Positions 1 to 64,000 of a stretch of DNA of 64,000 nucleotides are shown one piece after another. Position numbers and translations under genes: made by a program. The stretch spans positions 1 to 64,000 of the forward strand of contig JADGDX010000011.1 of NCBI GenBank assembly GCA_016744675.1, written 5' to 3'. The notes below the pieces were generated by a model. It saw nothing but the letters and a program-made list of their open reading frames with translations, was not told where the DNA came from and searched no databases. The stretch comes from Desulfuromusa sp. GTDB lineage: Bacteria; Desulfobacterota; Desulfuromonadia; Desulfuromonadales; Geopsychrobacteraceae. Numbering within the stretch: the first letter of the stretch is position 1; each line of letters starts with the position of its first letter.

Positions 1-65
1 CCTCGGTAGCGTTACACTACACTCGCTTAGCAGGCGAGCACCATCGGCCTCTCGGTCACCTCTCC
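1..65 (-). tRNA. tRNA-Ser (anticodon GCU), truncated at the window edge
   Basis: Reverse complement begins GGAGAGGTGACCGAGAGGCCGATGGTGCTCGCCTGCTAAGCGAG...; anticodon stem CTCGC/GCGAG with GCT in the loop, long variable arm, T-arm starting at the window edge. Confidence 0.9.
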
Positions 66-84
66 GCAATCAACGATTGTTCAA

Positions 85-112
85 TTTAAAATGGCGGATG
101 GCCAGGGATTCG
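85..112. repeat. 28-bp direct repeat of the tRNA-Ser(UGA) 3' end plus its flank (second copy 246-273)
   Basis: tttaaaatggcggatggccagggattcg is identical at 85-112 and 246-273. Confidence 0.95.
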
Positions 113-163
113 TCCACTTTGTCACCTGCATCACGCTGGTTCCTGCGTTGACTCCCCTGCACT

Positions 164-208
164 CGCTGACGCGGACTTCCTGTCCGCTTTTCTGACATTA
201 AGTCAGCG
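164..208. repeat. Nested/alternative inverted repeat between the two tRNA-Ser genes
   Basis: CGCTGAC(164-170)/GTCAGCG(202-208) encloses GCGGAC(171-176)-TTCCT-GTCCGC(182-187); alternative hairpin CTGAC(192-196)-ATTAA-GTCAG(202-206). Confidence 0.8.
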
Positions 209-252
209 CTTGCTCCGCTTCGAATCCCGTCAAGGATTTTCTAATTTTAAAA

Positions 253-340
253 TGGCGGATGGCCAGGGATTCGAACCCCGGGAGAGTTGCCCCTCAATAG
301 TTTTCAAGACTACCGCCTTAAGCCACTCGGCCAGCCATCC
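253..340 (-). tRNA. tRNA-Ser (anticodon UGA) with encoded CCA
   Basis: Reverse complement GGATGGCTGGCCGAGTGGCTTAAGGCGGTAGTCTTGAAAACTATTGAGGGGCAACTCTCCCGGGGTTCGAATCCCTGGCCATCCGCCA; acceptor stem GGATGGC/GCCATCC, loop CTTGAAA (UGA), long variable arm. Confidence 0.96.
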
Positions 341-430
341 GTAATTATAAACATTTTACCGAAAAACTTTGGGACTGTAACGAAAAACGTTTGAGAATGC
401 AAGTTAAACCTACTATTTTTAAAACTTTCT

Positions 431-1705
431 CTACGCGTTTGTTATCTGCTCCAAGCCACCCATATAAGGCTTCAATACCTCTGGAATCATAACGGAGCCA
501 TCTTCCTGTTGATAATTTTCCAGGACAGCGAGAAGGGTGCGACCAACAGCCAAGCCAGAACCGTTAAGAGTATGTACCAATTCAGGCTTTTTTGCCCCTT
601 CACGGCGGAAGCGAATGGAAGCTCGGCGAGCCTGAAAATCACGAAAGCTGGAACACGAGGAAATTTCTCGATAGCATTCTTGTCCTGGCAACCAAACTTC
701 AATATCAAAAGTTCGTGCTGCTGAAAAACCAATATCTCCCGTACACAAATCAACAACCCGATATGGCAAACCCAATAACTGTAAAACTTTCTCAGCATTT
801 TGTAACAACGATTCAAGCTCAGTATCTGAATCTTCAGGGCGGGTAAACTTGACCATTTCAACTTTGTTGAATTGATGCTGCCGAATCAAACCACGGGTAT
901 CTTTTCCATGAGAACCGGCCTCTTTGCGAAAGCAAGGCGTGTAGGCGGCATAACAGAGGGGAAGATCTTTTTCAGCAAGAATTTCATTGCGATGAAGATT
1001 CGTCACAGGAACTTCGGCTGTTGGTATCAGAAATAAATCAACATCTTCAGTATGAAACAGGTCATCTTCAAACTTTGGCAACTGTCCTGTACCGGTCATT
1101 GAAGCACGGTTGACCAGAAAAGGGGGAAGCGTTTCAGTATAATTGTGCTCACTGGTATGGAGATCAAGCATGAAATTGATCAATGCCCGTTCAAGTCTAG
1201 CACCTGCTCCAAAATAGGCACAAAAGCGCGCCCCAGAGAGTTTACTGCCCCGCTCAAAATCAAGGATCCCCAGATCTTCCCCGATATCCCAGTGGGCCTT
1301 TGGCGGGAAATCAAGGACGGGTTTGTCGCCCCAAATTCGAATTTCAACATTATCATCTTCAGAAGCCCCAACAGGACTCATTTCATGCGGGATATTCGGC
1401 ACCCCCATCAGCAGTTCATTGAGTTGATCCTCAACATCACGAAGCTTGTCATCCAAACCCTTGATCTGCGCGGAGACCTCTTTCATCCGAGCAATTTCAC
1501 CCTGAACCTGGCTTTTATCCTTCGTTTTGCCAATCAATGCAGAAACTTTATTCTTTTCAGCTTTCAGAAGTTCCCCTTCGCTGAGGAGTTCACGTCGCCG
1601 CTGATCCAACACCTTAAAGTTGGACAGATCAACCTTTCCAGCGCGAGTTGCAATAGCTTTTTCTGCATCTAAAAAATTGTCCCGTAAGTATTTAATATCG
1701 AGCAT
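431..1705 (-). CDS. serS: Seryl-tRNA synthetase
   Basis: 424 aa; [10 protein letters not shown] coiled-coil N-terminus, class II motifs ([46 protein letters not shown]). Confidence 0.98.
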
Positions 1706-1817
1706 AATTTACTCCTTTAAACAACGATAACTAATTCGGAGAAAGTTGATAGCATGCCTACCAAAAAGGGTCAAGAATTGAAGCTTTACAACTGATGATA
1801 GCGAGAGAGAGATGGTT

Positions 1818-1917
1818 GGTAGCTGCAAGGCACAACACAGATTTTACCGCAGGCGTAGCGATAGCTACGTCGAGGACGGAAATCAGGGTTGTAACGCCGC
1901 AGATGCCGTGCAGCTCT
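1818..1917 (-). repeat. Intergenic nested-palindrome element, copy D (diverged)
   Basis: Nested pairs AGCTGCA(1821-1827)/TGCAGCT(1909-1915), ACAAC(1832-1836)/GTTGT(1888-1892), GATTT(1840-1844)/AAATC(1880-1884), CCG(1847-1849)/CGG(1877-1879), CGTAGC(1854-1859)-GATA-GCTACG(1864-1869). Shares CTGCAAGGC and AACGCCGCAGATG-type flanks with copies A-C. Confidence 0.75.
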
Positions 1918-1924
1918 CACTCGA

Positions 1925-2500
1925 TCATTCACTTCCACCATTGACCCACCATTCGTGGTCATCATCAAACCACCACTTTGAAGAATCAGTTTCCCAAATT
2001 GTCTCGGCCAGTTGCTTGGCTATTTCCGTTTTTAAACGCAACCGTGAAAAAGGATACCACTCATCGGCATTACGATTTCCAAGATCCTTATGTTCTTTCA
2101 AAGACAGAACCATCTCCAGTTGGTCGGCATCATGCGCAAGCTGTGCTTCTAGAGTCTTTTTCGCGTTAAATTCCTTCAGAGTACACCGATAGTCATCGCC
2201 AAAGGGTAACTGCCTTGCCAGATCTTCGACTGCTTTTTCTTCATCGACTTGAACGTATTTTTTATTGACGTAATTTTGATCGCCAATCCGCGCCTCGGGG
2301 ACATCGTGAAACAGACATAACTGGATCACGCGACCAACATCTGCCGTAGCATCCATCTGTGCCAAAGTATAACCGATCATCGCAGTGCGAAAGCTATGCT
2401 CGGCCACCGATTCGGCTCCAGAACCAAGAAATTGAAATCCGGTGCGCGGGGTCCGCTTAAGCATCCCAATTTCAAACAAAAAGTTAGCGAGGTTTTTCAT
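1925..2500 (-). CDS. HD-domain hydrolase (YfbR/5'-nucleotidase-like)
   Basis: 191 aa; AEHSFRTAMIG, LFHDVPEARIGD and HDADQLEMV motifs. Confidence 0.85.
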   Translation of the reverse strand: MKNLANFLFEIGMLKRTPRTGFQFLGSGAESVAEHSFRTAMIGYTLAQMDATADVGRVIQLCLFHDVPEARIGDQNYVNKKYVQVDEEKAVEDLARQLPFGDDYRCTLKEFNAKKTLEAQLAHDADQLEMVLSLKEHKDLGNRNADEWYPFSRLRLKTEIAKQLAETIWETDSSKWWFDDDHEWWVNGGSE

Positions 2501-2525
2501 TTACATTCTTCTCCAAAAAATCTTT

Positions 2526-3398
2526 CTATCCATGCCAGACAAAAACAACCCCAAGCAATATCAGCCCGCTGGACAGCAGACGGATCCGCCCAAAAGGTTC
2601 ACCCAAAAACAACAACCCAATCAAAACCCCAATCAACAAACTCACTTGCCTCACAGGGACAGCGTAACTCACTGGGGATAATTGCAATCCAAAGCGAAAA
2701 GAAAGAAATGATGCCAACATAACTGGCCCCGACCACAGAATCAACGTGCGGTTTTGGCGCCATTCTTCCATAATTCGTCCCCGATAATTCGGGCGCAACA
2801 GGTTTATTGACATAAAGCTGAGCATAAAGAAAACAAGAATATAGGTAAAATGATAAGCCGAATATTGATCAACACCCGTCTTATCAATAATAGCGCCGAT
2901 AGAGTAAATGAAACCGGCCAATAAAGCCGCCTGCACAGAGCTATTTCTCAACTGAGTAAAGGGGCGTAACAGTTCGCTTGCCGAAATCTGTCGCAACTGA
3001 ATACAATAGGCTCCAGCAATGATCAGTAATATTCCGACGACACCGGGCAAAGTAATACTTTCCCCAAGAAACAGGACTCCCCAGATAGGCACATACAGCA
3101 TCGCTGTCTGCGCCAGAGGATATGTCATTGACAAATCCCCTTCGCGGTAAGCAACACCGGTGAACCAGTGATACAGAACAAAACAAACGGCTGCTGCAGC
3201 TGCGAGCAATAAAGAACGCAAAGAAAGATCGGGCAATTCGTTCCCTGAGCCAAAAACAAAAAGGCTCATCAAGCTCCAGGAGCAGATAAACATCCACCAG
3301 ATAAAAACAGTTTTATCACGACTCTTTTTTACCAGAAGGTTCCATAGTGCGTGCATCAGTGCAGAAAAAACAATCAACAATAAAGCAAGGGTTTCCAT
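2526..3398 (-). CDS. EamA/DMT-family transporter
   Basis: About 10 hydrophobic segments, two EamA-like halves. ORF opens at 3410; METLALLL start at 3398 preferred. Confidence 0.85.
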   Translation of the reverse strand: METLALLLIVFSALMHALWNLLVKKSRDKTVFIWWMFICSWSLMSLFVFGSGNELPDLSLRSLLLAAAAAVCFVLYHWFTGVAYREGDLSMTYPLAQTAMLYVPIWGVLFLGESITLPGVVGILLIIAGAYCIQLRQISASELLRPFTQLRNSSVQAALLAGFIYSIGAIIDKTGVDQYSAYHFTYILVFFMLSFMSINLLRPNYRGRIMEEWRQNRTLILWSGPVMLASFLSFRFGLQLSPVSYAVPVRQVSLLIGVLIGLLFLGEPFGRIRLLSSGLILLGVVFVWHG

Positions 3399-3508
3399 GG
3401 CCGGCATCATAGCTGATGGGCATGGGGAAAGAAAGGTGCTTTACAGTTCTCGGCAGAGCGTTATTATTAAGGGCAACATCAATTCACAATTAGAAAAGGA
3501 TCTCCTAT

Positions 3509-4897
3509 ATGGAAAACTATCGGATTGAACAAGATTCTCTTGGAAATATGCAAGTCCCTAAGGATGCTCTTTATGGCGCCCAGACGGCAAGAGCAGTTGA
3601 CAACTTCCCAATTTCGGGAATTCCACTCCCACAGTCGATGTTAAGAGCCCTCGGCCTGATCAAGAAACATGCTGCACAGGCCAATCAAAACCTTGACCTT
3701 CTTCCTGCCGAGATCGCTGAAGTCATCAGTCAAGCAGCGACAGAGGTGATTGAAGGAAAATTCGATAAACAATTCCCTGTCGATATTTTCCAGACAGGGT
3801 CAGGAACGAGCAGCAACATGAACGCCAACGAAGTGATTGCTCATCGTGCGATGCGGCTTCTCGGTCAGCCACTCGATAGCAAATCGATTCATCCCAATGA
3901 TCATGTCAACATGGGGCAATCGAGTAATGATGTTTTTCCCAGCACAATTCATATTGCCTGTGCCGAGCAATTACATCAGAAACTCCTCCCTGCATTGGAG
4001 CAGTTACTTCAGCAACTTGACAATAAAACCGATCAGTTCAAGGATATTCTGAAGATTGGTCGCACCCATCTACAAGACGCCACACCGATAAAATTTGGCC
4101 AGGTGTTTTCCGGTTACGCAAGGCAGGTAGAAGTTGCTCACGAACAAGTTGCCAATAATGCGAATGGACTTTTTGAACTCGCGTTGGGCGGAACAGCTGT
4201 TGGAACCGGGATCAACACCCATCCCGACTTTGCTGCCCAAACAATAGCAGCTATCGCCAACGAAACAGACCTCCCTTTCCGAGAAGCAAAGAATCACTTT
4301 CAGGCTCAAGGGGCAAAGGATGGCCTCATCTCCGTCAGCGGCAGCCTGAAATGTTGTGCTGTCAGCCTGTTTAAAATAGCCAATGATATCCGTTTTCTCG
4401 GCAGTGGCCCACGCTGTGGAATTGGCGAACTCGTTATCCCCGCCGTACAACCGGGGAGCTCCATCATGCCGGGAAAAATCAATCCCGTCATGGCTGAATC
4501 TCTGATGCAGGTCTGCGCTCAGGTCATTGGCAACGACGCAACTGTCTCTCTTTGTGGTTTGTCGGGTAACTTTGAGCTCAATGTCATGATGCCGGTCATG
4601 GCCTACAACATTTTGCAGAGTATTGAACTTCTCAGTAACGGGATTAAAGCTTTTGACGAAAAGTGTTTAGCCGAACTTCAAGCCGACGAAAAACGCTGTA
4701 CTGATTTGCTAGAGCAAAGCCTAGCACTCGTGACTGCCTTGGTTCCGGAAATTGGCTACGACCGTGCTGCCGATTTGGCCAAACAAGCTCATAAAACAGG
4801 GAAGACATTACGGGAATTGGCATTGGAAGATGGTGTTGCTGCAGAAGTTTTGGACAGACTTCTCGATCCGGCTTCGATGACGGAGCCAAAAAGTTAA
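3509..4897 (+). CDS. fumC: Class II fumarate hydratase
   Basis: 462 aa; GSGTSSNMNANEV, THLQDATPIKFGQ and the signature GSSIMPGKINP. Confidence 0.97.
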   Translation: MENYRIEQDSLGNMQVPKDALYGAQTARAVDNFPISGIPLPQSMLRALGLIKKHAAQANQNLDLLPAEIAEVISQAATEVIEGKFDKQFPVDIFQTGSGTSSNMNANEVIAHRAMRLLGQPLDSKSIHPNDHVNMGQSSNDVFPSTIHIACAEQLHQKLLPALEQLLQQLDNKTDQFKDILKIGRTHLQDATPIKFGQVFSGYARQVEVAHEQVANNANGLFELALGGTAVGTGINTHPDFAAQTIAAIANETDLPFREAKNHFQAQGAKDGLISVSGSLKCCAVSLFKIANDIRFLGSGPRCGIGELVIPAVQPGSSIMPGKINPVMAESLMQVCAQVIGNDATVSLCGLSGNFELNVMMPVMAYNILQSIELLSNGIKAFDEKCLAELQADEKRCTDLLEQSLALVTALVPEIGYDRAADLAKQAHKTGKTLRELALEDGVAAEVLDRLLDPASMTEPKS

Positions 4898-4905
4898 AAC
4901 AAAAA

Positions 4906-4938
4906 ACCGGGGTAGAATAAAACTCTGTCCCGGTATTT
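4906..4938. terminator. Possible (bidirectional) terminator between convergent fumC and OMP genes
   Basis: ACCGGG(4906-4911)/CCCGGT(4929-4934), A-rich on the left and T-rich on the right. Confidence 0.5.
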
Positions 4939-4960
4939 TATATGCAGAGTTGATTAACAA

Positions 4961-5935
4961 TCAGAATGAATAGCCCAAGGTTAAATAGTAGCGATGCTGC
5001 TGACTTGAGATTTCATGATCAATACTGTGGTCATAAATTCCATTGACGTAAGTTTTACTTCGCCCTTCTGATTCTATCTTCATTGTTTCAAGTTCAGCCT
5101 TAACAAACCAACTCTTATTCAAATTATAGCGCGCATACAAATAAGCCATCAAAGCATCTCCGTTCCAGTCATGATCCGCAGGGCTAACCATGTCTCTGAG
5201 CAGATGCTGATCTTCTTCTTTAAAATCAACCAGCGGCGCGTAAGCAACTGCCAGCTCCATAACAAACTTGTCTGAGCTTGACATTTTCATCCCCAATTCC
5301 AAATAGGGGATTTGATATTCAACCTCATATGTGGCCACAAGTCCCTCAACGGTATCGTGTGATACTGTGGGAGCCGACGGGTACCATTGATCCAGATCAG
5401 AAATATCAAAATCAAACTTTTGGTATTTGTAACCAAGCCCAACCGTATAAAAAAATTTCAGCTCCGAATTAGCATTATTAGAATTGAGGGAATTTTCACC
5501 GTAATAGCCTTGGTACAATTGATAAGTCAGTTTCCCTTCGAAAGCATACATGTCCATCTCGGTATCACTCTCGGAATAAATATCCAACTGATCAGTCGGA
5601 GAAGCGTCCCAGACGCCCCAATCAGAATCCTCCATTTTGCCGCTATCATCGGTTAAATTGGTCTCTGCTCTTAACATCAAGGCCCACTTGTTGGCAAAAT
5701 CAGCATCAAGTTGCCCTTTGAGCACATATGAATCAAGAGGAAAATCGAGTTCACTCAGAGGGAAATGCAAGTTATAAACAGAGTCATCAGCCAGAACTAC
5801 ACGGTTACCAATTTGATATTGAGTTTTCCCAGCCAAATAGCCACCACTGACAGAAACATCGACACCTGCCAAAACTAGACCTGTTGGCAAAAGAAAAAAA
5901 CTGCAGATAAGAATAAATAGGTATTTAAGATACAT
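4961..5935 (-). CDS. Putative outer-membrane beta-barrel protein
   Basis: 324 aa with signal peptide; alternating aromatic/polar strands and terminal ...QHRYYLTLGYSF (C-terminal Phe). Confidence 0.75.
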   Translation of the reverse strand: MYLKYLFILICSFFLLPTGLVLAGVDVSVSGGYLAGKTQYQIGNRVVLADDSVYNLHFPLSELDFPLDSYVLKGQLDADFANKWALMLRAETNLTDDSGKMEDSDWGVWDASPTDQLDIYSESDTEMDMYAFEGKLTYQLYQGYYGENSLNSNNANSELKFFYTVGLGYKYQKFDFDISDLDQWYPSAPTVSHDTVEGLVATYEVEYQIPYLELGMKMSSSDKFVMELAVAYAPLVDFKEEDQHLLRDMVSPADHDWNGDALMAYLYARYNLNKSWFVKAELETMKIESEGRSKTYVNGIYDHSIDHEISSQQHRYYLTLGYSF

Positions 5936-5937
5936 TG

Positions 5938-5946
5938 CCCCCCCCC
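5938..5946 (-). repeat. G9 homopolymer (C9 on + strand) in the SD-start spacer of the OMP gene
   Basis: Minus strand reads TGAAGGGGGGGGGCAATGTATCTT. Confidence 0.9.
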
Positions 5947-6120
5947 TTCAATGAAATACTAAGTGTTTGATACGAATACATCGAACCCTACTCACAGGCA
6001 TGAACCATGTCAAGCCACTTGGCAGTAAAACCGAAACAACCAGAACTTTAGCTCCGAGAATCACCGCGACACTATAGTGAATAAACCCTGGGAGCAGATC
6101 TGTTTATTTTAAGTCATATC

Positions 6121-7233
6121 TCAATTCAGGGTCTGTAAAATTCCCGCGCCGAGAACCTTACGCTGCCAAATTTTCAGCATGTCAATTCCCTCCAGATCAG
6201 TTTCACACGTAGGCTGCTGGCGTGCTAATTCTTCTAACATCATATTGTTGATCAGCACTCCCGGATCGATCTCAAGTTCTGCTGCAACCTTCTTGCGCCA
6301 ATCCTTCAATCGGCTGACCCGTTTTTCTATCTGTGGATCTTTTGCTCGCCGTTCGCCGCGAGGATACGTTGGAAGTTCAGCGTCTGACAACTCATGAGCG
6401 GCCTGAATGGCCGGCATCATTCTCTTTCCATAGCGATCAAGCAAGCGAGCTGAAATTCCCGAAACATCACTGATTTTTTCGGGCATCTGTCGGGCTAACT
6501 CAAGAAGATCTTTATTGCCAAAAACTTTATACAACGGGCAATCGCGGCGTTGAGCTTCACTATCACGCCACTGCAACAAATTTTCTAACCCCGCCAACTG
6601 ACGGCGATCGAGAGTACCTGCCCCTTTAAAACGCAGAAACTGAGGGCCTTGACGAACAGCAAAGCGAACTTTCTCCATCAGGGAAAATTCTTCCTGAACC
6701 CATTCAAGACGACCCTTTTCTATCAGTTGCGCCTCAAGATTTTCAACCAACCCATGCAGGTAGCTCGTATCTTCTGCAGCATAACGAATCATCGCTTCCG
6801 GAAGTGGCCGTTTTGACCAATCAGCACGTTGGTATTGCTTATCCAGTTCAACTGAGAAATATTTACGTAAAACATCTGCCAGCCCAAAACGCTCTTCCCC
6901 AAGGAACTGACTTGATATCATCGTATCGAACAAACCATTTATTTCGATATCAAAATCACGAGCCAGGCAGCGAATATCATAATCTGCAGCATGAAAGATC
7001 TTACGAACCTCACGATTTGACAATATCGGCCGCAACGCCTTCAAATCAGCTCCCGCGAGGGGGTCAATTAAAACCGTTGTGTCGGGGGTCGAGAACTGCA
7101 GAAGGCAGACTTTTTCCTGATAATTATGCATTGAGTCTGCTTCCAAATCGACTGCGATAACCGGGTAACGATTTAACTCGGCAGCAAACTCAACAACTTC
7201 ATCGGTCTTGGTCAAAATCGGGGGTAAAGACAT
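6121..7233 (-). CDS. rnd: Ribonuclease D
   Basis: DEDD exonuclease motifs (AVDLEADSMHNY, KIFHAADYDIRCL, YAAEDTSYL) plus HRDC-like C-terminus. Confidence 0.93.
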   Translation of the reverse strand: MSLPPILTKTDEVVEFAAELNRYPVIAVDLEADSMHNYQEKVCLLQFSTPDTTVLIDPLAGADLKALRPILSNREVRKIFHAADYDIRCLARDFDIEINGLFDTMISSQFLGEERFGLADVLRKYFSVELDKQYQRADWSKRPLPEAMIRYAAEDTSYLHGLVENLEAQLIEKGRLEWVQEEFSLMEKVRFAVRQGPQFLRFKGAGTLDRRQLAGLENLLQWRDSEAQRRDCPLYKVFGNKDLLELARQMPEKISDVSGISARLLDRYGKRMMPAIQAAHELSDAELPTYPRGERRAKDPQIEKRVSRLKDWRKKVAAELEIDPGVLINNMMLEELARQQPTCETDLEGIDMLKIWQRKVLGAGILQTLN

Positions 7234-8317
7234 TCAAACTCCGCTCTTTTTGAAACTTAGCAAGAACCTTTTTATGGGCTCCGTGCAAAGCAATATTTTG
7301 TAACTCATCCAGAGAAAACCAAACGTTTTCCTCTTCGGATATCAAGAATAAGTTTTCAATTTGTTTATAATATATCTCTGATTTCAGACGAAAATGGCTA
7401 TAAACATGCTGAATACAGCCAACATATTTGCCACTTCCCTCGAGGTTCAAATGACCGAGCAACTGCCGTGATTTCTGTTCAGAATCATCCTCTGCAGAGA
7501 TGCTAATGGTTGGAAATTCCCAAAGCCCACCTAAAAAACCATCCACATTGCGACGCCTCACCAGATAACGATCGCCATGATCAATCATCAAAGCCACATC
7601 ATAGCGGGTTGGAGTTTGCTTTGCCACTTGCTTTAATGGCAGTTCTTTCTCTAATCCCAATGCGTTAGCTTGACAAAGTTCAACCAGCGGGCATTCATCA
7701 CAGAGCGGCTTACGTGGGAGACAAACCATCGCTCCCAAATCCATAATTGCTTGGGTAAAATCATGGACATTTTCAACCGGAGTGATCTTTTCAGACCAGC
7801 ACCACAGTTGCTTTTCCGCCTTAGCTGACCGAGGAGGTTCCTGCAGAGCAAAAAGGCGACAAAGCACCCGCCGCACATTGCCATCCAGAATGGGAGCATG
7901 TCGATCAAAAGCTAGAGCAGACACAGCTCCTGCTGTCGAACGCCCCACTCCGGGAAGTTGCTGCAAAGCCTCTGCATCCTCGGGAAAAACACCGTCGAAC
8001 TGTTCCACAACCATCTTCGCTGCAGCGTATAGATTTCTAGCCCGAGAGTAGTAACCCAATCCGGCCCAGAGATCGATCACATCTTCTAAAGGTGCAGCGG
8101 CTAAACTTTCAACGGTTGGAAATCGTACTAAAAAACGTTTGTAATAAGCACTGACTGCGGCCACGGTTGTCTGCTGTAACATCACTTCCGACAACCAGAT
8201 TTTGTAAGGATCACGGGTCTTCCGCCAAGGGAGATCGCGGCCGGAGCAGCCGTACCAATCAAGCAGCAACGAAGAGAAGATAGAGGAATCTGTTTGCAAA
8301 TCGTTCATTTTATCCAT
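7199..8317 (-). CDS. mutY: A/G-specific adenine glycosylase
   Basis: HhH motif LPGVGRSTAGAV and 4Fe4S cluster CLPRKPLCDECPLVELC (C-X6-C-X2-C-X5-C), C-terminal NUDIX-like domain. Confidence 0.95.
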   Translation of the reverse strand: MDKMNDLQTDSSIFSSLLLDWYGCSGRDLPWRKTRDPYKIWLSEVMLQQTTVAAVSAYYKRFLVRFPTVESLAAAPLEDVIDLWAGLGYYSRARNLYAAAKMVVEQFDGVFPEDAEALQQLPGVGRSTAGAVSALAFDRHAPILDGNVRRVLCRLFALQEPPRSAKAEKQLWCWSEKITPVENVHDFTQAIMDLGAMVCLPRKPLCDECPLVELCQANALGLEKELPLKQVAKQTPTRYDVALMIDHGDRYLVRRRNVDGFLGGLWEFPTISISAEDDSEQKSRQLLGHLNLEGSGKYVGCIQHVYSHFRLKSEIYYKQIENLFLISEEENVWFSLDELQNIALHGAHKKVLAKFQKERSLNVFTPDFDQDR

Positions 8318-8370
8318 GTAGGGGCATGCCCCTGTGCCTGCCCAGGGCGGCCACAGGGGGCCGCCCCTAC
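8318..8370. repeat. GC-rich GTAGGGGC...GCCCCTAC intergenic inverted repeat
   Basis: gtaggggcatgcccctgtgcctgcccagggcggccacagggggccgcccctac upstream of mutY. Confidence 0.8.
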
Positions 8371-8374
8371 AAAA

Positions 8375-9430
8375 TCAACTGGTTTCGATGATTGCTGTCA
8401 GGGCTTGTTCCATCTCTTCGCGGCTACCAATGGAAATCCGTACTCCATGTTTTAACAATGGATCAGAAAAATATCGCACCAGAATTTTGTGATCAAACAG
8501 TCCATCGTAAACACGCTTGCCACACCGGTCACCGGGCTCGGCAAAAATATAGTTGGTGAGCGACGGCTCAACCCGATACCCAATCTTTCTTAGCTCTGCA
8601 CTGAACCAGTCACGCGTTTCACAAATTCGGGACACCGTTGATTGTAAATATTCTTGGTCCTGAAGTGCAGCTGTCGCCGCGACTAATGCTAAGCGGTCAA
8701 GGTGATAATGGTCACGTATTTTATCGAGAGCCGCAATCACCTCAGGGCGCGCAACGGCAAGCCCCAAGCGCATTCCAGCAAGGGAATAACTTTTTGAAAA
8801 AGTTCGTGTCACAACGACATTTTCATATTGTTTCACCAGCTCCATTGCGGACACAGTGGTGAAATCAATATAAGCTTCATCAACCACCAAAATCCCAGCA
8901 CAACGCCCAGCCAATTCTGCAATATAATCATTGTCAAAACCAAAACCAAACGGTGCGTTCGGGCTCGTGAGAAAGAAAATTTTCCCTTCATAACAATTTG
9001 GAAAATCAGCTATCAGACAATCATCTGTCAACCCAAAAGTACGTATTTTTGCCCCTTGAATATCGGCCAACGTTGCATAATATGAATATGAGGGGTGAAC
9101 ATAGGCAACCCCTTCGCCTTCTCCGGCAAAAGCGCGAATCAGATTATTGAGCAATTCGTCTGACCCATTCGCCATAATCACCCAAGAAGGATCAACACCA
9201 TACAGTTCTGCAGCAACACGCCTTGCCTCTTTACTTCCTGCATCAGGGTACTTGCGTAGGTTTTCCCCGCCACGAGACATTTCAGCGATAATCGCCTCTG
9301 CCACTTTCGGTGATGGAGGATAAGGGTTTTCGTTAGTGTTCAGCTTGATCCAACCTTCACCCTCAGGTTGAAACCCGGGAACATAACCAGCCATCTCGGC
9401 AATATTTTTACGTAATGGCAACATATTCAT
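8375..9430 (-). CDS. hisC: Histidinol-phosphate aminotransferase
   Basis: 351 aa; PLP-aminotransferase motifs [38 protein letters not shown]. Confidence 0.95.
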
Positions 9431-9471
9431 TTTCCTTTTTCAAATACCCCCTCACAGTTCCACTATCTATC

Positions 9472-9505
9472 CTTTCTCCCTTGGGGAGAAAGTGGCCGAC
9501 AGGCC
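9472..9505. repeat. Intergenic hairpin repeat (REP-like)
   Basis: CTTTCTCC-CTTGG-GGAGAAAG (9472-9492) followed by GGCC-GACA-GGCC. Confidence 0.65.
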
Positions 9506-9532
9506 GGATATGGGGGCTATTCGCCTTTCAGT

Positions 9533-10597
9533 TTAATAATCTTCCAAAATCTCATATTCCGTCGTTCGCTGTGCCGGGACAAACCCTGCACCACGAACCA
9601 GTTCAACAATATCATCTTGCGTCATTCTGAAAGAACAGCCCGCAGCCGCGACAACATTCTCTTCAAGCATTGTCCCGCCTAAGTCATTGCCACCAAACGA
9701 GAGGGCGACCTGGGCCATGCGTGCCCCTTGCGTCACCCAACTGGCCTGAATATTTTCAATATTGTCGAGCACAATCCGCGAGACAGCCAAGACCTTAAGG
9801 TACTCGATCCCACTCGCCGACTCTCCACCAAGTTCAGTATTGTCGGGCTGAAACGACCATGGGATAAACGCTGTAAAACCACCTGTTCGATCTTGTATTT
9901 CACGAATTCTAAACAGATGCTCTATGATCTCATCGGGCTGTTCGGTGCTACCAAACATCATCGTTGCAGTTGTTCGCATTCCAAGGCGGTGTGCTTCCTC
10001 CATCACCCAAGCCCATTTTTTCCAACCAATCTTGTTCGGAGATATTTCCTGACGAACTCGATCGACCAGAATTTCAGCACCACCACCCGGGACGGAAGCC
10101 AAACCGGAGGCCTGTAAGCGCTGCAAACACTCTTCCATCGTCAAATCAGAAAGCTTTGCGATATGGATCACTTCTGCTGGCGAGAGGGAATGAATCTGAA
10201 CTTGTGGGAAACGTTCTCTGAGCTGCCGAAAGAGATTTTCAAACCAGTCAATATCCAGGGTCGGGTGCAGCCCTCCCTGCATTAACAATTGAGTTCCTCC
10301 GTTATCGACCAGCTCTTGTACTTTGGCAAAGATCGTCTCAAGATCGAGCAGGTAGGCATCATCTGCATCAGCAGAGCGGTAGAATGCACAGAATTTACAC
10401 TGCGATTCGCAAACATTACTGTAATTTACATTGCGATCAACAACAAAAGTCACCCGATTTTCAGGATGCTTCTTCCGCCGAATTTCGTCAGCTAATTTGC
10501 CGACCTGAAGCAGCTCAGCTTCAGTCAACAACCAGAGTGCGTCTTCACGATCAAGCGGCTGCCCTGTTTCTATTTTTCCTTGTATCTCAGAAATCAT
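9533..10597 (-). CDS. mqnC: Cyclic dehypoxanthine futalosine synthase (radical SAM)
   Basis: Radical-SAM CESQCKFCAF, PGGGAEIL, GFTAFIPWSFQPDNTEL. Confidence 0.92.
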   Translation of the reverse strand: MISEIQGKIETGQPLDREDALWLLTEAELLQVGKLADEIRRKKHPENRVTFVVDRNVNYSNVCESQCKFCAFYRSADADDAYLLDLETIFAKVQELVDNGGTQLLMQGGLHPTLDIDWFENLFRQLRERFPQVQIHSLSPAEVIHIAKLSDLTMEECLQRLQASGLASVPGGGAEILVDRVRQEISPNKIGWKKWAWVMEEAHRLGMRTTATMMFGSTEQPDEIIEHLFRIREIQDRTGGFTAFIPWSFQPDNTELGGESASGIEYLKVLAVSRIVLDNIENIQASWVTQGARMAQVALSFGGNDLGGTMLEENVVAAAGCSFRMTQDDIVELVRGAGFVPAQRTTEYEILEDY

Positions 10598-10600
10598 CTC

Positions 10601-11680
10601 TCAATAAACTTTCAATTCTTGATAAAGCGTATCTCGCTCCACCGGAGTTTTTCCTGCCTTGCGAATCAGGTTGATAATCCGATCTTTGCCAATCTCTTGT
10701 GGCGAATCAGCTCCAGCATCATGACCAATCTGTTCTTCGATCACAGTCCCATCCAGATCATTGACACCAAAGCAAAGTGCTGTCTGAGCAATTTTCATCC
10801 CCAGCATCACCCAATAGGCTTTGATGTGCTGGAAATTATCCAGATAAATTCGGCTGATCGCAAGGGCTTTGAGAGCATCGACACCACCAACCCCTTTGGC
10901 TCCAGGGACTCTGGTGTTATCCGGCTGAAAAGCAAGAGGGATAAAACTCTGGAAGCCCCCGGTACGATCCTGCAATTCGCGCAGGCGACGCATATGATCC
11001 ACCCGGTCAGAATAATTTTCCAGATGACCAAACAGCATAGTAGCGTTACTTTTTAACCCAGCGTGGTGAACCTGTTCGATAATTTCCAGCCAACGCTCCC
11101 CCGATATTTTTTCAGGACAAATTTTATCCCGCACCTCTTTGTTCAGAATTTCAGCCCCACCGCCAGGCATTGAGCCAAGTCCCGCTTCCTGTAATGCGTG
11201 GATCACCTCAAGTGTCGATGTCTTGCTGATTTTGGAAAAGTAATCAATCTCTACCGCGGTGAACGCCTTTACATGGAGTTGTGGTGAAACCGTCTTAATC
11301 GTACGGACCATATCAAGGTAAAACTCAAACGGAAGACGTGGGTGTAATCCCCCAACAGAATGGATTTCTGTTGCTCCGGCAGCAACGGCCTCTTGTGCTT
11401 TTTTTCGAATTCCATCAAGAGCCAGTGTGTAGCCATCATCCTCCCCTTCTAGCTTGGAAAAAGCGCAGAAGGTACACTGATTTACGCAAACATTGGTGTA
11501 ATTAATATGCCGATTAACATTGAAGTAAACGCGACCACCATTTTTCTTCCGATTCGCTTCCGCCGCCAGCTCACCAATCGCCAGCAGGTCGTTCGATTCA
11601 AACAACGCCATCGCTTCGGCATCGGTGACGCGTTGTTTTTTACTGACTTTATCTGTCAGTGTTTCAAATAAGTTTTTCAT
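10601..11680 (-). CDS. mqnE: Aminofutalosine synthase (radical SAM)
   Basis: Radical-SAM CVNQCTFCAFS, SVGGLHPRLPFEFYLDMVR, SFIPLAFQPDNTRV. Confidence 0.92.
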   Translation of the reverse strand: MKNLFETLTDKVSKKQRVTDAEAMALFESNDLLAIGELAAEANRKKNGGRVYFNVNRHINYTNVCVNQCTFCAFSKLEGEDDGYTLALDGIRKKAQEAVAAGATEIHSVGGLHPRLPFEFYLDMVRTIKTVSPQLHVKAFTAVEIDYFSKISKTSTLEVIHALQEAGLGSMPGGGAEILNKEVRDKICPEKISGERWLEIIEQVHHAGLKSNATMLFGHLENYSDRVDHMRRLRELQDRTGGFQSFIPLAFQPDNTRVPGAKGVGGVDALKALAISRIYLDNFQHIKAYWVMLGMKIAQTALCFGVNDLDGTVIEEQIGHDAGADSPQEIGKDRIINLIRKAGKTPVERDTLYQELKVY

Positions 11681-11691
11681 ATCGTCACATC

Positions 11692-11750
11692 TGTAGAGGC
11701 AACCCCCTGTGGTTGCCTGTCTTCATTTATGGGCAAGGGCAGGTACAGGG
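11692..11750. repeat. Degenerate intergenic repeat related to 8318-8370, with 8-bp hairpin
   Basis: AGGCAACC(11697-11704)-CCCTGT-GGTTGCCT(11711-11718) followed by GGGCAAGGGCAGGTACAGGGAC. Confidence 0.6.
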
Positions 11751-11768
11751 ACCGAATTCTAGTGTTTT

Positions 11769-12368
11769 CTATTTATCACCCCAACGCTTGAACAACTGAT
11801 GCTCGACGCCAAGGTTATCCAATATTTTTCCAACGACAAAATCAACCAGATCGGCCACAGTTTCTGGCTGCTGATAAAACCCAGGCATCGCCGGTAAAAT
11901 GTCTGCTCCAGCTTTAGACAAGCGCAGCAGATTCTCCAAATGAATCTGATTAAACGGAGTTTCACGCGGAACCAATAACAATTTCCTGTTCTCTTTCAAC
12001 GCAACATCGGCAACCCGCTCTAATAAGTTATCCGATAACCCTGCAGCAATTCGCCCTACCGTTCCCATGGAACAGGGGCAAATAACCACAGCATCTGGTG
12101 CACTCGATCCACTGGCAACAGGAACGAAAAAATCATCTATCCCATAATGGGATAAGTTATGTTCTGTGCTGAAATAATCCTTGAGTTGCTGTAAACATTC
12201 TTGTGGCTTTTCTGATGCTTCCAATTTTGCTTCAAAAGCCATCACTTGCCGTCCTGCATTGGTCAACAAAACTGTCACCTTCATTTGCGCACGTAACAAT
12301 TCCTCAACCAGACGCAACCCATAAATAGACCCGGAAGCTCCGGTGATGCCGACAACAATATGATCCAT
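11769..12368 (-). CDS. ubiX: UbiX-family flavin prenyltransferase
   Basis: 199 aa; VGITGASGSIYGLRLVEEL, CPCSMGTVGRIAAGLSDNLLERVADVALKE. Confidence 0.92.
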   Translation of the reverse strand: MDHIVVGITGASGSIYGLRLVEELLRAQMKVTVLLTNAGRQVMAFEAKLEASEKPQECLQQLKDYFSTEHNLSHYGIDDFFVPVASGSSAPDAVVICPCSMGTVGRIAAGLSDNLLERVADVALKENRKLLLVPRETPFNQIHLENLLRLSKAGADILPAMPGFYQQPETVADLVDFVVGKILDNLGVEHQLFKRWGDK

Positions 12369-12410
12369 AACGACCTATTTTCCTTACTACAAAGGACTGT
12401 ATTTCAGTGG

Positions 12411-13286
12411 CTAAGCTAACGCATCAATCAGGGTAAATACAAAAATAGTCACGCTGATATAACCATTCATATTAAAGAAAGCCGCATCCAGCTTTGACAG
12501 ATCGTCAGGCTTAACCAGCAGGTGTTCATAGCCTAGTAATCCCGCGACCACCACAACTCCGGCAACATAAATCCAGCCCAGTCCACTCCCCGGCAAGACC
12601 AGAAGCAGAAAAACCAGCATTAACCCGTGAAAAATTCGCACCAGAAGGAAGGATTTTTCTTTTCCAAGTTTCGATGGGACGGAATGCAATCCATGCTCAA
12701 CATCGTAATCATAATCTTGCAGAGCATAGAAAATATCGAACCCCGAAACCCAGAATAAAACGGCAATGCCCAAAGAGATAACGGGCCAACCCAGATCACC
12801 ACGCAGAGCAACCCAAGCACCAATAGGCGCGGCGGCTAAACACAGGCCAAGGACAACATGAGCAAGATGAGTGAAGCGTTTGCAATAAGCATAAAGGACA
12901 AAGAATGCAACAACAATGGGTGCTAATTTTAAACATAAAGGGTTCAGCATCCAGGCAGAAAAAAAGAAAATAATCAGGGCAACCAAAATAAAAGCACTGG
13001 CTTCAATAACTGAAATCTGTCCAGCAGGGATATGGCGATCTGCGGTGCGCGGATTACCGGCATCAATCTTGGCATCAATCAAGCGGTTCAAACCCATCGC
13101 AGCAGTTCTTGCACCAACCATTGCAACACAAATCCAGAAAACCTGACCTGCCCCCGGAGCCTTCCCACTAGCCAGCGCAGCCAGCACCACCCCCATCAAA
13201 GCAAAGGGGAAAGCAAATATCGTGTGAGAGAATTTAATCATCTCCAACAGGGCTTTTATTTTATCAAAAACTTGTACTTTATCCAT
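12411..13286 (-). CDS. UbiA-family prenyltransferase (MqnP-like)
   Basis: NRLIDAKIDAGNPRTADRHIPAG and YALQDYDYDVEHGLHSVP motifs; start at MDKVQVFDK (ORF opens at 13370). Confidence 0.88.
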   Translation of the reverse strand: MDKVQVFDKIKALLEMIKFSHTIFAFPFALMGVVLAALASGKAPGAGQVFWICVAMVGARTAAMGLNRLIDAKIDAGNPRTADRHIPAGQISVIEASAFILVALIIFFFSAWMLNPLCLKLAPIVVAFFVLYAYCKRFTHLAHVVLGLCLAAAPIGAWVALRGDLGWPVISLGIAVLFWVSGFDIFYALQDYDYDVEHGLHSVPSKLGKEKSFLLVRIFHGLMLVFLLLVLPGSGLGWIYVAGVVVVAGLLGYEHLLVKPDDLSKLDAAFFNMNGYISVTIFVFTLIDALA

Positions 13287-13404
13287 GCGAGCAGCGTCCC
13301 TTTTCAGCTTCAATTGACGAAGCGGACAATTTACACCCTGACAAGTCACGGAACAAGGCCTTTCAACCATTTGTTTCCAGCAAGAGCTCTGTTATGATCC
13401 CTTC

Positions 13405-13860
13405 ATGCCCGAACTATTCACCGAATATGGACTTATATCACTTTTTCTTGTCAGTTTCTGCGCATCAACCCTGTTGCCTCTCGGTTCTGAATGGTTACTG
13501 GTTGTCTTGCTCCTACAAGGAAGTCACCCTGCCTCAACCGTCGCAATCGCAACGCTAGGGAATTCTCTGGGGTCGGGCAGTACCTATTTCATTGGCAACT
13601 ATGGCAGTGATTGGGTGGTGAACAAACTTCTTAGAACTGATAAAAAGCACCAACAAAGAGCCGAATCGTGGTTTAACCGCTATGGAAGTTGGACTCTCTT
13701 GCTGGCTTGGCTCCCAGTTATCGGAGACCCTCTCTGTTTTGTCAGCGGAATGCTTAAAACTCCCCTGCTTCGCTTCTCCGTACTCGTGATAGCTGGCAAA
13801 GGGCTGCGCTACTCTGTTCTTGCTCTGTTAACATTGCAAGGCATAGAAAAACTCGGCTAA
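13405..13860 (+). CDS. DedA/YqaA-family membrane protein
   Basis: 151 aa, GSEWLLVVLL...GNSLGS..., several TM segments. Confidence 0.75.
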   Translation: MPELFTEYGLISLFLVSFCASTLLPLGSEWLLVVLLLQGSHPASTVAIATLGNSLGSGSTYFIGNYGSDWVVNKLLRTDKKHQQRAESWFNRYGSWTLLLAWLPVIGDPLCFVSGMLKTPLLRFSVLVIAGKGLRYSVLALLTLQGIEKLG

Positions 13861-13870
13861 AATATTTTTT

Positions 13871-15028
13871 GTGAGATATAACATGCTTTATACCCCTGCA
13901 TTTGCGGCTCTTTTTCTAGCAAATTTACTTATGGTTGCCAGTTTTTCTTCCTTTTTTCTTTTCCCTCTGTTTATTACTGAACATGGGGGAACGCATCAGG
14001 ATATCGGGATCATTATGGGTGCTTTTGCCCTCGCGTCAGCACTTTCGCGCCCTTGGATTTCAGAAATGATCGACCGGATTGGTCGCAAACGCAGCTTTAC
14101 TGTGGGTTGTGTTATTATGACAACCCTACCTCTGACCTATCTGCCATTGCATGGTCCACTTTCTGAGTATTACGTTGCCCTGCTTTTGATTCGGATTATT
14201 CATGGAATTGGCTTGGCTATCTGCTTTACCTCAATCTTCACCTTCATTGTCGATATCATTCCTGTCGGACGCCTCAATGAAGGAATCGGCATGTTTGGCA
14301 CCTCTGGCTTAATCGGAATGGCAATCGGTCCCATGGTCTCTGAACCTATTTTGCAGAACTTTGGCTTTTCCCCTTTTTTCTTGCTCACGGCAGGCTTTGC
14401 TGCAACAGCACTATTACTGCAAATGCCCGTCAAAGACTTGCACCACCAGCAGCCATCAACACTTCAAAAGCTCCCCTCTTTTTTCTCCCTGCTTAAGAAA
14501 CGAAAACAGCTCATCTGTGGAGGACTGGCGCTGTTATTTGGCTTCGGGCTAGCTGCAACGGGAAACTTCATAGCCCCATTTGCCCAAGAACGAGGGCTCA
14601 GCTACATATCACTTTATTATGTCGCTTATTCATGTGCAGCCATCGGAGTCCGTTTTTTTGCCGGAAAACTGGCCGATCGAATTGGAGAAAACCAGATCAT
14701 CCCCTGGGGCCTTTTATTAGCGGCGGGAGGCTTACTTCTGGTTCCGTTGGTTTATGGCAACCTGCTGTTACTAGTTGTTGGTTTCATCTTTGGAATTGGT
14801 CATGGCCTGCTGTTCCCCGCACTCAATGCTATGGCTGTACGCGATGAACCCTATGCGATCCGCGGCAAAGTCATCGGGATTTTTACTGGCGGCATTGATA
14901 CCGGGGTTTTCTGTGGGGCTTTCATTCTGGGAATGATCGGTGAGAGCACAGGCTTCACAGCCTTGTTTCTTTGTGCCGGAGGAATTCTCCTGAGCGGGCT
15001 CTATGTGTTTCGTTTAAGACCTATCTAA
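13871..15028 (+). CDS. MFS transporter
   Basis: 12-TM pattern; IDRIGRKRSF loop and second-half ADRIGENQ repeat. Confidence 0.88.
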   Translation: MRYNMLYTPAFAALFLANLLMVASFSSFFLFPLFITEHGGTHQDIGIIMGAFALASALSRPWISEMIDRIGRKRSFTVGCVIMTTLPLTYLPLHGPLSEYYVALLLIRIIHGIGLAICFTSIFTFIVDIIPVGRLNEGIGMFGTSGLIGMAIGPMVSEPILQNFGFSPFFLLTAGFAATALLLQMPVKDLHHQQPSTLQKLPSFFSLLKKRKQLICGGLALLFGFGLAATGNFIAPFAQERGLSYISLYYVAYSCAAIGVRFFAGKLADRIGENQIIPWGLLLAAGGLLLVPLVYGNLLLLVVGFIFGIGHGLLFPALNAMAVRDEPYAIRGKVIGIFTGGIDTGVFCGAFILGMIGESTGFTALFLCAGGILLSGLYVFRLRPI

Positions 15029-15081
15029 ATTGTACAGCTAAAAAGTGACCAACCTCAAAGAAACTTCCTCTGAACTTGAAA

Positions 15082-15381
15082 CTAATCCTTCATCAATTGC
15101 TGCATCATCATATCAGCCAAGCCGATGCCGCCTTGCTGAGCCGTGATTTTAGCTGCCTCCAAGTCTTGCATTTGAGCATAAATATCATCAGCATTGCCAC
15201 GCTGAATCAATCCGTCATCAGGAATCGTTTTTCGCATCTCTTTAAACATCTGCTGAATAAATATCGCCTCAAATTGCTGTGCTGACTCTCTCAACTTATC
15301 AGCATTCTGCCCTTTGTGAGGCTTGGATGGCGCTGGTGTTGCCTGACTGAGAAGCGCGGAAGAATCAATTCTAGGATCCAT
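15082..15381 (-). CDS. flgJ: Flagellar rod-binding protein FlgJ (rod-binding domain only)
   Basis: 99 aa; ESAQQFEAIFIQQMFKEMRKTIP; no peptidoglycan-hydrolase domain. Confidence 0.9.
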   Translation of the reverse strand: MDPRIDSSALLSQATPAPSKPHKGQNADKLRESAQQFEAIFIQQMFKEMRKTIPDDGLIQRGNADDIYAQMQDLEAAKITAQQGGIGLADMMMQQLMKD

Positions 15382-16490
15382 TATAAAACCACCAGATCAG
15401 CATAGAGTGCCCCAGAAGCTTTAATCGACTGGAAAATCGCAATCAAATCACGGGGTGTCGCCCCAATTGCATTTAAGGCAGATGCAACCTCGCCGATACT
15501 GACACCTTGCTCCAGCACAACCAGATTTCCGGCTTCTTCAACGATACCAATATCAGTTTCCGGAGTCACAACAGTCTCCCCTTCGGAAAAAGCCCTTGGC
15601 TGCGACACATTGCTCTGTTCGCTGATAATCAAGTTTAAATTACCGTGAGAGACAGCAACGGTAGAAATCCTAACCCCTTCTCCCATAACAATCGTCCCGG
15701 TCTTTTCGTTGACAACAATTCTGGCCACAGTATCGGGGATCACTGTTAAATGTTCGAGTTCAGCAACAAATTCCACGACACGACCCCGATAATCTTCGGG
15801 AATGGCAACCTGCATCTGTCCGGCATCAAGAGGATGGGCCGGATTGCCACCAAAGTGTTGGTTAACGGCTTCACTCATCCGCGACACGGTCGTAAAGTCA
15901 GAATCTTTCAAGCGATAGTTTAATTCAGACTCTTCACCAAAAACAAAAGGAACCTCTCGTTCAACTAACGCTCCATCCGGGACTCTAGCAGAGGTCGGAT
16001 GATTTTTTTGTACTTTGGCTGCCTCACCTCCAAATGCGAGAGAACCAACAACTAACGCCCCCTGAGCAACCGCATAGTGCTTTCCATCTGCAGCCTTTAA
16101 GGGGGTCATCAGCAAGGTTCCACCTGCAAGGTTTGCGGCATCACCAACCGAAGCGACCGAAACATCAATCGTGTTTCCTGCCCGGGAAAAAGGAGGAAGA
16201 TCTGCTGTGACAACAACGGCAGCAACATTAGCTACCTTAACCGTATCAGGATTGACCGTTACACCGAGTCGCTCCATCATGCTCACCAAGGATTGAATGG
16301 TGAACTGCGTACTAGAACTATCTCCGGTCCCGTTAAGACCGACCACCAGACCATAACCAATCAATTGATTGGAGCGCACCCCTTCTAACTTAGCCAGCTC
16401 TTTAATTCGGGAGGCTTCTGCTGTCGAAAGCAGCACAACGCCCCAGAGAATCAGCAGTGCGATGATAGTTTTATAGGTCAAATTTTTCAT
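15381..16490 (-). CDS. flgI: Flagellar P-ring protein FlgI
   Basis: ASRIKELAKLEGVRSNQLIGYGLVVGLNGTGD; ORF opens at 16544, signal-peptide start MKNLTYK at 16490. Confidence 0.96.
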   Translation of the reverse strand: MKNLTYKTIIALLILWGVVLLSTAEASRIKELAKLEGVRSNQLIGYGLVVGLNGTGDSSSTQFTIQSLVSMMERLGVTVNPDTVKVANVAAVVVTADLPPFSRAGNTIDVSVASVGDAANLAGGTLLMTPLKAADGKHYAVAQGALVVGSLAFGGEAAKVQKNHPTSARVPDGALVEREVPFVFGEESELNYRLKDSDFTTVSRMSEAVNQHFGGNPAHPLDAGQMQVAIPEDYRGRVVEFVAELEHLTVIPDTVARIVVNEKTGTIVMGEGVRISTVAVSHGNLNLIISEQSNVSQPRAFSEGETVVTPETDIGIVEEAGNLVVLEQGVSIGEVASALNAIGATPRDLIAIFQSIKASGALYADLVVL

Positions 16491-16605
16491 ATTGGTACTC
16501 CTGTATTCGCTCTTCGGCACAACCAAATTTACTCGGCTAATCATGAGTGTTCAAAGACAAGACACTCGAACCGCTGACCGACATTTTCATCAGCCATTAT
16601 CATAA

Positions 16606-17298
16606 CTAGAATGGCCAGACTTGGTCTAGCGCCCTTACCAGCCAGCCCTGCTGTTGCTTGTCGCTTATGATTCCTTCACCGATATAAGCTATCCGGGCAT
16701 TGAGAATATTTTTTGAATCAACAAGGTTCCGTGGGGAGACATCTGCAGCGCGCACAATCCCACTGAGCTTAACGATCTGCATCTCATTGTTCACCGTCAC
16801 AGTTTTATTACCTTCAAGTTTCAAATTCCCATTGGGCATAACTTCGACCACTTGTGTCGTTAATGTCGCAACTAGATTCTCCTTACGTGCTGTCTTGCCC
16901 CCGCCTTCAAAATCGTTTGTTGTTGTTGCATTCACGAGAGCGGTTGGGTCAATAGCACTATTGCCAATTTGACTGATATACTTTTCAAGCCCAAAGACAT
17001 TCGTTATCCCGGCGGACATACTACTTGTGCGATCGGTCTCAGTTGTTGCTTCCTTGCTTGCACTTGCATTTTCAACAATCACGACCGTAATAATGTCACC
17101 AACAGTACGTCCCTTCATGTCGACAAACATGCCACCACGACTTTCTGTCCACAAAGAACCCGCGGTCTGTGGTGGTGCAGGTTCAGTAACGATAGGAGCG
17201 ACAGGCTCAACATCATTTAAATCAACGCGTGATGCTGGACCGGCACAAGCCCCCAGCAATAAAATTGTCAACATCAGTAAAAACGTATTTTTCACCAT
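16606..17298 (-). CDS. flgH: Flagellar L-ring lipoprotein FlgH
   Basis: Lipobox LLGACAG, LWTESRGGMFVDMKGRTVGDIITVVI. Confidence 0.95.
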   Translation of the reverse strand: MVKNTFLLMLTILLLGACAGPASRVDLNDVEPVAPIVTEPAPPQTAGSLWTESRGGMFVDMKGRTVGDIITVVIVENASASKEATTETDRTSSMSAGITNVFGLEKYISQIGNSAIDPTALVNATTTNDFEGGGKTARKENLVATLTTQVVEVMPNGNLKLEGNKTVTVNNEMQIVKLSGIVRAADVSPRNLVDSKNILNARIAYIGEGIISDKQQQGWLVRALDQVWPF

Positions 17299-17299
17299 A

Positions 17300-18022
17300 T
17301 CAAAACTCCACTTTCACCAACCCGGGGGCAACCACCTGGCAAAGAACAACTTTACGAGAATTACTGTTCATCACCTGAATGGCCTCACCGGCTCGCCCAT
17401 CTTGTTTAGCTTCACCAGCTGCTGTCAGCATCAACCCTGAACCACGGGCCTCAATAACCACTCGCTCACCACGTTTGATAACCGGAGGAAATTCAACCTG
17501 CTGCCTTTGCAAAGGCTCGCCTAATCGTACTGAACGCTTGAGCCGTTTTCCAACAACATCATTAACAGAAAAAATTGGGGCCTTTAAACGGCTGACATCC
17601 TGATAACGCAATTCGACATTGCTTTCACCAAGAATCGTTCCGCGCCGTAGTGTTTCTGCAATAACAACGACATCTGCCAAAGCTTCCAAGACAACCCGTA
17701 CCGATTGATTCTTGACAATTTCTCCATCAACGCGCGTCATTAATGTCATCCGTCGACTTCCAATGACACTAGGCTTAGCGGGAATAATCTGGTGAGTAAT
17801 TTGCCCTTCAGGAACCCGATAAGAGTCAGGGAGAGTCATCGATTTGTAACGAAGGTCAATATGTGGCATCTGCATTGAATACTCAGTCAGAAAATCATTT
17901 AAGACCTGCTCCATTTCCTGCCGCTCAATCAGTTGAGAGGCCTGGGCAGAAGAAGCTTCTGTCTCGCCACAAACTATGATCGGAGTTGAAAAAACCAGAA
18001 ATAAACAGAGCAAATATTTCAT
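17300..18022 (-). CDS. flgA: FlgA P-ring assembly chaperone
   Basis: Signal peptide, SAF-like domain ending in IQVMNSNSRKVVLCQVVAPGLVKV. Confidence 0.93.
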   Translation of the reverse strand: MKYLLCLFLVFSTPIIVCGETEASSAQASQLIERQEMEQVLNDFLTEYSMQMPHIDLRYKSMTLPDSYRVPEGQITHQIIPAKPSVIGSRRMTLMTRVDGEIVKNQSVRVVLEALADVVVIAETLRRGTILGESNVELRYQDVSRLKAPIFSVNDVVGKRLKRSVRLGEPLQRQQVEFPPVIKRGERVVIEARGSGLMLTAAGEAKQDGRAGEAIQVMNSNSRKVVLCQVVAPGLVKVEF

Positions 18023-18033
18023 TGTTTTATCCT

Positions 18034-18819
18034 TTAACGAACCAACTGGCTGGTCATCTGTAACATTTCATCGGCTGTTTTGATCGCCTTGGAATTCACT
18101 TCGTAGGCGCGCTGTCCAGCAATCATATTAACCATCTCTTCCATAATATTTACGTTTGATCCTTCCAGAAACCCCTGTGATAACGTTCCAAACCCTTCTT
18201 CTCCGGGAGTTCCCGACGAAGGAGCGCCGGTTGTCGGTGTTTCTGCATAAAGGTTACGCCCCAAACTGCTTAAGCCTGAAGGGTTTCCAAAACGAAACAG
18301 CTCCATCGTCCCCACCTGAGTCGAGGCACTTTCGCCATCGAGAAGAACATCAACCGTTCCACCGCTGCCAATCGTGATCGAGGTCGACCCTTCTGGAATA
18401 ACAATTTCTGGAAGAATCGGATAACCATCGGAAGTCACCAAACGCCCGGTACTGTCCTTCTTCAACGCACCAGAGCGGGTATAAGCCTCACTGCCATCGG
18501 GCAGGTTGACCTGAAAAAAACCTTGCCCTTCAATGGCAACATCAAGCTCATTGTCGGTCTGCTGGAAATCACCTGAGGTGAATACTTTTTGTACCGCAGC
18601 AACGCGAGATCCAAGACCAACCTGAACACCCGTTGGAACCTCTCCACCATCAACTCCAGTTCCTGCGGCACGACTGGTCTGATAAAGAATATCCTGAAAA
18701 TCGGCACGACTTTTTTTAAAGCCGGAACTATTGACGTTGGCCAGATTATTGGCAATCACGTCCATATTGACCTGTTGTGATTGCATTCCAGTTGATGCCG
18801 TCCATAGTGCTCTGATCAT
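18034..18819 (-). CDS. flgG: Flagellar distal rod protein FlgG
   Basis: [47 protein letters not shown]. Confidence 0.97.
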
Positions 18820-18863
18820 ATCTAACTCCTTCTACACTGGCGTGTCTTACGCCTTTAAATACT

Positions 18864-19592
18864 CTATTGAACCAGGCCAATTTCAGCAGCCTTGCTGCCC
18901 ATATCGCTATATATTTTTAATGCTTTCTGAGTTGATTCAAATGCGCGGAGATTTGAGGTCATCCGCACCATCTCTTTCATCATGTCGATATTGGATGCTT
19001 CAAGATTTTTCTGTACAATCTGTGGATCGGGGTGCTGCTCTGGCTGGATATCACCCGAAGGCCTAAACATTTCACCACCAATTCGTTGCAAAACAGAGGT
19101 GTCGGCAAACTGAAATAATCCAACCTGTCCGACTTTTTCCTGCCCCGCCCATATCGAACCATCAGCTCCGATATCAACATCTGAATGTGGCAAAACAATC
19201 TCTCCCCCACCAGACCCCATCACGGCTAAACCATTAGTGTCAACCAGGGTTCCATTACCATTAAGTTGAAAATCTCCCTTGCGGGCATAACCAAAGCTGC
19301 CATCACTGCGCTGAATTTGGAAAAATCCATCGCCGTTGATTGCCAGATCCAGAGGATCACCGCTGAACTCAATATGTCCGGGAGTAAAATCAATTTCCTG
19401 TTCTGTCAGACGGCTATAATTGACCCCTTTGGTTGCCAAGCCAGACTTCGCTTCTCCAAGCCTAGCTTCAAACGTTACCATCCCCTTTTTATAGCCGGGA
19501 GTTTTTGCCGCAGCCAGGTGTTCACTGATGTTTTCTAACATCTGCATCCGCGAGACTGCTCCTGAAATTGCTCCATATTTACCACTTGACAT
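18864..19592 (-). CDS. flgF: Flagellar rod protein FlgF
   Basis: Rod/hook family, LDLAINGDGFFQIQ, located beside flgG. Confidence 0.9.
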   Translation of the reverse strand: MSSGKYGAISGAVSRMQMLENISEHLAAAKTPGYKKGMVTFEARLGEAKSGLATKGVNYSRLTEQEIDFTPGHIEFSGDPLDLAINGDGFFQIQRSDGSFGYARKGDFQLNGNGTLVDTNGLAVMGSGGGEIVLPHSDVDIGADGSIWAGQEKVGQVGLFQFADTSVLQRIGGEMFRPSGDIQPEQHPDPQIVQKNLEASNIDMMKEMVRMTSNLRAFESTQKALKIYSDMGSKAAEIGLVQ

Positions 19593-19647
19593 CCGGCTTC
19601 TCCAATTCTAACTGATGCCTACTTGTCGACCTGCCAACCATAAATCT

Positions 19648-20016
19648 TTAACTCGGAACCTTCTGTTTCAACCGCACCAACTGCAGAAGTTGCTCAACCT
19701 CAGCCGGAGCCATCTGCAGTGCGGAAGCAATCCCTTTGGCATCTACCCCCTGACCAGCCAAAGATGAAACATAACGATACTTTTCGGAACTGCTGCGAGG
19801 GCTTTCAACTATTTTCTGTTCCTTCTCAACCAAATCAAGACGGCTTGAAAAGCTTGGTTTCTGCTCCTGATGTGCTTCAACTTTCACAAGCCGCTCTTTC
19901 AACTGAGATAACTCACGCCCTAATTTTCTATTATTCGTTAACTGTTTGAAACCAAACAATAATGCTAACAAAGCGACCGCTCCGGTCAGCAGCAATGGCA
20001 GTTGTGCAGCAACCAT
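19648..20016 (-). CDS. Membrane-anchored coiled-coil protein with C-terminal HTH-like segment
   Basis: N-terminal TM, coiled coil, then KYRYVSSLAGQGVDAKGIASALQMAPAEVEQLLQLVRLKQ; between flgF and fliA. Confidence 0.7.
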   Translation of the reverse strand: MVAAQLPLLLTGAVALLALLFGFKQLTNNRKLGRELSQLKERLVKVEAHQEQKPSFSSRLDLVEKEQKIVESPRSSSEKYRYVSSLAGQGVDAKGIASALQMAPAEVEQLLQLVRLKQKVPS

Positions 20017-20018
20017 TT

Positions 20019-20780
20019 TTAGCTATCCTCGCGTAGAGCATTGATACTGCGCTTCATTTTAACTTTAAGTTTCGCCAATGCCTGACTGTGCAACTGAGAA
20101 ATCCGCCCTTCAGAGAGTTCCAGAACGTCTGAAATTTCTTTTTGTGACAACTCTTCGTAATAAATCAGGGCAACAACCAAACGTTCTTTTTCAGAGAGTT
20201 GGTCGAGGTATCCCGCTAGCTCCCCTGTCAGTTCATTCGCCTCCATCCGCTCCTGAACGCTGGCCTGCTTGCTATCTTCGAGATTATCGATAAAGGTCTT
20301 TCCTGAGTCGTCATCGCTATCGAGACTTTCATTCAAGCTGATCGTCCCCAGTTGACTGACCTGAAGTTGGAGTTCACGAAAATCGTCCAAGCTCATATCG
20401 AGCTCTTCGGCCAGTTCTGGATCTTCGGGAGCGCGTCCAATCCGCTTTGCTAAAGCATCTGCTGCCTTACCCAAACGTGATTGTTTTTCGCGCAAGGTCC
20501 GAGAGAACCAATCCATCCGTCGCACTTCATCAAAAACAGCACCTCTGATTCTACGCTCAGCAAAGGTTTTAAACAGAACACCACGACGCGGATCAAAGCG
20601 GTTGGATGCATCCATCAACCCCATCAAAGCTGCACTGCGAATATCATCACGACTGACAAATGCAGGCACTTGTGTCATCATTCGATCAACCAGAAAGTCA
20701 ACCAGTGACAGATGAGATTCAATCATTTTCTCCCGCTCCGCCGCTCCCGGCGGACCGTAGCCATTGCTGAAAGTCATCAA
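20019..20780 (-). CDS. fliA: RNA polymerase sigma-28 factor FliA
   Basis: Region 2 and region 4 (SEKERLVVALIYYEELSQKEISDVLELSEGRISQLHSQAL). Confidence 0.95.
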   Translation of the reverse strand: MMTFSNGYGPPGAAEREKMIESHLSLVDFLVDRMMTQVPAFVSRDDIRSAALMGLMDASNRFDPRRGVLFKTFAERRIRGAVFDEVRRMDWFSRTLREKQSRLGKAADALAKRIGRAPEDPELAEELDMSLDDFRELQLQVSQLGTISLNESLDSDDDSGKTFIDNLEDSKQASVQERMEANELTGELAGYLDQLSEKERLVVALIYYEELSQKEISDVLELSEGRISQLHSQALAKLKVKMKRSINALREDS

Positions 20781-21676
20781 CTCGCCTCCGTACCCACTCC
20801 GAGAAACTGTTTCCAGAAAAACTGCAACGTTCCCTGGGCTTGATTGTCCACTGGTGCTTCAATCAAATTTTCGGCCAAAGCGGTAAAAGATTTTGCCACC
20901 TTATGCTCGGGATAAAGATCAACCATCACTTTCTGCTGACGAACCGACTCATGCATTTTTCTGTCAAAGGGGACACAGCCTAGGTAATCAAGAAAAATAT
21001 CGAGATAACGCCCTGAAACCATGGTCAATTTTTCAAATACATCCAACCCTTCATCGGCGCCACGAACCGAATTCACCGCCAGCAAAAAACGTTTTTGGTG
21101 GTATTGAGTTGAAAGAAGTTTCATCAGAGCGTAGGCATCAGTAATGGCTGTTGGTTCGGGCGTAGTCACCACGAGGATATCCTGAGCAGCCACATTAAAA
21201 TAAGTCACATTGTCAGAGATACCCGCCTCGGTATCGATCAGTACAACGTCAAAGTGCTCATCAAGAGCATCGAGGGAGTCGATCAGGCGCATTTTTAACT
21301 GCCCATCAAGCCGAGTGTATTGCTGAACACCAGAACCTGCAGGGAGAATTTTCAAGCCATGCGGCCCCTCAACCATGACCTCTTCCAATGTTCGTTCGCC
21401 GTTGAAAAAATGGTTAAGGTTATACTCAGGAGAAAGACCAAGGACGACATCGATATTAGCCAGCCCCAGATCAGCGTCGATCACCAAAACTTTCTTCCCC
21501 TGTTTCGCCAAAGTCACAGCAACATTAGAAACAACAGCTGTTTTGCCGACACCACCTTTACCGCTGGTGATCGACAAAACTCTCGTTGATGGCATCTGTA
21601 ATCCGGACACAGCTTCATTGCGTTGATTTTGCATGTTGCGTAATGTTCCTGCCTGATCTGTCCCAGCACTCATCAT
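20777..21676 (-). CDS. flhG: MinD/ParA-like ATPase FlhG
   Basis: Deviant Walker A SGKGGVGKTAVVSN; between fliA and flhF. Confidence 0.94.
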   Translation of the reverse strand: MMSAGTDQAGTLRNMQNQRNEAVSGLQMPSTRVLSITSGKGGVGKTAVVSNVAVTLAKQGKKVLVIDADLGLANIDVVLGLSPEYNLNHFFNGERTLEEVMVEGPHGLKILPAGSGVQQYTRLDGQLKMRLIDSLDALDEHFDVVLIDTEAGISDNVTYFNVAAQDILVVTTPEPTAITDAYALMKLLSTQYHQKRFLLAVNSVRGADEGLDVFEKLTMVSGRYLDIFLDYLGCVPFDRKMHESVRQQKVMVDLYPEHKVAKSFTALAENLIEAPVDNQAQGTLQFFWKQFLGVGTEAS

Positions 21677-23055
21677 ACCGCCACCTTCCGCATCTCTTCA
21701 GTTTTACCCATCACCAGTTCAGAGACCATGCGTGGTTCTGCTCTAAGTAAATCTTCTGGAACCTGTTGACCATTAGTCAAATAAGCTAAGGGCAAATTGC
21801 ATTGAATCGGAATGTTGATCAACGTGCCACAGCGGTCGGTCTCATCTAATTTGGTAAAGATCAACCGAGAGAGAGGAAGAGAACTGAAAGCTTCCAGAGT
21901 TTTCTGCTGCAAACGTTCTTCCGTTGGTGCTGCAAGGACCAAACAATTTTCAACCTTTGACTCTTTGCCGAGAAATTGGTTCAATTCCTCAATTTGGTCT
22001 TCATCACGTGGGCTGCGACCAGCGGTATCAATCAAGATAAGATCTTTATCCTGATGACGACGGAAAGCTTCCTGGAGCTGTTCTGGAGACAGAACAACTT
22101 CAACGGGAAGACCCATAATTTCTCCGTAAACTTTCAATTGCTCAACAGCGGCAATCCGATAAGTATCAATGGTCACCAAGGCGACGCGAGCACCACTTTG
22201 GGTCATTGCTTCTGCAGCCAACTTAGCGATGGTTGTTGTTTTTCCAACGCCGGTTGTTCCGACCAGAGAAATCCGTTTTTGTGGTTCACCTGGTGACCAG
22301 AGAGGACCGCTTGTCTGAACTAAACTGGCAATTGTCCCGGTCAGAAAATCCCGACACTGATCGGGCTCTTGACGCTGGCGCTCATTCATTTGCGGTGCAG
22401 CAAAACGGGCAATCGTAGCTGCCGCTTCATGATCGATACCACGCTCAACCATCAGATCAAGGAGATCCTTAAGAGAATGTGGCGAAGAGGGTTTCACTTG
22501 AGATAATGAAGCGACCTGTTGCCCTCTGGTTTCCTGAACAGGTTGTGGTTGTGGCTGTACGAAACTGGCTGTCGTTTCCACTCGAGAATCCAGTTGAGCT
22601 TGTGTTAATTGTTGCATTAATTCCTTCAGTTGATTGATTTCAGCCTGCAACTGATTCACATTTTGAGCTTCAAGTTGTGATCGCAACTGACGAACTTCGT
22701 CTTCAAGAGGATTGCTTTTCACTTCAACTCTCTGATTGATTTTTTTCTTCGTGGCTTCCTGCGACAAAGAAACTTGCTCATCTTCCAGAGTCTCGACACG
22801 GCGACCGTATGCAACAGGAATCTTTCCAACGGTCGCTGGCCTTGATTCTGTATTCGGCACAGCCTTACGGAAACCATTTTTCATCGCCGGTGATTCAATC
22901 GCAGCGGTCACTTCAATGATCTGCTTCCCAAGGACACCTAATCCTTTTGTCCCCAATGTTCGGGTCGAAAGAATTAAAGCCTCAGAACCGAGGGTTTGCT
23001 TCACCTGCTGAAGAGCAGCCGCCATATTTTCCGCTTCAAATTTTCTAACTAACAT
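21673..23055 (-). CDS. flhF: SRP-like GTPase FlhF
   Basis: LVGTTGVGKTTTIAKLAA, VTIDTYRIAAVEQLK, LIDTAGRSPRD, FTKLDETDRCG. Confidence 0.96.
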   Translation of the reverse strand: MLVRKFEAENMAAALQQVKQTLGSEALILSTRTLGTKGLGVLGKQIIEVTAAIESPAMKNGFRKAVPNTESRPATVGKIPVAYGRRVETLEDEQVSLSQEATKKKINQRVEVKSNPLEDEVRQLRSQLEAQNVNQLQAEINQLKELMQQLTQAQLDSRVETTASFVQPQPQPVQETRGQQVASLSQVKPSSPHSLKDLLDLMVERGIDHEAAATIARFAAPQMNERQRQEPDQCRDFLTGTIASLVQTSGPLWSPGEPQKRISLVGTTGVGKTTTIAKLAAEAMTQSGARVALVTIDTYRIAAVEQLKVYGEIMGLPVEVVLSPEQLQEAFRRHQDKDLILIDTAGRSPRDEDQIEELNQFLGKESKVENCLVLAAPTEERLQQKTLEAFSSLPLSRLIFTKLDETDRCGTLINIPIQCNLPLAYLTNGQQVPEDLLRAEPRMVSELVMGKTEEMRKVAV

Positions 23056-25135
23056 CGACAGTCACCGTTCCTATCGATCGCACTTTCAAATGAGGCGCGA
23101 TCTCGTTGTGAGAGATAATTGCCAGACTGGGGAGATAGCGTTCGGTCAACCTTTTGACATGGAGTCGGATTGTTGGCGTACACAGGAGAACCGGAGTTGC
23201 GCCAACAGCATTCTGCAATGTCTTGCTCAAACTGTTAATCAAGGCTTGGGCAAAACCAGGCTCAAGAGCAAGGTAAGCCCCTTGATCTGTGGTGTGCAGC
23301 GCTTCCTGAATTTTGGTTTCAACGTTCCGATCAAAGGTCATCACTTCTAATACCTGCCCATCTTCGCTATAACTGTTACTGATTGAACGAGCCAGAATGG
23401 CACGAACATGTTCTGTTAATTGATCAGGATCTTGCACAACTGGTGCCCAATCTGCCAAAGTTTCTAAAATAGTTCTAAGATCGCGAATTGAAACACCCTC
23501 TCGCAATAAATTTTGCAAGACACGCATGACCACACCAAGGCTTAAAAGTGAAGGGACCAGCTCTTCGACAAGCTTCGGATATTCGTTGCTCAAATTATCC
23601 AGAAGGTTTTGCGTTTCCTGGCGTCCAAGTAATTCGTGACCATGGGTTTTAATCAACTCACTTAGGTGGGTTGCAACGACGGTGGTATTATCGACAACGG
23701 TATAGCCAGAAATTTGAGCCCGTTCTTTCTTATCTTCAGAGATCCAGACAGCTGGTAGCTGAAATGCTGGCTCAACGGTCTCAACACCCTTAATGACTTC
23801 TGTCGCTGTTCCGGGATTCATCGCCAAGAAATGGCCAGGAAGGAGCTCACCCCCACCAATTTTTACCCCTTTGAGGACAATCGCATATTCGTTCGGCTTG
23901 AGCTGTAGATTATCCTTAATATGAACCGGTGGGACAATGAACCCCATGTCGAGGGTAAACTGCCGCCTAATGGACTTAATCCGAGGTAGCAATTCCCCGT
24001 TTTGAGCGGTATCAACAAGAGGAATCAAACCGTAGCCAACTTCCATCTCAAGAAGATCGACAGAGAGCATCTGCTCGTAGTTGTCTTCTTCAATCAATTT
24101 CGGTTCGGGGCCACTGTCAAGTTCACCCTGCTCGCTGACCTTATCTTGTGTTTTCTGAACCTTCCAAGCGATTCCGCCAACGATCATGGCAAGAAAAAGG
24201 AAAGGTAATTGGGGTAATCCAGGAATCAGAGCAAAGCCGACTAAAATTGCTGAGACAACCCAGAGAGCACGTGGATGAATTGTGAACTGACGCTTCATTT
24301 CGGTTCCGAAATCAGCATCGCTCGCCGTTCTGGTAACCATAATACCGGCGCCTGTTGAAATAATCAGAGCAGGAATCTGGCCAACCAAACCATCACCAAC
24401 GGTTAAGATCGTATAGTTTGCCGCAGCATCAGCCATCGGCATCCCTTTTTGCACCACCCCAATCACAAAGCCAGCGCCAATATTGATCAGCGTAATGATA
24501 ATTCCCGCAATCGCATCCCCTTTGACAAATTTACTGGCACCATCCATCGCGCCATAAAAGTCAGATTCAGACGCAATTTCCTTTCGCCGCGTCCGCGCAT
24601 CTTCATCGCTGATTAATCCTGCATTTAAATCAGCATCAATCGCCATCTGCTTGCCCGGCATCGCATCGAGGGTAAAACGAGCAGCCACTTCAGCAACACG
24701 CCCGGCACCTTTGGTAATAACCATAAAATTGATCAGAACCAGAATCGTGAAAATAACAACTCCAACCACATAGTTTCCACCGACAACAAACTGTCCAAAA
24801 GATTGGATAACACTTCCAGCCGCCGATGGCCCTTCATCACCATGGAGAAGGATCAGGCGCGTAGAGGCGACGTTAAGAGAAAGGCGAAACAAGGTTGTGA
24901 TCAGCAACACACTGGGGAAAATAGCAAAATCAAGCGCTCGTGAGGTGTAGAGAGTAATAATCAGTATTAAGAGACCGATTGTAATGTTCAATGATAGAAA
25001 AACATCAAGAAGCATCGGAGGAATCGGTAAGATCATCAACATCAGAATAAGAACTAATCCGAAAGCGACTAACAAATCGCTCCGAAGTAATATTTCTCTC
25101 CACCGATTATTGATGATTCCATCTATTGCTGCCAT
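23045..25135 (-). CDS. flhA: Flagellar export protein FlhA
   Basis: 696 aa; RFTLDAMPGKQMAIDADLNAGLI. Confidence 0.97.
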   Translation of the reverse strand: MAAIDGIINNRWREILLRSDLLVAFGLVLILMLMILPIPPMLLDVFLSLNITIGLLILIITLYTSRALDFAIFPSVLLITTLFRLSLNVASTRLILLHGDEGPSAAGSVIQSFGQFVVGGNYVVGVVIFTILVLINFMVITKGAGRVAEVAARFTLDAMPGKQMAIDADLNAGLISDEDARTRRKEIASESDFYGAMDGASKFVKGDAIAGIIITLINIGAGFVIGVVQKGMPMADAAANYTILTVGDGLVGQIPALIISTGAGIMVTRTASDADFGTEMKRQFTIHPRALWVVSAILVGFALIPGLPQLPFLFLAMIVGGIAWKVQKTQDKVSEQGELDSGPEPKLIEEDNYEQMLSVDLLEMEVGYGLIPLVDTAQNGELLPRIKSIRRQFTLDMGFIVPPVHIKDNLQLKPNEYAIVLKGVKIGGGELLPGHFLAMNPGTATEVIKGVETVEPAFQLPAVWISEDKKERAQISGYTVVDNTTVVATHLSELIKTHGHELLGRQETQNLLDNLSNEYPKLVEELVPSLLSLGVVMRVLQNLLREGVSIRDLRTILETLADWAPVVQDPDQLTEHVRAILARSISNSYSEDGQVLEVMTFDRNVETKIQEALHTTDQGAYLALEPGFAQALINSLSKTLQNAVGATPVLLCTPTIRLHVKRLTERYLPSLAIISHNEIAPHLKVRSIGTVTVDVS

Positions 25136-25245
25136 ATTTTCTCCATCCTAGACTGAATTCTGACAGGGTCATGTCAAGCTTTTGGCTTATTAGAACCCTG
25201 GAAAATCTTTACGAGCAGTAAGTTAAATACTGTTATTTCAGACGG

Positions 25246-26304
25246 TTATCTATTTTTCAAGCCATAAACATAAGCTAACAGTTCAGCGACCGCGGTGAAC
25301 ATTTCTTCGGGAATTTCGTCACCAACCTCTTGCTTGTACAAGGCCCGTGCCACCGGCTTGTTTTCAATGATTGGAACCTTATGTTCTTTCGCGATTTCAC
25401 GAATTCTAAATGCGAGATGATCACCACCCTTAGCAACAATTCGTGGCGCATCCATCTCCTCACGTTGATAAGAAATGGCGACTGACAAGTGCGTTGGATT
25501 CGTCACAATGACATCGGCCTTTGGCACTTCAGCCATCATCCGTTTACGCGCCATTTCTTGCTGTACCGAACGAATACGGGCTTTTAGCTGTGGATCACCT
25601 TCTGTTTCCTTAAACTCTTCTTTGACTTCCTGCTTCGTCATCTTCATCTTTTGCTCCATCTCGTAACGAGAGAAAGAGAAGTCAATGACCGCCAGAAGAA
25701 TGATAATCCCACAGGTTTTTCCTAGAACGAGAAAAGCGACCTGACCAAGAAAAATTAAAGTCTGGTTGAGATCAAGCAAAGACAAGGTCAGTGCTGTTTC
25801 AAATTCATTGGCAACCGTTTTATATGCGACAAAAGCAATTAAGATGATTTTGGCTAATGATTTGAGGAGTTCGACAGCAGAACGCTTGGAAACAAATTTT
25901 GCCATGCCCTTGATGGGGTTAAACTTATTTAAATCAGGCTGAAAAACCTTGGTCGAAAATAACGGTCCAACCTGTAAAAAGGACGATAAAAACCCCACCA
26001 CTAAGGTCACAAGGAACACCGGCCAGAGGAGTTTTGCCATCACCAGACCCATTTCCCAAGCCAAATTGCTCAAACTAAGGGGCGTCGTATCAAATTCTGC
26101 CATCATCCTTAATAAGGCGATATAAAGATCCTCGAGACGCCCCCAGAATTGCTGAGCATAAAAAACCCAGAGCAACATAGACATCGTCAACAAAGCTGCT
26201 GTTGCCACCTCTTTACTTTGTGCAACTTGCCCTTTTTCACGAAAATCCTGGCGCCGCTTAGACGTTGCGTCTTCTGTACGTTCTTGGCCTGAATCTTCAG
26301 CCAT
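25246..26304 (-). CDS. flhB: Flagellar export protein FlhB
   Basis: TSKRRQDFREKGQVAQSKE; autocleavage motif NPTH in VIVTNPTHLSVAI. Confidence 0.96.
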   Translation of the reverse strand: MAEDSGQERTEDATSKRRQDFREKGQVAQSKEVATAALLTMSMLLWVFYAQQFWGRLEDLYIALLRMMAEFDTTPLSLSNLAWEMGLVMAKLLWPVFLVTLVVGFLSSFLQVGPLFSTKVFQPDLNKFNPIKGMAKFVSKRSAVELLKSLAKIILIAFVAYKTVANEFETALTLSLLDLNQTLIFLGQVAFLVLGKTCGIIILLAVIDFSFSRYEMEQKMKMTKQEVKEEFKETEGDPQLKARIRSVQQEMARKRMMAEVPKADVIVTNPTHLSVAISYQREEMDAPRIVAKGGDHLAFRIREIAKEHKVPIIENKPVARALYKQEVGDEIPEEMFTAVAELLAYVYGLKNR

Positions 26305-26482
26305 CTCGTTTCTCCTGGATCATTCAGTTTTTGCCAGAATCAATCCATGATCACTGACAGTAAAAACACCCGAGAATGCCCCTTTATTCACCCTCTTCTC
26401 ATCCAGAGAAAAGAATCCGCCATTATTCAGTCTTTAATTCAACAATAACGTGACGAAATTTTGGCAAATCGGGTTAAAAAAA

Positions 26483-27259
26483 TTACATCAAACTGAAGAG
26501 ATTCAAGAATCGTTCCGGAAGGGATGAAAACTCACCTTGGAGAAGGCTTGCGACAATACCAAAGGTCAATCCCATGACGATAAATGAGATGCCGATATTG
26601 AGGGGAAAGGAAACCATAAACACGTTCAACTGTGGGAAAACCCGAGACATGATACCAAGGGTGAGGGTCGACAAAATCAAAAGAGCCAGAATGGGAGCAA
26701 CTAAGCGAATACTTAGAATCAGCGAATGATTTGCGACTTCGACAATCATTGGAATCGCCCCCCCTGAAAGGGTTAGGCTTCCCGGTGGCAACATTTCAAA
26801 TGAAGCAACGATTGCCTCGAGAAACAGGTGGTGAACATCTAAGGAGAGAAACAATAGAATTGCAAAAATCCCCTGAAATTGAGAAATCAATGCAACTTGA
26901 GACTGAGTTGTCGGGTCAAAAACATTTGCAGCAGCAAAACCCATCTGGTAACCAATCAGCGAACCGGCAAATTCTGCCGCCATAAAAACCAGCTGAGCCA
27001 AAAAACCGACTAATAACCCAAGAATGACTTCAGCTGAAATAACCAACCCAAGCTCTAGCGGGGTAAAACTCTGTGCAGGAATAAAGTCTTTAACAACAGG
27101 ATAGGTCAGCATCGCAAACATGACGGCAACACCGAGGCGCAGTTGAGGAGGAATCTGTCCGCCACTAAAAACTGGAATAGCAGCAAACATCGCTGCAACA
27201 CGCGCGAGGCAGATTAAAAAACCTTGTATAAGTGGCAAAGATAATTCTGGCAGTTCCAT
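26483..27259 (-). CDS. fliR: Flagellar export protein FliR
   Basis: 258 aa TM protein with FliR-type sequence, next to fliQ. Confidence 0.94.
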   Translation of the reverse strand: MELPELSLPLIQGFLICLARVAAMFAAIPVFSGGQIPPQLRLGVAVMFAMLTYPVVKDFIPAQSFTPLELGLVISAEVILGLLVGFLAQLVFMAAEFAGSLIGYQMGFAAANVFDPTTQSQVALISQFQGIFAILLFLSLDVHHLFLEAIVASFEMLPPGSLTLSGGAIPMIVEVANHSLILSIRLVAPILALLILSTLTLGIMSRVFPQLNVFMVSFPLNIGISFIVMGLTFGIVASLLQGEFSSLPERFLNLFSLM

Positions 27260-27274
27260 ACGCCAAAGACCCGC

Positions 27275-27550
27275 TTACTGACCAATTGTGGGCAATTGAT
27301 TAAAAATTGAAATCAAAAATGCTGTCGCTTTTTGTAGAATCCAGGGGGCAAAAATTAGCAAAGTGACAAAAACACCGACGATTTTAGGGATAAATGTCAT
27401 GGTCTGTTCATTGATTTGAGTCGCTGCTTGAAAAATACTGATAACCAGTCCAATTCCCAACGCTGCAATAAGCATCGGTGCCGCACACATCAAAGTTGTT
27501 TCTATCGCCTGTCGACCAATACTGACAACAAATTCAGGTGTCATAAACAC
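27275..27550 (-). CDS. fliQ: Flagellar export protein FliQ
   Basis: 91 aa; GLVISIFQAATQINEQTMTFIPKI. Confidence 0.95.
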   Translation of the reverse strand: MFMTPEFVVSIGRQAIETTLMCAAPMLIAALGIGLVISIFQAATQINEQTMTFIPKIVGVFVTLLIFAPWILQKATAFLISIFNQLPTIGQ

Positions 27551-27578
27551 ATCCTTTTCAGGGTCATCTCCCTAAATT

Positions 27579-28316
27579 CTACCCAAAACTCTGAACGAGA
27601 GAACCAATAACCAGCGACCAACCATCAACAAGGACAAACAGCAGAATTTTAAATGGGAGTGATACGATGATCGGAGGCAACATCATCATCCCCATCGACA
27701 TAAGAATGGAAGCAACAATCATATCGACCATCAAAAACGGGACAAAGAGGAGAAAACCCATCTGAAAAGCGCGCTTTAATTCGGATAGCATAAACGCCGG
27801 TATCAGTGTCATCAACGAGATATCAGCCTGATTATCTGGCTGTGGTGATTTGGAAATATCGACCAGAAGCTGTAAGTCTTTCTCAGCCACCTGCGAAAAC
27901 ATAAATTGACGCATTGGCTGTACCGCTTCTTCCAATGCTTGCTCCTGACTGATTTTTTTATCCAGATAAGGCTGTAAGGCCTGGTCATTAATCTGATTGA
28001 AGACAGGTGCCATGATAAAAAAGGTGAGAAAAAGTGCCAATCCGACGACAATCTGATTTGACGGGGCAGATTGAGTCCCCATGGCTTGACGCATAAATGA
28101 CAAAACAATGACAATTCGAGTGAAACCCGTCGTCATCAGCAAAATTGCAGGAGCAACAGAAAGAATCGTCAGGACAACCAAAATTTGCAGGGCGGTAGAA
28201 ACCTCTCCCGGGTCGGTTGCTTCCCCGATCCCAAGAGTAATTGTCGGCAGCCCTTCAGCGTAGCCAGAGAGTGGCGCAAACAAACAAAGCAGGGCAAAGA
28301 ATAGTCTCAAGCTCAT
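27579..28316 (-). CDS. fliP: Flagellar export protein FliP
   Basis: FTRIVIVLSFMRQAMGTQSAPSNQIVVGLALFLTFF. Confidence 0.96.
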   Translation of the reverse strand: MSLRLFFALLCLFAPLSGYAEGLPTITLGIGEATDPGEVSTALQILVVLTILSVAPAILLMTTGFTRIVIVLSFMRQAMGTQSAPSNQIVVGLALFLTFFIMAPVFNQINDQALQPYLDKKISQEQALEEAVQPMRQFMFSQVAEKDLQLLVDISKSPQPDNQADISLMTLIPAFMLSELKRAFQMGFLLFVPFLMVDMIVASILMSMGMMMLPPIIVSLPFKILLFVLVDGWSLVIGSLVQSFG

Positions 28317-28684
28317 GATTGATCCTCTTTTACTTGTTGCAAAGTCTTCTCAAACGTATCTCCCGATGAAAGATTGCTCAAATGTTCAATACGATCATGA
28401 CTTAACCCAAGAAGCATCTCTTCACCGCGCACCTTTACAACACACAGAAACTTTCTCCCGCCTAAAGGTCGTGTTTCCACTACCTGAATTAAACCATTCT
28501 TCTTCTGAGGCAAAACGCCAAAACCTTTGCGACTGGCTGCATAAAAAAGTAATAAAATACCAATGACAACGGCGAGGGCTGCAACCATTTTCAGGGCAGA
28601 CCCAAGAAAACTAGGCTCAGCCACAACATCAGCAGCAAAAACTGGCGAGGCAATCATAAGAAAGGAAAAAACCAACAGACGCAT
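28313..28684 (-). CDS. fliO: Flagellar export protein FliO
   Basis: 123 aa, signal/TM then VVETRPLGGRKFLCVVKVRGEEMLLGLS; upstream of fliP. Confidence 0.88.
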   Translation of the reverse strand: MRLLVFSFLMIASPVFAADVVAEPSFLGSALKMVAALAVVIGILLLFYAASRKGFGVLPQKKNGLIQVVETRPLGGRKFLCVVKVRGEEMLLGLSHDRIEHLSNLSSGDTFEKTLQQVKEDQS

Positions 28685-28687
28685 AGA

Positions 28688-29017
28688 TTATCCCAAGTTT
28701 TCTATCCGCTCTGAGGGGCTGACCACATCGGTCAATCTCAGACCAAATTTTTCATTCACAACAACGGCTTCACCACGAGCAATTAAGCGTGAATTGACAT
28801 AGAGATCCAAAGGTTCACCAGCCAATTTATCCAGCTCAACAAGAGAACCCTCCTGTAATTGCAGTAAGTCACGAACCAAAATTCGGGAACGACCGACTTC
28901 TACCGAAACCTCTAGGGGGATATCAAGCAACAGATCAATACCGCGCTCATCAAAGCCACCCTTTGAGGCAGTAGCTTCTGTAGGTTCTCCATTTTCAAGA
29001 TTTACATCACTCATCAT
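28688..29017 (-). CDS. fliN: Flagellar switch protein FliN
   Basis: LDIPLEVSVEVGRSRILVRDLLQLQEGSLVELDKLAGEPLDLYVN. Confidence 0.96.
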   Translation of the reverse strand: MMSDVNLENGEPTEATASKGGFDERGIDLLLDIPLEVSVEVGRSRILVRDLLQLQEGSLVELDKLAGEPLDLYVNSRLIARGEAVVVNEKFGLRLTDVVSPSERIENLG

Positions 29018-30070
29018 CTATCCTCCGTTGGGAATTCGTCCCATAACGCGTATTGCTTTTTTACCGCCCTGAACCCCAGCCATACCGAGAAACTTTGGTC
29101 GGTTTTCTACTTTAATCTGTAGTGGGGTATCTGGCTTACAACCAAGGTCAATCACATCACCGACCTTAAAGTTCAAGATGTCGCGAACCCGCAGCGATAA
29201 TGTTGACAGGAGAGCTTCGATTTCAACTTCCATATGGCCAAGTTCATCACACACCAATGTTTGCCATTTGCTGTTTTGAACGGCACTCGCTGGCACAGCT
29301 TTAAGCTGTTGCTTCTTTTGCAATGGTTCCAGTGCAGTGTGAGGGACGACGAGGGTAATATCGCCTTCAAGACTATCAATAGAGACCTTGAAGCGAGCGG
29401 CAACGACACCAACTTCAGCACTAACAAAATTAAGAAGCCGCAGATTACTGACAACCTCAACCAAGGAAGCGTCAATCTCCTGCAGCTGAAAGAACCCTTT
29501 GTTCAACTCTGGACAACTGGAATGAATGACATCACGAATAACGTTTAGTTCAATTGCGCTCATCCCACGATCGGGAATCTGAGTCTCATCGTCTGAGGTT
29601 CCACCAAGCACCATCTCAACCAGAGAAAATGAAAGCTTTTCGTCAAAAACAAGTAAAGCCCCGCCACTAAGAGGTTCTAGCTGCAAGACCCCAATCGCTC
29701 CACGACCAGATAATCGCTGCAGTAAAGCATCAAAAGTCATTGACTCCATAGCTTCCAGCTTGATATTAGCGGCACGCTGAAAGCGTGTTGACAATGATAA
29801 AGAATAATTCCGGGCAAAACTGTCGAGGATCAGGTCATAGTTTTTAAGTTTCCAGCCATCAGGGCCGTCGGCCTTAAAGAGGTTACACGCTTCTGCCGAA
29901 GCAGCACCCCTCTTCGCAGACCCACCGGAGTCAGAACCCGATTCGGCTTCGGCACCGACCGATTCGACATCGATATCACCATGTCTGACTGCCGACAACA
30001 GGTCGGAAATTTCGTCTTTACTGAGTATTTTTTCCACGCCAGAGCCTTTTGTTGATGCACTCGTGAACAA
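29018..30070 (-). CDS. fliM: Flagellar switch protein FliM
   Basis: LSKDEISDLLSAV N-terminal CheY-binding-type motif; C-terminal FliN-like domain. Confidence 0.95.
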   Translation of the reverse strand: MFTSASTKGSGVEKILSKDEISDLLSAVRHGDIDVESVGAEAESGSDSGGSAKRGAASAEACNLFKADGPDGWKLKNYDLILDSFARNYSLSLSTRFQRAANIKLEAMESMTFDALLQRLSGRGAIGVLQLEPLSGGALLVFDEKLSFSLVEMVLGGTSDDETQIPDRGMSAIELNVIRDVIHSSCPELNKGFFQLQEIDASLVEVVSNLRLLNFVSAEVGVVAARFKVSIDSLEGDITLVVPHTALEPLQKKQQLKAVPASAVQNSKWQTLVCDELGHMEVEIEALLSTLSLRVRDILNFKVGDVIDLGCKPDTPLQIKVENRPKFLGMAGVQGGKKAIRVMGRIPNGG

Positions 30071-30077
30071 TTATTAC

Positions 30078-30196
30078 TTAAGCAAAAAATTCTGCCCTAT
30101 AAGACTTGTCACTTTTCAGGAATGATGACAGACATATTGAATGTCGAGATCCTGAAAAAATACCGTGACACCACACGGGAGACTTTTCCCGCGGCC
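30078..30196 (-). repeat. Intergenic nested-palindrome element, copy A (fliL-fliM gap)
   Basis: TTTTCAGG(30113-30120)/CCTGAAAA(30151-30158) enclosing GACAT(30131-30135)-ATTGA-ATGTC(30141-30145). Confidence 0.8.
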
Positions 30197-30197
30197 T

Positions 30198-30722
30198 TTA
30201 TTGGACAACAAAATCGGTAAAATAGATCCGCTTGACTTTCCCTTTGGGCAAAATACTATTCACCTTATTAATCAATTCGGCCTTCAACTGAATTTTCCCT
30301 TGCAAATCGCTTACTTCGCCAAAGGTTTTGCTCCCAATCAACAGCAAAATAGCATCTTTCAGCTGTGGCATTCGCTGGTTGAGTTCCATCGATGTTTCTT
30401 CACTATCAACTTCAACGGTGATCGATGCTTTGAGGTAACGGCTTTCCTCATCATCCATAATATTAATAATGAAACTGTCAATGCTGACCATCGGCCCAAC
30501 CTGCTTGGCCTGTTTTTCTAGTTCAGCCTGCTCCTCCTCAGGAGATATTTTTTCCTCTTCCTCGCCCCCCATCAAGAAAAAATAGCCCGCTCCACCACCA
30601 ATCAGAAGAATTAATACTGCGGCAATAATGATAATGAGCTTCTTTTTTGATCCACCACCTTCTTCAGATTCTTCTGCTTCTTCTTTTTTTGCCATTGTTT
30701 TACCTTTCTTATTTTCCTTCAA
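30198..30722 (-). CDS. fliL: Flagellar basal body-associated protein FliL
   Basis: Single TM then SIDSFIINIMDDEESRYLKASITVEV; start likely MAKKEEAEE within the ORF. Confidence 0.92.
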   Translation of the reverse strand: MKENKKGKTMAKKEEAEESEEGGGSKKKLIIIIAAVLILLIGGGAGYFFLMGGEEEEKISPEEEQAELEKQAKQVGPMVSIDSFIINIMDDEESRYLKASITVEVDSEETSMELNQRMPQLKDAILLLIGSKTFGEVSDLQGKIQLKAELINKVNSILPKGKVKRIYFTDFVVQ

Positions 30723-30740
30723 AAAAGAGTTTTCTCTTCA

Positions 30741-31472
30741 TCAAAATGGAGATTGATCTTTCGCATCCAAGAGATAGGGGAGTTCCTGATCTGGGCCACC
30801 CTGGTTTTCCAGGACAAACTCAACCCGACGGTTCAATGCACGCTCCCGCTCACTCGCGTTAGGGAAAAGGGGCTTTTGCGAACCATACCCGGTTGCCGCC
30901 ATTCGATTCAGCGGAATCAATTGATTGGTTGCCAAATAACGCAACACCATAATGGCCCGGTTCGCTGAAAGGTCCCAATTATTCATTTCGTCACCGAGAT
31001 CGTCAGTGTGCCCTTCAATCTTCAGGTTTAAAGGCAATGGACGAACCAACCCAGCAACTTTTTTAAGTATTTCTTGAGCTTCGGGCTGAAGATATCTCTC
31101 CCCCGACTTGAATAACAATGCTTCATCAATCCGCAAAACAACGGCACCACGATCTTTCACCAGTTTTATTTTTTTATTTAATTTCAATTCGCGAAGTTTG
31201 GTTTTCATACGACGATAAACTTGTGAAGTAAAATCGTCATTAACCGGCGAAAAAGTAACCACTTTAGGCTGAGTAATTTCGGTCTTATCACTGCTTCCCA
31301 TAACCCCAAATGCACCAGCAAGAGAATCACTCGCTTTATTGAACTTGACCTCATCCATATTTGCCATCGACAGCAACAGAACAAAGAAGGTCAGTAACAA
31401 GGTGACCAAGTCACTGAAAGTTGCCATCCACATCGGCGCCCCTGCGGGCGGACATTTATGTTTTCTCGCCAT
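30741..31472 (-). CDS. motB: Flagellar stator protein MotB
   Basis: PMWMATFSDLVTLLLTFFVLLLSM and OmpA-like IEGHTDDLG...NWDLSANRA. Confidence 0.95.
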   Translation of the reverse strand: MARKHKCPPAGAPMWMATFSDLVTLLLTFFVLLLSMANMDEVKFNKASDSLAGAFGVMGSSDKTEITQPKVVTFSPVNDDFTSQVYRRMKTKLRELKLNKKIKLVKDRGAVVLRIDEALLFKSGERYLQPEAQEILKKVAGLVRPLPLNLKIEGHTDDLGDEMNNWDLSANRAIMVLRYLATNQLIPLNRMAATGYGSQKPLFPNASERERALNRRVEFVLENQGGPDQELPYLLDAKDQSPF

Positions 31473-31484
31473 GGTCAGTCCCTC

Positions 31485-32249
31485 TTAGCCAAAGTTACTC
31501 TGACGTTCTTTAGGAGCAACAAAAGCGTGCAGACGCTGTTCCATCAAGCGCGGATTTTCACCCTCGAGAATTGCTTTCATCCCCTCGGTGACCAGGGTTT
31601 TATTCAACACTTCACTCGCTGAACGAATCTTCAATTTCCCCGACATCGGATTGGCAATAACGTTCGCAATAACAGCACCATAGAAGGTGGTCAACAAAGC
31701 AACAGCCATTGCAGGACCAATGGAAGACGGGTCACTCATATTCTGCAGCATCTGCACCAAACCAATCAGGGTACCAATCATTCCCATTGCCGGACCGTAT
31801 GCTGCAATTGTAGCAAAAATGTCGGCCCCTTTTTCATGCCGCTCCATGACATATTCAATCTCTTTTTCCAACATATCCTTAAGAGCTTCTGGTTCCTGGC
31901 CGTCAACTGCCATTTGCAATCCCTTAAGGAAAAATTCATCTTCAATCTCACCCATCACCGCCTGTAAGGAAAGAATCCCTTCTTTACGCGCTTTCCCAGC
32001 ATAGGTAATGAGCTTTTCAATAATATCAACGGGAGACTGCGCTTTATGGAAAAAAGCCTTACGGGCAACTCCAAAAGCTCCGAGGACATCCCCTAAAGGA
32101 AAATGGACAAGGACAGTACCCGTCACACCTCCGAAAACAATGATCATCGAGGCAACATCGATAAACATCATCAGCGATCCACCTTGAAGGATTGCCGAAA
32201 GCATCAACCCAAATGCCGCTACCATACCAATGACTGTTGCAAGATCCAT
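31485..32249 (-). CDS. motA: Flagellar stator protein MotA
   Basis: MotA/ExbB-type TM protein; GPAMGMIGTLIGLVQML; adjacent to motB. Confidence 0.95.
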   Translation of the reverse strand: MDLATVIGMVAAFGLMLSAILQGGSLMMFIDVASMIIVFGGVTGTVLVHFPLGDVLGAFGVARKAFFHKAQSPVDIIEKLITYAGKARKEGILSLQAVMGEIEDEFFLKGLQMAVDGQEPEALKDMLEKEIEYVMERHEKGADIFATIAAYGPAMGMIGTLIGLVQMLQNMSDPSSIGPAMAVALLTTFYGAVIANVIANPMSGKLKIRSASEVLNKTLVTEGMKAILEGENPRLMEQRLHAFVAPKERQSNFG

Positions 32250-32341
32250 ATCTGTCCTCTATCCCATTGATTCCTACAAAAATATGATCATTCCACCCCA
32301 ATCAACACAGGATGAATAAATTAACTACCAACTCATTGTCA

Positions 32342-32357
32342 AGCAGGTTACATGCCA
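32342..32357 (-). promoter_or_regulatory. Candidate sigma-54 promoter upstream of motA
   Basis: Minus strand TGGCATGTAACCTGCT; GG-N10-GC spacing, close to TGGCACG-N4-TTGCW. Confidence 0.55.
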
Positions 32358-32451
32358 TTTCAATTGAAATACCCAAGAAAAATAAATCAAAACGATATTA
32401 GTAAGTTACGTGTCTATCTTTTACAACATAACGGCACAGATGGCATCAATT

Positions 32452-32484
32452 AAAAATGCCGCCACTGAAAATCAGGGCGGCATT
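32452..32484 (-). terminator. Rho-independent terminator downstream of flgE
   Basis: Minus strand AATGCCGCC-CTGATTTTCAGT-GGCGGCATTTTTAA; 9-bp stem with T-run. Confidence 0.85.
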
Positions 32485-32512
32485 GACACCTCATGTCATG
32501 TTTTTGACTCTT

Positions 32513-33865
32513 CTAACGCTTCAGAGAAATAACTTCAGCCAACATTTCATCCGTTGTTGTAATTGTTTTCGAATTGGCCGAAAAACCACGCTGGGTGGTG
32601 ATCATTTTAACAAACTCTTGGGCCAGATCAACATTGGACAGTTCGAGTGAGTTGGTAAAAATCGTTCCGACACCGGAGCCAACCGTACCGACAACCGGGA
32701 CACCTGAATTGTTGCTCTGGGCATACATATTGTTACCAATCTTATCCAAGGAATTCGGATTGGTGAATTTAGCCAGAGCTAAACGCATCAGATTACGTGG
32801 TGTTCCATTGGAAAAATTACCAATAATATTCCCAGCTTCATCGACGCTTAACTGCACCAGAGTTCCCGTCCCATAACCATCTTGTTCTTGAGATACAACA
32901 ACAGAAGGGCTAGCATACTGGCTGGTCTGCATATCAATCTCGACCTGTTGTGTCTGAACCGAAGTGTTAGCCCATTGAAGAGCACCAGCCGTGGTCGCAG
33001 CTGTCGGCCGTGGAACGAGCGGGTCACTATCAGCATCACCTGCGGTGCTGTGAAGTGGGCTCCCATCAACATAAGTCAGGCGACCGCTGGCATCAAATTC
33101 AAGAGTTCCGCTACCAACAACTGCCAACTCACCAGAAGTTCCGCTGCCATCGATTCCGGCAACAACATTGATTTCACCACCATCAACAACGGTATTGTAT
33201 GTCCAATTCAGATCAGACGTTTTGGTAAAGTAGGTCGTCATTAAATGGGTACTACCCAAACTGTCATAAACCTGTATTGAGGTGGCGTAGGTTGAAGTGT
33301 CAGCAGGGTCTAGACGATCAAAACCACCTACCACAGCGATGGAATCGGAATCAAGGTTCGTGTTCAGGTCAATGTTTGCGGTTGGCCCTGCGGCCGTAAA
33401 CGACTGGGTATTGGCCTGAATTGGAACCAAATCACCTACGGTATTCCCATTTTCATCCAGCTGAAACCCCATCAGATTATAGCCTTCAGGATTTACCATA
33501 TAGCCTTCGCCATTAAAACGAAAAGCTCCCGCACGAGTGTAGTTGTTGACAGCATTCCCACCCGCTGGGTCACTGACAATAAAGAAGCCGGATCCTTCAA
33601 CGGCAAGGTCGGTGTTTGTTTCAGTATTTTCAAACGTTCCCTGACTGAAAATATTATCGACAATCGACAAACCAACACCACGCCCAACTTGTGAAGTCCC
33701 ACCCGATCCAGAGATTTCACTGGAGAGCAGATCGCCAAAAATTGCGCGACTTGATTTAAACCCAATTGTATTGGCGTTGGCAATGTTGTTACCGATAACA
33801 CTCATGGCATTACCGTTAGCATTAAGACCACTGACACCACTATAAAGAGAACTGGAAACTCCCAT
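32513..33865 (-). CDS. flgE: Flagellar hook protein FlgE
   Basis: MGVSSSLYSGVSGLNANGNAMSVIGNNIANANTIGFKSSRAIFGDLLS; ORF opens at 33895. Confidence 0.96.
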   Translation of the reverse strand: MGVSSSLYSGVSGLNANGNAMSVIGNNIANANTIGFKSSRAIFGDLLSSEISGSGGTSQVGRGVGLSIVDNIFSQGTFENTETNTDLAVEGSGFFIVSDPAGGNAVNNYTRAGAFRFNGEGYMVNPEGYNLMGFQLDENGNTVGDLVPIQANTQSFTAAGPTANIDLNTNLDSDSIAVVGGFDRLDPADTSTYATSIQVYDSLGSTHLMTTYFTKTSDLNWTYNTVVDGGEINVVAGIDGSGTSGELAVVGSGTLEFDASGRLTYVDGSPLHSTAGDADSDPLVPRPTAATTAGALQWANTSVQTQQVEIDMQTSQYASPSVVVSQEQDGYGTGTLVQLSVDEAGNIIGNFSNGTPRNLMRLALAKFTNPNSLDKIGNNMYAQSNNSGVPVVGTVGSGVGTIFTNSLELSNVDLAQEFVKMITTQRGFSANSKTITTTDEMLAEVISLKR

Positions 33866-33938
33866 CTTATCACTCCCTGTTTGAAGCCGCGTCAATCAGT
33901 CGGCGGCTTGCGAACCTCCTGCAAGAGGACCGGTTCGG

Positions 33939-34319
33939 TTAGGCAAAAATTGCGCTATCTATATTAGTAAAAACATTATTCTTCAATTGTTCCCGATCAA
34001 CCACTGTCACAACCGTATCGTTCTTGACACTGACCACCAGCGCCGTATTATCGAGCATTACTAAAGATTCTTTACCACCTTTGTCGTTCACCTGAGAAAC
34101 TGCGCTTTCGAGCCTTTCAATTTGATTGGCATTAAACTGAATCCCTCGACTGTTCATTCGCTGAGTCGCATGCTTTGAAAACTTGACCGTTCCCTGCGTT
34201 AATTTATCCTGCAGAAGTTGATCAAATTGTCCACGTCCGGTTGCGGTCCCCTGAGGTTTACGAACTTGGTTTTGGGGGGATATAATCGGTTGCGGGATGA
34301 TGGTAATGCGATCGGTCAT
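33939..34319 (-). CDS. Flagellar operon protein (YvyF/TIGR02530-like)
   Basis: 126 aa; KFSKHATQRMNSRGIQFNANQIERLESAVSQVNDKGGKESLVMLDNTALVVSVKN; between flgD and flgE. Confidence 0.85.
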   Translation of the reverse strand: MTDRITIIPQPIISPQNQVRKPQGTATGRGQFDQLLQDKLTQGTVKFSKHATQRMNSRGIQFNANQIERLESAVSQVNDKGGKESLVMLDNTALVVSVKNDTVVTVVDREQLKNNVFTNIDSAIFA

Positions 34320-34981
34320 AGGGCAACCCCAGCTTTTTCGACCTTATTCATCGCAAACGATCCCGATGTTGTTTCCAGTTCAGCCATCGGTCCACTCATA
34401 TCGACGGCTTCCACTCGTCCACGGATCAAAGGTGATGATCCAAGCACATGATCTTCGCCATCAACAGCACGAATAATTAAGGAATAATCACCTGAAGTCA
34501 GAGGCGTACCGGAATCACTCGTTCCATCCCAATTGACAAAATATTCACCCGGATCATTTTCTTCACCAGATAAAGTAGCCAACGTTGCCCCTGATTCACT
34601 CAGGATATACATTTTGACATCTTCGGCCTGTGAGTCGAGACGATAACCAAGCTCCATCTCTTCACCATTAAAATGAAATTTATCGGTCTGGGCAACAACA
34701 TCTTGACCAATCAATCCCAATGCTGACATCCGCTCCATCTCACTACTCATTGCCGTCAGCCCTTCAAGACTCGTGTTCATATTCGTCAACTGTTCCAACT
34801 GACTGAACTGGGCCAACTGAGAAGTAAATTCAGTCGGATCCGAGGGATTCATCGGGTCTTGATTTTCCAATTGCGCCACGAGTAACAAAAGAAAGTCATT
34901 TTTCCCCATCGAGACGTCATCACTGCTTGTCGTCGTTGTTGGAACGGTATAACCTGTATCAATTCCACTAATTGCTGACAT
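34316..34981 (-). CDS. flgD: Flagellar hook capping protein FlgD
   Basis: KNDFLLLLVAQLENQDPMNPSDPTEFTSQLAQFSQLEQL. Confidence 0.96.
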   Translation of the reverse strand: MSAISGIDTGYTVPTTTTSSDDVSMGKNDFLLLLVAQLENQDPMNPSDPTEFTSQLAQFSQLEQLTNMNTSLEGLTAMSSEMERMSALGLIGQDVVAQTDKFHFNGEEMELGYRLDSQAEDVKMYILSESGATLATLSGEENDPGEYFVNWDGTSDSGTPLTSGDYSLIIRAVDGEDHVLGSSPLIRGRVEAVDMSGPMAELETTSGSFAMNKVEKAGVAL

Positions 34982-35013
34982 CTAAAAGTCCTCCTTTCTT
35001 TTATTATTTTCTC

Positions 35014-36573
35014 TTACACACGGAGACTGATACCTCCACCACCTGTTTGCATCAGATGGGCTAAAGGAATAGCTTGATCTTCCTCCATCACCTGAGACCA
35101 CTCATCCTCTTGGGGTGATTGCTGGCTTTGATCCTGTTGAGACAGGTTATCAAACTGACCATTTTGTTGACGTTGATCAATGTTGACTTGAAATTGGTCA
35201 ATCTTCAGACCTTGTTCAGCAAGAGCATTCCGCAATTGTGGTAGGTTACGTTCAAGAACTTCCTGAACCTGCTGCGTTTGTGCATGAAGATTCGCCCGAA
35301 CACGATCACCTTCAACCATCAGTTCCAGTTTTAAAGAACCTAGCTCCGCCGGTTGCAGACGTAGAACCATACGGCCAGACTCACCATTTTGACTGCCTGA
35401 AATATGGGTTACGACCTGGTCAAAAATCTGACTTTCAGCAACCTGCTGTCCGCTCGGCAATTGAACGGTCGGCACTTCTGGCATCACGCGATTCGCAACA
35501 TTCTGAACCTGCGAGGCTGTCGGTTGAAACGCCCCTTGGACTTGACGGGTTAGTGCATCCAATCCTTGCTTTGGAGTTTGTTGAAGCAATTCTGCGAAAT
35601 CGGCATCACCTTGTTCACTTGTTGCTTCGTTCACAGGTTGATCGGTCACGCTAACATTTTGCGGAGTCACAGCTGTATTGCCTTGCTGAGCTCCCTTTGT
35701 TTGATTCACAGATTGACGTGACATTTGCTGTTGAATCGTTTCTGTCCGCGGCTTAAGTAAACCGGCAAAACGTGGATCGATTTCCTCAACAACTTCAGAA
35801 GAAAGAAACTCTTCAGAAGTCATCTCAGCAGCCACTTCGACAACCTCACCTGAGGTTGAGGCAACTGCCTTTGGATCTGCAGCAACGGCATTGATCACTT
35901 TTTGAAGAATTTGACGAGCTTCGGACAGATTTTCCACTATTTTAGGCGTATCAACTTTTGAACTATCGACCGCCATCATAGCAGCAGCTAAGTCAACAGC
36001 ACCTGACTGCTCTTGCTCACTTGGCATCTCTTCTTCCAATTGAATTTCGAGTTGTGACGCCAATTGAGCCAGTGGATTTTCTCCACCATCCTCACTTAGA
36101 ACTTGTAACTGTTCCGTCAGTGCCGACAGATCAATGCCCGCGAGAACCTGCTCACCTTCCAAATCACTGCTATCCAGTTGTTGCACCAGTTGGTTCAACA
36201 ATTCCTCCACAGTACCAAACTCTTCAGTCAGTTCTGGTGACGAGTCACCAGCGATAACTTGCACTAATTGAACAACGGTCTTTTGCAGTTCAACAACAGC
36301 AATAGCTTGGTCTGTTTCAGCCGCAGCGGCATTCTCTACGTTCTGACTCTCAACCTGTTGTGTCGGTTGTGCCTTTTGGTCTGCTGCATGTGGTTTTGCA
36401 TCAACCTTTTGACTGGCCTCTTTTTGTCTATGCTTAGGAGCTTCAGTTGGTCGTTGCTCTTTCATAACCTGACCGAAAGTATTCCCCTTAGATTCGACCT
36501 GTTTTGTTGACACCATCGGTTCTGTCATACTCATACCTGTGTCGATCATGGACAATGCTTGCATCTGTTTCAC
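35014..36573 (-). CDS. fliK: Flagellar hook-length control protein FliK
   Basis: Gln-rich linker and C-terminal LRLQPAELGSLKLELMVEGDRVRANLHAQTQQVQEVLERNLPQLRNAL. Confidence 0.93.
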   Translation of the reverse strand: MKQMQALSMIDTGMSMTEPMVSTKQVESKGNTFGQVMKEQRPTEAPKHRQKEASQKVDAKPHAADQKAQPTQQVESQNVENAAAAETDQAIAVVELQKTVVQLVQVIAGDSSPELTEEFGTVEELLNQLVQQLDSSDLEGEQVLAGIDLSALTEQLQVLSEDGGENPLAQLASQLEIQLEEEMPSEQEQSGAVDLAAAMMAVDSSKVDTPKIVENLSEARQILQKVINAVAADPKAVASTSGEVVEVAAEMTSEEFLSSEVVEEIDPRFAGLLKPRTETIQQQMSRQSVNQTKGAQQGNTAVTPQNVSVTDQPVNEATSEQGDADFAELLQQTPKQGLDALTRQVQGAFQPTASQVQNVANRVMPEVPTVQLPSGQQVAESQIFDQVVTHISGSQNGESGRMVLRLQPAELGSLKLELMVEGDRVRANLHAQTQQVQEVLERNLPQLRNALAEQGLKIDQFQVNIDQRQQNGQFDNLSQQDQSQQSPQEDEWSQVMEEDQAIPLAHLMQTGGGGISLRV

Positions 36574-36601
36574 CTCCTTTCGTTGGGTTTTGTTTTCGGG
36601 C

Positions 36602-37111
36602 TTAGCCGCCCGATCTATCCTTCACCGGTATTTCGGTAAAAGCTTTGCTTAGTTCTGTTGCTGTTTCTGCATCGAGGCTGTCGAGTATTTTCCCTGCTGT
36701 CTTTTTCTTAATTCCGAGTAACAGGTCGACTGCCAATTGATGATCAAGTGATCGAATTAATGCGGCCGCTTTTTGTGGGACCATCTTTTCATATATTTTA
36801 CTCAGTTCCCCAATCCTCTCGCCTTCCGTTTCCTCTTTGCGATCGAGCAATTTAACTAATTCTTCTCGCAACGTTTTCATTGCTGCGAGCTTCTTATCGA
36901 CTTCAACTTCGAGGGTCTTTAGCTCCATTTTCCGAGCATCAATTTTTTCTTCGATCTCATCTAGTTTGGCGTATTCATCTTCGATCGAAACCAGAATCCG
37001 ACGTTCTTCAACGGAGGAAATCTTTTCCTCATCTACCTGACCTGGTTCTGCGGCCAAGACAACCCCGGAACACATTAGAGACAGCATTGACAGTAATATC
37101 ATTCTCATCAT
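36602..37111 (-). CDS. MotE-like / MgtE N-terminal-domain flagellar protein
   Basis: Signal peptide, coiled coil, MVPQKAAALIRSLDHQLAVDLLLGIKKKTAGKILDSLD. Confidence 0.8.
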   Translation of the reverse strand: MMRMILLSMLSLMCSGVVLAAEPGQVDEEKISSVEERRILVSIEDEYAKLDEIEEKIDARKMELKTLEVEVDKKLAAMKTLREELVKLLDRKEETEGERIGELSKIYEKMVPQKAAALIRSLDHQLAVDLLLGIKKKTAGKILDSLDAETATELSKAFTEIPVKDRSGG

Positions 37112-37548
37112 CAGTTATTTCCTTTGCTTCGTAGACTGATCTCATCGAGTATCTCCCGCTCCTTACGAGACAGTTCCTGGCGATATTCAGCATCTTGTTT
37201 ATCTTTTAATTTCTCCAGGACCTGTCGTTCTCGAGCAACATGGAGCAGTTCCTCACGCTCTGAAGCAATCTGTTGTTCCAAACGTTTCAGTTGAAGCTGA
37301 ATATCCTCAATCAAAAGTCGACAGTGGCCAATTTGTGATTCATAAAGATCGATCTCAGCAACCGTTAACCCGTCCTTCTGGCGATCCTTTAATTCAGTAT
37401 CATGTTTTTGCAGATTGCCCTGTTGCATCTGAAGCTGGTTTTCCAAATCATTCTGCCGTTGCAAACTGGTAGCCAGAACCTGTTGCGCCTGACCTTCCAG
37501 AGATTGTCGATAATTCAGAACCGATTGGAGTTTAAATTTTCCAGCCAT
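37111..37548 (-). CDS. fliJ: Flagellar export protein FliJ
   Basis: 145 aa coiled coil; KFKLQSVLNYRQSLEGQAQQ; next to fliI. Confidence 0.88.
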   Translation of the reverse strand: MAGKFKLQSVLNYRQSLEGQAQQVLATSLQRQNDLENQLQMQQGNLQKHDTELKDRQKDGLTVAEIDLYESQIGHCRLLIEDIQLQLKRLEQQIASEREELLHVARERQVLEKLKDKQDAEYRQELSRKEREILDEISLRSKGNN

Positions 37549-37551
37549 TTA

Positions 37552-38874
37552 TCACCTTGTCCCCTGACGGCGATCTTGCAAAAGGCTCGTCAGTTCATCT
37601 AAGGTTTGATCCAGACCCACGGCATCATTCATCCCTTGACGGAGGAAATCTGTCACCGCTTCTATCTGTGAGATCGCATAGTCAATCTTACCGTTGCTCC
37701 CTTCAACATAAGCACCGATATTAATCAGGTCTTCAGCCTCTTTATAAGTGGCCATAATCTCCCGGACGCGGCCGTTGAGTTGAGTGTGCTCGGGGCTAAC
37801 AATATCGCGCATAACGCGACTGGCCGAATTAAGGATATCGATCGAAGGATAGTGGTTCTTTGCTGCGATATCACGAGACAAAACAATATGCCCGTCAAGA
37901 ATTGACCTGACAGCATCAGCAATTGGCTCGTTCATATCGTCACCTTCAACCAGAACGGTATAGAGACCAGTAATGCTCCCTTTTCCCTTAAAGCTACCGG
38001 CACGTTCCAACAGTTTGGGCAATGTAGCAAAAACAGAGGGCGTATAGCCTTTGGTTGTGGGTGGCTCACCAATCGCCAGACCAACTTCACGCATCGCCAT
38101 AGCAAAGCGGGTGACCGAATCCATCAGAAGCAGAACGTTTTTCCCTTGAGCGCAAAAATGCTCTGCAATTGTCGTCGCAACAAAGGCGCCGCGCATCCGT
38201 AACAAAGGAGACTGATCTGAGGTTGCTGTCACAACAACCGAACGGGCTAACCCTTCGGGACCAAGATCTCGTTCAATAAACTCACGCACCTCCCGGCCCC
38301 GCTCACCAATCAGAGCAATCACATTGACATCGGCCTGCGTATGTTTTGCCATCATCCCCAGCAAAACACTCTTGCCAACACCCGAACCGGCCATAATTCC
38401 CATGCGCTGCCCTGAACCACACGTCAACAAGCCGTTGATGGCTCGGACTCCAAGGTCAAGAGGATGGATAATTGGCTTACGCGCCATCGGACTAGCTGGC
38501 AATGAGTAAAGGGGGCATTCATTTTCGCAAGTCTGTAAAGGACGTTCATCGAGAGGTTGGCCTAAAGCATCAAGAACACGCCCCAAAAGATGGTCACCGA
38601 CCGGGATAGAGGCACTGTCTCGAACAATCTGGATCAAACTACCGGGACCGAGACCCCGCAATTCTCCCAATGGCATCAGAAGGGCACGAGAGTCACGAAA
38701 GCCAACAACTTCTGCCGGGACAGACTCACCACCACCCAGAGGAATTAGCCGACAGAGGGTTCCAACGGTTGCGGTCGGACAATACCCTTCGACAACCAGA
38801 CCAACAATCTGGGTCACTTTTCCGCTCACCTTAAGCGGATTGACCGATCTGACGTGTTCAACTAGATCCATCAT
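37552..38874 (-). CDS. fliI: Flagellum-specific ATP synthase FliI
   Basis: Walker A GIMAGSGVGKSVLLGM; LIGERGREVREFIERDLG. Confidence 0.97.
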   Translation of the reverse strand: MMDLVEHVRSVNPLKVSGKVTQIVGLVVEGYCPTATVGTLCRLIPLGGGESVPAEVVGFRDSRALLMPLGELRGLGPGSLIQIVRDSASIPVGDHLLGRVLDALGQPLDERPLQTCENECPLYSLPASPMARKPIIHPLDLGVRAINGLLTCGSGQRMGIMAGSGVGKSVLLGMMAKHTQADVNVIALIGERGREVREFIERDLGPEGLARSVVVTATSDQSPLLRMRGAFVATTIAEHFCAQGKNVLLLMDSVTRFAMAMREVGLAIGEPPTTKGYTPSVFATLPKLLERAGSFKGKGSITGLYTVLVEGDDMNEPIADAVRSILDGHIVLSRDIAAKNHYPSIDILNSASRVMRDIVSPEHTQLNGRVREIMATYKEAEDLINIGAYVEGSNGKIDYAISQIEAVTDFLRQGMNDAVGLDQTLDELTSLLQDRRQGTR

Positions 38875-39533
38875 TCCACATCCGAAATAGCTTCATGTAA
38901 GGCTTGTCGAATTGAGTCCATCTGCGTTTCGAGTGTTGCATCCACATCACCCAACTCAGAGTCAATCCGGCAACCGCCTGGTGAAATTGCTGCATCTGTT
39001 TCAATGCTCAAATTTTTTAAACCACTGATACTGGCAAGAAAAAGTGGCTTTTGTTGAGTGACAATTTCAAGATCGGCAGGATTGATCTGAATCCGATACT
39101 GATCTGCCCGCACCGAAGATTGGAGAGCTGTTTCAATAATCGTCAGAATAATTTGAGGGTCAACTGTGACTTCACGGCGAACAATCTGCTCCGAAACAGC
39201 CATAACCAGCTTCAACATGTCCTGACCGCTGTTTTTTGCCTGAGAATCGCGAAGGCGACTGATCTCTTCTGCCGCAGCAGCTAATGCTTGAGCTGACGTT
39301 GTTAAATTCTCTTCAGCACTATCCAACCCTTCGCGCCGACCACGCGCATAAGCATCCTCAAGTTCCTTAGCAGAATGTCCAGATGCGGCAACAGAAGGAA
39401 CCGGAACGCCCCCTTTTTTAGTAAAACCATCATTGTCTACAGGTGAAGTCGGTTCAGTCTCTCCAAAAGATCGAAACTGGAATTCCTTAAGATCAGCGGT
39501 CTCTGCGTCTCGATAGATCTTAGACAAGCTCAT
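38871..39533 (-). CDS. fliH: Flagellar assembly protein FliH
   Basis: C-terminal LEIVTQQKP...DAAISPGGCRIDSELGDVDATLETQMDSIRQAL; start at MSLSKIY preferred (ORF opens at 39581). Confidence 0.92.
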   Translation of the reverse strand: MSLSKIYRDAETADLKEFQFRSFGETEPTSPVDNDGFTKKGGVPVPSVAASGHSAKELEDAYARGRREGLDSAEENLTTSAQALAAAAEEISRLRDSQAKNSGQDMLKLVMAVSEQIVRREVTVDPQIILTIIETALQSSVRADQYRIQINPADLEIVTQQKPLFLASISGLKNLSIETDAAISPGGCRIDSELGDVDATLETQMDSIRQALHEAISDVE

Positions 39534-40533
39534 CGCCACCACCGCCCCTTCCTGGAATGACAACGCTGCCCTCTTCTTCAAGTTTCAGAGCAACCTTAAC
39601 AACTTCCATCTGCATTGCTTCAACTTCTGATAGTTTCCGTGGTCCCATCGCTTCCAGATCTTCCGCTATCATGTCAGCGGCACGCTGTGAGATATTGCCA
39701 AAGATTTTTTCTTTAATCGGATCGCTGGCGGTTTTCAATGCGAGGGTCAACATATCGGTGCTGACTTCGCGCAGAATCGCCTGCATACCGCGACCATCAA
39801 CAGACGCCAGATCCTCAAAGGTAAACATTCTCCGACGAATTTCTTCTGCCAGGTCGGGATCTGCAGCTTCGATACTGGTTAAAATAACCTGGTCTTCCCC
39901 TTTGTCCATCTTCCCGAGAATTTCAACGACCTTATCAATCCCACCAACCTGCTTGCGGTCTTTACCAACAACGACTCCAACTTCACGTTGCAGAGCCTCT
40001 TCGATTTGATTAATAACTTCGGGCGAAACATTATCGATCTTGGCAATACGATACATAACATCGCCACGCATATCATCGGGGAGTTCCGACAAGATTCGGC
40101 TGGTATGATCTTCTTTCTGAGTCGAGAGAATCAAGGCAACTGTCTGAGGATGTTCATTTTCCAACAACCCAGAGACCATCCGCGGGTGCATTTTTGAAAT
40201 TGTTTCCAGAGGCCGTCCTTCGATCCCTGAAGAAACTTGATCAAGAAGATACTGAGCGCGTTGATCGTCAGCACCACCTAGAATGGCATGCTTGGCAAAC
40301 TCATCGCCTCGGATATAAACACCAACATCTCCACCGCGAACTTCTTTAAATTCTTCGAGAATCTCTCGCGCCAGTGCTGGATCGACACGATCAATTTCCA
40401 TCATGCAGCGGCTGATTTCCCGAACCTCTGAATCGTCGAGAGTTTCAAAAATCTTGGCTGTTGCTTCTTCACCAAGGCAAAGAAGTAAAAGTGCCGCTTT
40501 TTTTGCTCCTGACAGATGTTTTGCTTTTTTCAC
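39520..40533 (-). CDS. fliG: Flagellar motor switch protein FliG
   Basis: 337 aa; EHPQTVALILS, IDRVDPALAREIL, MFTFEDLASVDGRGMQAILREV. Confidence 0.97.
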   Translation of the reverse strand: MKKAKHLSGAKKAALLLLCLGEEATAKIFETLDDSEVREISRCMMEIDRVDPALAREILEEFKEVRGGDVGVYIRGDEFAKHAILGGADDQRAQYLLDQVSSGIEGRPLETISKMHPRMVSGLLENEHPQTVALILSTQKEDHTSRILSELPDDMRGDVMYRIAKIDNVSPEVINQIEEALQREVGVVVGKDRKQVGGIDKVVEILGKMDKGEDQVILTSIEAADPDLAEEIRRRMFTFEDLASVDGRGMQAILREVSTDMLTLALKTASDPIKEKIFGNISQRAADMIAEDLEAMGPRKLSEVEAMQMEVVKVALKLEEEGSVVIPGRGGGGDELV

Positions 40534-40619
40534 AAATCACTCCAAACTTAAATCTATTTAGACTGAAAGTATTGAGTTTTGGTTCCGGCCACTCAACCTT
40601 TCACTCTGTTCTTGCGCCT

Positions 40620-42230
40620 CTATGATTCAGCAGGTTCTTCGCGCAGCCAGTTTTTGACCACCTGGACAGGCATCATGTCTCCACCGAGAACCTCCTGGCG
40701 AATTTGAGCTAACGGATCACTCGGCCCACCCAACAAAGGTGTATCTGAGTCACCACGCATTTCAGCTTCCAGCTCTTCAACAGTTTTCATTGGCTGTGTC
40801 TCCTCAGAAACACCGCGTAAGGTTCGCATCAAAGGCTTCAGGAACAACAGATAAGCAAACAATGAAGCAATTGCCAGCAAACTGTACTTAATGATCGGCA
40901 TAAACGAATAAACTTTATCGATTAGCGAAGGTTGAGGAAGAACATCATCGGTGAAGTCACTCTCAAATGGCATTGAAACCACAGAAATCAAATCACCGCG
41001 GGTGTCATTGATGCCCAATGCAGAGCGAACCATCTGCTCAATTTCTGACACTTCTTCTGCGCTACGTGGCGTGCTTGTTGGTTCGGCTCCTTCTGCTCCA
41101 GGTGTAACCCGATCTGCGACAAGGACTGACACTGATAGGGTTTTCAATGAGCCAACAGATTGAACAGTTTTACTGACGATCTTACTTAACTCATAGTTAA
41201 CCGTTTCATTCGAGCGGCTCGACGGAGTTCCTGCTGTTGTTGTTGCCGCATTCCCCTGAAGGTTGGAAGCAACTCCGGGAACACCACTTGATCCATCGGT
41301 TCCTCCTTCTTCGGTACTACTCTGCTCACTGACAATAACGGAACCTTTTGGATCGAGAGCTTCTTCAACTTTTTCACGCTGGTCAAAATCGACTTCGGCG
41401 TTCACCCGGACCAAAGAGTTTCCGGCTCCAAGAGCACGATCCAGTAACGATTGAGCACGTACTTCAAGACGCCGTTCCATGGTCTGTTGATAATTCAACA
41501 TCCCCGGTGTCATTGGTCCAGCCATTTCATCTCCGTGGCTCTTTGATAAAACCTTGCCACTAGAATCAACGACTGTCACATTTTCCGATTCCAAACCCTC
41601 AACACTGCCTGCAACAAGATGAACGATCCCTTGCAGCTGTGATTCTTTTAAAGAACGACCCGATGAGAGTTTTACGATAACCGAAGCAGTCGCTTGTTGC
41701 TGCTGCTCCCTGAAAAGTCTTTTTTCTGGTAAAGCTAAATGAATGCGTGCCGCTTCAACAGGAGCCAAAGAAGTAATCGTACGCATCAATTCTCCCTGCA
41801 AGGCGCGCCGATAATTGACCTTCTGAGCAAAGTCGGTCATGCCAAAGCTTTGCTTGTCAAAAATTTCAAATCCAACTCCACCTTCAGACAATCCGGACCC
41901 TGCCAGCTCGATCCGTGCCTCATAAACTTTATCAGCTGGAATCATGATGTCTCGCCCACCATCTTCAAGGCGATAAGGAATCTTTTGACCCTTTAACCAT
42001 TCAACAACTGAAGCGGCATCTCGGCTGGGCAGATTGGCAAACAGCAAACTGTAATCAGCCACTTGAGATTGCATGATAATCAGACTGAAAAGAAGAACAC
42101 TCACAACTGTTGCCCCGACTAGGCTCAGCTTACGTGCCAGTGACCATTCCATGATCATATCGAGTAGGTTCTTTTTTTCAGGAACGACTTCTTCTGTTAT
42201 CTCATCAGCCATCGAATTTATCCTCCACAA
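40620..42230 (-). CDS. fliF: Flagellar MS-ring protein FliF
   Basis: 536 aa; VNYRRALQGELMRTITSLAPVEAARIHLALPEKRLF. Confidence 0.97.
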   Translation of the reverse strand: MWRINSMADEITEEVVPEKKNLLDMIMEWSLARKLSLVGATVVSVLLFSLIIMQSQVADYSLLFANLPSRDAASVVEWLKGQKIPYRLEDGGRDIMIPADKVYEARIELAGSGLSEGGVGFEIFDKQSFGMTDFAQKVNYRRALQGELMRTITSLAPVEAARIHLALPEKRLFREQQQQATASVIVKLSSGRSLKESQLQGIVHLVAGSVEGLESENVTVVDSSGKVLSKSHGDEMAGPMTPGMLNYQQTMERRLEVRAQSLLDRALGAGNSLVRVNAEVDFDQREKVEEALDPKGSVIVSEQSSTEEGGTDGSSGVPGVASNLQGNAATTTAGTPSSRSNETVNYELSKIVSKTVQSVGSLKTLSVSVLVADRVTPGAEGAEPTSTPRSAEEVSEIEQMVRSALGINDTRGDLISVVSMPFESDFTDDVLPQPSLIDKVYSFMPIIKYSLLAIASLFAYLLFLKPLMRTLRGVSEETQPMKTVEELEAEMRGDSDTPLLGGPSDPLAQIRQEVLGGDMMPVQVVKNWLREEPAES

Positions 42231-42291
42231 TCGATTGCGTTAACTCTAAACACTTTTACTTCATTTACTTTGAAGATATGCCCGCCATCAA

Positions 42292-42417
42292 GTGGCTAAG
42301 TTAAAATTTTGTCCTGCTAGGCAGAGTATTTTTTCAGGGGCGAAGGCATACAACAGTATGTCAAGATCATGAAAAAATACGACAACGCCGCAGGTCGAAA
42401 TTTTGGCGACGCCATCA
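42292..42417 (-). repeat. Intergenic nested-palindrome element, copy B (fliE-fliF gap)
   Basis: Perfect 11-bp stem GTATTTTTTCA(42326-42336)/TGAAAAAATAC(42370-42380), inner GCATAC-AACA-GTATGT(42346-42361), outer AAAATTTTGTCCTGC/GCAGGTCGAAATTTT. Starts in the fliE stop codon. Confidence 0.85.
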
Positions 42418-42720
42418 GACCTGCATGCGCATAATCTCTTGATACGCTTCAACAGCTTTATTCCGCACCTGAACCATCAAGCGTAAGGAGATATCAGCCT
42501 CTTCCAACTTGATCATCGCACCATGCAAATTTTTAGTTTCCCCGGCAGCGATTTGTTCCGCAGCGCGGTCGGCACTGATCTGAGCCTGATTCACTTCGGA
42601 AATCGAAGTTTTCAACATCTCTCCGAATTTATTCCCAATTTTCTCAACCGGAGCTGTTTTGGGTTGGGATAATCCTTTGAGATGAGCATTCATCGTGATA
42701 TCAGCAACACTTCTCATCAT
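42415..42720 (-). CDS. fliE: Flagellar hook-basal body protein FliE
   Basis: 101 aa; ADISLRLMVQVRNKAVEAYQEIMRMQV. Confidence 0.95.
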   Translation of the reverse strand: MMRSVADITMNAHLKGLSQPKTAPVEKIGNKFGEMLKTSISEVNQAQISADRAAEQIAAGETKNLHGAMIKLEEADISLRLMVQVRNKAVEAYQEIMRMQV

Positions 42721-42725
42721 TTATC

Positions 42726-43157
42726 TCACCGTCCTATTTCAAGGGCTTTTAAAGCCATCCGTTTTGCCGACTTCACCACTGTGACATTGGCCTCGTATGC
42801 ACGAGATGCTGACATCATATCGGCCGTCTCTTCCACCAGACTGATGTTCGGCATGGCTACCTGGCCTTGGTCGTCAGCATCAGGGTGAGAGGGGTCATAG
42901 ACCATCCGGGGCGGTTTATCACTGGCCTGAACCTGTGACACCGTAACCCCTTGTGCAGCATCTCGCATGCGGCTATCAAGTGCATCGGAAAATCCTTGTT
43001 GTGTGCTCTGAAAAACCACTTCCCGCTTGCGATACGGTCCTCCATCTGGAGTTCGTGTCGTCTCCAAGTTTGCCAGATTTGAACTGATAGCATTCATCCG
43101 GATACGCTGTGCTTTGAGTGCTGAAGCACTGATCTTCATTGTTGAAAAAATATCCAT
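42726..43157 (-). CDS. flgC: Flagellar rod protein FlgC
   Basis: ALKAQRIRMNAISSNLANLETTRTPDGGPYRKREVVFQ. Confidence 0.97.
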   Translation of the reverse strand: MDIFSTMKISASALKAQRIRMNAISSNLANLETTRTPDGGPYRKREVVFQSTQQGFSDALDSRMRDAAQGVTVSQVQASDKPPRMVYDPSHPDADDQGQVAMPNISLVEETADMMSASRAYEANVTVVKSAKRMALKALEIGR

Positions 43158-43165
43158 AAATCCTC

Positions 43166-43579
43166 CTAGCTACCATTGCTTGCAGCAAACTTAAGCATTG
43201 AAAATTTCTTTTTAATAATCTGACTAGAGGCTTCAAAAAGAAGTTGATTCTCAGCCAAATCAAACATTTCATCATCAACCGAAACACTGTTGCCATCGCC
43301 AAGAGGGCTTGAGTTAACTTGTTTAGTCAACGTTCCCTGAACGCTGGAAATTCCATTCGAGCCGATCGGAAAATGTTTCGCGTTGGTTTTTCGACCGCCC
43401 ATATCAGGCTGACTGATCGCTTTACGTAAATTGTCCTCAAAATCCAACTTTCGTGCCGAATACCCAGGCGTATCTGCGTTCGCGATATTTCCGGCAATCA
43501 CCTGTTGCTTCTGAGCACGTAAATCAAGCCCCTTCTGCAAGGCTGCGATTGTTCGATCTGCAATTCTTATATCTGCCAT
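43166..43579 (-). CDS. flgB: Flagellar rod protein FlgB
   Basis: LDLRAQKQQVIAGNIANADTPGYSARKLDFEDNLR. Confidence 0.96.
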   Translation of the reverse strand: MADIRIADRTIAALQKGLDLRAQKQQVIAGNIANADTPGYSARKLDFEDNLRKAISQPDMGGRKTNAKHFPIGSNGISSVQGTLTKQVNSSPLGDGNSVSVDDEMFDLAENQLLFEASSQIIKKKFSMLKFAASNGS

Positions 43580-43620
43580 AATTTACTCCTGACCAATTTC
43601 TGACTTTCAAGTTGAAATTT

Positions 43621-46035
43621 TCAACGTTGTTCTTCAATGAGCAAGTCCTGAGCCAACTTTCCCCAAGAGCTGTCTCCATCTGTTTCGACAACCTTCTGCA
43701 GAAGCTTAAGGGCGGTCTTGCGTTCCCCCTTCAAAAGGAGGATTTGTGCCGTGCGGTAGCGAGCTTGCACACCAAATTTTGGGTCTTCGTCAAGCTGCCG
43801 ATATATTTTTTCAGCGGCACTATTTTTCTTTAATTGATAATAAGATTCGGCCAGCAGTGCCATTTCTTTGACTTCCAAAGAGTCACCGACACCGTAAACC
43901 CGTTCCAGACTCTTGACGACCGACTCTAGTTGACCTAATTTCCAATAAATATGAGCAGCGCGGATCTCTAATGCGGGGCTACTTGGTCGATCATCTCGAC
44001 TTAACCACGCCAGAAGTTCATCGTCTCGATCTTCATGCTTTAACGCATCGAGCAAAATACCAAACACTGCTCCACTCTCTTCCCCCTGAGGAAACTTTTC
44101 AAGGTAACGCGTCGCATACTGACCTGCTTTTTTGTATTCCTTACGCTTCAGAAAAGACTGTGCAAGAGGGAGATACACAAATTGCTGCATATCAGTCCCT
44201 GATGACCGATCAAAGAGATACAGAAGCACCCGCCCCGCCCTTTCGTAGAGGCCAAGCCGGTCAAATGCTGTTGACAGGTCATAAAGAAAATCTTTATCGA
44301 ACCCACTCCGAAGTAATAACTTCCGGTTTTGTTCGGCAAGGACAACCGCCTTCAGGTCGTTCTTATCCTGGATGAGTTGATGAACAACTGTTGGTAGCTG
44401 CTGCAAAATCAAAAGATCCACCTCTCTGATAAGTTCCGAATTTCCAAACTCACGGCGAAAACGCATCAATTCTGTGAGGCTTTTCTGATGTTCTCCTAAG
44501 AGGTAGAGTGTCAGAGCATGCTTAAATCGACTCTCTTCGCGAACGGGACGAAATGGAGATCTCACTCCCAACTTTTCATACTGATTAACAGCTTGTGCTA
44601 GCTCCAGCTCTCCACCGTCGATCACATTTCGATCAATAAGGCGCAGCTCTCCCCGGTCACCCCCTTCTGTTTCAGGGCGATCCAGAGTTGCTCGCTGGAG
44701 ACCGATCATTCCCCATCCCATGTCCCCCGCTTCATATGCAGATGCTCCAGCAGCGAATAGCAATAAGTCATCGCCCTGTTCTTCCTTCAGAGGCTCGACC
44801 AGATTTCGATAAAGTTCACTGGAAAAACGATATTCCCTATTTTTAAACGCCGTGAAAGCCGCTCGGTTATGAGAAAATCGGTAATACTCAAAAAGACCCG
44901 GCTCTTCAAGAAGATCACGATAAACATCCAGAGCATCATCCAGATCACCAAGCCCCGCTTTAGCATCAGCTATTCGCAGCTCTAATGGCACAAGGAGAGG
45001 ATCTGGCCAATTCAGATCAGGACTTTGTAAGTGATCAATAGCAAGGCGATCCTGTCCTGAAGCTAAAGCTGTTTCAGCAAACAGCAAATGGACCAGTGGT
45101 TCGAGAGGATGATCTTCTTCGAGTTGAGATAAGAGCTGCTGTAAGGTCAATTGCGCAACCAAAGGTTGTTCTTCGAGGGCCTGTCCATAAGCTGTCAAAT
45201 ATTCGACACGATCATGTTCCTCGACCTCTTTCCATCGCAGAGAATCGAGTCGTGCAATCCCCGCAGCGATTGCTCCCGTTCGCAATTGAGCCTCAGCGAG
45301 CAACACATCGCGCTGGTTGCGCTGTTGTTGATCTAGGCCAGTTAATTCTGTTGCCGTTTGAATCAAGCTGAGAAACATATTGTTGTTAGAATGGTTTTGT
45401 AATGGCCACAGAGGGCTCTCTTCGTCGTTCACCAGTGAGGGAAGTTGAGGCAGGGTTAAAGTCACCGGGAGATCTAATTTCCAATAAGTCCGGTAATCTC
45501 GGTAAAATGCATCCCAACGGTCTTTCCAAGGAGATTTCTGCTGGAACTCAGCAGCCCTTCTGCCTGCTTTGCGTGGCGGCATATCGGAGATTTGAAATGC
45601 CACAGACGGACGAACAATCTCATCGGCGTCCCAATTCATATTCATGATCAATTGAAATAATTTTTCATCCGCTTCGATAAATACCTGAGCTGGATGCCGA
45701 CGCAACAAAACAGAGACCATCAGCGTCTCTTTCTTCTCTGTCAGCAGAATTTTAACGACTCTTTCATCCTCAGGAAGACTGTTCAGCTCTTGAGAAACTT
45801 CCACATTGTTTAACAGCAACTCAACTCGCTGCCCTGAAGGCTTCATTGAAAATTCAGGCAAACTGGAAAATTTAAAGGTCATTCGCGTCGAACTGGAACT
45901 CTCCTCCTTTTTTATCTCAAGAAGGCTGATCGAATCAGCCCCTTGTGCATTCATTGTGATACTCATCAAAAATATCAACAAAAACAACAAGAGTCCGATA
46001 ATTTTTACAATCTGAATTGGCTGTCTCATCCACAC
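43621..46035 (-). CDS. Secreted TPR-repeat protein with AMIN-like N-terminal region, first gene of the flagellar cluster
   Basis: 804 aa; signal/TM, beta-rich N-terminus (SSLPEFSMKPSGQRVELLLNNVEV), many TPR-like helices. GTG at 46035 or ATG at 46029 with SD GGAGG. Confidence 0.75.
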   Translation of the reverse strand: MWMRQPIQIVKIIGLLLFLLIFLMSITMNAQGADSISLLEIKKEESSSSTRMTFKFSSLPEFSMKPSGQRVELLLNNVEVSQELNSLPEDERVVKILLTEKKETLMVSVLLRRHPAQVFIEADEKLFQLIMNMNWDADEIVRPSVAFQISDMPPRKAGRRAAEFQQKSPWKDRWDAFYRDYRTYWKLDLPVTLTLPQLPSLVNDEESPLWPLQNHSNNNMFLSLIQTATELTGLDQQQRNQRDVLLAEAQLRTGAIAAGIARLDSLRWKEVEEHDRVEYLTAYGQALEEQPLVAQLTLQQLLSQLEEDHPLEPLVHLLFAETALASGQDRLAIDHLQSPDLNWPDPLLVPLELRIADAKAGLGDLDDALDVYRDLLEEPGLFEYYRFSHNRAAFTAFKNREYRFSSELYRNLVEPLKEEQGDDLLLFAAGASAYEAGDMGWGMIGLQRATLDRPETEGGDRGELRLIDRNVIDGGELELAQAVNQYEKLGVRSPFRPVREESRFKHALTLYLLGEHQKSLTELMRFRREFGNSELIREVDLLILQQLPTVVHQLIQDKNDLKAVVLAEQNRKLLLRSGFDKDFLYDLSTAFDRLGLYERAGRVLLYLFDRSSGTDMQQFVYLPLAQSFLKRKEYKKAGQYATRYLEKFPQGEESGAVFGILLDALKHEDRDDELLAWLSRDDRPSSPALEIRAAHIYWKLGQLESVVKSLERVYGVGDSLEVKEMALLAESYYQLKKNSAAEKIYRQLDEDPKFGVQARYRTAQILLLKGERKTALKLLQKVVETDGDSSWGKLAQDLLIEEQR

Positions 46036-46072
46036 CTCCGGTGGTCATTATTCATACCCGGAACGGTTTATA

Positions 46073-46088
46073 GGCGAGAACTATGCCA
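46073..46088 (-). promoter_or_regulatory. Candidate sigma-54 promoter upstream of the TPR-flgBC operon
   Basis: Minus strand TGGCATAGTTCTCGCC; GG-N10-GC spacing, about 40 nt before the start codon. Confidence 0.45.
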
Positions 46089-46320
46089 AAAGCATATCAG
46101 AACAAATAACATACTGAAATTTAAAGGCTTATTCCTGTTAAGAAAAATATCACTCGCGCCTTACATCTCCTTAGACAAGAAAATGACATGATTTTGACAG
46201 AGAAGAAACTCACTAGTAAACCAACTAAAATTATAAGGTTGACTAGTGGGAAAGATCTGTTCATTATCGTGCCTCACAAATCAACATCCATCAAAATGAC
46301 AATCCAAGGGGTAACACGGC

Positions 46321-47190
46321 ATGGGCTATCTCATTTCAATCACAATTCTCTGGGCATTTTCCTTCAGCCTGATTGGTGTTTATCTAGCCGGGCAAGTCGA
46401 TGCTTACTTCTCTGTCCTCACCCGAGTTGCTTTAGCAACAATCGTTTTTCTCCCGTTTATGCGCCGTATTCCGATTCTTCTCGCCGCGAAATTGATGGGT
46501 TTAGGAGCAATTCAGCTTGGCTGCATGTATGTATTTTATTATCAATCTTTTCTTCTCTTGAGCGTTCCTGAAGTCCTCATCTTCACGATTCTAACCCCTG
46601 TCTATGTCACCCTTATTTTTGACCTGATGCAGGGACGTTTCAGCTTCAGATATCTGGTCACGGCTCTTATCGCAGTTTTCGGAGCAGCAATTATTCGTTA
46701 CAGTTCGCTCGGCAACGATTTTTTTACTGGATTTATGGTCGTTCAGGGAGCGAATATTTGCTTTGCTATTGGTCAGGTGGGCTACAAAGTTCTCCTACAG
46801 CGTGAAAACCTACAACTTCCTCAGCGTGCCGTTTTTGGTTATTTCTACCTAGGAGCCCTCGCCGTCACTATTGTGACTTGGTTTTTGTTTGGAAACCCAG
46901 CCAAACTGCCAACGACGGCACTCCAGTGGGAAATTCTTCTCTATCTTGGCCTGATTGCATCTGGATTAGGATATTTTTTCTGGAATAAAGGGGCGACAAA
47001 GGTGGATGCAGGGACGTTGGCAATCATGAACAATGCTTTGATTCCAGCAGGGCTGATTGTTAACCTGCTGATCTGGAACCGTGATGCTAACCTGTTACGA
47101 CTCTGCGCTGGGGGAGCCGTTCTCCTGTTTTCCCTGCTCTTGCATGAATATTGGGGCAAGCGACAAAACCTCAAACCACAAACAAATTAA
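46321..47190 (+). CDS. EamA/DMT-family transporter
   Basis: 289 aa, 10-TM pattern. Confidence 0.85.
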   Translation: MGYLISITILWAFSFSLIGVYLAGQVDAYFSVLTRVALATIVFLPFMRRIPILLAAKLMGLGAIQLGCMYVFYYQSFLLLSVPEVLIFTILTPVYVTLIFDLMQGRFSFRYLVTALIAVFGAAIIRYSSLGNDFFTGFMVVQGANICFAIGQVGYKVLLQRENLQLPQRAVFGYFYLGALAVTIVTWFLFGNPAKLPTTALQWEILLYLGLIASGLGYFFWNKGATKVDAGTLAIMNNALIPAGLIVNLLIWNRDANLLRLCAGGAVLLFSLLLHEYWGKRQNLKPQTN

Positions 47191-47236
47191 TTTTTCCGTC
47201 CCAAATTTTCACAGATAAAGAGTATAGTGCCGGCTT

Positions 47237-48130
47237 ATGCCAGCCCAATCCCTTTTCATGACTTATTTAAAGCTCCTGCTGATGGCTCTATTTTGGGGCG
47301 GGACTTTCATCGCGGGACGACTTCTTGCCGGGGAAGTTCAAGCTTTTTCTGCCGCATTCCTGCGCTTTGCAATTGCATCAGTCGCCTTGCTGATTCTTAC
47401 TTTGCGTAGCCATAAATGCCTCCCTCCAATTCAGCGAACGCAGTGGATTCCGTTACTCATTCTTGGGCTTAGTGGTGTCTTTGCCTATAACGTCTTCTTT
47501 TTTCGTGGCCTTGAACTCATTGAGGCCGGACGTGCTGCTGTCATTATTGCCAATAACCCCATTGTGATAGCCCTTTTTGCTGCTCTTTTCTTGGGGGAAA
47601 AGCTCACACTGCCGAAAATACTCGGAATCATCATCTCTGTGAGCGGTGCAATTGTCGTGATAACCCACGGCCAACCAGCCACATTATTGACCAGCGGCAT
47701 TGGAACAGGAGAGTTTTATATTTTTGGCTGCGTTATTTGCTGGGTCATTTACTCACTCGTTGGACGTGCTGCCATGCACACTTTTACCCCACTGGTTGCT
47801 GTCACCTATTCGGCTCTGTGTGGCACAGTTTTACTCTTTCCTGCAGCGTGTGCAGAAGGACTATTCGCTCATATCGCAGACTATTCACTGCCTGCCTGGC
47901 TCAGCCTCATCTACCTTGGTCTCTTTGGGACAGTCCTCGGTTTTGTCTGGTACTATCAGGGAATTCAACGGATCGGCTCGACCCGCGCAGGGCAATTTAT
48001 TAACTTTGTTCCAGTTTTTGCCATCCTTCTATCGGCATGGCTTCTTGATGAACCGCTAACGGCCTCTCTCCTCAGCGGTGTCGTCCTTGTTAGCAGTGGT
48101 GTCTATCTGACAAACTACCGCTCAAAATAA
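47237..48130 (+). CDS. EamA/DMT-family transporter (tandem, same family)
   Basis: 297 aa; LFWGGTFIAGRLLAGEVQAFSAAFLRF, C-terminal EamA half. Confidence 0.87.
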   Translation: MPAQSLFMTYLKLLLMALFWGGTFIAGRLLAGEVQAFSAAFLRFAIASVALLILTLRSHKCLPPIQRTQWIPLLILGLSGVFAYNVFFFRGLELIEAGRAAVIIANNPIVIALFAALFLGEKLTLPKILGIIISVSGAIVVITHGQPATLLTSGIGTGEFYIFGCVICWVIYSLVGRAAMHTFTPLVAVTYSALCGTVLLFPAACAEGLFAHIADYSLPAWLSLIYLGLFGTVLGFVWYYQGIQRIGSTRAGQFINFVPVFAILLSAWLLDEPLTASLLSGVVLVSSGVYLTNYRSK

Positions 48131-48241
48131 TCACATCAACGCTGCTCAAATCGATTTTAATCTGTTAGAGTGTAAAAAATCGAATTGAGTGAAACCATGC
48201 CACCTTTGGACCTATCCGCGTTAACTCTTTGAGGAGGGATC

Positions 48242-49525
48242 ATGCCTGAACAACAAGATCGTCACATCGTTTATCGCTACGTTAGCCATCTAGTTAAAGA
48301 TACCTTTGCGTTGGTTTTGGCAGGAGGTCGGGGGAGTCGCCTCCATGAACTTACCGAATGGCGAGCCAAACCTGCCGTCTATTTTGGTGGAAAATATCGG
48401 ATTATTGATTTTCCTCTTTCAAACTGTGTGAATTCCGGTATCCGCAGAATTGGTGTCCTTACTCAATATAAATCCCATTCATTGATTCGTCATCTGGTTC
48501 GGGGCTGGAGTCATTTTAAAAAAGAATTAGGTGAGTTTGTCGAAGTCCTCCCTGCATCACAACGCTTCTCTGAGGAATGGTATCAGGGGACTGCCGATGC
48601 GGTATATCAGAACCTCGACATCATCCGGGCAGAAAAACCCAAATATGTGCTGATTCTTTCTGGAGACCATATTTACCGAATGGATTACCGCCCCATGCTC
48701 CTTGAACACGTCGCGACAGGCGCAGATATGACCGTCTCTTGTCTGGAAGTTCCGATCGAAGAAGCCGCAGGGGCTTTTGGCGTAATGACCGTTGACGAAG
48801 ATAAACGCATTCTCAGGTTTGATGAGAAACCAGAACATCCGTCACCCATACCCGGGCAGCCAGGAACAACTCTGGCATCGATGGGGAACTATATCTTCAA
48901 TACCGATTTTCTTTTTGACCTCCTCGAAAAAGATGGAAGAAATTCCAGCTCTGAGCATGATTTTGGAAAAAATATCATCCCTTCTATTGTCGATGACCAC
49001 AATGTCTATGCCTATCCATTCCGTGATCCTGAAACAAACCAGTTAGCTTACTGGCGTGATGTCGGCTCTCTCGATGCCTTTTGGGAAGCCAATATGGAAC
49101 TGATATCGCCCAATCCAGAACTGAATCTCTATGATCCAGAATGGCCAATGTGGACATATCAGGCGCAGCTACCACCGGCTAAGTTTGTTTTTGATGATGA
49201 TAACCGCCGTGGAACAGCTGTTGATTCAACCATCTCAGGTGGCTGCATAATCTCGGGATCACAACTAAAGAAAACGCTCCTGTTTTCCAACGTCAGGATC
49301 CATTCTTATTCAACAATTGAAGAAACTGTCATTCTGCCAGAAGTGGTCATCAACCGACATTGCAAAATCAGACGTGCAATCATTGATCGAGGCTGTGAAA
49401 TCCCTGAAGGAACCGTTATCGGCTACGATTCCGAACAAGATAAAGCCAATGGCTTCCGCATTACTGAAAAAGGGATTGTCCTTGTCACACGCGGAATGCT
49501 TGGGCAACCAGGAGGGTATGCCTGA
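48242..49525 (+). CDS. glgC: Glucose-1-phosphate adenylyltransferase
   Basis: [45 protein letters not shown]. Confidence 0.97.
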
Positions 49526-49558
49526 TTTTCGACCCATCTACCCAATAAGAACAATAGC

Positions 49559-49595
49559 AAAATGGCCAATCTGAGAAATCGGATTGGCCATTTTT
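49559..49595 (+). terminator. Rho-independent terminator of glgC
   Basis: AAAATGGCCAATC-tgagaaatcg-GATTGGCCATTTTT. Confidence 0.92.
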
Positions 49596-49991
49596 GTTTG
49601 TAAAAAAAGTATAAAATCTACTATTGAAAATTATTTGCTAGTCAGAAAACGCACCTCTTTTAAAGTTGGAACAGACTGTCAATGTTTTATCGTGAAGCAT
49701 AAATGATTTTCAAATATTCTAAGGAGACACGAAGTCTATTTTGAAATGACATTTGACATTGATTCACTGAGCGGATGTTGAGGACAGATAATACCAGTCA
49801 CAACTTCTAAGTTTTGACAAAGATGGAACAGTTTAGGATACTGCCCTGCCGGTTATCATTCTCCGATAGGTGTCACATGTCATGCTCAGCTCATCCAACA
49901 TTTCAAATACCAATTCAGTAATTTGTCAGAAAGCATCACTATAGTAGATACTGCCGATAAAATATCCGACTTTTGAAGGAGGCCTCCCTTG

Positions 49992-51566
49992 ATGCGCCAT
50001 GTGATGACCACTGTTCTGTTATTCGCTCTGCTGTCCACTTGTTTTATCTCACCCGTTTTTGCGGACACAAATACTCCACCAACGTTTGTCGTTCCAGATG
50101 GAAAGCTCACCACAGACTTTGCCTCTGAAAGTGATTTTTCTTTCAGTGTGCTTGTACAGGATGATGGCAAAATAATAACGGCTGGATACGCCTCCATTAA
50201 CGGTGATTACGAATTTGCCTTAGCTCGCTACAACACCAACGGCAATTTGGATACGAGTTTTTCCGGTGATGGCAAAGTCACCACTGCTTTTCCTCCTCTT
50301 CAGGCGCAAGCCTTTAGTGCTACTCTCCAAGCTGACGGAAAGATCTTGTTGGCAGGGTCGAATCAAGGTGTTTTCGCTTTAGCGCGCTACAATACTGACG
50401 GCAGCCTAGATACCAGCTTTTCGGATGATGGTATGATTACATACCCCCAGTCCCTCAATGACAGTGCCACCATTCAGGATGATGGCAAAATTCTGATTGT
50501 GGGCTATAAAAACGGCGATTTTGCCTTGGCACGTCTAAATACAGATGGCAGCTTTGACAACACATTCTCCCCCCCAGAAAATACGTTGGATGCCACCCCA
50601 TCCTTTACTGAAGACTATTCCACAAGCTATCCCTCAGCTGCAGTTGTCTTAGCCCCTAATGTCCAGATCTTTGATACGGAACTTTCTACTTTTGGGAGCT
50701 ATAATGGGGCTAGTCTTACCCTCGTACGTCATGATGGTGCGAATGTGACAGACGTATTCTCGGCTTTGTCCGATTCCGGACTGACAGTCCTGACTCAGGG
50801 TAGCTACTTTGCGATAGATAGCGTCTCCATCGGCCGCGTGACCAGCAACAGTGGCGGAACCTTGACCCTGACCTTTCTCAGTAATGCAACTCAAGCTCTT
50901 GTCAGCAGAACCATGCAGCAAATTGCCTATCGTAATACCTCGGATAACCCTCCAGAATCTGTTCAGATCGACTGGACTTTTAACGATGGCAATACTGGGG
51001 AACAGGGGGACGGTGACGCAATGAGTGTGACCGGGAGTCTCACGGTGAACATCACGGCCAGAAATGATGCTCCAATACGCGTATCATATCTATCTGATCA
51101 GTCTGCTTCAGTCAATATCCCATTCAGCTACACTGTCCCCGATAATACTTTTACTGATCCTGATGATGGCACATTAACAGTCAGCATTGCTATGGTCGAC
51201 GGCACTGGGGTCCCCCCTTGGTTAAGTTTAGACCCGAGTACACACACCCTTTTAGGAACACCCTCTGTATTTGATATAGGCAGTTTGGATATTCGAGTCA
51301 CTGCAAGTGATCCGAGCGGTGCAACGGCCTCAGATGTATTTCGATTGAGCATTAGTGACGCCGACAGTGATGTTGACGGTATCAACAACAGCATTGATAA
51401 CTGTCCTACAATCACCAATCCCGATCAGAATGACGCCAACGGTAACGATATTGGTGATGCCTGTGATGCCGAGGAAGTTCAATGTGGAGCTGACCCTGCC
51501 GATCCCAATTCCACCTGTGGCAAGAGCATGCCGTGGTTACTGTTACTACTAGGTGATGATCTTTAA
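49992..51566 (+). CDS. Secreted delta-60 repeat / cadherin-like / thrombospondin-3-type surface protein
   Basis: Signal peptide; three DGKI..(A/G).Y...FALAR(Y/L)NT(N/D)G..D.(S/T)F units; cadherin-like YTVPDNTFTDPDDGTLTVS; TSP3-like DNCPTITNPDQNDANGNDIGDAC. ORF opens at TTG 49989; ATG 49992 preferred. Confidence 0.8.
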   Translation: MRHVMTTVLLFALLSTCFISPVFADTNTPPTFVVPDGKLTTDFASESDFSFSVLVQDDGKIITAGYASINGDYEFALARYNTNGNLDTSFSGDGKVTTAFPPLQAQAFSATLQADGKILLAGSNQGVFALARYNTDGSLDTSFSDDGMITYPQSLNDSATIQDDGKILIVGYKNGDFALARLNTDGSFDNTFSPPENTLDATPSFTEDYSTSYPSAAVVLAPNVQIFDTELSTFGSYNGASLTLVRHDGANVTDVFSALSDSGLTVLTQGSYFAIDSVSIGRVTSNSGGTLTLTFLSNATQALVSRTMQQIAYRNTSDNPPESVQIDWTFNDGNTGEQGDGDAMSVTGSLTVNITARNDAPIRVSYLSDQSASVNIPFSYTVPDNTFTDPDDGTLTVSIAMVDGTGVPPWLSLDPSTHTLLGTPSVFDIGSLDIRVTASDPSGATASDVFRLSISDADSDVDGINNSIDNCPTITNPDQNDANGNDIGDACDAEEVQCGADPADPNSTCGKSMPWLLLLLGDDL

Positions 51567-51576
51567 TTCCTAAACT

Positions 51577-51609
51577 AAAGCGGGGTCCGCAATGGCCCCA
51601 CTTTTTTTG
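51577..51609 (+). terminator. Rho-independent terminator
   Basis: AAAGCGGGGtccgcaatggCCCCaCTTTTTTT. Confidence 0.75.
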
Positions 51610-51860
51610 TTTCATAAATTAGGAATCTACTTTTGACACCGTGCCTGAAAGCAATCATGCTGTTTGGCAAAAGTAGTAACTTTTGAAATATCAACATTTA
51701 GACCAGATTTTTAGGTTAAGAAAAGCTCTAGGTTCATTCCACACGGAATCCCAAACACCCATAAAAACAAAATAGACCTAAGCCTAGATTAGAATCTGTG
51801 TATTTTTCTGCTCTCCCTGCTATGATTGCCTTTTACTAACGGCAGCCAAGGGGGATATAA

Positions 51861-52928
51861 ATGGCCAAAATCGACAAACTGTTTCAAGTTCTCCAACAAC
51901 AAGGAGGGTCCGACCTACACCTTTCACCGGGCAACCCCCCGATGATAAGAGCTTCGGGGCAGTTGCGATCAGCAATTGAACAAGTCCTGAACCATGAGCA
52001 GTATCGAGCTTTACTTTACGAAATCATGAGTGACGAGCAACGACTGTTTTTTGAAGAACATCATGATCTTGATTTTGCCTATGAAGTCCCAATTCTCAAT
52101 GCACGTTTCAGGGCAAATATTTTCATGGGACGGCTTGGTATAAGTGCCGTCTTCAGAATTATTCCGACCGAAATCCTAACTGTTGAGCAACTTGGCCTCC
52201 CAGAGACTGTTCTTAGTCTGACTCATTACAAAAAGGGACTTATTCTCGTCACAGGACCAACGGGAAGCGGAAAATCAACCACTTTAGCTGCCATGATTGA
52301 CCATATCAACCGAAACCGATCTGAACATATTCTGACAGTTGAAGATCCCATCGAATTTGTTCATAAGAGCCTTAAAAGTTTAATTAACCAACGTGAAGTT
52401 GGTGTCCACACTCAAAGCTTCAATTCAGCACTTAAGGCCGCTTTACGTGAAGATCCAGACATTATTCTTGTTGGTGAAATGCGTGATTTGGAAACCATTG
52501 AACTCGCAATTACTGCAGCTGAGACAGGCCACCTTGTTTTCGGTACCCTACATACAAGCAGCGCAGCAAAAACAGTTGATCGCTTAGTGAATGTGTTTCC
52601 TACGACGCAACAAGAACAAATCCGAACCATGCTCGCGGAATCGCTGCAAGGTGTTGTGGCTCAGCAACTATTACGTACCGTTGATGGAAAACGTTGCGCA
52701 GCCTTAGAGATATTAAAAGTCAACCCCGCAGCTGCAAATTTAATCAGAGAGGGAAAAACCTTCCAACTTCCTTCAATTATTCAAACGGGACGTAAAGATG
52801 GGATGCAGATGATGGATCAAGCTCTTCAGGAATTATTGAAGGCCAAACGTATTACCACTGAGGAAGCCTGCCTTTTTGCCGTAAACAAGAATCAATTCGT
52901 GTCACAGGATCAGAAAGCGGGGATCTAA
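51861..52928 (+). CDS. pilT: Type IV pilus retraction ATPase, PilT family
   Basis: Walker A GPTGSGKSTT, LREDPDIILVGEMRDLETIELAITAAETGHLVFGTLHTSSAAKTVDR. Confidence 0.93.
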   Translation: MAKIDKLFQVLQQQGGSDLHLSPGNPPMIRASGQLRSAIEQVLNHEQYRALLYEIMSDEQRLFFEEHHDLDFAYEVPILNARFRANIFMGRLGISAVFRIIPTEILTVEQLGLPETVLSLTHYKKGLILVTGPTGSGKSTTLAAMIDHINRNRSEHILTVEDPIEFVHKSLKSLINQREVGVHTQSFNSALKAALREDPDIILVGEMRDLETIELAITAAETGHLVFGTLHTSSAAKTVDRLVNVFPTTQQEQIRTMLAESLQGVVAQQLLRTVDGKRCAALEILKVNPAAANLIREGKTFQLPSIIQTGRKDGMQMMDQALQELLKAKRITTEEACLFAVNKNQFVSQDQKAGI

Positions 52929-52929
52929 A

Positions 52930-53379
52930 ATGAATAATCAACGGATTAACGTAAAAACACGTCAAGTCGTACTGACCTTAACCAATGGCTCTGAATTGAC
53001 TGGCGAAACTTTTTTACAACTCCATGGTGAACATTTATTCGGGCTACAAAAGGTTGGTGAAATCGTTAATGGTGAAGACAATTTTTTCCCATTACGATAT
53101 CAAGACAAGGTCGAATTAATAAACCTTGAACAAGTTGTATCGATTACTGTTGCAGCAGAAGAAGAATTTGACCCCCTCCTCGCTCTTGGTGAAGAGCATC
53201 GAATCTGGATTGAGCCAGCAGTAGGAGAAGCACTCAACGTCAGTATCTTTGTCAACCTCCCTGGAGGAAACAATAGAGTTAAAGATTTTCTAAATCAAAA
53301 ACTACGCTTTCTACTTTTACGCCATAAAGATCAAATTGTTTACCTAGCACGAAATAAAATTTTACGCGTCCGAGACTAA
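52930..53379 (+). CDS. Conserved hypothetical protein translationally coupled to pilT
   Basis: 149 aa; starts 1 nt after the pilT stop. Confidence 0.75.
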   Translation: MNNQRINVKTRQVVLTLTNGSELTGETFLQLHGEHLFGLQKVGEIVNGEDNFFPLRYQDKVELINLEQVVSITVAAEEEFDPLLALGEEHRIWIEPAVGEALNVSIFVNLPGGNNRVKDFLNQKLRFLLLRHKDQIVYLARNKILRVRD

Positions 53380-53435
53380 TAATATTCAAATTCCCACTTG
53401 TCTCCTTCCGTGTTTTAAAGAAGCAGCCCCATTCC

Positions 53436-53476
53436 AAATTAAGTCACTTGACTTAATTTGGTCGTTCGACTAAATT
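53436..53476 (+). promoter_or_regulatory. Promoter with tandem dyad operators upstream of tetR-RND operon
   Basis: Perfect IR AAATTAAGTCA-CT-TGACTTAATTT (53436-53459), second dyad GTCG-TT-CGAC (53461-53470); -35 TTGACT(53448), 17-nt spacer, -10 TAAATT(53471). Confidence 0.8.
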
Positions 53477-53504
53477 TCTCCTATATAAACCTCGGGAGAA
53501 TGTA

Positions 53505-54146
53505 ATGAATAAATATCAAAGCAGCAATAAAACTCAACAGGCGCTGATTGATGCCGCCGGGGAGCTAGCCTCTGAAGATGGCTTTATTGCCGTCACCACC
53601 CGCGCCATTGCTGATAGAGCTGGTGAAAACATCGGCAGCATTCATTATCATTTCGGCAGTAAAGACAAGTTGTTTGAGGTGACCCTGCAGACTGCTTTTC
53701 AGCGTTGGCTTGATCATCCGGTGGAAAAGCTTTTAACCGGATGTGATCTGAAAAGTAGAGCTGGTCAGGCCGAAGCAGTTCGTTTAGCGATCACAAGGGT
53801 TGCCAATCTCCTATTCGATAAAGACATTCCCAACTGGCACCCTCGCGTGGTCTATCAAGTTTTGCAAACGGACAACAATTTACGAAACATTGTCCTCTCT
53901 TCGGTGATGGATCCTGAGCTCGAACAGATCAGCGTATTATTAGAAGTCATCGATTCATCCTTAACCAAAGAGCTATTATCTCAACACTTTTTATTACTCT
54001 TCACTCCTTTGTTTTTTCATGCCGACTATCGCAGCGTCATTCTGCAACAGTTAGGTCGGGAAGAATACAGTCAAACATATCTTGATACTCTGCTTGATAA
54101 CTGTATCAAACGCGCTTTGCTGTATTACGAGCTACCACTTCAATAA
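53505..54146 (+). CDS. TetR-family transcriptional regulator
   Basis: N-terminal HTH ALIDAAGELASEDGFIAVTTRAIADRAGENIGSIHYHFGSKDKLF. Confidence 0.92.
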   Translation: MNKYQSSNKTQQALIDAAGELASEDGFIAVTTRAIADRAGENIGSIHYHFGSKDKLFEVTLQTAFQRWLDHPVEKLLTGCDLKSRAGQAEAVRLAITRVANLLFDKDIPNWHPRVVYQVLQTDNNLRNIVLSSVMDPELEQISVLLEVIDSSLTKELLSQHFLLLFTPLFFHADYRSVILQQLGREEYSQTYLDTLLDNCIKRALLYYELPLQ

Positions 54147-54174
54147 TTTATTTTTCAACTAAGTGAGATTCATC

Positions 54175-55062
54175 ATGTTCAAACGAAATGCTACAACCAT
54201 CTTTATCCTGCTGTTATTGCTATTGCCAGTGAGTTTTGCTGCCGCAACAGAGAACAATTCTAAATTGCAGATCAGAAACAGCTCTTTTAACCAAATTTAT
54301 CCGGGCACTGTTTTCGCCAGTCGACAGGCTAAATTAGCGTTTCGGGTTGGAGGGCCGCTCATCAAGGTGCCTGTCAAGCCAGGCGATAAGGTGAAGCAAG
54401 GTCAACTGCTGATGCAGATCGACTCGCGCGATTTTGAAGACTCCATCCACGTACTCGAAGCACAGCTAGCGGGTTCCGAGTCACGGCGCGATCATGCTCA
54501 GCGCGATTTCGACCGGGCACAGACGTTGTTCGACCAGCACGTCAGTGCCACGGCCGATTTTGACCGCGCCAAAAGCGCGTTTGACAGTGCTTTTTCTGGT
54601 GTGCAGAGTATCAAGGCCCAACTGCAAATCGCTCGACATAAGCTAAAAGACACCAAGCTAGTCGCTCCCTATAGCGGTGTAATTACCAGTCAAAGTGCCG
54701 AAAACTACGAAATGGTTAAGTCGGGACAAGAAGTTCTGGCAATTCAGGACATCTCAACGTTAGAGGTAGAGATCAAGATTCCAGAGAACGAAATTGCCCG
54801 TCGTCCTCTTAAACCCGGAATGAAGGTAACGGTTGATTTTCCGGCAATCCCAGACCGTTCTGTTAGCGCAACCTTGATTGAGTGGAATCTCTCCGCCGAT
54901 CCGATCACCCGTACCTACGCGCTGCGTTTTTCCTTTCCTGCACCAACCAACATCCATGTCCTTCCAGGAATGACAGCTGAAGTCAGCATTGCAGATAATG
55001 ATGGACAACCTTCTTCTTACTATATTCCGGAGCAGAAAAACGCCTCCGCCATCACGATGTAA
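54175..55062 (+). CDS. RND efflux periplasmic adaptor (MFP)
   Basis: Signal peptide, biotinyl-lipoyl-like VPVKPGDKVKQGQLLMQID, alpha-hairpin; ORF opens at 54163. Confidence 0.9.
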   Translation: MFKRNATTIFILLLLLLPVSFAAATENNSKLQIRNSSFNQIYPGTVFASRQAKLAFRVGGPLIKVPVKPGDKVKQGQLLMQIDSRDFEDSIHVLEAQLAGSESRRDHAQRDFDRAQTLFDQHVSATADFDRAKSAFDSAFSGVQSIKAQLQIARHKLKDTKLVAPYSGVITSQSAENYEMVKSGQEVLAIQDISTLEVEIKIPENEIARRPLKPGMKVTVDFPAIPDRSVSATLIEWNLSADPITRTYALRFSFPAPTNIHVLPGMTAEVSIADNDGQPSSYYIPEQKNASAITM

Positions 55063-55077
55063 GCGAAAGGGCGAATC

Positions 55078-58000
55078 ATGAAGTCAGAACTCTTTGCCCT
55101 ACGCAAACGCACCTTGATGATCGTCTTCACAATCTTATTGGTTGCAGCCGGAGTGATCGCATATCAAAGTCTGGGGCGTTTGGAAGATCCAACTTTCACT
55201 ATTAAAACTGCTGTCGTGGCAACCACCTATCCTGGAGCCAGTCCAGCCGAGGTCGAAGAAGAAGTCACCGACCTAATCGAAGAAGCAATTCAGGAAATGG
55301 GACAGGTCAAGGAGATCTATTCCACCTCGCAGGAAGGCTACTCCTTTGTCTACGTTGATATGCAGGACACCTTTAAGTCGCATGAATTACCACAAATCTG
55401 GGACGAACTACGTCGCAAGGTGGCTGACGTCCAGGGACAGTTACCACCAGGAGCCGGGCCTTCGGTCGTCAATGATGATTTCGGCGATGTTTATGGGGCC
55501 TACTTTGCTTTAACCGGTGAAGGTCTCACCAATTCCGAACTCAATGACTACGCTGACAGCCTAAAGACAGAGCTACTTCTGTGTGACGATGTTGCTAAAA
55601 TCGATATGTGGGGTGTCCGACAGGAAGCTATCTTCGTCGAGTTTAAGCAATCGCAACTGGCTCAGCTAGGACTCACCCCACAGCAGATCATGGGGACCCT
55701 GCAGGAACAAAATCGTGTTCAACAAAGCGGCAAAGTCAAGGTTGGAGATAATTACCTGCGTATCACCCCAACGGGAAGTTTGAGCAGTGAAGAACAGATC
55801 GCTGATCTTCTGATCGGCAGTGCCCATGGTATGGTTCGTTTGAGCGATGTTGCGACGATCTATCGTGATTACATTGATCCACCACGGAATATTCTCCGTT
55901 ACAACGGCAAAGAGGGGATTGGTCTTGGCATCTCAACCTTGGATGGTGGGAATGTTGTCACCATGGGTGACTCAATCCAAGCCAAACTGGACGAACTCGC
56001 ACCCAACAAACCACCGCAGGTCGAAATAAACTCTATCTACTATCAAAGCAAGGTTGTTGTTGAATCGATCGACACCTTCGTCATCAACCTGATTGAAGCG
56101 GTCTCCATTGTTATTGTGCTGCTGATGCTGTTTATGGGGTGGCGCACCGGCATGTTGATCGGTGCTGTCCTCCTGCTGACAATCCTTGGCACCTTTGTCG
56201 GTATGGCAGCGATGAGTATTGATCTACAAAAAATATCCCTTGGTGCGTTAATTTTAGCGTTGGGGATGCTCGTAGATAACGCAATTGTTGTCGCCGATGG
56301 GACGTTGGTGCGAATGGAACATGGCGACGATGTCGAAACGGCAGCGACCAAAACGGTCAAGGCGACTATTTGGCCGTTACTCGGAGCGACTATCGTTGCC
56401 ATCCTCGCATTTACCGCTATCGGCTTCTCACCGGGAAATATCGGCGAGTATTGTCGTTCGTTGTTCGATGTCATGGCCTTATCACTGTTCTTCAGTTGGA
56501 TTTTAGCAATCAGCGTCACCCCGCTGTTCTGTGTATGGTTCCTCAAGCCAAACAAAGCTAACAACGACCATTCCCATAACAAGGGGATCAACAAGTCTTA
56601 TCGTAACCTTCTGCACCTCTCTATCCGCCATCGTGCCATTGTCATGATTGTCACAATTATGGCATTGGGTGCGGCGCTATTCGGTTTCGGCTTTATCCCT
56701 CAATCATTTTTCCCCGATTCGACGCAGCGCTACTTTTATGTCAACTACTGGAATCCTCAGGGAACGCATATTGAGAAGACTTCCGCAGATGTTGCGGAGA
56801 TCGATCAATACATCAAAGGACTGGAGGGAGTGGTCAACACCACTTCATTTATCGGCGAAGGGGGGATGCGTTTTATCATCAGCTACGATTATCAAACGCC
56901 AAATAGCTCTTTTGGACAGATTCTGGTTGAGGTCGATGATTATCGCAGCATAGATCAATTACTGCCCGATATCGAAAAATACATGGCGGAGAACTTCCCG
57001 CAGTCTCAGCCGTTTGCAAAGAAAATTATCAATGGCATCCCATTTACCTACACCATTGAGGCCCGCTTCCGTGGACCCGACATTGCGATACTTAAAGAAT
57101 TGGCACATAAGGCGGAAAAAGTTTTCGCTGAATCCGAAAACGCCCGCGACCTACGCACCGACTGGCGGCAACCGGTTGATGTGCTGCACCCACAATTTTC
57201 CCAAACCCAAGCACGTTACGCCGGAATCACCCGGAGTGAGGTAGCCAACGCTTTACAGTGGAACTTCAACGGCGTCACCGCTGGGCTCTATCGCGAAAAC
57301 GACAAACTGATTCCGATTCAGTTTCGTTCTCCAGAAAAAGAACGGGCCAGTCTCGAGAATCTCGCCAACATTCAAATCTGGAGTTCACTACAGAACAGTT
57401 TTGTCCCACTGCGGCAAGTTTCTACAGGGATTCTTCCCGTGACTGAAGATGCGCTGGTTATGCGCCGTGATCGGCAACGGACAATCACCGTCCAATGTAA
57501 TCCAACTACCGGGCTGGCGGCCGACTACCATTCCAGCGTCCGAGACCAGATAGAAGCAATTGAATTGCCCATCGGCTACTCGATGGAATGGGGTGGTGAG
57601 TTCGAAGGTTCAGCAGAAAGCCAAGCACCACTGGCCAAAGTGTTCCCCCTCTGCGTCCTCGGCATGTTTCTGATCGTCGTCTGGCTGTTCAACTCCTTCC
57701 GCCGACCATTGATCATTTTCATGACTGTTCCACTTTCGTTGATCGGGATCACCGCTGGCCTATTATTAACCGGGCTACCCTTCGGCTTTATGTCAATTCT
57801 CGGCTTTCTCGGCCTTTCAGGAATGTTGATTAAAAACGCTATTGTGCTGATTGACCAGATCGAACAAGACCTATCTTCCGGGGTTGAGCCATATAAGGCC
57901 GTGCTCGACTCTTCGGTGAGCAGAATGCGCCCCGTGTTGATGGCCTCCGGAACCACAATTCTCGGCATGGCGCCGCTGCTGTTCGATGCCTTTTATGCGG

Positions 58001-58116
58001 CCATGGCAGCAGTCATCATGAGCGGCCTGTTCGCCGCAACGTTCCTGACGCTGATTATCGTTCCAGTTGCTTACACCAAAGTTTACAAAATCAAGGCGGA
58101 TAAAAAGCATGTTTAA
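55078..58116 (+). CDS. RND efflux permease (AcrB/MMPL superfamily)
   Basis: 1012 aa; TTYPGASPAEVEEEVTDLIEEAIQ, 12-TM layout. Confidence 0.95.
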   Translation: MKSELFALRKRTLMIVFTILLVAAGVIAYQSLGRLEDPTFTIKTAVVATTYPGASPAEVEEEVTDLIEEAIQEMGQVKEIYSTSQEGYSFVYVDMQDTFKSHELPQIWDELRRKVADVQGQLPPGAGPSVVNDDFGDVYGAYFALTGEGLTNSELNDYADSLKTELLLCDDVAKIDMWGVRQEAIFVEFKQSQLAQLGLTPQQIMGTLQEQNRVQQSGKVKVGDNYLRITPTGSLSSEEQIADLLIGSAHGMVRLSDVATIYRDYIDPPRNILRYNGKEGIGLGISTLDGGNVVTMGDSIQAKLDELAPNKPPQVEINSIYYQSKVVVESIDTFVINLIEAVSIVIVLLMLFMGWRTGMLIGAVLLLTILGTFVGMAAMSIDLQKISLGALILALGMLVDNAIVVADGTLVRMEHGDDVETAATKTVKATIWPLLGATIVAILAFTAIGFSPGNIGEYCRSLFDVMALSLFFSWILAISVTPLFCVWFLKPNKANNDHSHNKGINKSYRNLLHLSIRHRAIVMIVTIMALGAALFGFGFIPQSFFPDSTQRYFYVNYWNPQGTHIEKTSADVAEIDQYIKGLEGVVNTTSFIGEGGMRFIISYDYQTPNSSFGQILVEVDDYRSIDQLLPDIEKYMAENFPQSQPFAKKIINGIPFTYTIEARFRGPDIAILKELAHKAEKVFAESENARDLRTDWRQPVDVLHPQFSQTQARYAGITRSEVANALQWNFNGVTAGLYRENDKLIPIQFRSPEKERASLENLANIQIWSSLQNSFVPLRQVSTGILPVTEDALVMRRDRQRTITVQCNPTTGLAADYHSSVRDQIEAIELPIGYSMEWGGEFEGSAESQAPLAKVFPLCVLGMFLIVVWLFNSFRRPLIIFMTVPLSLIGITAGLLLTGLPFGFMSILGFLGLSGMLIKNAIVLIDQIEQDLSSGVEPYKAVLDSSVSRMRPVLMASGTTILGMAPLLFDAFYAAMAAVIMSGLFAATFLTLIIVPVAYTKVYKIKADKKHV

Positions 58117-59452
58117 AAATATTATCAATATAGTATTGCTTCTTTCCCTGACTGTGCCCGTCCAAGCAGCCGTTTTACCGCAAATCAACATGGCCATTCC
58201 AGAGGGAGATTTAACTTTAATAAATGCTCAGAAGATGGCTCTCGAAGCATCACCAAGTGTTCTCCAAGCATCAGCACGGATCGAAGCCGCACAAGCCGTC
58301 GTCGATCAAGCGCGCTCTGCTCTCCGACCAATGGTCAGTATCACTATTGGCAAACGCTACCAGAACAGCACCATGCAACCAGATTTGGCGCCAGAAACCC
58401 GCGTTAATGACAGCTTCAATATCTGGGGGGCCGGAATCGAAGCAAACTGGTTATTGTTTGATGGTTTCTCAAGTCAAAGTCGAATTCTTGCAACAAAGTA
58501 CCAAGTGGAGGCTTCAGAACAAACCCGCAATGAGACAAGACGCCTGCTAGCTCAAGCCGTGTCGAGTGCCTTTTATCAGGCACAGCTCGCGGTGGAAAGC
58601 ATGCTCATCGCTCAACAAAATCAGATTTTCAACCGAACATTGGAAGACGAAGCGGATAAGCGCTGGCAAGCAGGAAGTATCCCTGAAGCAGAAAAGCTCA
58701 ATTTTTCAGTCCGCGCGGTACAGGCAGAAACCGATTATCTGCGAGCAAAGCAAAGCTTTCAACTTGTCACAGCTGTTCTAGGTGAGTTGCTAGCCCTACC
58801 CGGCTCACAGCTGCCGCCAGAACTGTATCCCGTTCGCTGCGATACCAAGGTTTTATCAAGCATTATCCCTGCGTACAAAACTGAAATTGAGTATGCACTC
58901 GACATGCGCCCCGATCTGCAAGCCCTTGAAGCGTCAATTGCCGCTCTTCAGCAGAACAAGAAGGTCCACAAAGGAAACTACTGGCCAAAACTGATTCTGA
59001 ACGGTGGCTACTCTTACAGTAAATATGAGGAATTGGCTCCAGTCGATCAAGAAGAACATGATGCTTATGCAGGATTACATCTCAGCTGGGATCTTTACCA
59101 AGGGGGGCAAAAAACGGCACTGGTTAAGGAGAGTCAAAAAGAGATTTTGGCACTGCAACAGCAGAAGCAACAACAGATTCTCTCGATACAATCAGCGATA
59201 CGGCAAGCGATCGCTTCGGCCGAGGCAACTCGCGCCATGTACCAGCGTCAGCAGCAATCTCTCCTCTTAACCGAAAAAATTCGTGACCACATCGAAAAAG
59301 CCTATCGGGCTGGGGTTGCTAATCTAACGCGCTTGAATGAAGCCCAAACAGATCAGGTTCGGTCGGCAGGGGCTGAAGCGTCAAGTCGAATCAATTACCT
59401 GCTCGCCTTACAGCAACTTAAAGCAGCTAGTGGGCGAATTCTCGAATTTTAA
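58109..59452 (+). CDS. TolC-family outer-membrane efflux protein
   Basis: Signal peptide and paired TolC-like helical repeats; start ATG 58109 overlaps the RND stop by 8 nt. Confidence 0.92.
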   Translation: MFKNIINIVLLLSLTVPVQAAVLPQINMAIPEGDLTLINAQKMALEASPSVLQASARIEAAQAVVDQARSALRPMVSITIGKRYQNSTMQPDLAPETRVNDSFNIWGAGIEANWLLFDGFSSQSRILATKYQVEASEQTRNETRRLLAQAVSSAFYQAQLAVESMLIAQQNQIFNRTLEDEADKRWQAGSIPEAEKLNFSVRAVQAETDYLRAKQSFQLVTAVLGELLALPGSQLPPELYPVRCDTKVLSSIIPAYKTEIEYALDMRPDLQALEASIAALQQNKKVHKGNYWPKLILNGGYSYSKYEELAPVDQEEHDAYAGLHLSWDLYQGGQKTALVKESQKEILALQQQKQQQILSIQSAIRQAIASAEATRAMYQRQQQSLLLTEKIRDHIEKAYRAGVANLTRLNEAQTDQVRSAGAEASSRINYLLALQQLKAASGRILEF

Positions 59453-59536
59453 TTGGAGACAGGAAACGTCATAATCACAGCAGATAAAACAGGGAATTCT
59501 TTAAAGAGTAAATCTCAATCGTGACTATTCCTTGGG

Positions 59537-59941
59537 CTACTCTGCTGTGATCTCTTCCTCATTGAGGACCAATAAATAGCCATCGGGATCATGAATCCAG
59601 AGCTCACGGCGTTGATGCTCTTGATCGTCAAGTTCATAGGCAATGGGCCAATGATAGTGCTTGACCATCCGGTAAACATCATCCAAATTTTCACAATCAA
59701 TTTCCAACTGGAGACCACAACCAAGAGGGCCGCGAGTCAAATTTTGCAGGAGCGTTGGGTGTTGCGCTTCCATAATTTGCAAGGGTTGAAAAACTATTTT
59801 GATATTCCCCAAAAAGAGGACGAGAAAACTCTTTTCTGGACGACTACTTTCAATGAATTCAGAAGGGAGAAATAAAACCTCACGATAAAACGTCTCCGTT
59901 TTATTTAAGTCCTTTGCCCCCAAAGTTATATTTAACGACAT
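59537..59941 (-). CDS. VOC/glyoxalase-family protein
   Basis: GAKDLNKTETFYREVL...HQRRELWIHDPDGYLLVL; start MSLNITLG preferred (ORF opens at 59965). Confidence 0.85.
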   Translation of the reverse strand: MSLNITLGAKDLNKTETFYREVLFLPSEFIESSRPEKSFLVLFLGNIKIVFQPLQIMEAQHPTLLQNLTRGPLGCGLQLEIDCENLDDVYRMVKHYHWPIAYELDDQEHQRRELWIHDPDGYLLVLNEEEITAE

Positions 59942-60064
59942 GGTTTTTTCATCCTCAAAAGTCAAATTGCTTTTTTTTTCGCTTATGGTCTAGTGTAGAT
60001 CTGATTCTATCAATGGTTGACTGAAAATTATCATCCTTTTTTCAGTTTCTCGAAAGAACAGACT

Positions 60065-60589
60065 ATGACAGCAAAGAATAAGAGTCGAGCGTTTCTCGGC
60101 TTTGGTGGAAATCTTGGGGATGTCCTTAACAATTTTGTCTATGCAAGACAAGAGCTGACCAAACACCCCCAAGTCGAACTCATTGCCAGTTCTCCACTCT
60201 ACCAAACTGCACCGGTTGGAGGGCCACCGGGACAGCCCGACTATCTGAATGGTGTCATTGAAATTCAAACTGGATTATCAGCACCCGACCTGCTACAACT
60301 TTGTCAGCAGATAGAAGATCACTTTGGTCGCATTCGGGATCAACGCTGGGGGGCGCGGACTCTTGATATTGATTTGCTTTTGGTCGATAATCAAGTCATA
60401 GAGACCCCCTCGCTGACGTTGCCTCATCCACGGATGCATCAACGTCGTTTTGTCTTGCAACCGCTCAATGAACTGGCACCAGAATTGAAGCACCCCATAT
60501 ACGACACAACCATCAATACATTGCTCAATGCCTTGCCCGACACTGAGGGCATTAACCAATTAAACCCAACATGGTCATCTCATGATTAA
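60065..60589 (+). CDS. folK: 2-amino-4-hydroxy-6-hydroxymethyldihydropteridine pyrophosphokinase
   Basis: FLGFGGNLGD, RWGARTLDIDLLLVD, LTLPHPRMHQRRFVLQPLNELAP. Confidence 0.95.
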   Translation: MTAKNKSRAFLGFGGNLGDVLNNFVYARQELTKHPQVELIASSPLYQTAPVGGPPGQPDYLNGVIEIQTGLSAPDLLQLCQQIEDHFGRIRDQRWGARTLDIDLLLVDNQVIETPSLTLPHPRMHQRRFVLQPLNELAPELKHPIYDTTINTLLNALPDTEGINQLNPTWSSHD

Positions 60590-60827
60590 ACTGATACTCC
60601 TCACTCTATGTGGCTTTATCTTCTATTCAATGATTTCTGGTCTCTTGCGTCCGGGAAAATCCAAACGTCCAAAAAACCAAAGTCAAGATGGCGAGGCGAT
60701 GGTTGAAGATCCCCAATGCGGAACCTATCTCCCACAAAGTGATGCATTTAAAGCCACAATTCATGGCAGGCAACACTATTTTTGCTCAAAAAAATGTTTA
60801 AAAGAATATAAAAAGGCCCAGGAATAA
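60582..60827 (+). CDS. Small membrane-anchored YHS/TRASH-like metal-binding protein
   Basis: N-terminal TM; VEDPQCGTYLPQSDAFKATIHGRQHYFCSKKCLKEYKK. Confidence 0.75.
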   Translation: MIKLILLTLCGFIFYSMISGLLRPGKSKRPKNQSQDGEAMVEDPQCGTYLPQSDAFKATIHGRQHYFCSKKCLKEYKKAQE

Positions 60828-60860
60828 TTCATCGATTGACACTCACAAGGAACTTTAAAA

Positions 60861-61502
60861 ATGAAATTTTTTATCGACACAGCAGAAGTCACTGAAATCC
60901 GCGCCGCCCATGATCTTGGACTCGTTGATGGGGTCACCACCAACCCGTCACTCATTGCTAAGAGCGGGCGTGACTTCAAAGAGGTTATCAAAGAGATTAC
61001 AAGTATTGTTGATGGTCCCATTTCAGCGGAAGTTATTGCTCTTGACGCTGATGGGATGCTCCAAGAAGGACGTGAACTGGCGAAAATCCACGAAAATATT
61101 GTCGTGAAAGTCCCCATGACAACTGAAGGCTTAAAAGCGACAAAACAGTTCAGTACCGAAGGGATTAAAACCAACGTAACACTGATCTTTTCCTCTTTGC
61201 AGGCACTCTTAGCAGCAAAAGCCGGTGCAACTTATGTTTCACCCTTTGTTGGTCGCCTCGATGATATCGGCCATGAAGGAATGGAAGGTGTCGAACAGAT
61301 TCGGACAATTTATGATAACTACGGCTACACAACAGAAATCATTGTCGCTTCAGTTCGATCCCCTCTGCATGTTTTGAATGCCGGACTCATCGGTGCCGAT
61401 ATCTGTACCATCCCCTATGGTGTTATGACTCAACTAGCACAACATCCTTTGACCGATAACGGAATTGAAAAATTCCTCGCCGATTGGGAAAAAACAAAAT
61501 AG
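60861..61502 (+). CDS. Transaldolase / fructose-6-phosphate aldolase-like
   Basis: [39 protein letters not shown]. Confidence 0.95.
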
Positions 61503-61530
61503 AACCACAATTCAATAATAAGAACATCCA

Positions 61531-61566
61531 ACAGGCCAAAACAATACGTTTTGGCCTGTTTTTTTA
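61531..61566 (+). terminator. Rho-independent terminator of the transaldolase gene
   Basis: ACAGGCCAAAAC-AATAC-GTTTTGGCCTGTTTTTTT; perfect 12-bp stem. Confidence 0.95.
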
Positions 61567-61777
61567 TTGTCTGATAAAAAACGTATCTTCGAGAAATAAA
61601 GTTCTACAACGATGTTATGTAGAATATCAGCCCCGGATGCGGTCTGACCACTTGACAACCTGCCAGATTCTCGGGTATACGCATAAAAGTTCATTTTTTT
61701 CAGGATCAACTTTCTTGCTTTTCGGGATTTGTAAAATGTACGAACCCCGTCTTTCTTTCTAACCCTGTGAGGATGCG

Positions 61778-62941
61778 ATGAACATTCACGAATATCAGGC
61801 TAAAGCAATACTACGCAAATTCGGAGTTCCGGTTCCGGAAGGTCACGTAGTCTACAACAGTAACTCTGCCCGTGATTGGGCAAGGCGTTTAGGCGATGGC
61901 CCCTGGGCGGTCAAAGCTCAAATTCATGCTGGTGGTCGTGGCAAAGGTGGCGGTGTCAAAATTGCCAAAACTGCGGACGAAGTTAAGCAATATGCCAGAG
62001 ATATGTTTGGCATGACTCTCGTGACCCACCAGACCGGTCCAGAGGGAAAAATTGTTAAACGGGTTCTCATCGAAGAAGGAAGTAACATCGCTGATGAGTT
62101 CTATGTTTCTTTCCTCGTAGATCGTGCAACCGACAAAGTCACCCTCATGGCTTCTGCTGAAGGCGGCGTCAATATCGAAGAAGTTGCAGAGAAAACTCCT
62201 GAGAAACTTTTCTTTGAAGCTGTTGATCCTGTCGTTGGCCTGACTGCTTTTCAAGCACGTAAAGTGGCCTTCAAAATGGGCTTTGCCATCCCTCAGGTGA
62301 AACAGGCAGTTCCCATCCTGATAAATCTTTACAACGCATTCGTCGGATCAGACTGTTCACTTCTTGAAATAAACCCAATGATTCTGACTGCTGAAGGCAA
62401 TTTGCTCTGCCTCGATGCAAAACTCAACTTTGACGATAATGCTCTCTTCCGTCATCCAAATGTTCGTGACATGCGCGACTATGACGAAGAAGATCCAATG
62501 GAAATTGAAGCGGGTCAATACGACCTGTCTTACATTGCCCTGGACGGTAATATCGGCTGCATGGTGAACGGTGCTGGCTTGGCGATGGCAACGATGGATA
62601 TTATCCAACACTATGGATCGTCCCCTGCTAACTTCCTTGATGTCGGGGGCGGTGCAACCATAGAGCGTGTCACCGAAGCTTTCAAAATTATCCTTTCCGA
62701 CAGTAAAGTTGAAGGAATTCTGGTCAACATCTTCGGTGGAATCATGAAATGTGATGTCATCGCAACAGGTGTCGTCGAGGCCGCAAAACAGGTCGGCGTC
62801 AAAGTGCCATTGGTTGTTCGTCTCGAAGGAACCAATGTAGAGCTTGGCAAAAAGATCCTTGCAGAATCAGGTCTTGATATTGTCAGCGCTGATGGAATGG
62901 CCGATGCTGCTGAGAAGATTGTCAAAGCCGTCAACGGTTGA
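61778..62941 (+). CDS. sucC: Succinate-CoA ligase (ADP-forming) subunit beta
   Basis: [43 protein letters not shown]. Confidence 0.97.
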
Positions 62942-63064
62942 TGGCGTCGCAAAAATACTGACCTGCGCCGTTGCGGCATTTTTCGAGACCTTGACATACT
63001 TAGGTATGCCTTCACCCTCGAAAAAACACAGCGCCTTGCAGGACAAAATTTTTGCTTAGCCACC
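62939..63064 (+). repeat. Intergenic nested-palindrome element, copy C (sucC-sucD gap)
   Basis: Stem TTTTTCGAG(62979-62987)/CTCGAAAAA(63017-63025), inner CATAC-TTAG-GTATG, TGATGGCGTCGC overlapping the sucC stop; the 5'-3' sense sequence matches copy B. Confidence 0.85.
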
Positions 63065-63100
63065 GAATCAAAGATTCGAAAGAGTTAAGGAGAAATAACA

Positions 63101-63973
63101 ATGAGTATTCTGATCGATAAAAATACCAAGGTCATCACCCAAGGAATTACTGGGGCAACAGGCCTTTTCCACGCTCAAGGTGCCCGCGACTACGGCACAC
63201 AAATGGTCGGCGGAGTGACCCCTGGAAAAGGAGGGACCAGTATTGATAGCTTCCCCATTTTTAATACTGTAGAAGATGCCGTTAAAGAAACCGGTGCTAA
63301 CGCTTCAGTGATCTATGTTCCACCAATTGGGAGTGCCGATGCCATCATGGAAGCTGTAGATGCAGGGATTGAACTAGTGATCTGTATCACTGAAGGTGTC
63401 CCTGTTCTTGACATGGTCAAAGTGAACAAATATATGCAGGGTAAAAACTGTCGACTTATTGGGCCCAACTGTCCAGGCGTTATCACTCCCGGCGAGTGTA
63501 AAATCGGCATCATGCCTGGCTACATTCACAAGCCCGGCCCCGTTGGCGTTGTTTCTCGCTCAGGAACCCTCACTTACGAGGCTGTCTGGCAATTAACAAC
63601 ACGCGATATCGGGCAAACAACCTGTGTTGGTATCGGTGGAGACCCAGTTAACGGGACCAGCCACCTTGACACACTCAAGATGTTTGAAGCTGATCCAGAA
63701 ACAAAAGCAGTCATCATGATTGGCGAAATCGGTGGCGACGCTGAAGAACAAGCAGCCGAATATGTCCGTGACCATATGAGCAAACCTGTTGCAGCATTTA
63801 TTGCAGGGGCAACGGCACCAGCAGGAAAACGGATGGGACATGCTGGAGCTATCATTTCAGGTGGCAAAGGTGATGCGGCCAGCAAAAAAGCATTCCTGCG
63901 CGAATGTGGTGTCAGCGTTGCTGATTCTCCTGCTGAAATGGCAGAAGCATTGCTCAAAATCTGGCAACCATAA
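63101..63973 (+). CDS. sucD: Succinate-CoA ligase subunit alpha
   Basis: [51 protein letters not shown]. Confidence 0.97.
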
Positions 63974-64000
63974 GCTTTACAATAAACATTGTTTGACCAC

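Follow-up and report, generated by a model that had tools for sequence, protein, structure and literature searches.

A stop-codon-targeting miniature inverted-repeat element conserved in the operon gaps of one bacterial genus, where it most likely acts as a ribosome-coupled mRNA hairpin between genes

The gap between fliE and fliF in a contig of Desulfuromusa sp. holds a palindromic element that recurs in other gaps between co-directional genes, which raises the question of whether such an element is a mobile repeat, a part of the gene expression of its host, or both. The DNA in which this gap lies was analysed over a stretch of 64,000 nucleotides (the window), together with the rest of the genome and with related genomes. 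According to the original prediction, three elements (copies A, B and C) share one structural plan, and a covariance model bears this out, uniting them and a fourth copy, D, in one structured repeat family (E-values of about 1e-7 or better; Table 1). Copies B and C are about 81% identical in an alignment spanning the entire element, and the outer arms are degenerate in A and D. The z-scores for RNA folding were -3.1 for B, -4.3 for C and -3.5 for A. All four copies lie in co-directional gene gaps in the mRNA-sense direction, as had been claimed for the first three, and each begins where the upstream gene ends, at a stop codon that is TGA in B, C and D and TAA in A. Outside the window, the genome holds further copies between rho and rpmE, at a ferredoxin gene (whose stop TGA lies at the element), behind a YebC-like gene (a weak copy) and at a place without such a neighbour. 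This genome has some seven copies, and related genomes have from 0 to dozens each. It should be noted that raw counts are too high, since strong copies are also matched by the model on their reverse strand.

Table 1. Copies of the element in the window and the remnant of one right end.
Feature	Position	Strand	Context	Covariance model
Copy A, divergent	30079-30200	minus	fliL-fliM gap; begins at fliL TAA	45.7 bits
Copy B	42292-42417	minus	fliE-fliF gap; TGA is the fliE stop codon	121.8 bits
Copy C	62939-63063	plus	sucC-sucD gap; TGA is the sucC stop codon	122.2 bits
Right-end remnant of copy C (decayed terminal inverted repeat)	63064-63090	plus	compared with the consensus right end TTTTTGCGAAAGCATCA	
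Copy D, divergent	1800-1927	minus	between ORFs 1925-2500 and 431-1705; the upstream ORF ends in its TGA	36.3 bits, E 1e-7

The coordinates given for the copies cover less than the full element. Intact relatives are about 151 bp long (length cluster 150-153 bp) and continue for about 25 bases past the core, up to a right terminal inverted repeat ending in ...TTTTTGCGAAAGCATCA. The inverted repeats at both ends read TGATG(N3-4)CGCAAAAAG, i.e. TGATGN3-4CGCAAAAAG, so that the element runs from TGATG to CATCA. The core is a long imperfect hairpin with the mRNA-sense consensus TGATGGCGTCGCAAAAAGTCCGCCCTACnGCGTTGCAGCGnTTTTTCAGGACCTCGACATACnnATGTATGCCTTCGCCCCTGAAAAAnCACTACGCCTTGnAGGACGAAATTTTTGCTTAGCCAT. 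In the case of copy C, the decayed right end adjoins a retained TAAGGAG, which comprises the old stop codon and the sucD ribosome-binding site. The element contains no transposase gene and no conserved reading frame, its loop and stem lengths differing by 1 nt between copies. A small protein encoded directly after the TGA, reading ATGGCGTCGCAAAAA..., was considered and rejected because these 1-nt changes break the frame and early stops occur; read from its ATG, copy C gives ATG GCG TCG CAA AAA TAC TGA. No Rfam covariance model reached its gathering threshold at the window elements, and in four relatives none reached E<=1. Very different palindromic cores were also observed between the same ends (GATGG...TCGCAAAAA / TTTTTGCGA..CATC-like) at loci L045, L049, L097 and L121, which are left-end matches, and at L220 (for example, CGTCATTCCCGCGAAGGCGGGAATC in L121); one set of ends seems to carry different hairpins. 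A sister subfamily with the same ends and a core ACTCACCAACTGCTGCGTTGCCGC...CGACGTACGTTAGTACGCC is present in genome G024 (loci L193, L202 and L211), and copy D resembles it in the apical CGTAGC/GCTACG stem.

Mobility is shown by the inverted repeats at the ends, the duplicated targets, the existence of empty sites and the number of copies, and the suggestion that this is a non-autonomous mobile repeat thus holds. Among 109 sites, 56 copies had a matching 4-mer, and in 52 of these the target duplication has the form ANNNNT. The logo of the 56 sites is A-NNNN-T-R-R with a Y at -3, and the preferred target is ANNNN/TRR (the slash marks the insertion point), a form that allows stop codons to be readily entered. 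Since the first letters of the element are TGA and the insertion point lies directly in front of T-R-R, the stop is rebuilt in frame and the protein stays the same; the old stop and the ribosome-binding site of the next gene remain to the right of the inserted element. Of 163 copies, 60 provide with their TGA the end of a frame that is 80 codons or longer, and in the 20 of those whose right junction was readable the restored codon was a stop in 15 cases (TGA 8, TAG 4, TAA 3).

The family can thus be classed as a miniature inverted-repeat transposable element (MITE), and its hosts are Desulfuromonadales and Desulfobulbales. An exact left-end search of named genomes returned mainly records of these two groups, including Desulfuromusa, Geopsychrobacter, Pelovirga and Desulfocapsa, and a search of plasmids and phages gave no match. 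No autonomous partner transposon with the same ends was found among the loci examined, and the Y1, DDE_1 and rve transposase loci that were sampled are not flanked by such ends. Loci L073 and L142 were considered as candidates and rejected, as the long-range end pairs there enclose ordinary genes. Mobilisation by a RAYT/Y1 transposase was rejected too: among the Y1_Tnp loci examined, L410 was the only one with a copy, there was no association, and Y1 genes also occur in most genomes having 0-1 copies of the element.

Dozens of copies can be traced from an empty site through a fresh insertion and an inherited, conserved copy to a deletion scar. In the case of sucC-sucD, the empty site in element-free relatives reads GTCAACGGT/TAAGGAG, and the filled site in G000, G009 and G012 reads GTCAACGGT-TGATGGCG... 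followed by TAAGGAG or AAGGAG. These three genomes have a common decayed right end, which points to a single inherited insertion. The sucC-sucD gap of G006 (L160) holds a copy of opposite orientation at the same place and stop codon as copy C. In the case of fliE-fliF, the filled site in G058 reads CAGGTT/TGATGG...AGGTT/TAGGCTGG, with the old TAG at the right, and the empty site in its relatives G017 and G024 reads CAGGTC/TAGGTTGG, which begins with TAGG. Copies at this site are also present in G018 and in the window's genus, the site is empty in G053, there are scars in G051 and G054, and core-deleted remnants are found in G008 and G011. This pattern of presence and absence among the genomes suggests that different genera acquired separate insertions at the fliE stop codon. 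Core-deletion scars, in which the ends are kept and the hairpin is lost, were observed at L213, L218, L184, L235, L236 and L239 as well as in the fliE-fliF gap of G008, G011 and G054; one of them reads GATGGCGACGCCATC. The element-free fliE-fliF gaps of G024 and G017 (L375 and L377) contain tandem GGTAGTG units.

It had further been proposed that the repeat tolerates only one orientation. With gene calls made by a simple hexamer scheme, the 94 copies of the window's genus were distributed as +E+ 70, -E- 6, +E- 8 and -E+ 3, the remainder lying at contig ends; sense orientation thus occurs in 70 of the 76 co-directional copies. The rule also holds in G018 (17:1 sense to antisense) and G034 (10:2), and it breaks down in G024 (5:6), in the named records (20:17) and at the reversed sucC-sucD copy. 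These ratios are approximate, as the samples come from similarity lists rather than complete inventories and orthologous copies are not independent. The position is biased as well: 62 of the 70 sense copies start no more than 6 nt from the stop, where uniform placement would predict 17.4.

These observations could be explained by a purely selfish MITE, whose structure and sequence would be kept because it is only intact copies that transpose, and whose position at stops in the sense direction results from its choice of target and from the fact that in tight operons no other sites are tolerated. This explanation fits the intrinsic preference for a TRR on the right side, which persists away from genes and stops (28 of 37 copies), and also the variation in copy number from 0 to dozens, the existence of core-deletion scars and the lineages that do not follow the orientation rule. 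On the other hand, even in gaps of more than 60 nt 23 of 30 copies are located at the stop, against 3.1 expected. Furthermore, a copy without its right end is probably inactive, and nevertheless the cores of such copies are mostly 85-95% identical between species whose synonymous sites are near saturation, and compensatory changes have occurred in place. We therefore consider it unlikely, while still giving it some weight, that selfish transposition is the whole explanation.

The conservation in place can be quantified. In 31 orthologous pairs from the genus, the core is 88% identical, compared with 52% for the four-fold synonymous sites of the upstream gene and 64% for the next 40 nt. Paralogous copies within one genome have a mean identity of 82%, and non-orthologous copies from different genomes one of 80%. 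At sucC-sucD, the core is 85-91% identical and the four-fold sites on both flanks are about 35-68% identical, window by window. Recent recombination was rejected as the source of the high identity at sucC-sucD, because the four-fold sites have diverged on both sides. Pairwise comparisons at orthologous loci contained 37 double changes from one Watson-Crick pair to another, not all of them independent. Comparison within the window's genus shows that purifying selection has preserved the core, with compensatory base changes, whereas the right end has decayed. Conservation so far above that of silent gene positions suggests that the host now uses the element, and mobility and function both appear to apply.

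The covariation of the stems, noted at first in three copies, extends to the family. In an alignment of 46 copies with 39 pairs, 92.1% of the cells are paired, against 34.9-43.9% for slid versions; both sides have changed in 23 of the 39 pairs, against 9.5 in shuffles, and there are 108 double-change cells, against 30.3 in shuffles. RNAalifold returned just 9 pairs from a wide alignment because subfamilies were misaligned, and a narrower alignment (A3) was taken instead. The internal loops are fixed in sequence, e.g. GTC opposite TTA and GCGTT opposite GCCTT, and this makes it less likely that one arm has simply been copied onto the other. The predicted selection on the fold is thus supported by the covariation, by the compensatory changes at orthologous loci and by conservation far above that of synonymous sites.

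The strand on which this selection acts is less straightforward. The mismatched cells in the mRNA sense comprise 166 A.C against 20 G.U, or 48 against 18 when the nearly fixed C.A positions are left out. The same excess is seen among genus copies (97 A.C against 49 G.U) and in the deviations at orthologous loci (44 against 15). An A.C on the sense strand is a G.U on the other strand, and the opposite strand therefore folds better, which it does in 156 of 165 copies (103 of 107 strong and 53 of 58 weaker ones) in any gene context. If C were deaminated in excess on coding strands, the effect would be in the opposite direction. The A.C excess could reflect RNA made from the opposite strand, a stage as single-stranded DNA or an mRNA that tolerates weak hairpins only. 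It may be that the functional molecule is opposite-strand RNA or single-stranded DNA, whether as a hairpin directed antisense to the genes, as a terminator for antisense transcripts or as an intermediate of single-strand transposition. The greater stability of that strand speaks for this, as does the hairpin preceding the terminal T run, which averages -42.2 on the opposite strand against -33.3 on the sense strand. No promoter-like site was present in the three copies searched, however, the target duplication and terminal inverted repeats point to ordinary transposition of double-stranded DNA, and the count is raised by the four nearly fixed C.A positions, which have a common ancestry. On balance, we regard a functional molecule of this kind as unlikely.

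The reading that we prefer, and regard as probable, is that of a stop-codon-targeting MITE that is conserved in the operon gaps of the genus and most likely acts as a ribosome-coupled mRNA hairpin between genes. By analogy with ERIC elements, whose effect on the upstream mRNA in Yersinia depends on orientation and involves ribosomes and RNase E (PMC2229807), we infer that the function would be exerted at the mRNA level. The element enters a stop codon at ANNNN/TRR, generates the ANNNNT duplication and supplies its TGA as the new stop. A ribosome terminating on this TGA would then cover about the first 16 bases and open the outer stem; when the first 16 nt are hidden, sense folding loses about 12.7 kcal/mol on average. 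The opened hairpin may alter how the messages on either side of it are degraded or processed, an effect of the kind that has been reported for ERIC in Yersinia. Several observations count against this mechanism: the mRNA strand is the worse folder, and selection on an mRNA hairpin alone would not give the A.C excess; moreover, orientation is unbiased in other lineages, and no autonomous transposase was found among the loci sampled. A different effect on the mRNA would be that of an intrinsic terminator or attenuator, in which sense transcription would be halted at a TTTTTT run preceded by a small hairpin in the 5' half. Copies B and C do contain a terminator-like site, but over 83 copies this hairpin averages -2.45 kcal/mol, compared with -2.23 kcal/mol in shuffles, and reaches <=-4 in 19 of the 83, compared with 17% of the shuffles, which makes termination very improbable.

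Geobacter uraniireducens, a related bacterium, is the host of a MITE named Chunjie. Judging by the title of the 2008 report of Chen et al., Chunjie reportedly inserted in an operon without disturbing it. In the part of the literature consulted, its length is given as 178-235 bp (PMC10969869), as opposed to about 151 bp for the element described here, a comparison made by description only. Multicopy palindromic sequences have also been catalogued for Geobacter and Pelobacter genomes (PMC2700814, PMC2996986, PMC3543383). Like the present family, they are intergenic palindromic repeats of related bacteria; unlike it, they are, in the catalogue sections consulted, listed without a target site, a link to stop codons or orthologous conservation. 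The present family may already be among them, unlabelled in the supplements. The ERIC/IRU elements of enterobacteria (127 bp) are likewise short imperfect palindromes and MITEs transcribed with flanking genes. They differ in the target duplication, which is TA at the termini for ERIC and ANNNNT here, in the class of the host and in that the present element itself rebuilds the stop codon; it is by description that the two are set apart. The Correia/NEMIS elements of Neisseria are MITEs whose RNA hairpin is processed in the mRNA, but they have TA at the termini and RNase III sites, and the accounts consulted, in part, report no regeneration of stop codons.

Most bacterial MITEs are regarded as debris with anecdotal effects. 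The present element supplies the very stop codon that its insertion disrupts, and the protein is left unchanged. Whether one genus has domesticated a stop-targeting, stop-rebuilding transposon, turning it into conserved, structured intercistronic elements throughout the genome, with pairing selected locus by locus, possibly via the opposite strand, seems to us evenly balanced. How a mobile repeat turns into a regulatory element of an operon is a question that can be tested at sucC-sucD, fliE-fliF and rho-rpmE. For research on such hairpins, the asymmetry of mismatches between the two strands poses a specific puzzle. Separately from this family, the window contains a perfect 28-bp direct repeat (85-112 and 246-273, 161 bp apart), the second unit of which overlaps the end of a tRNA gene (256-340, minus strand); the pair is possibly a partial tRNA duplication or an attachment site.
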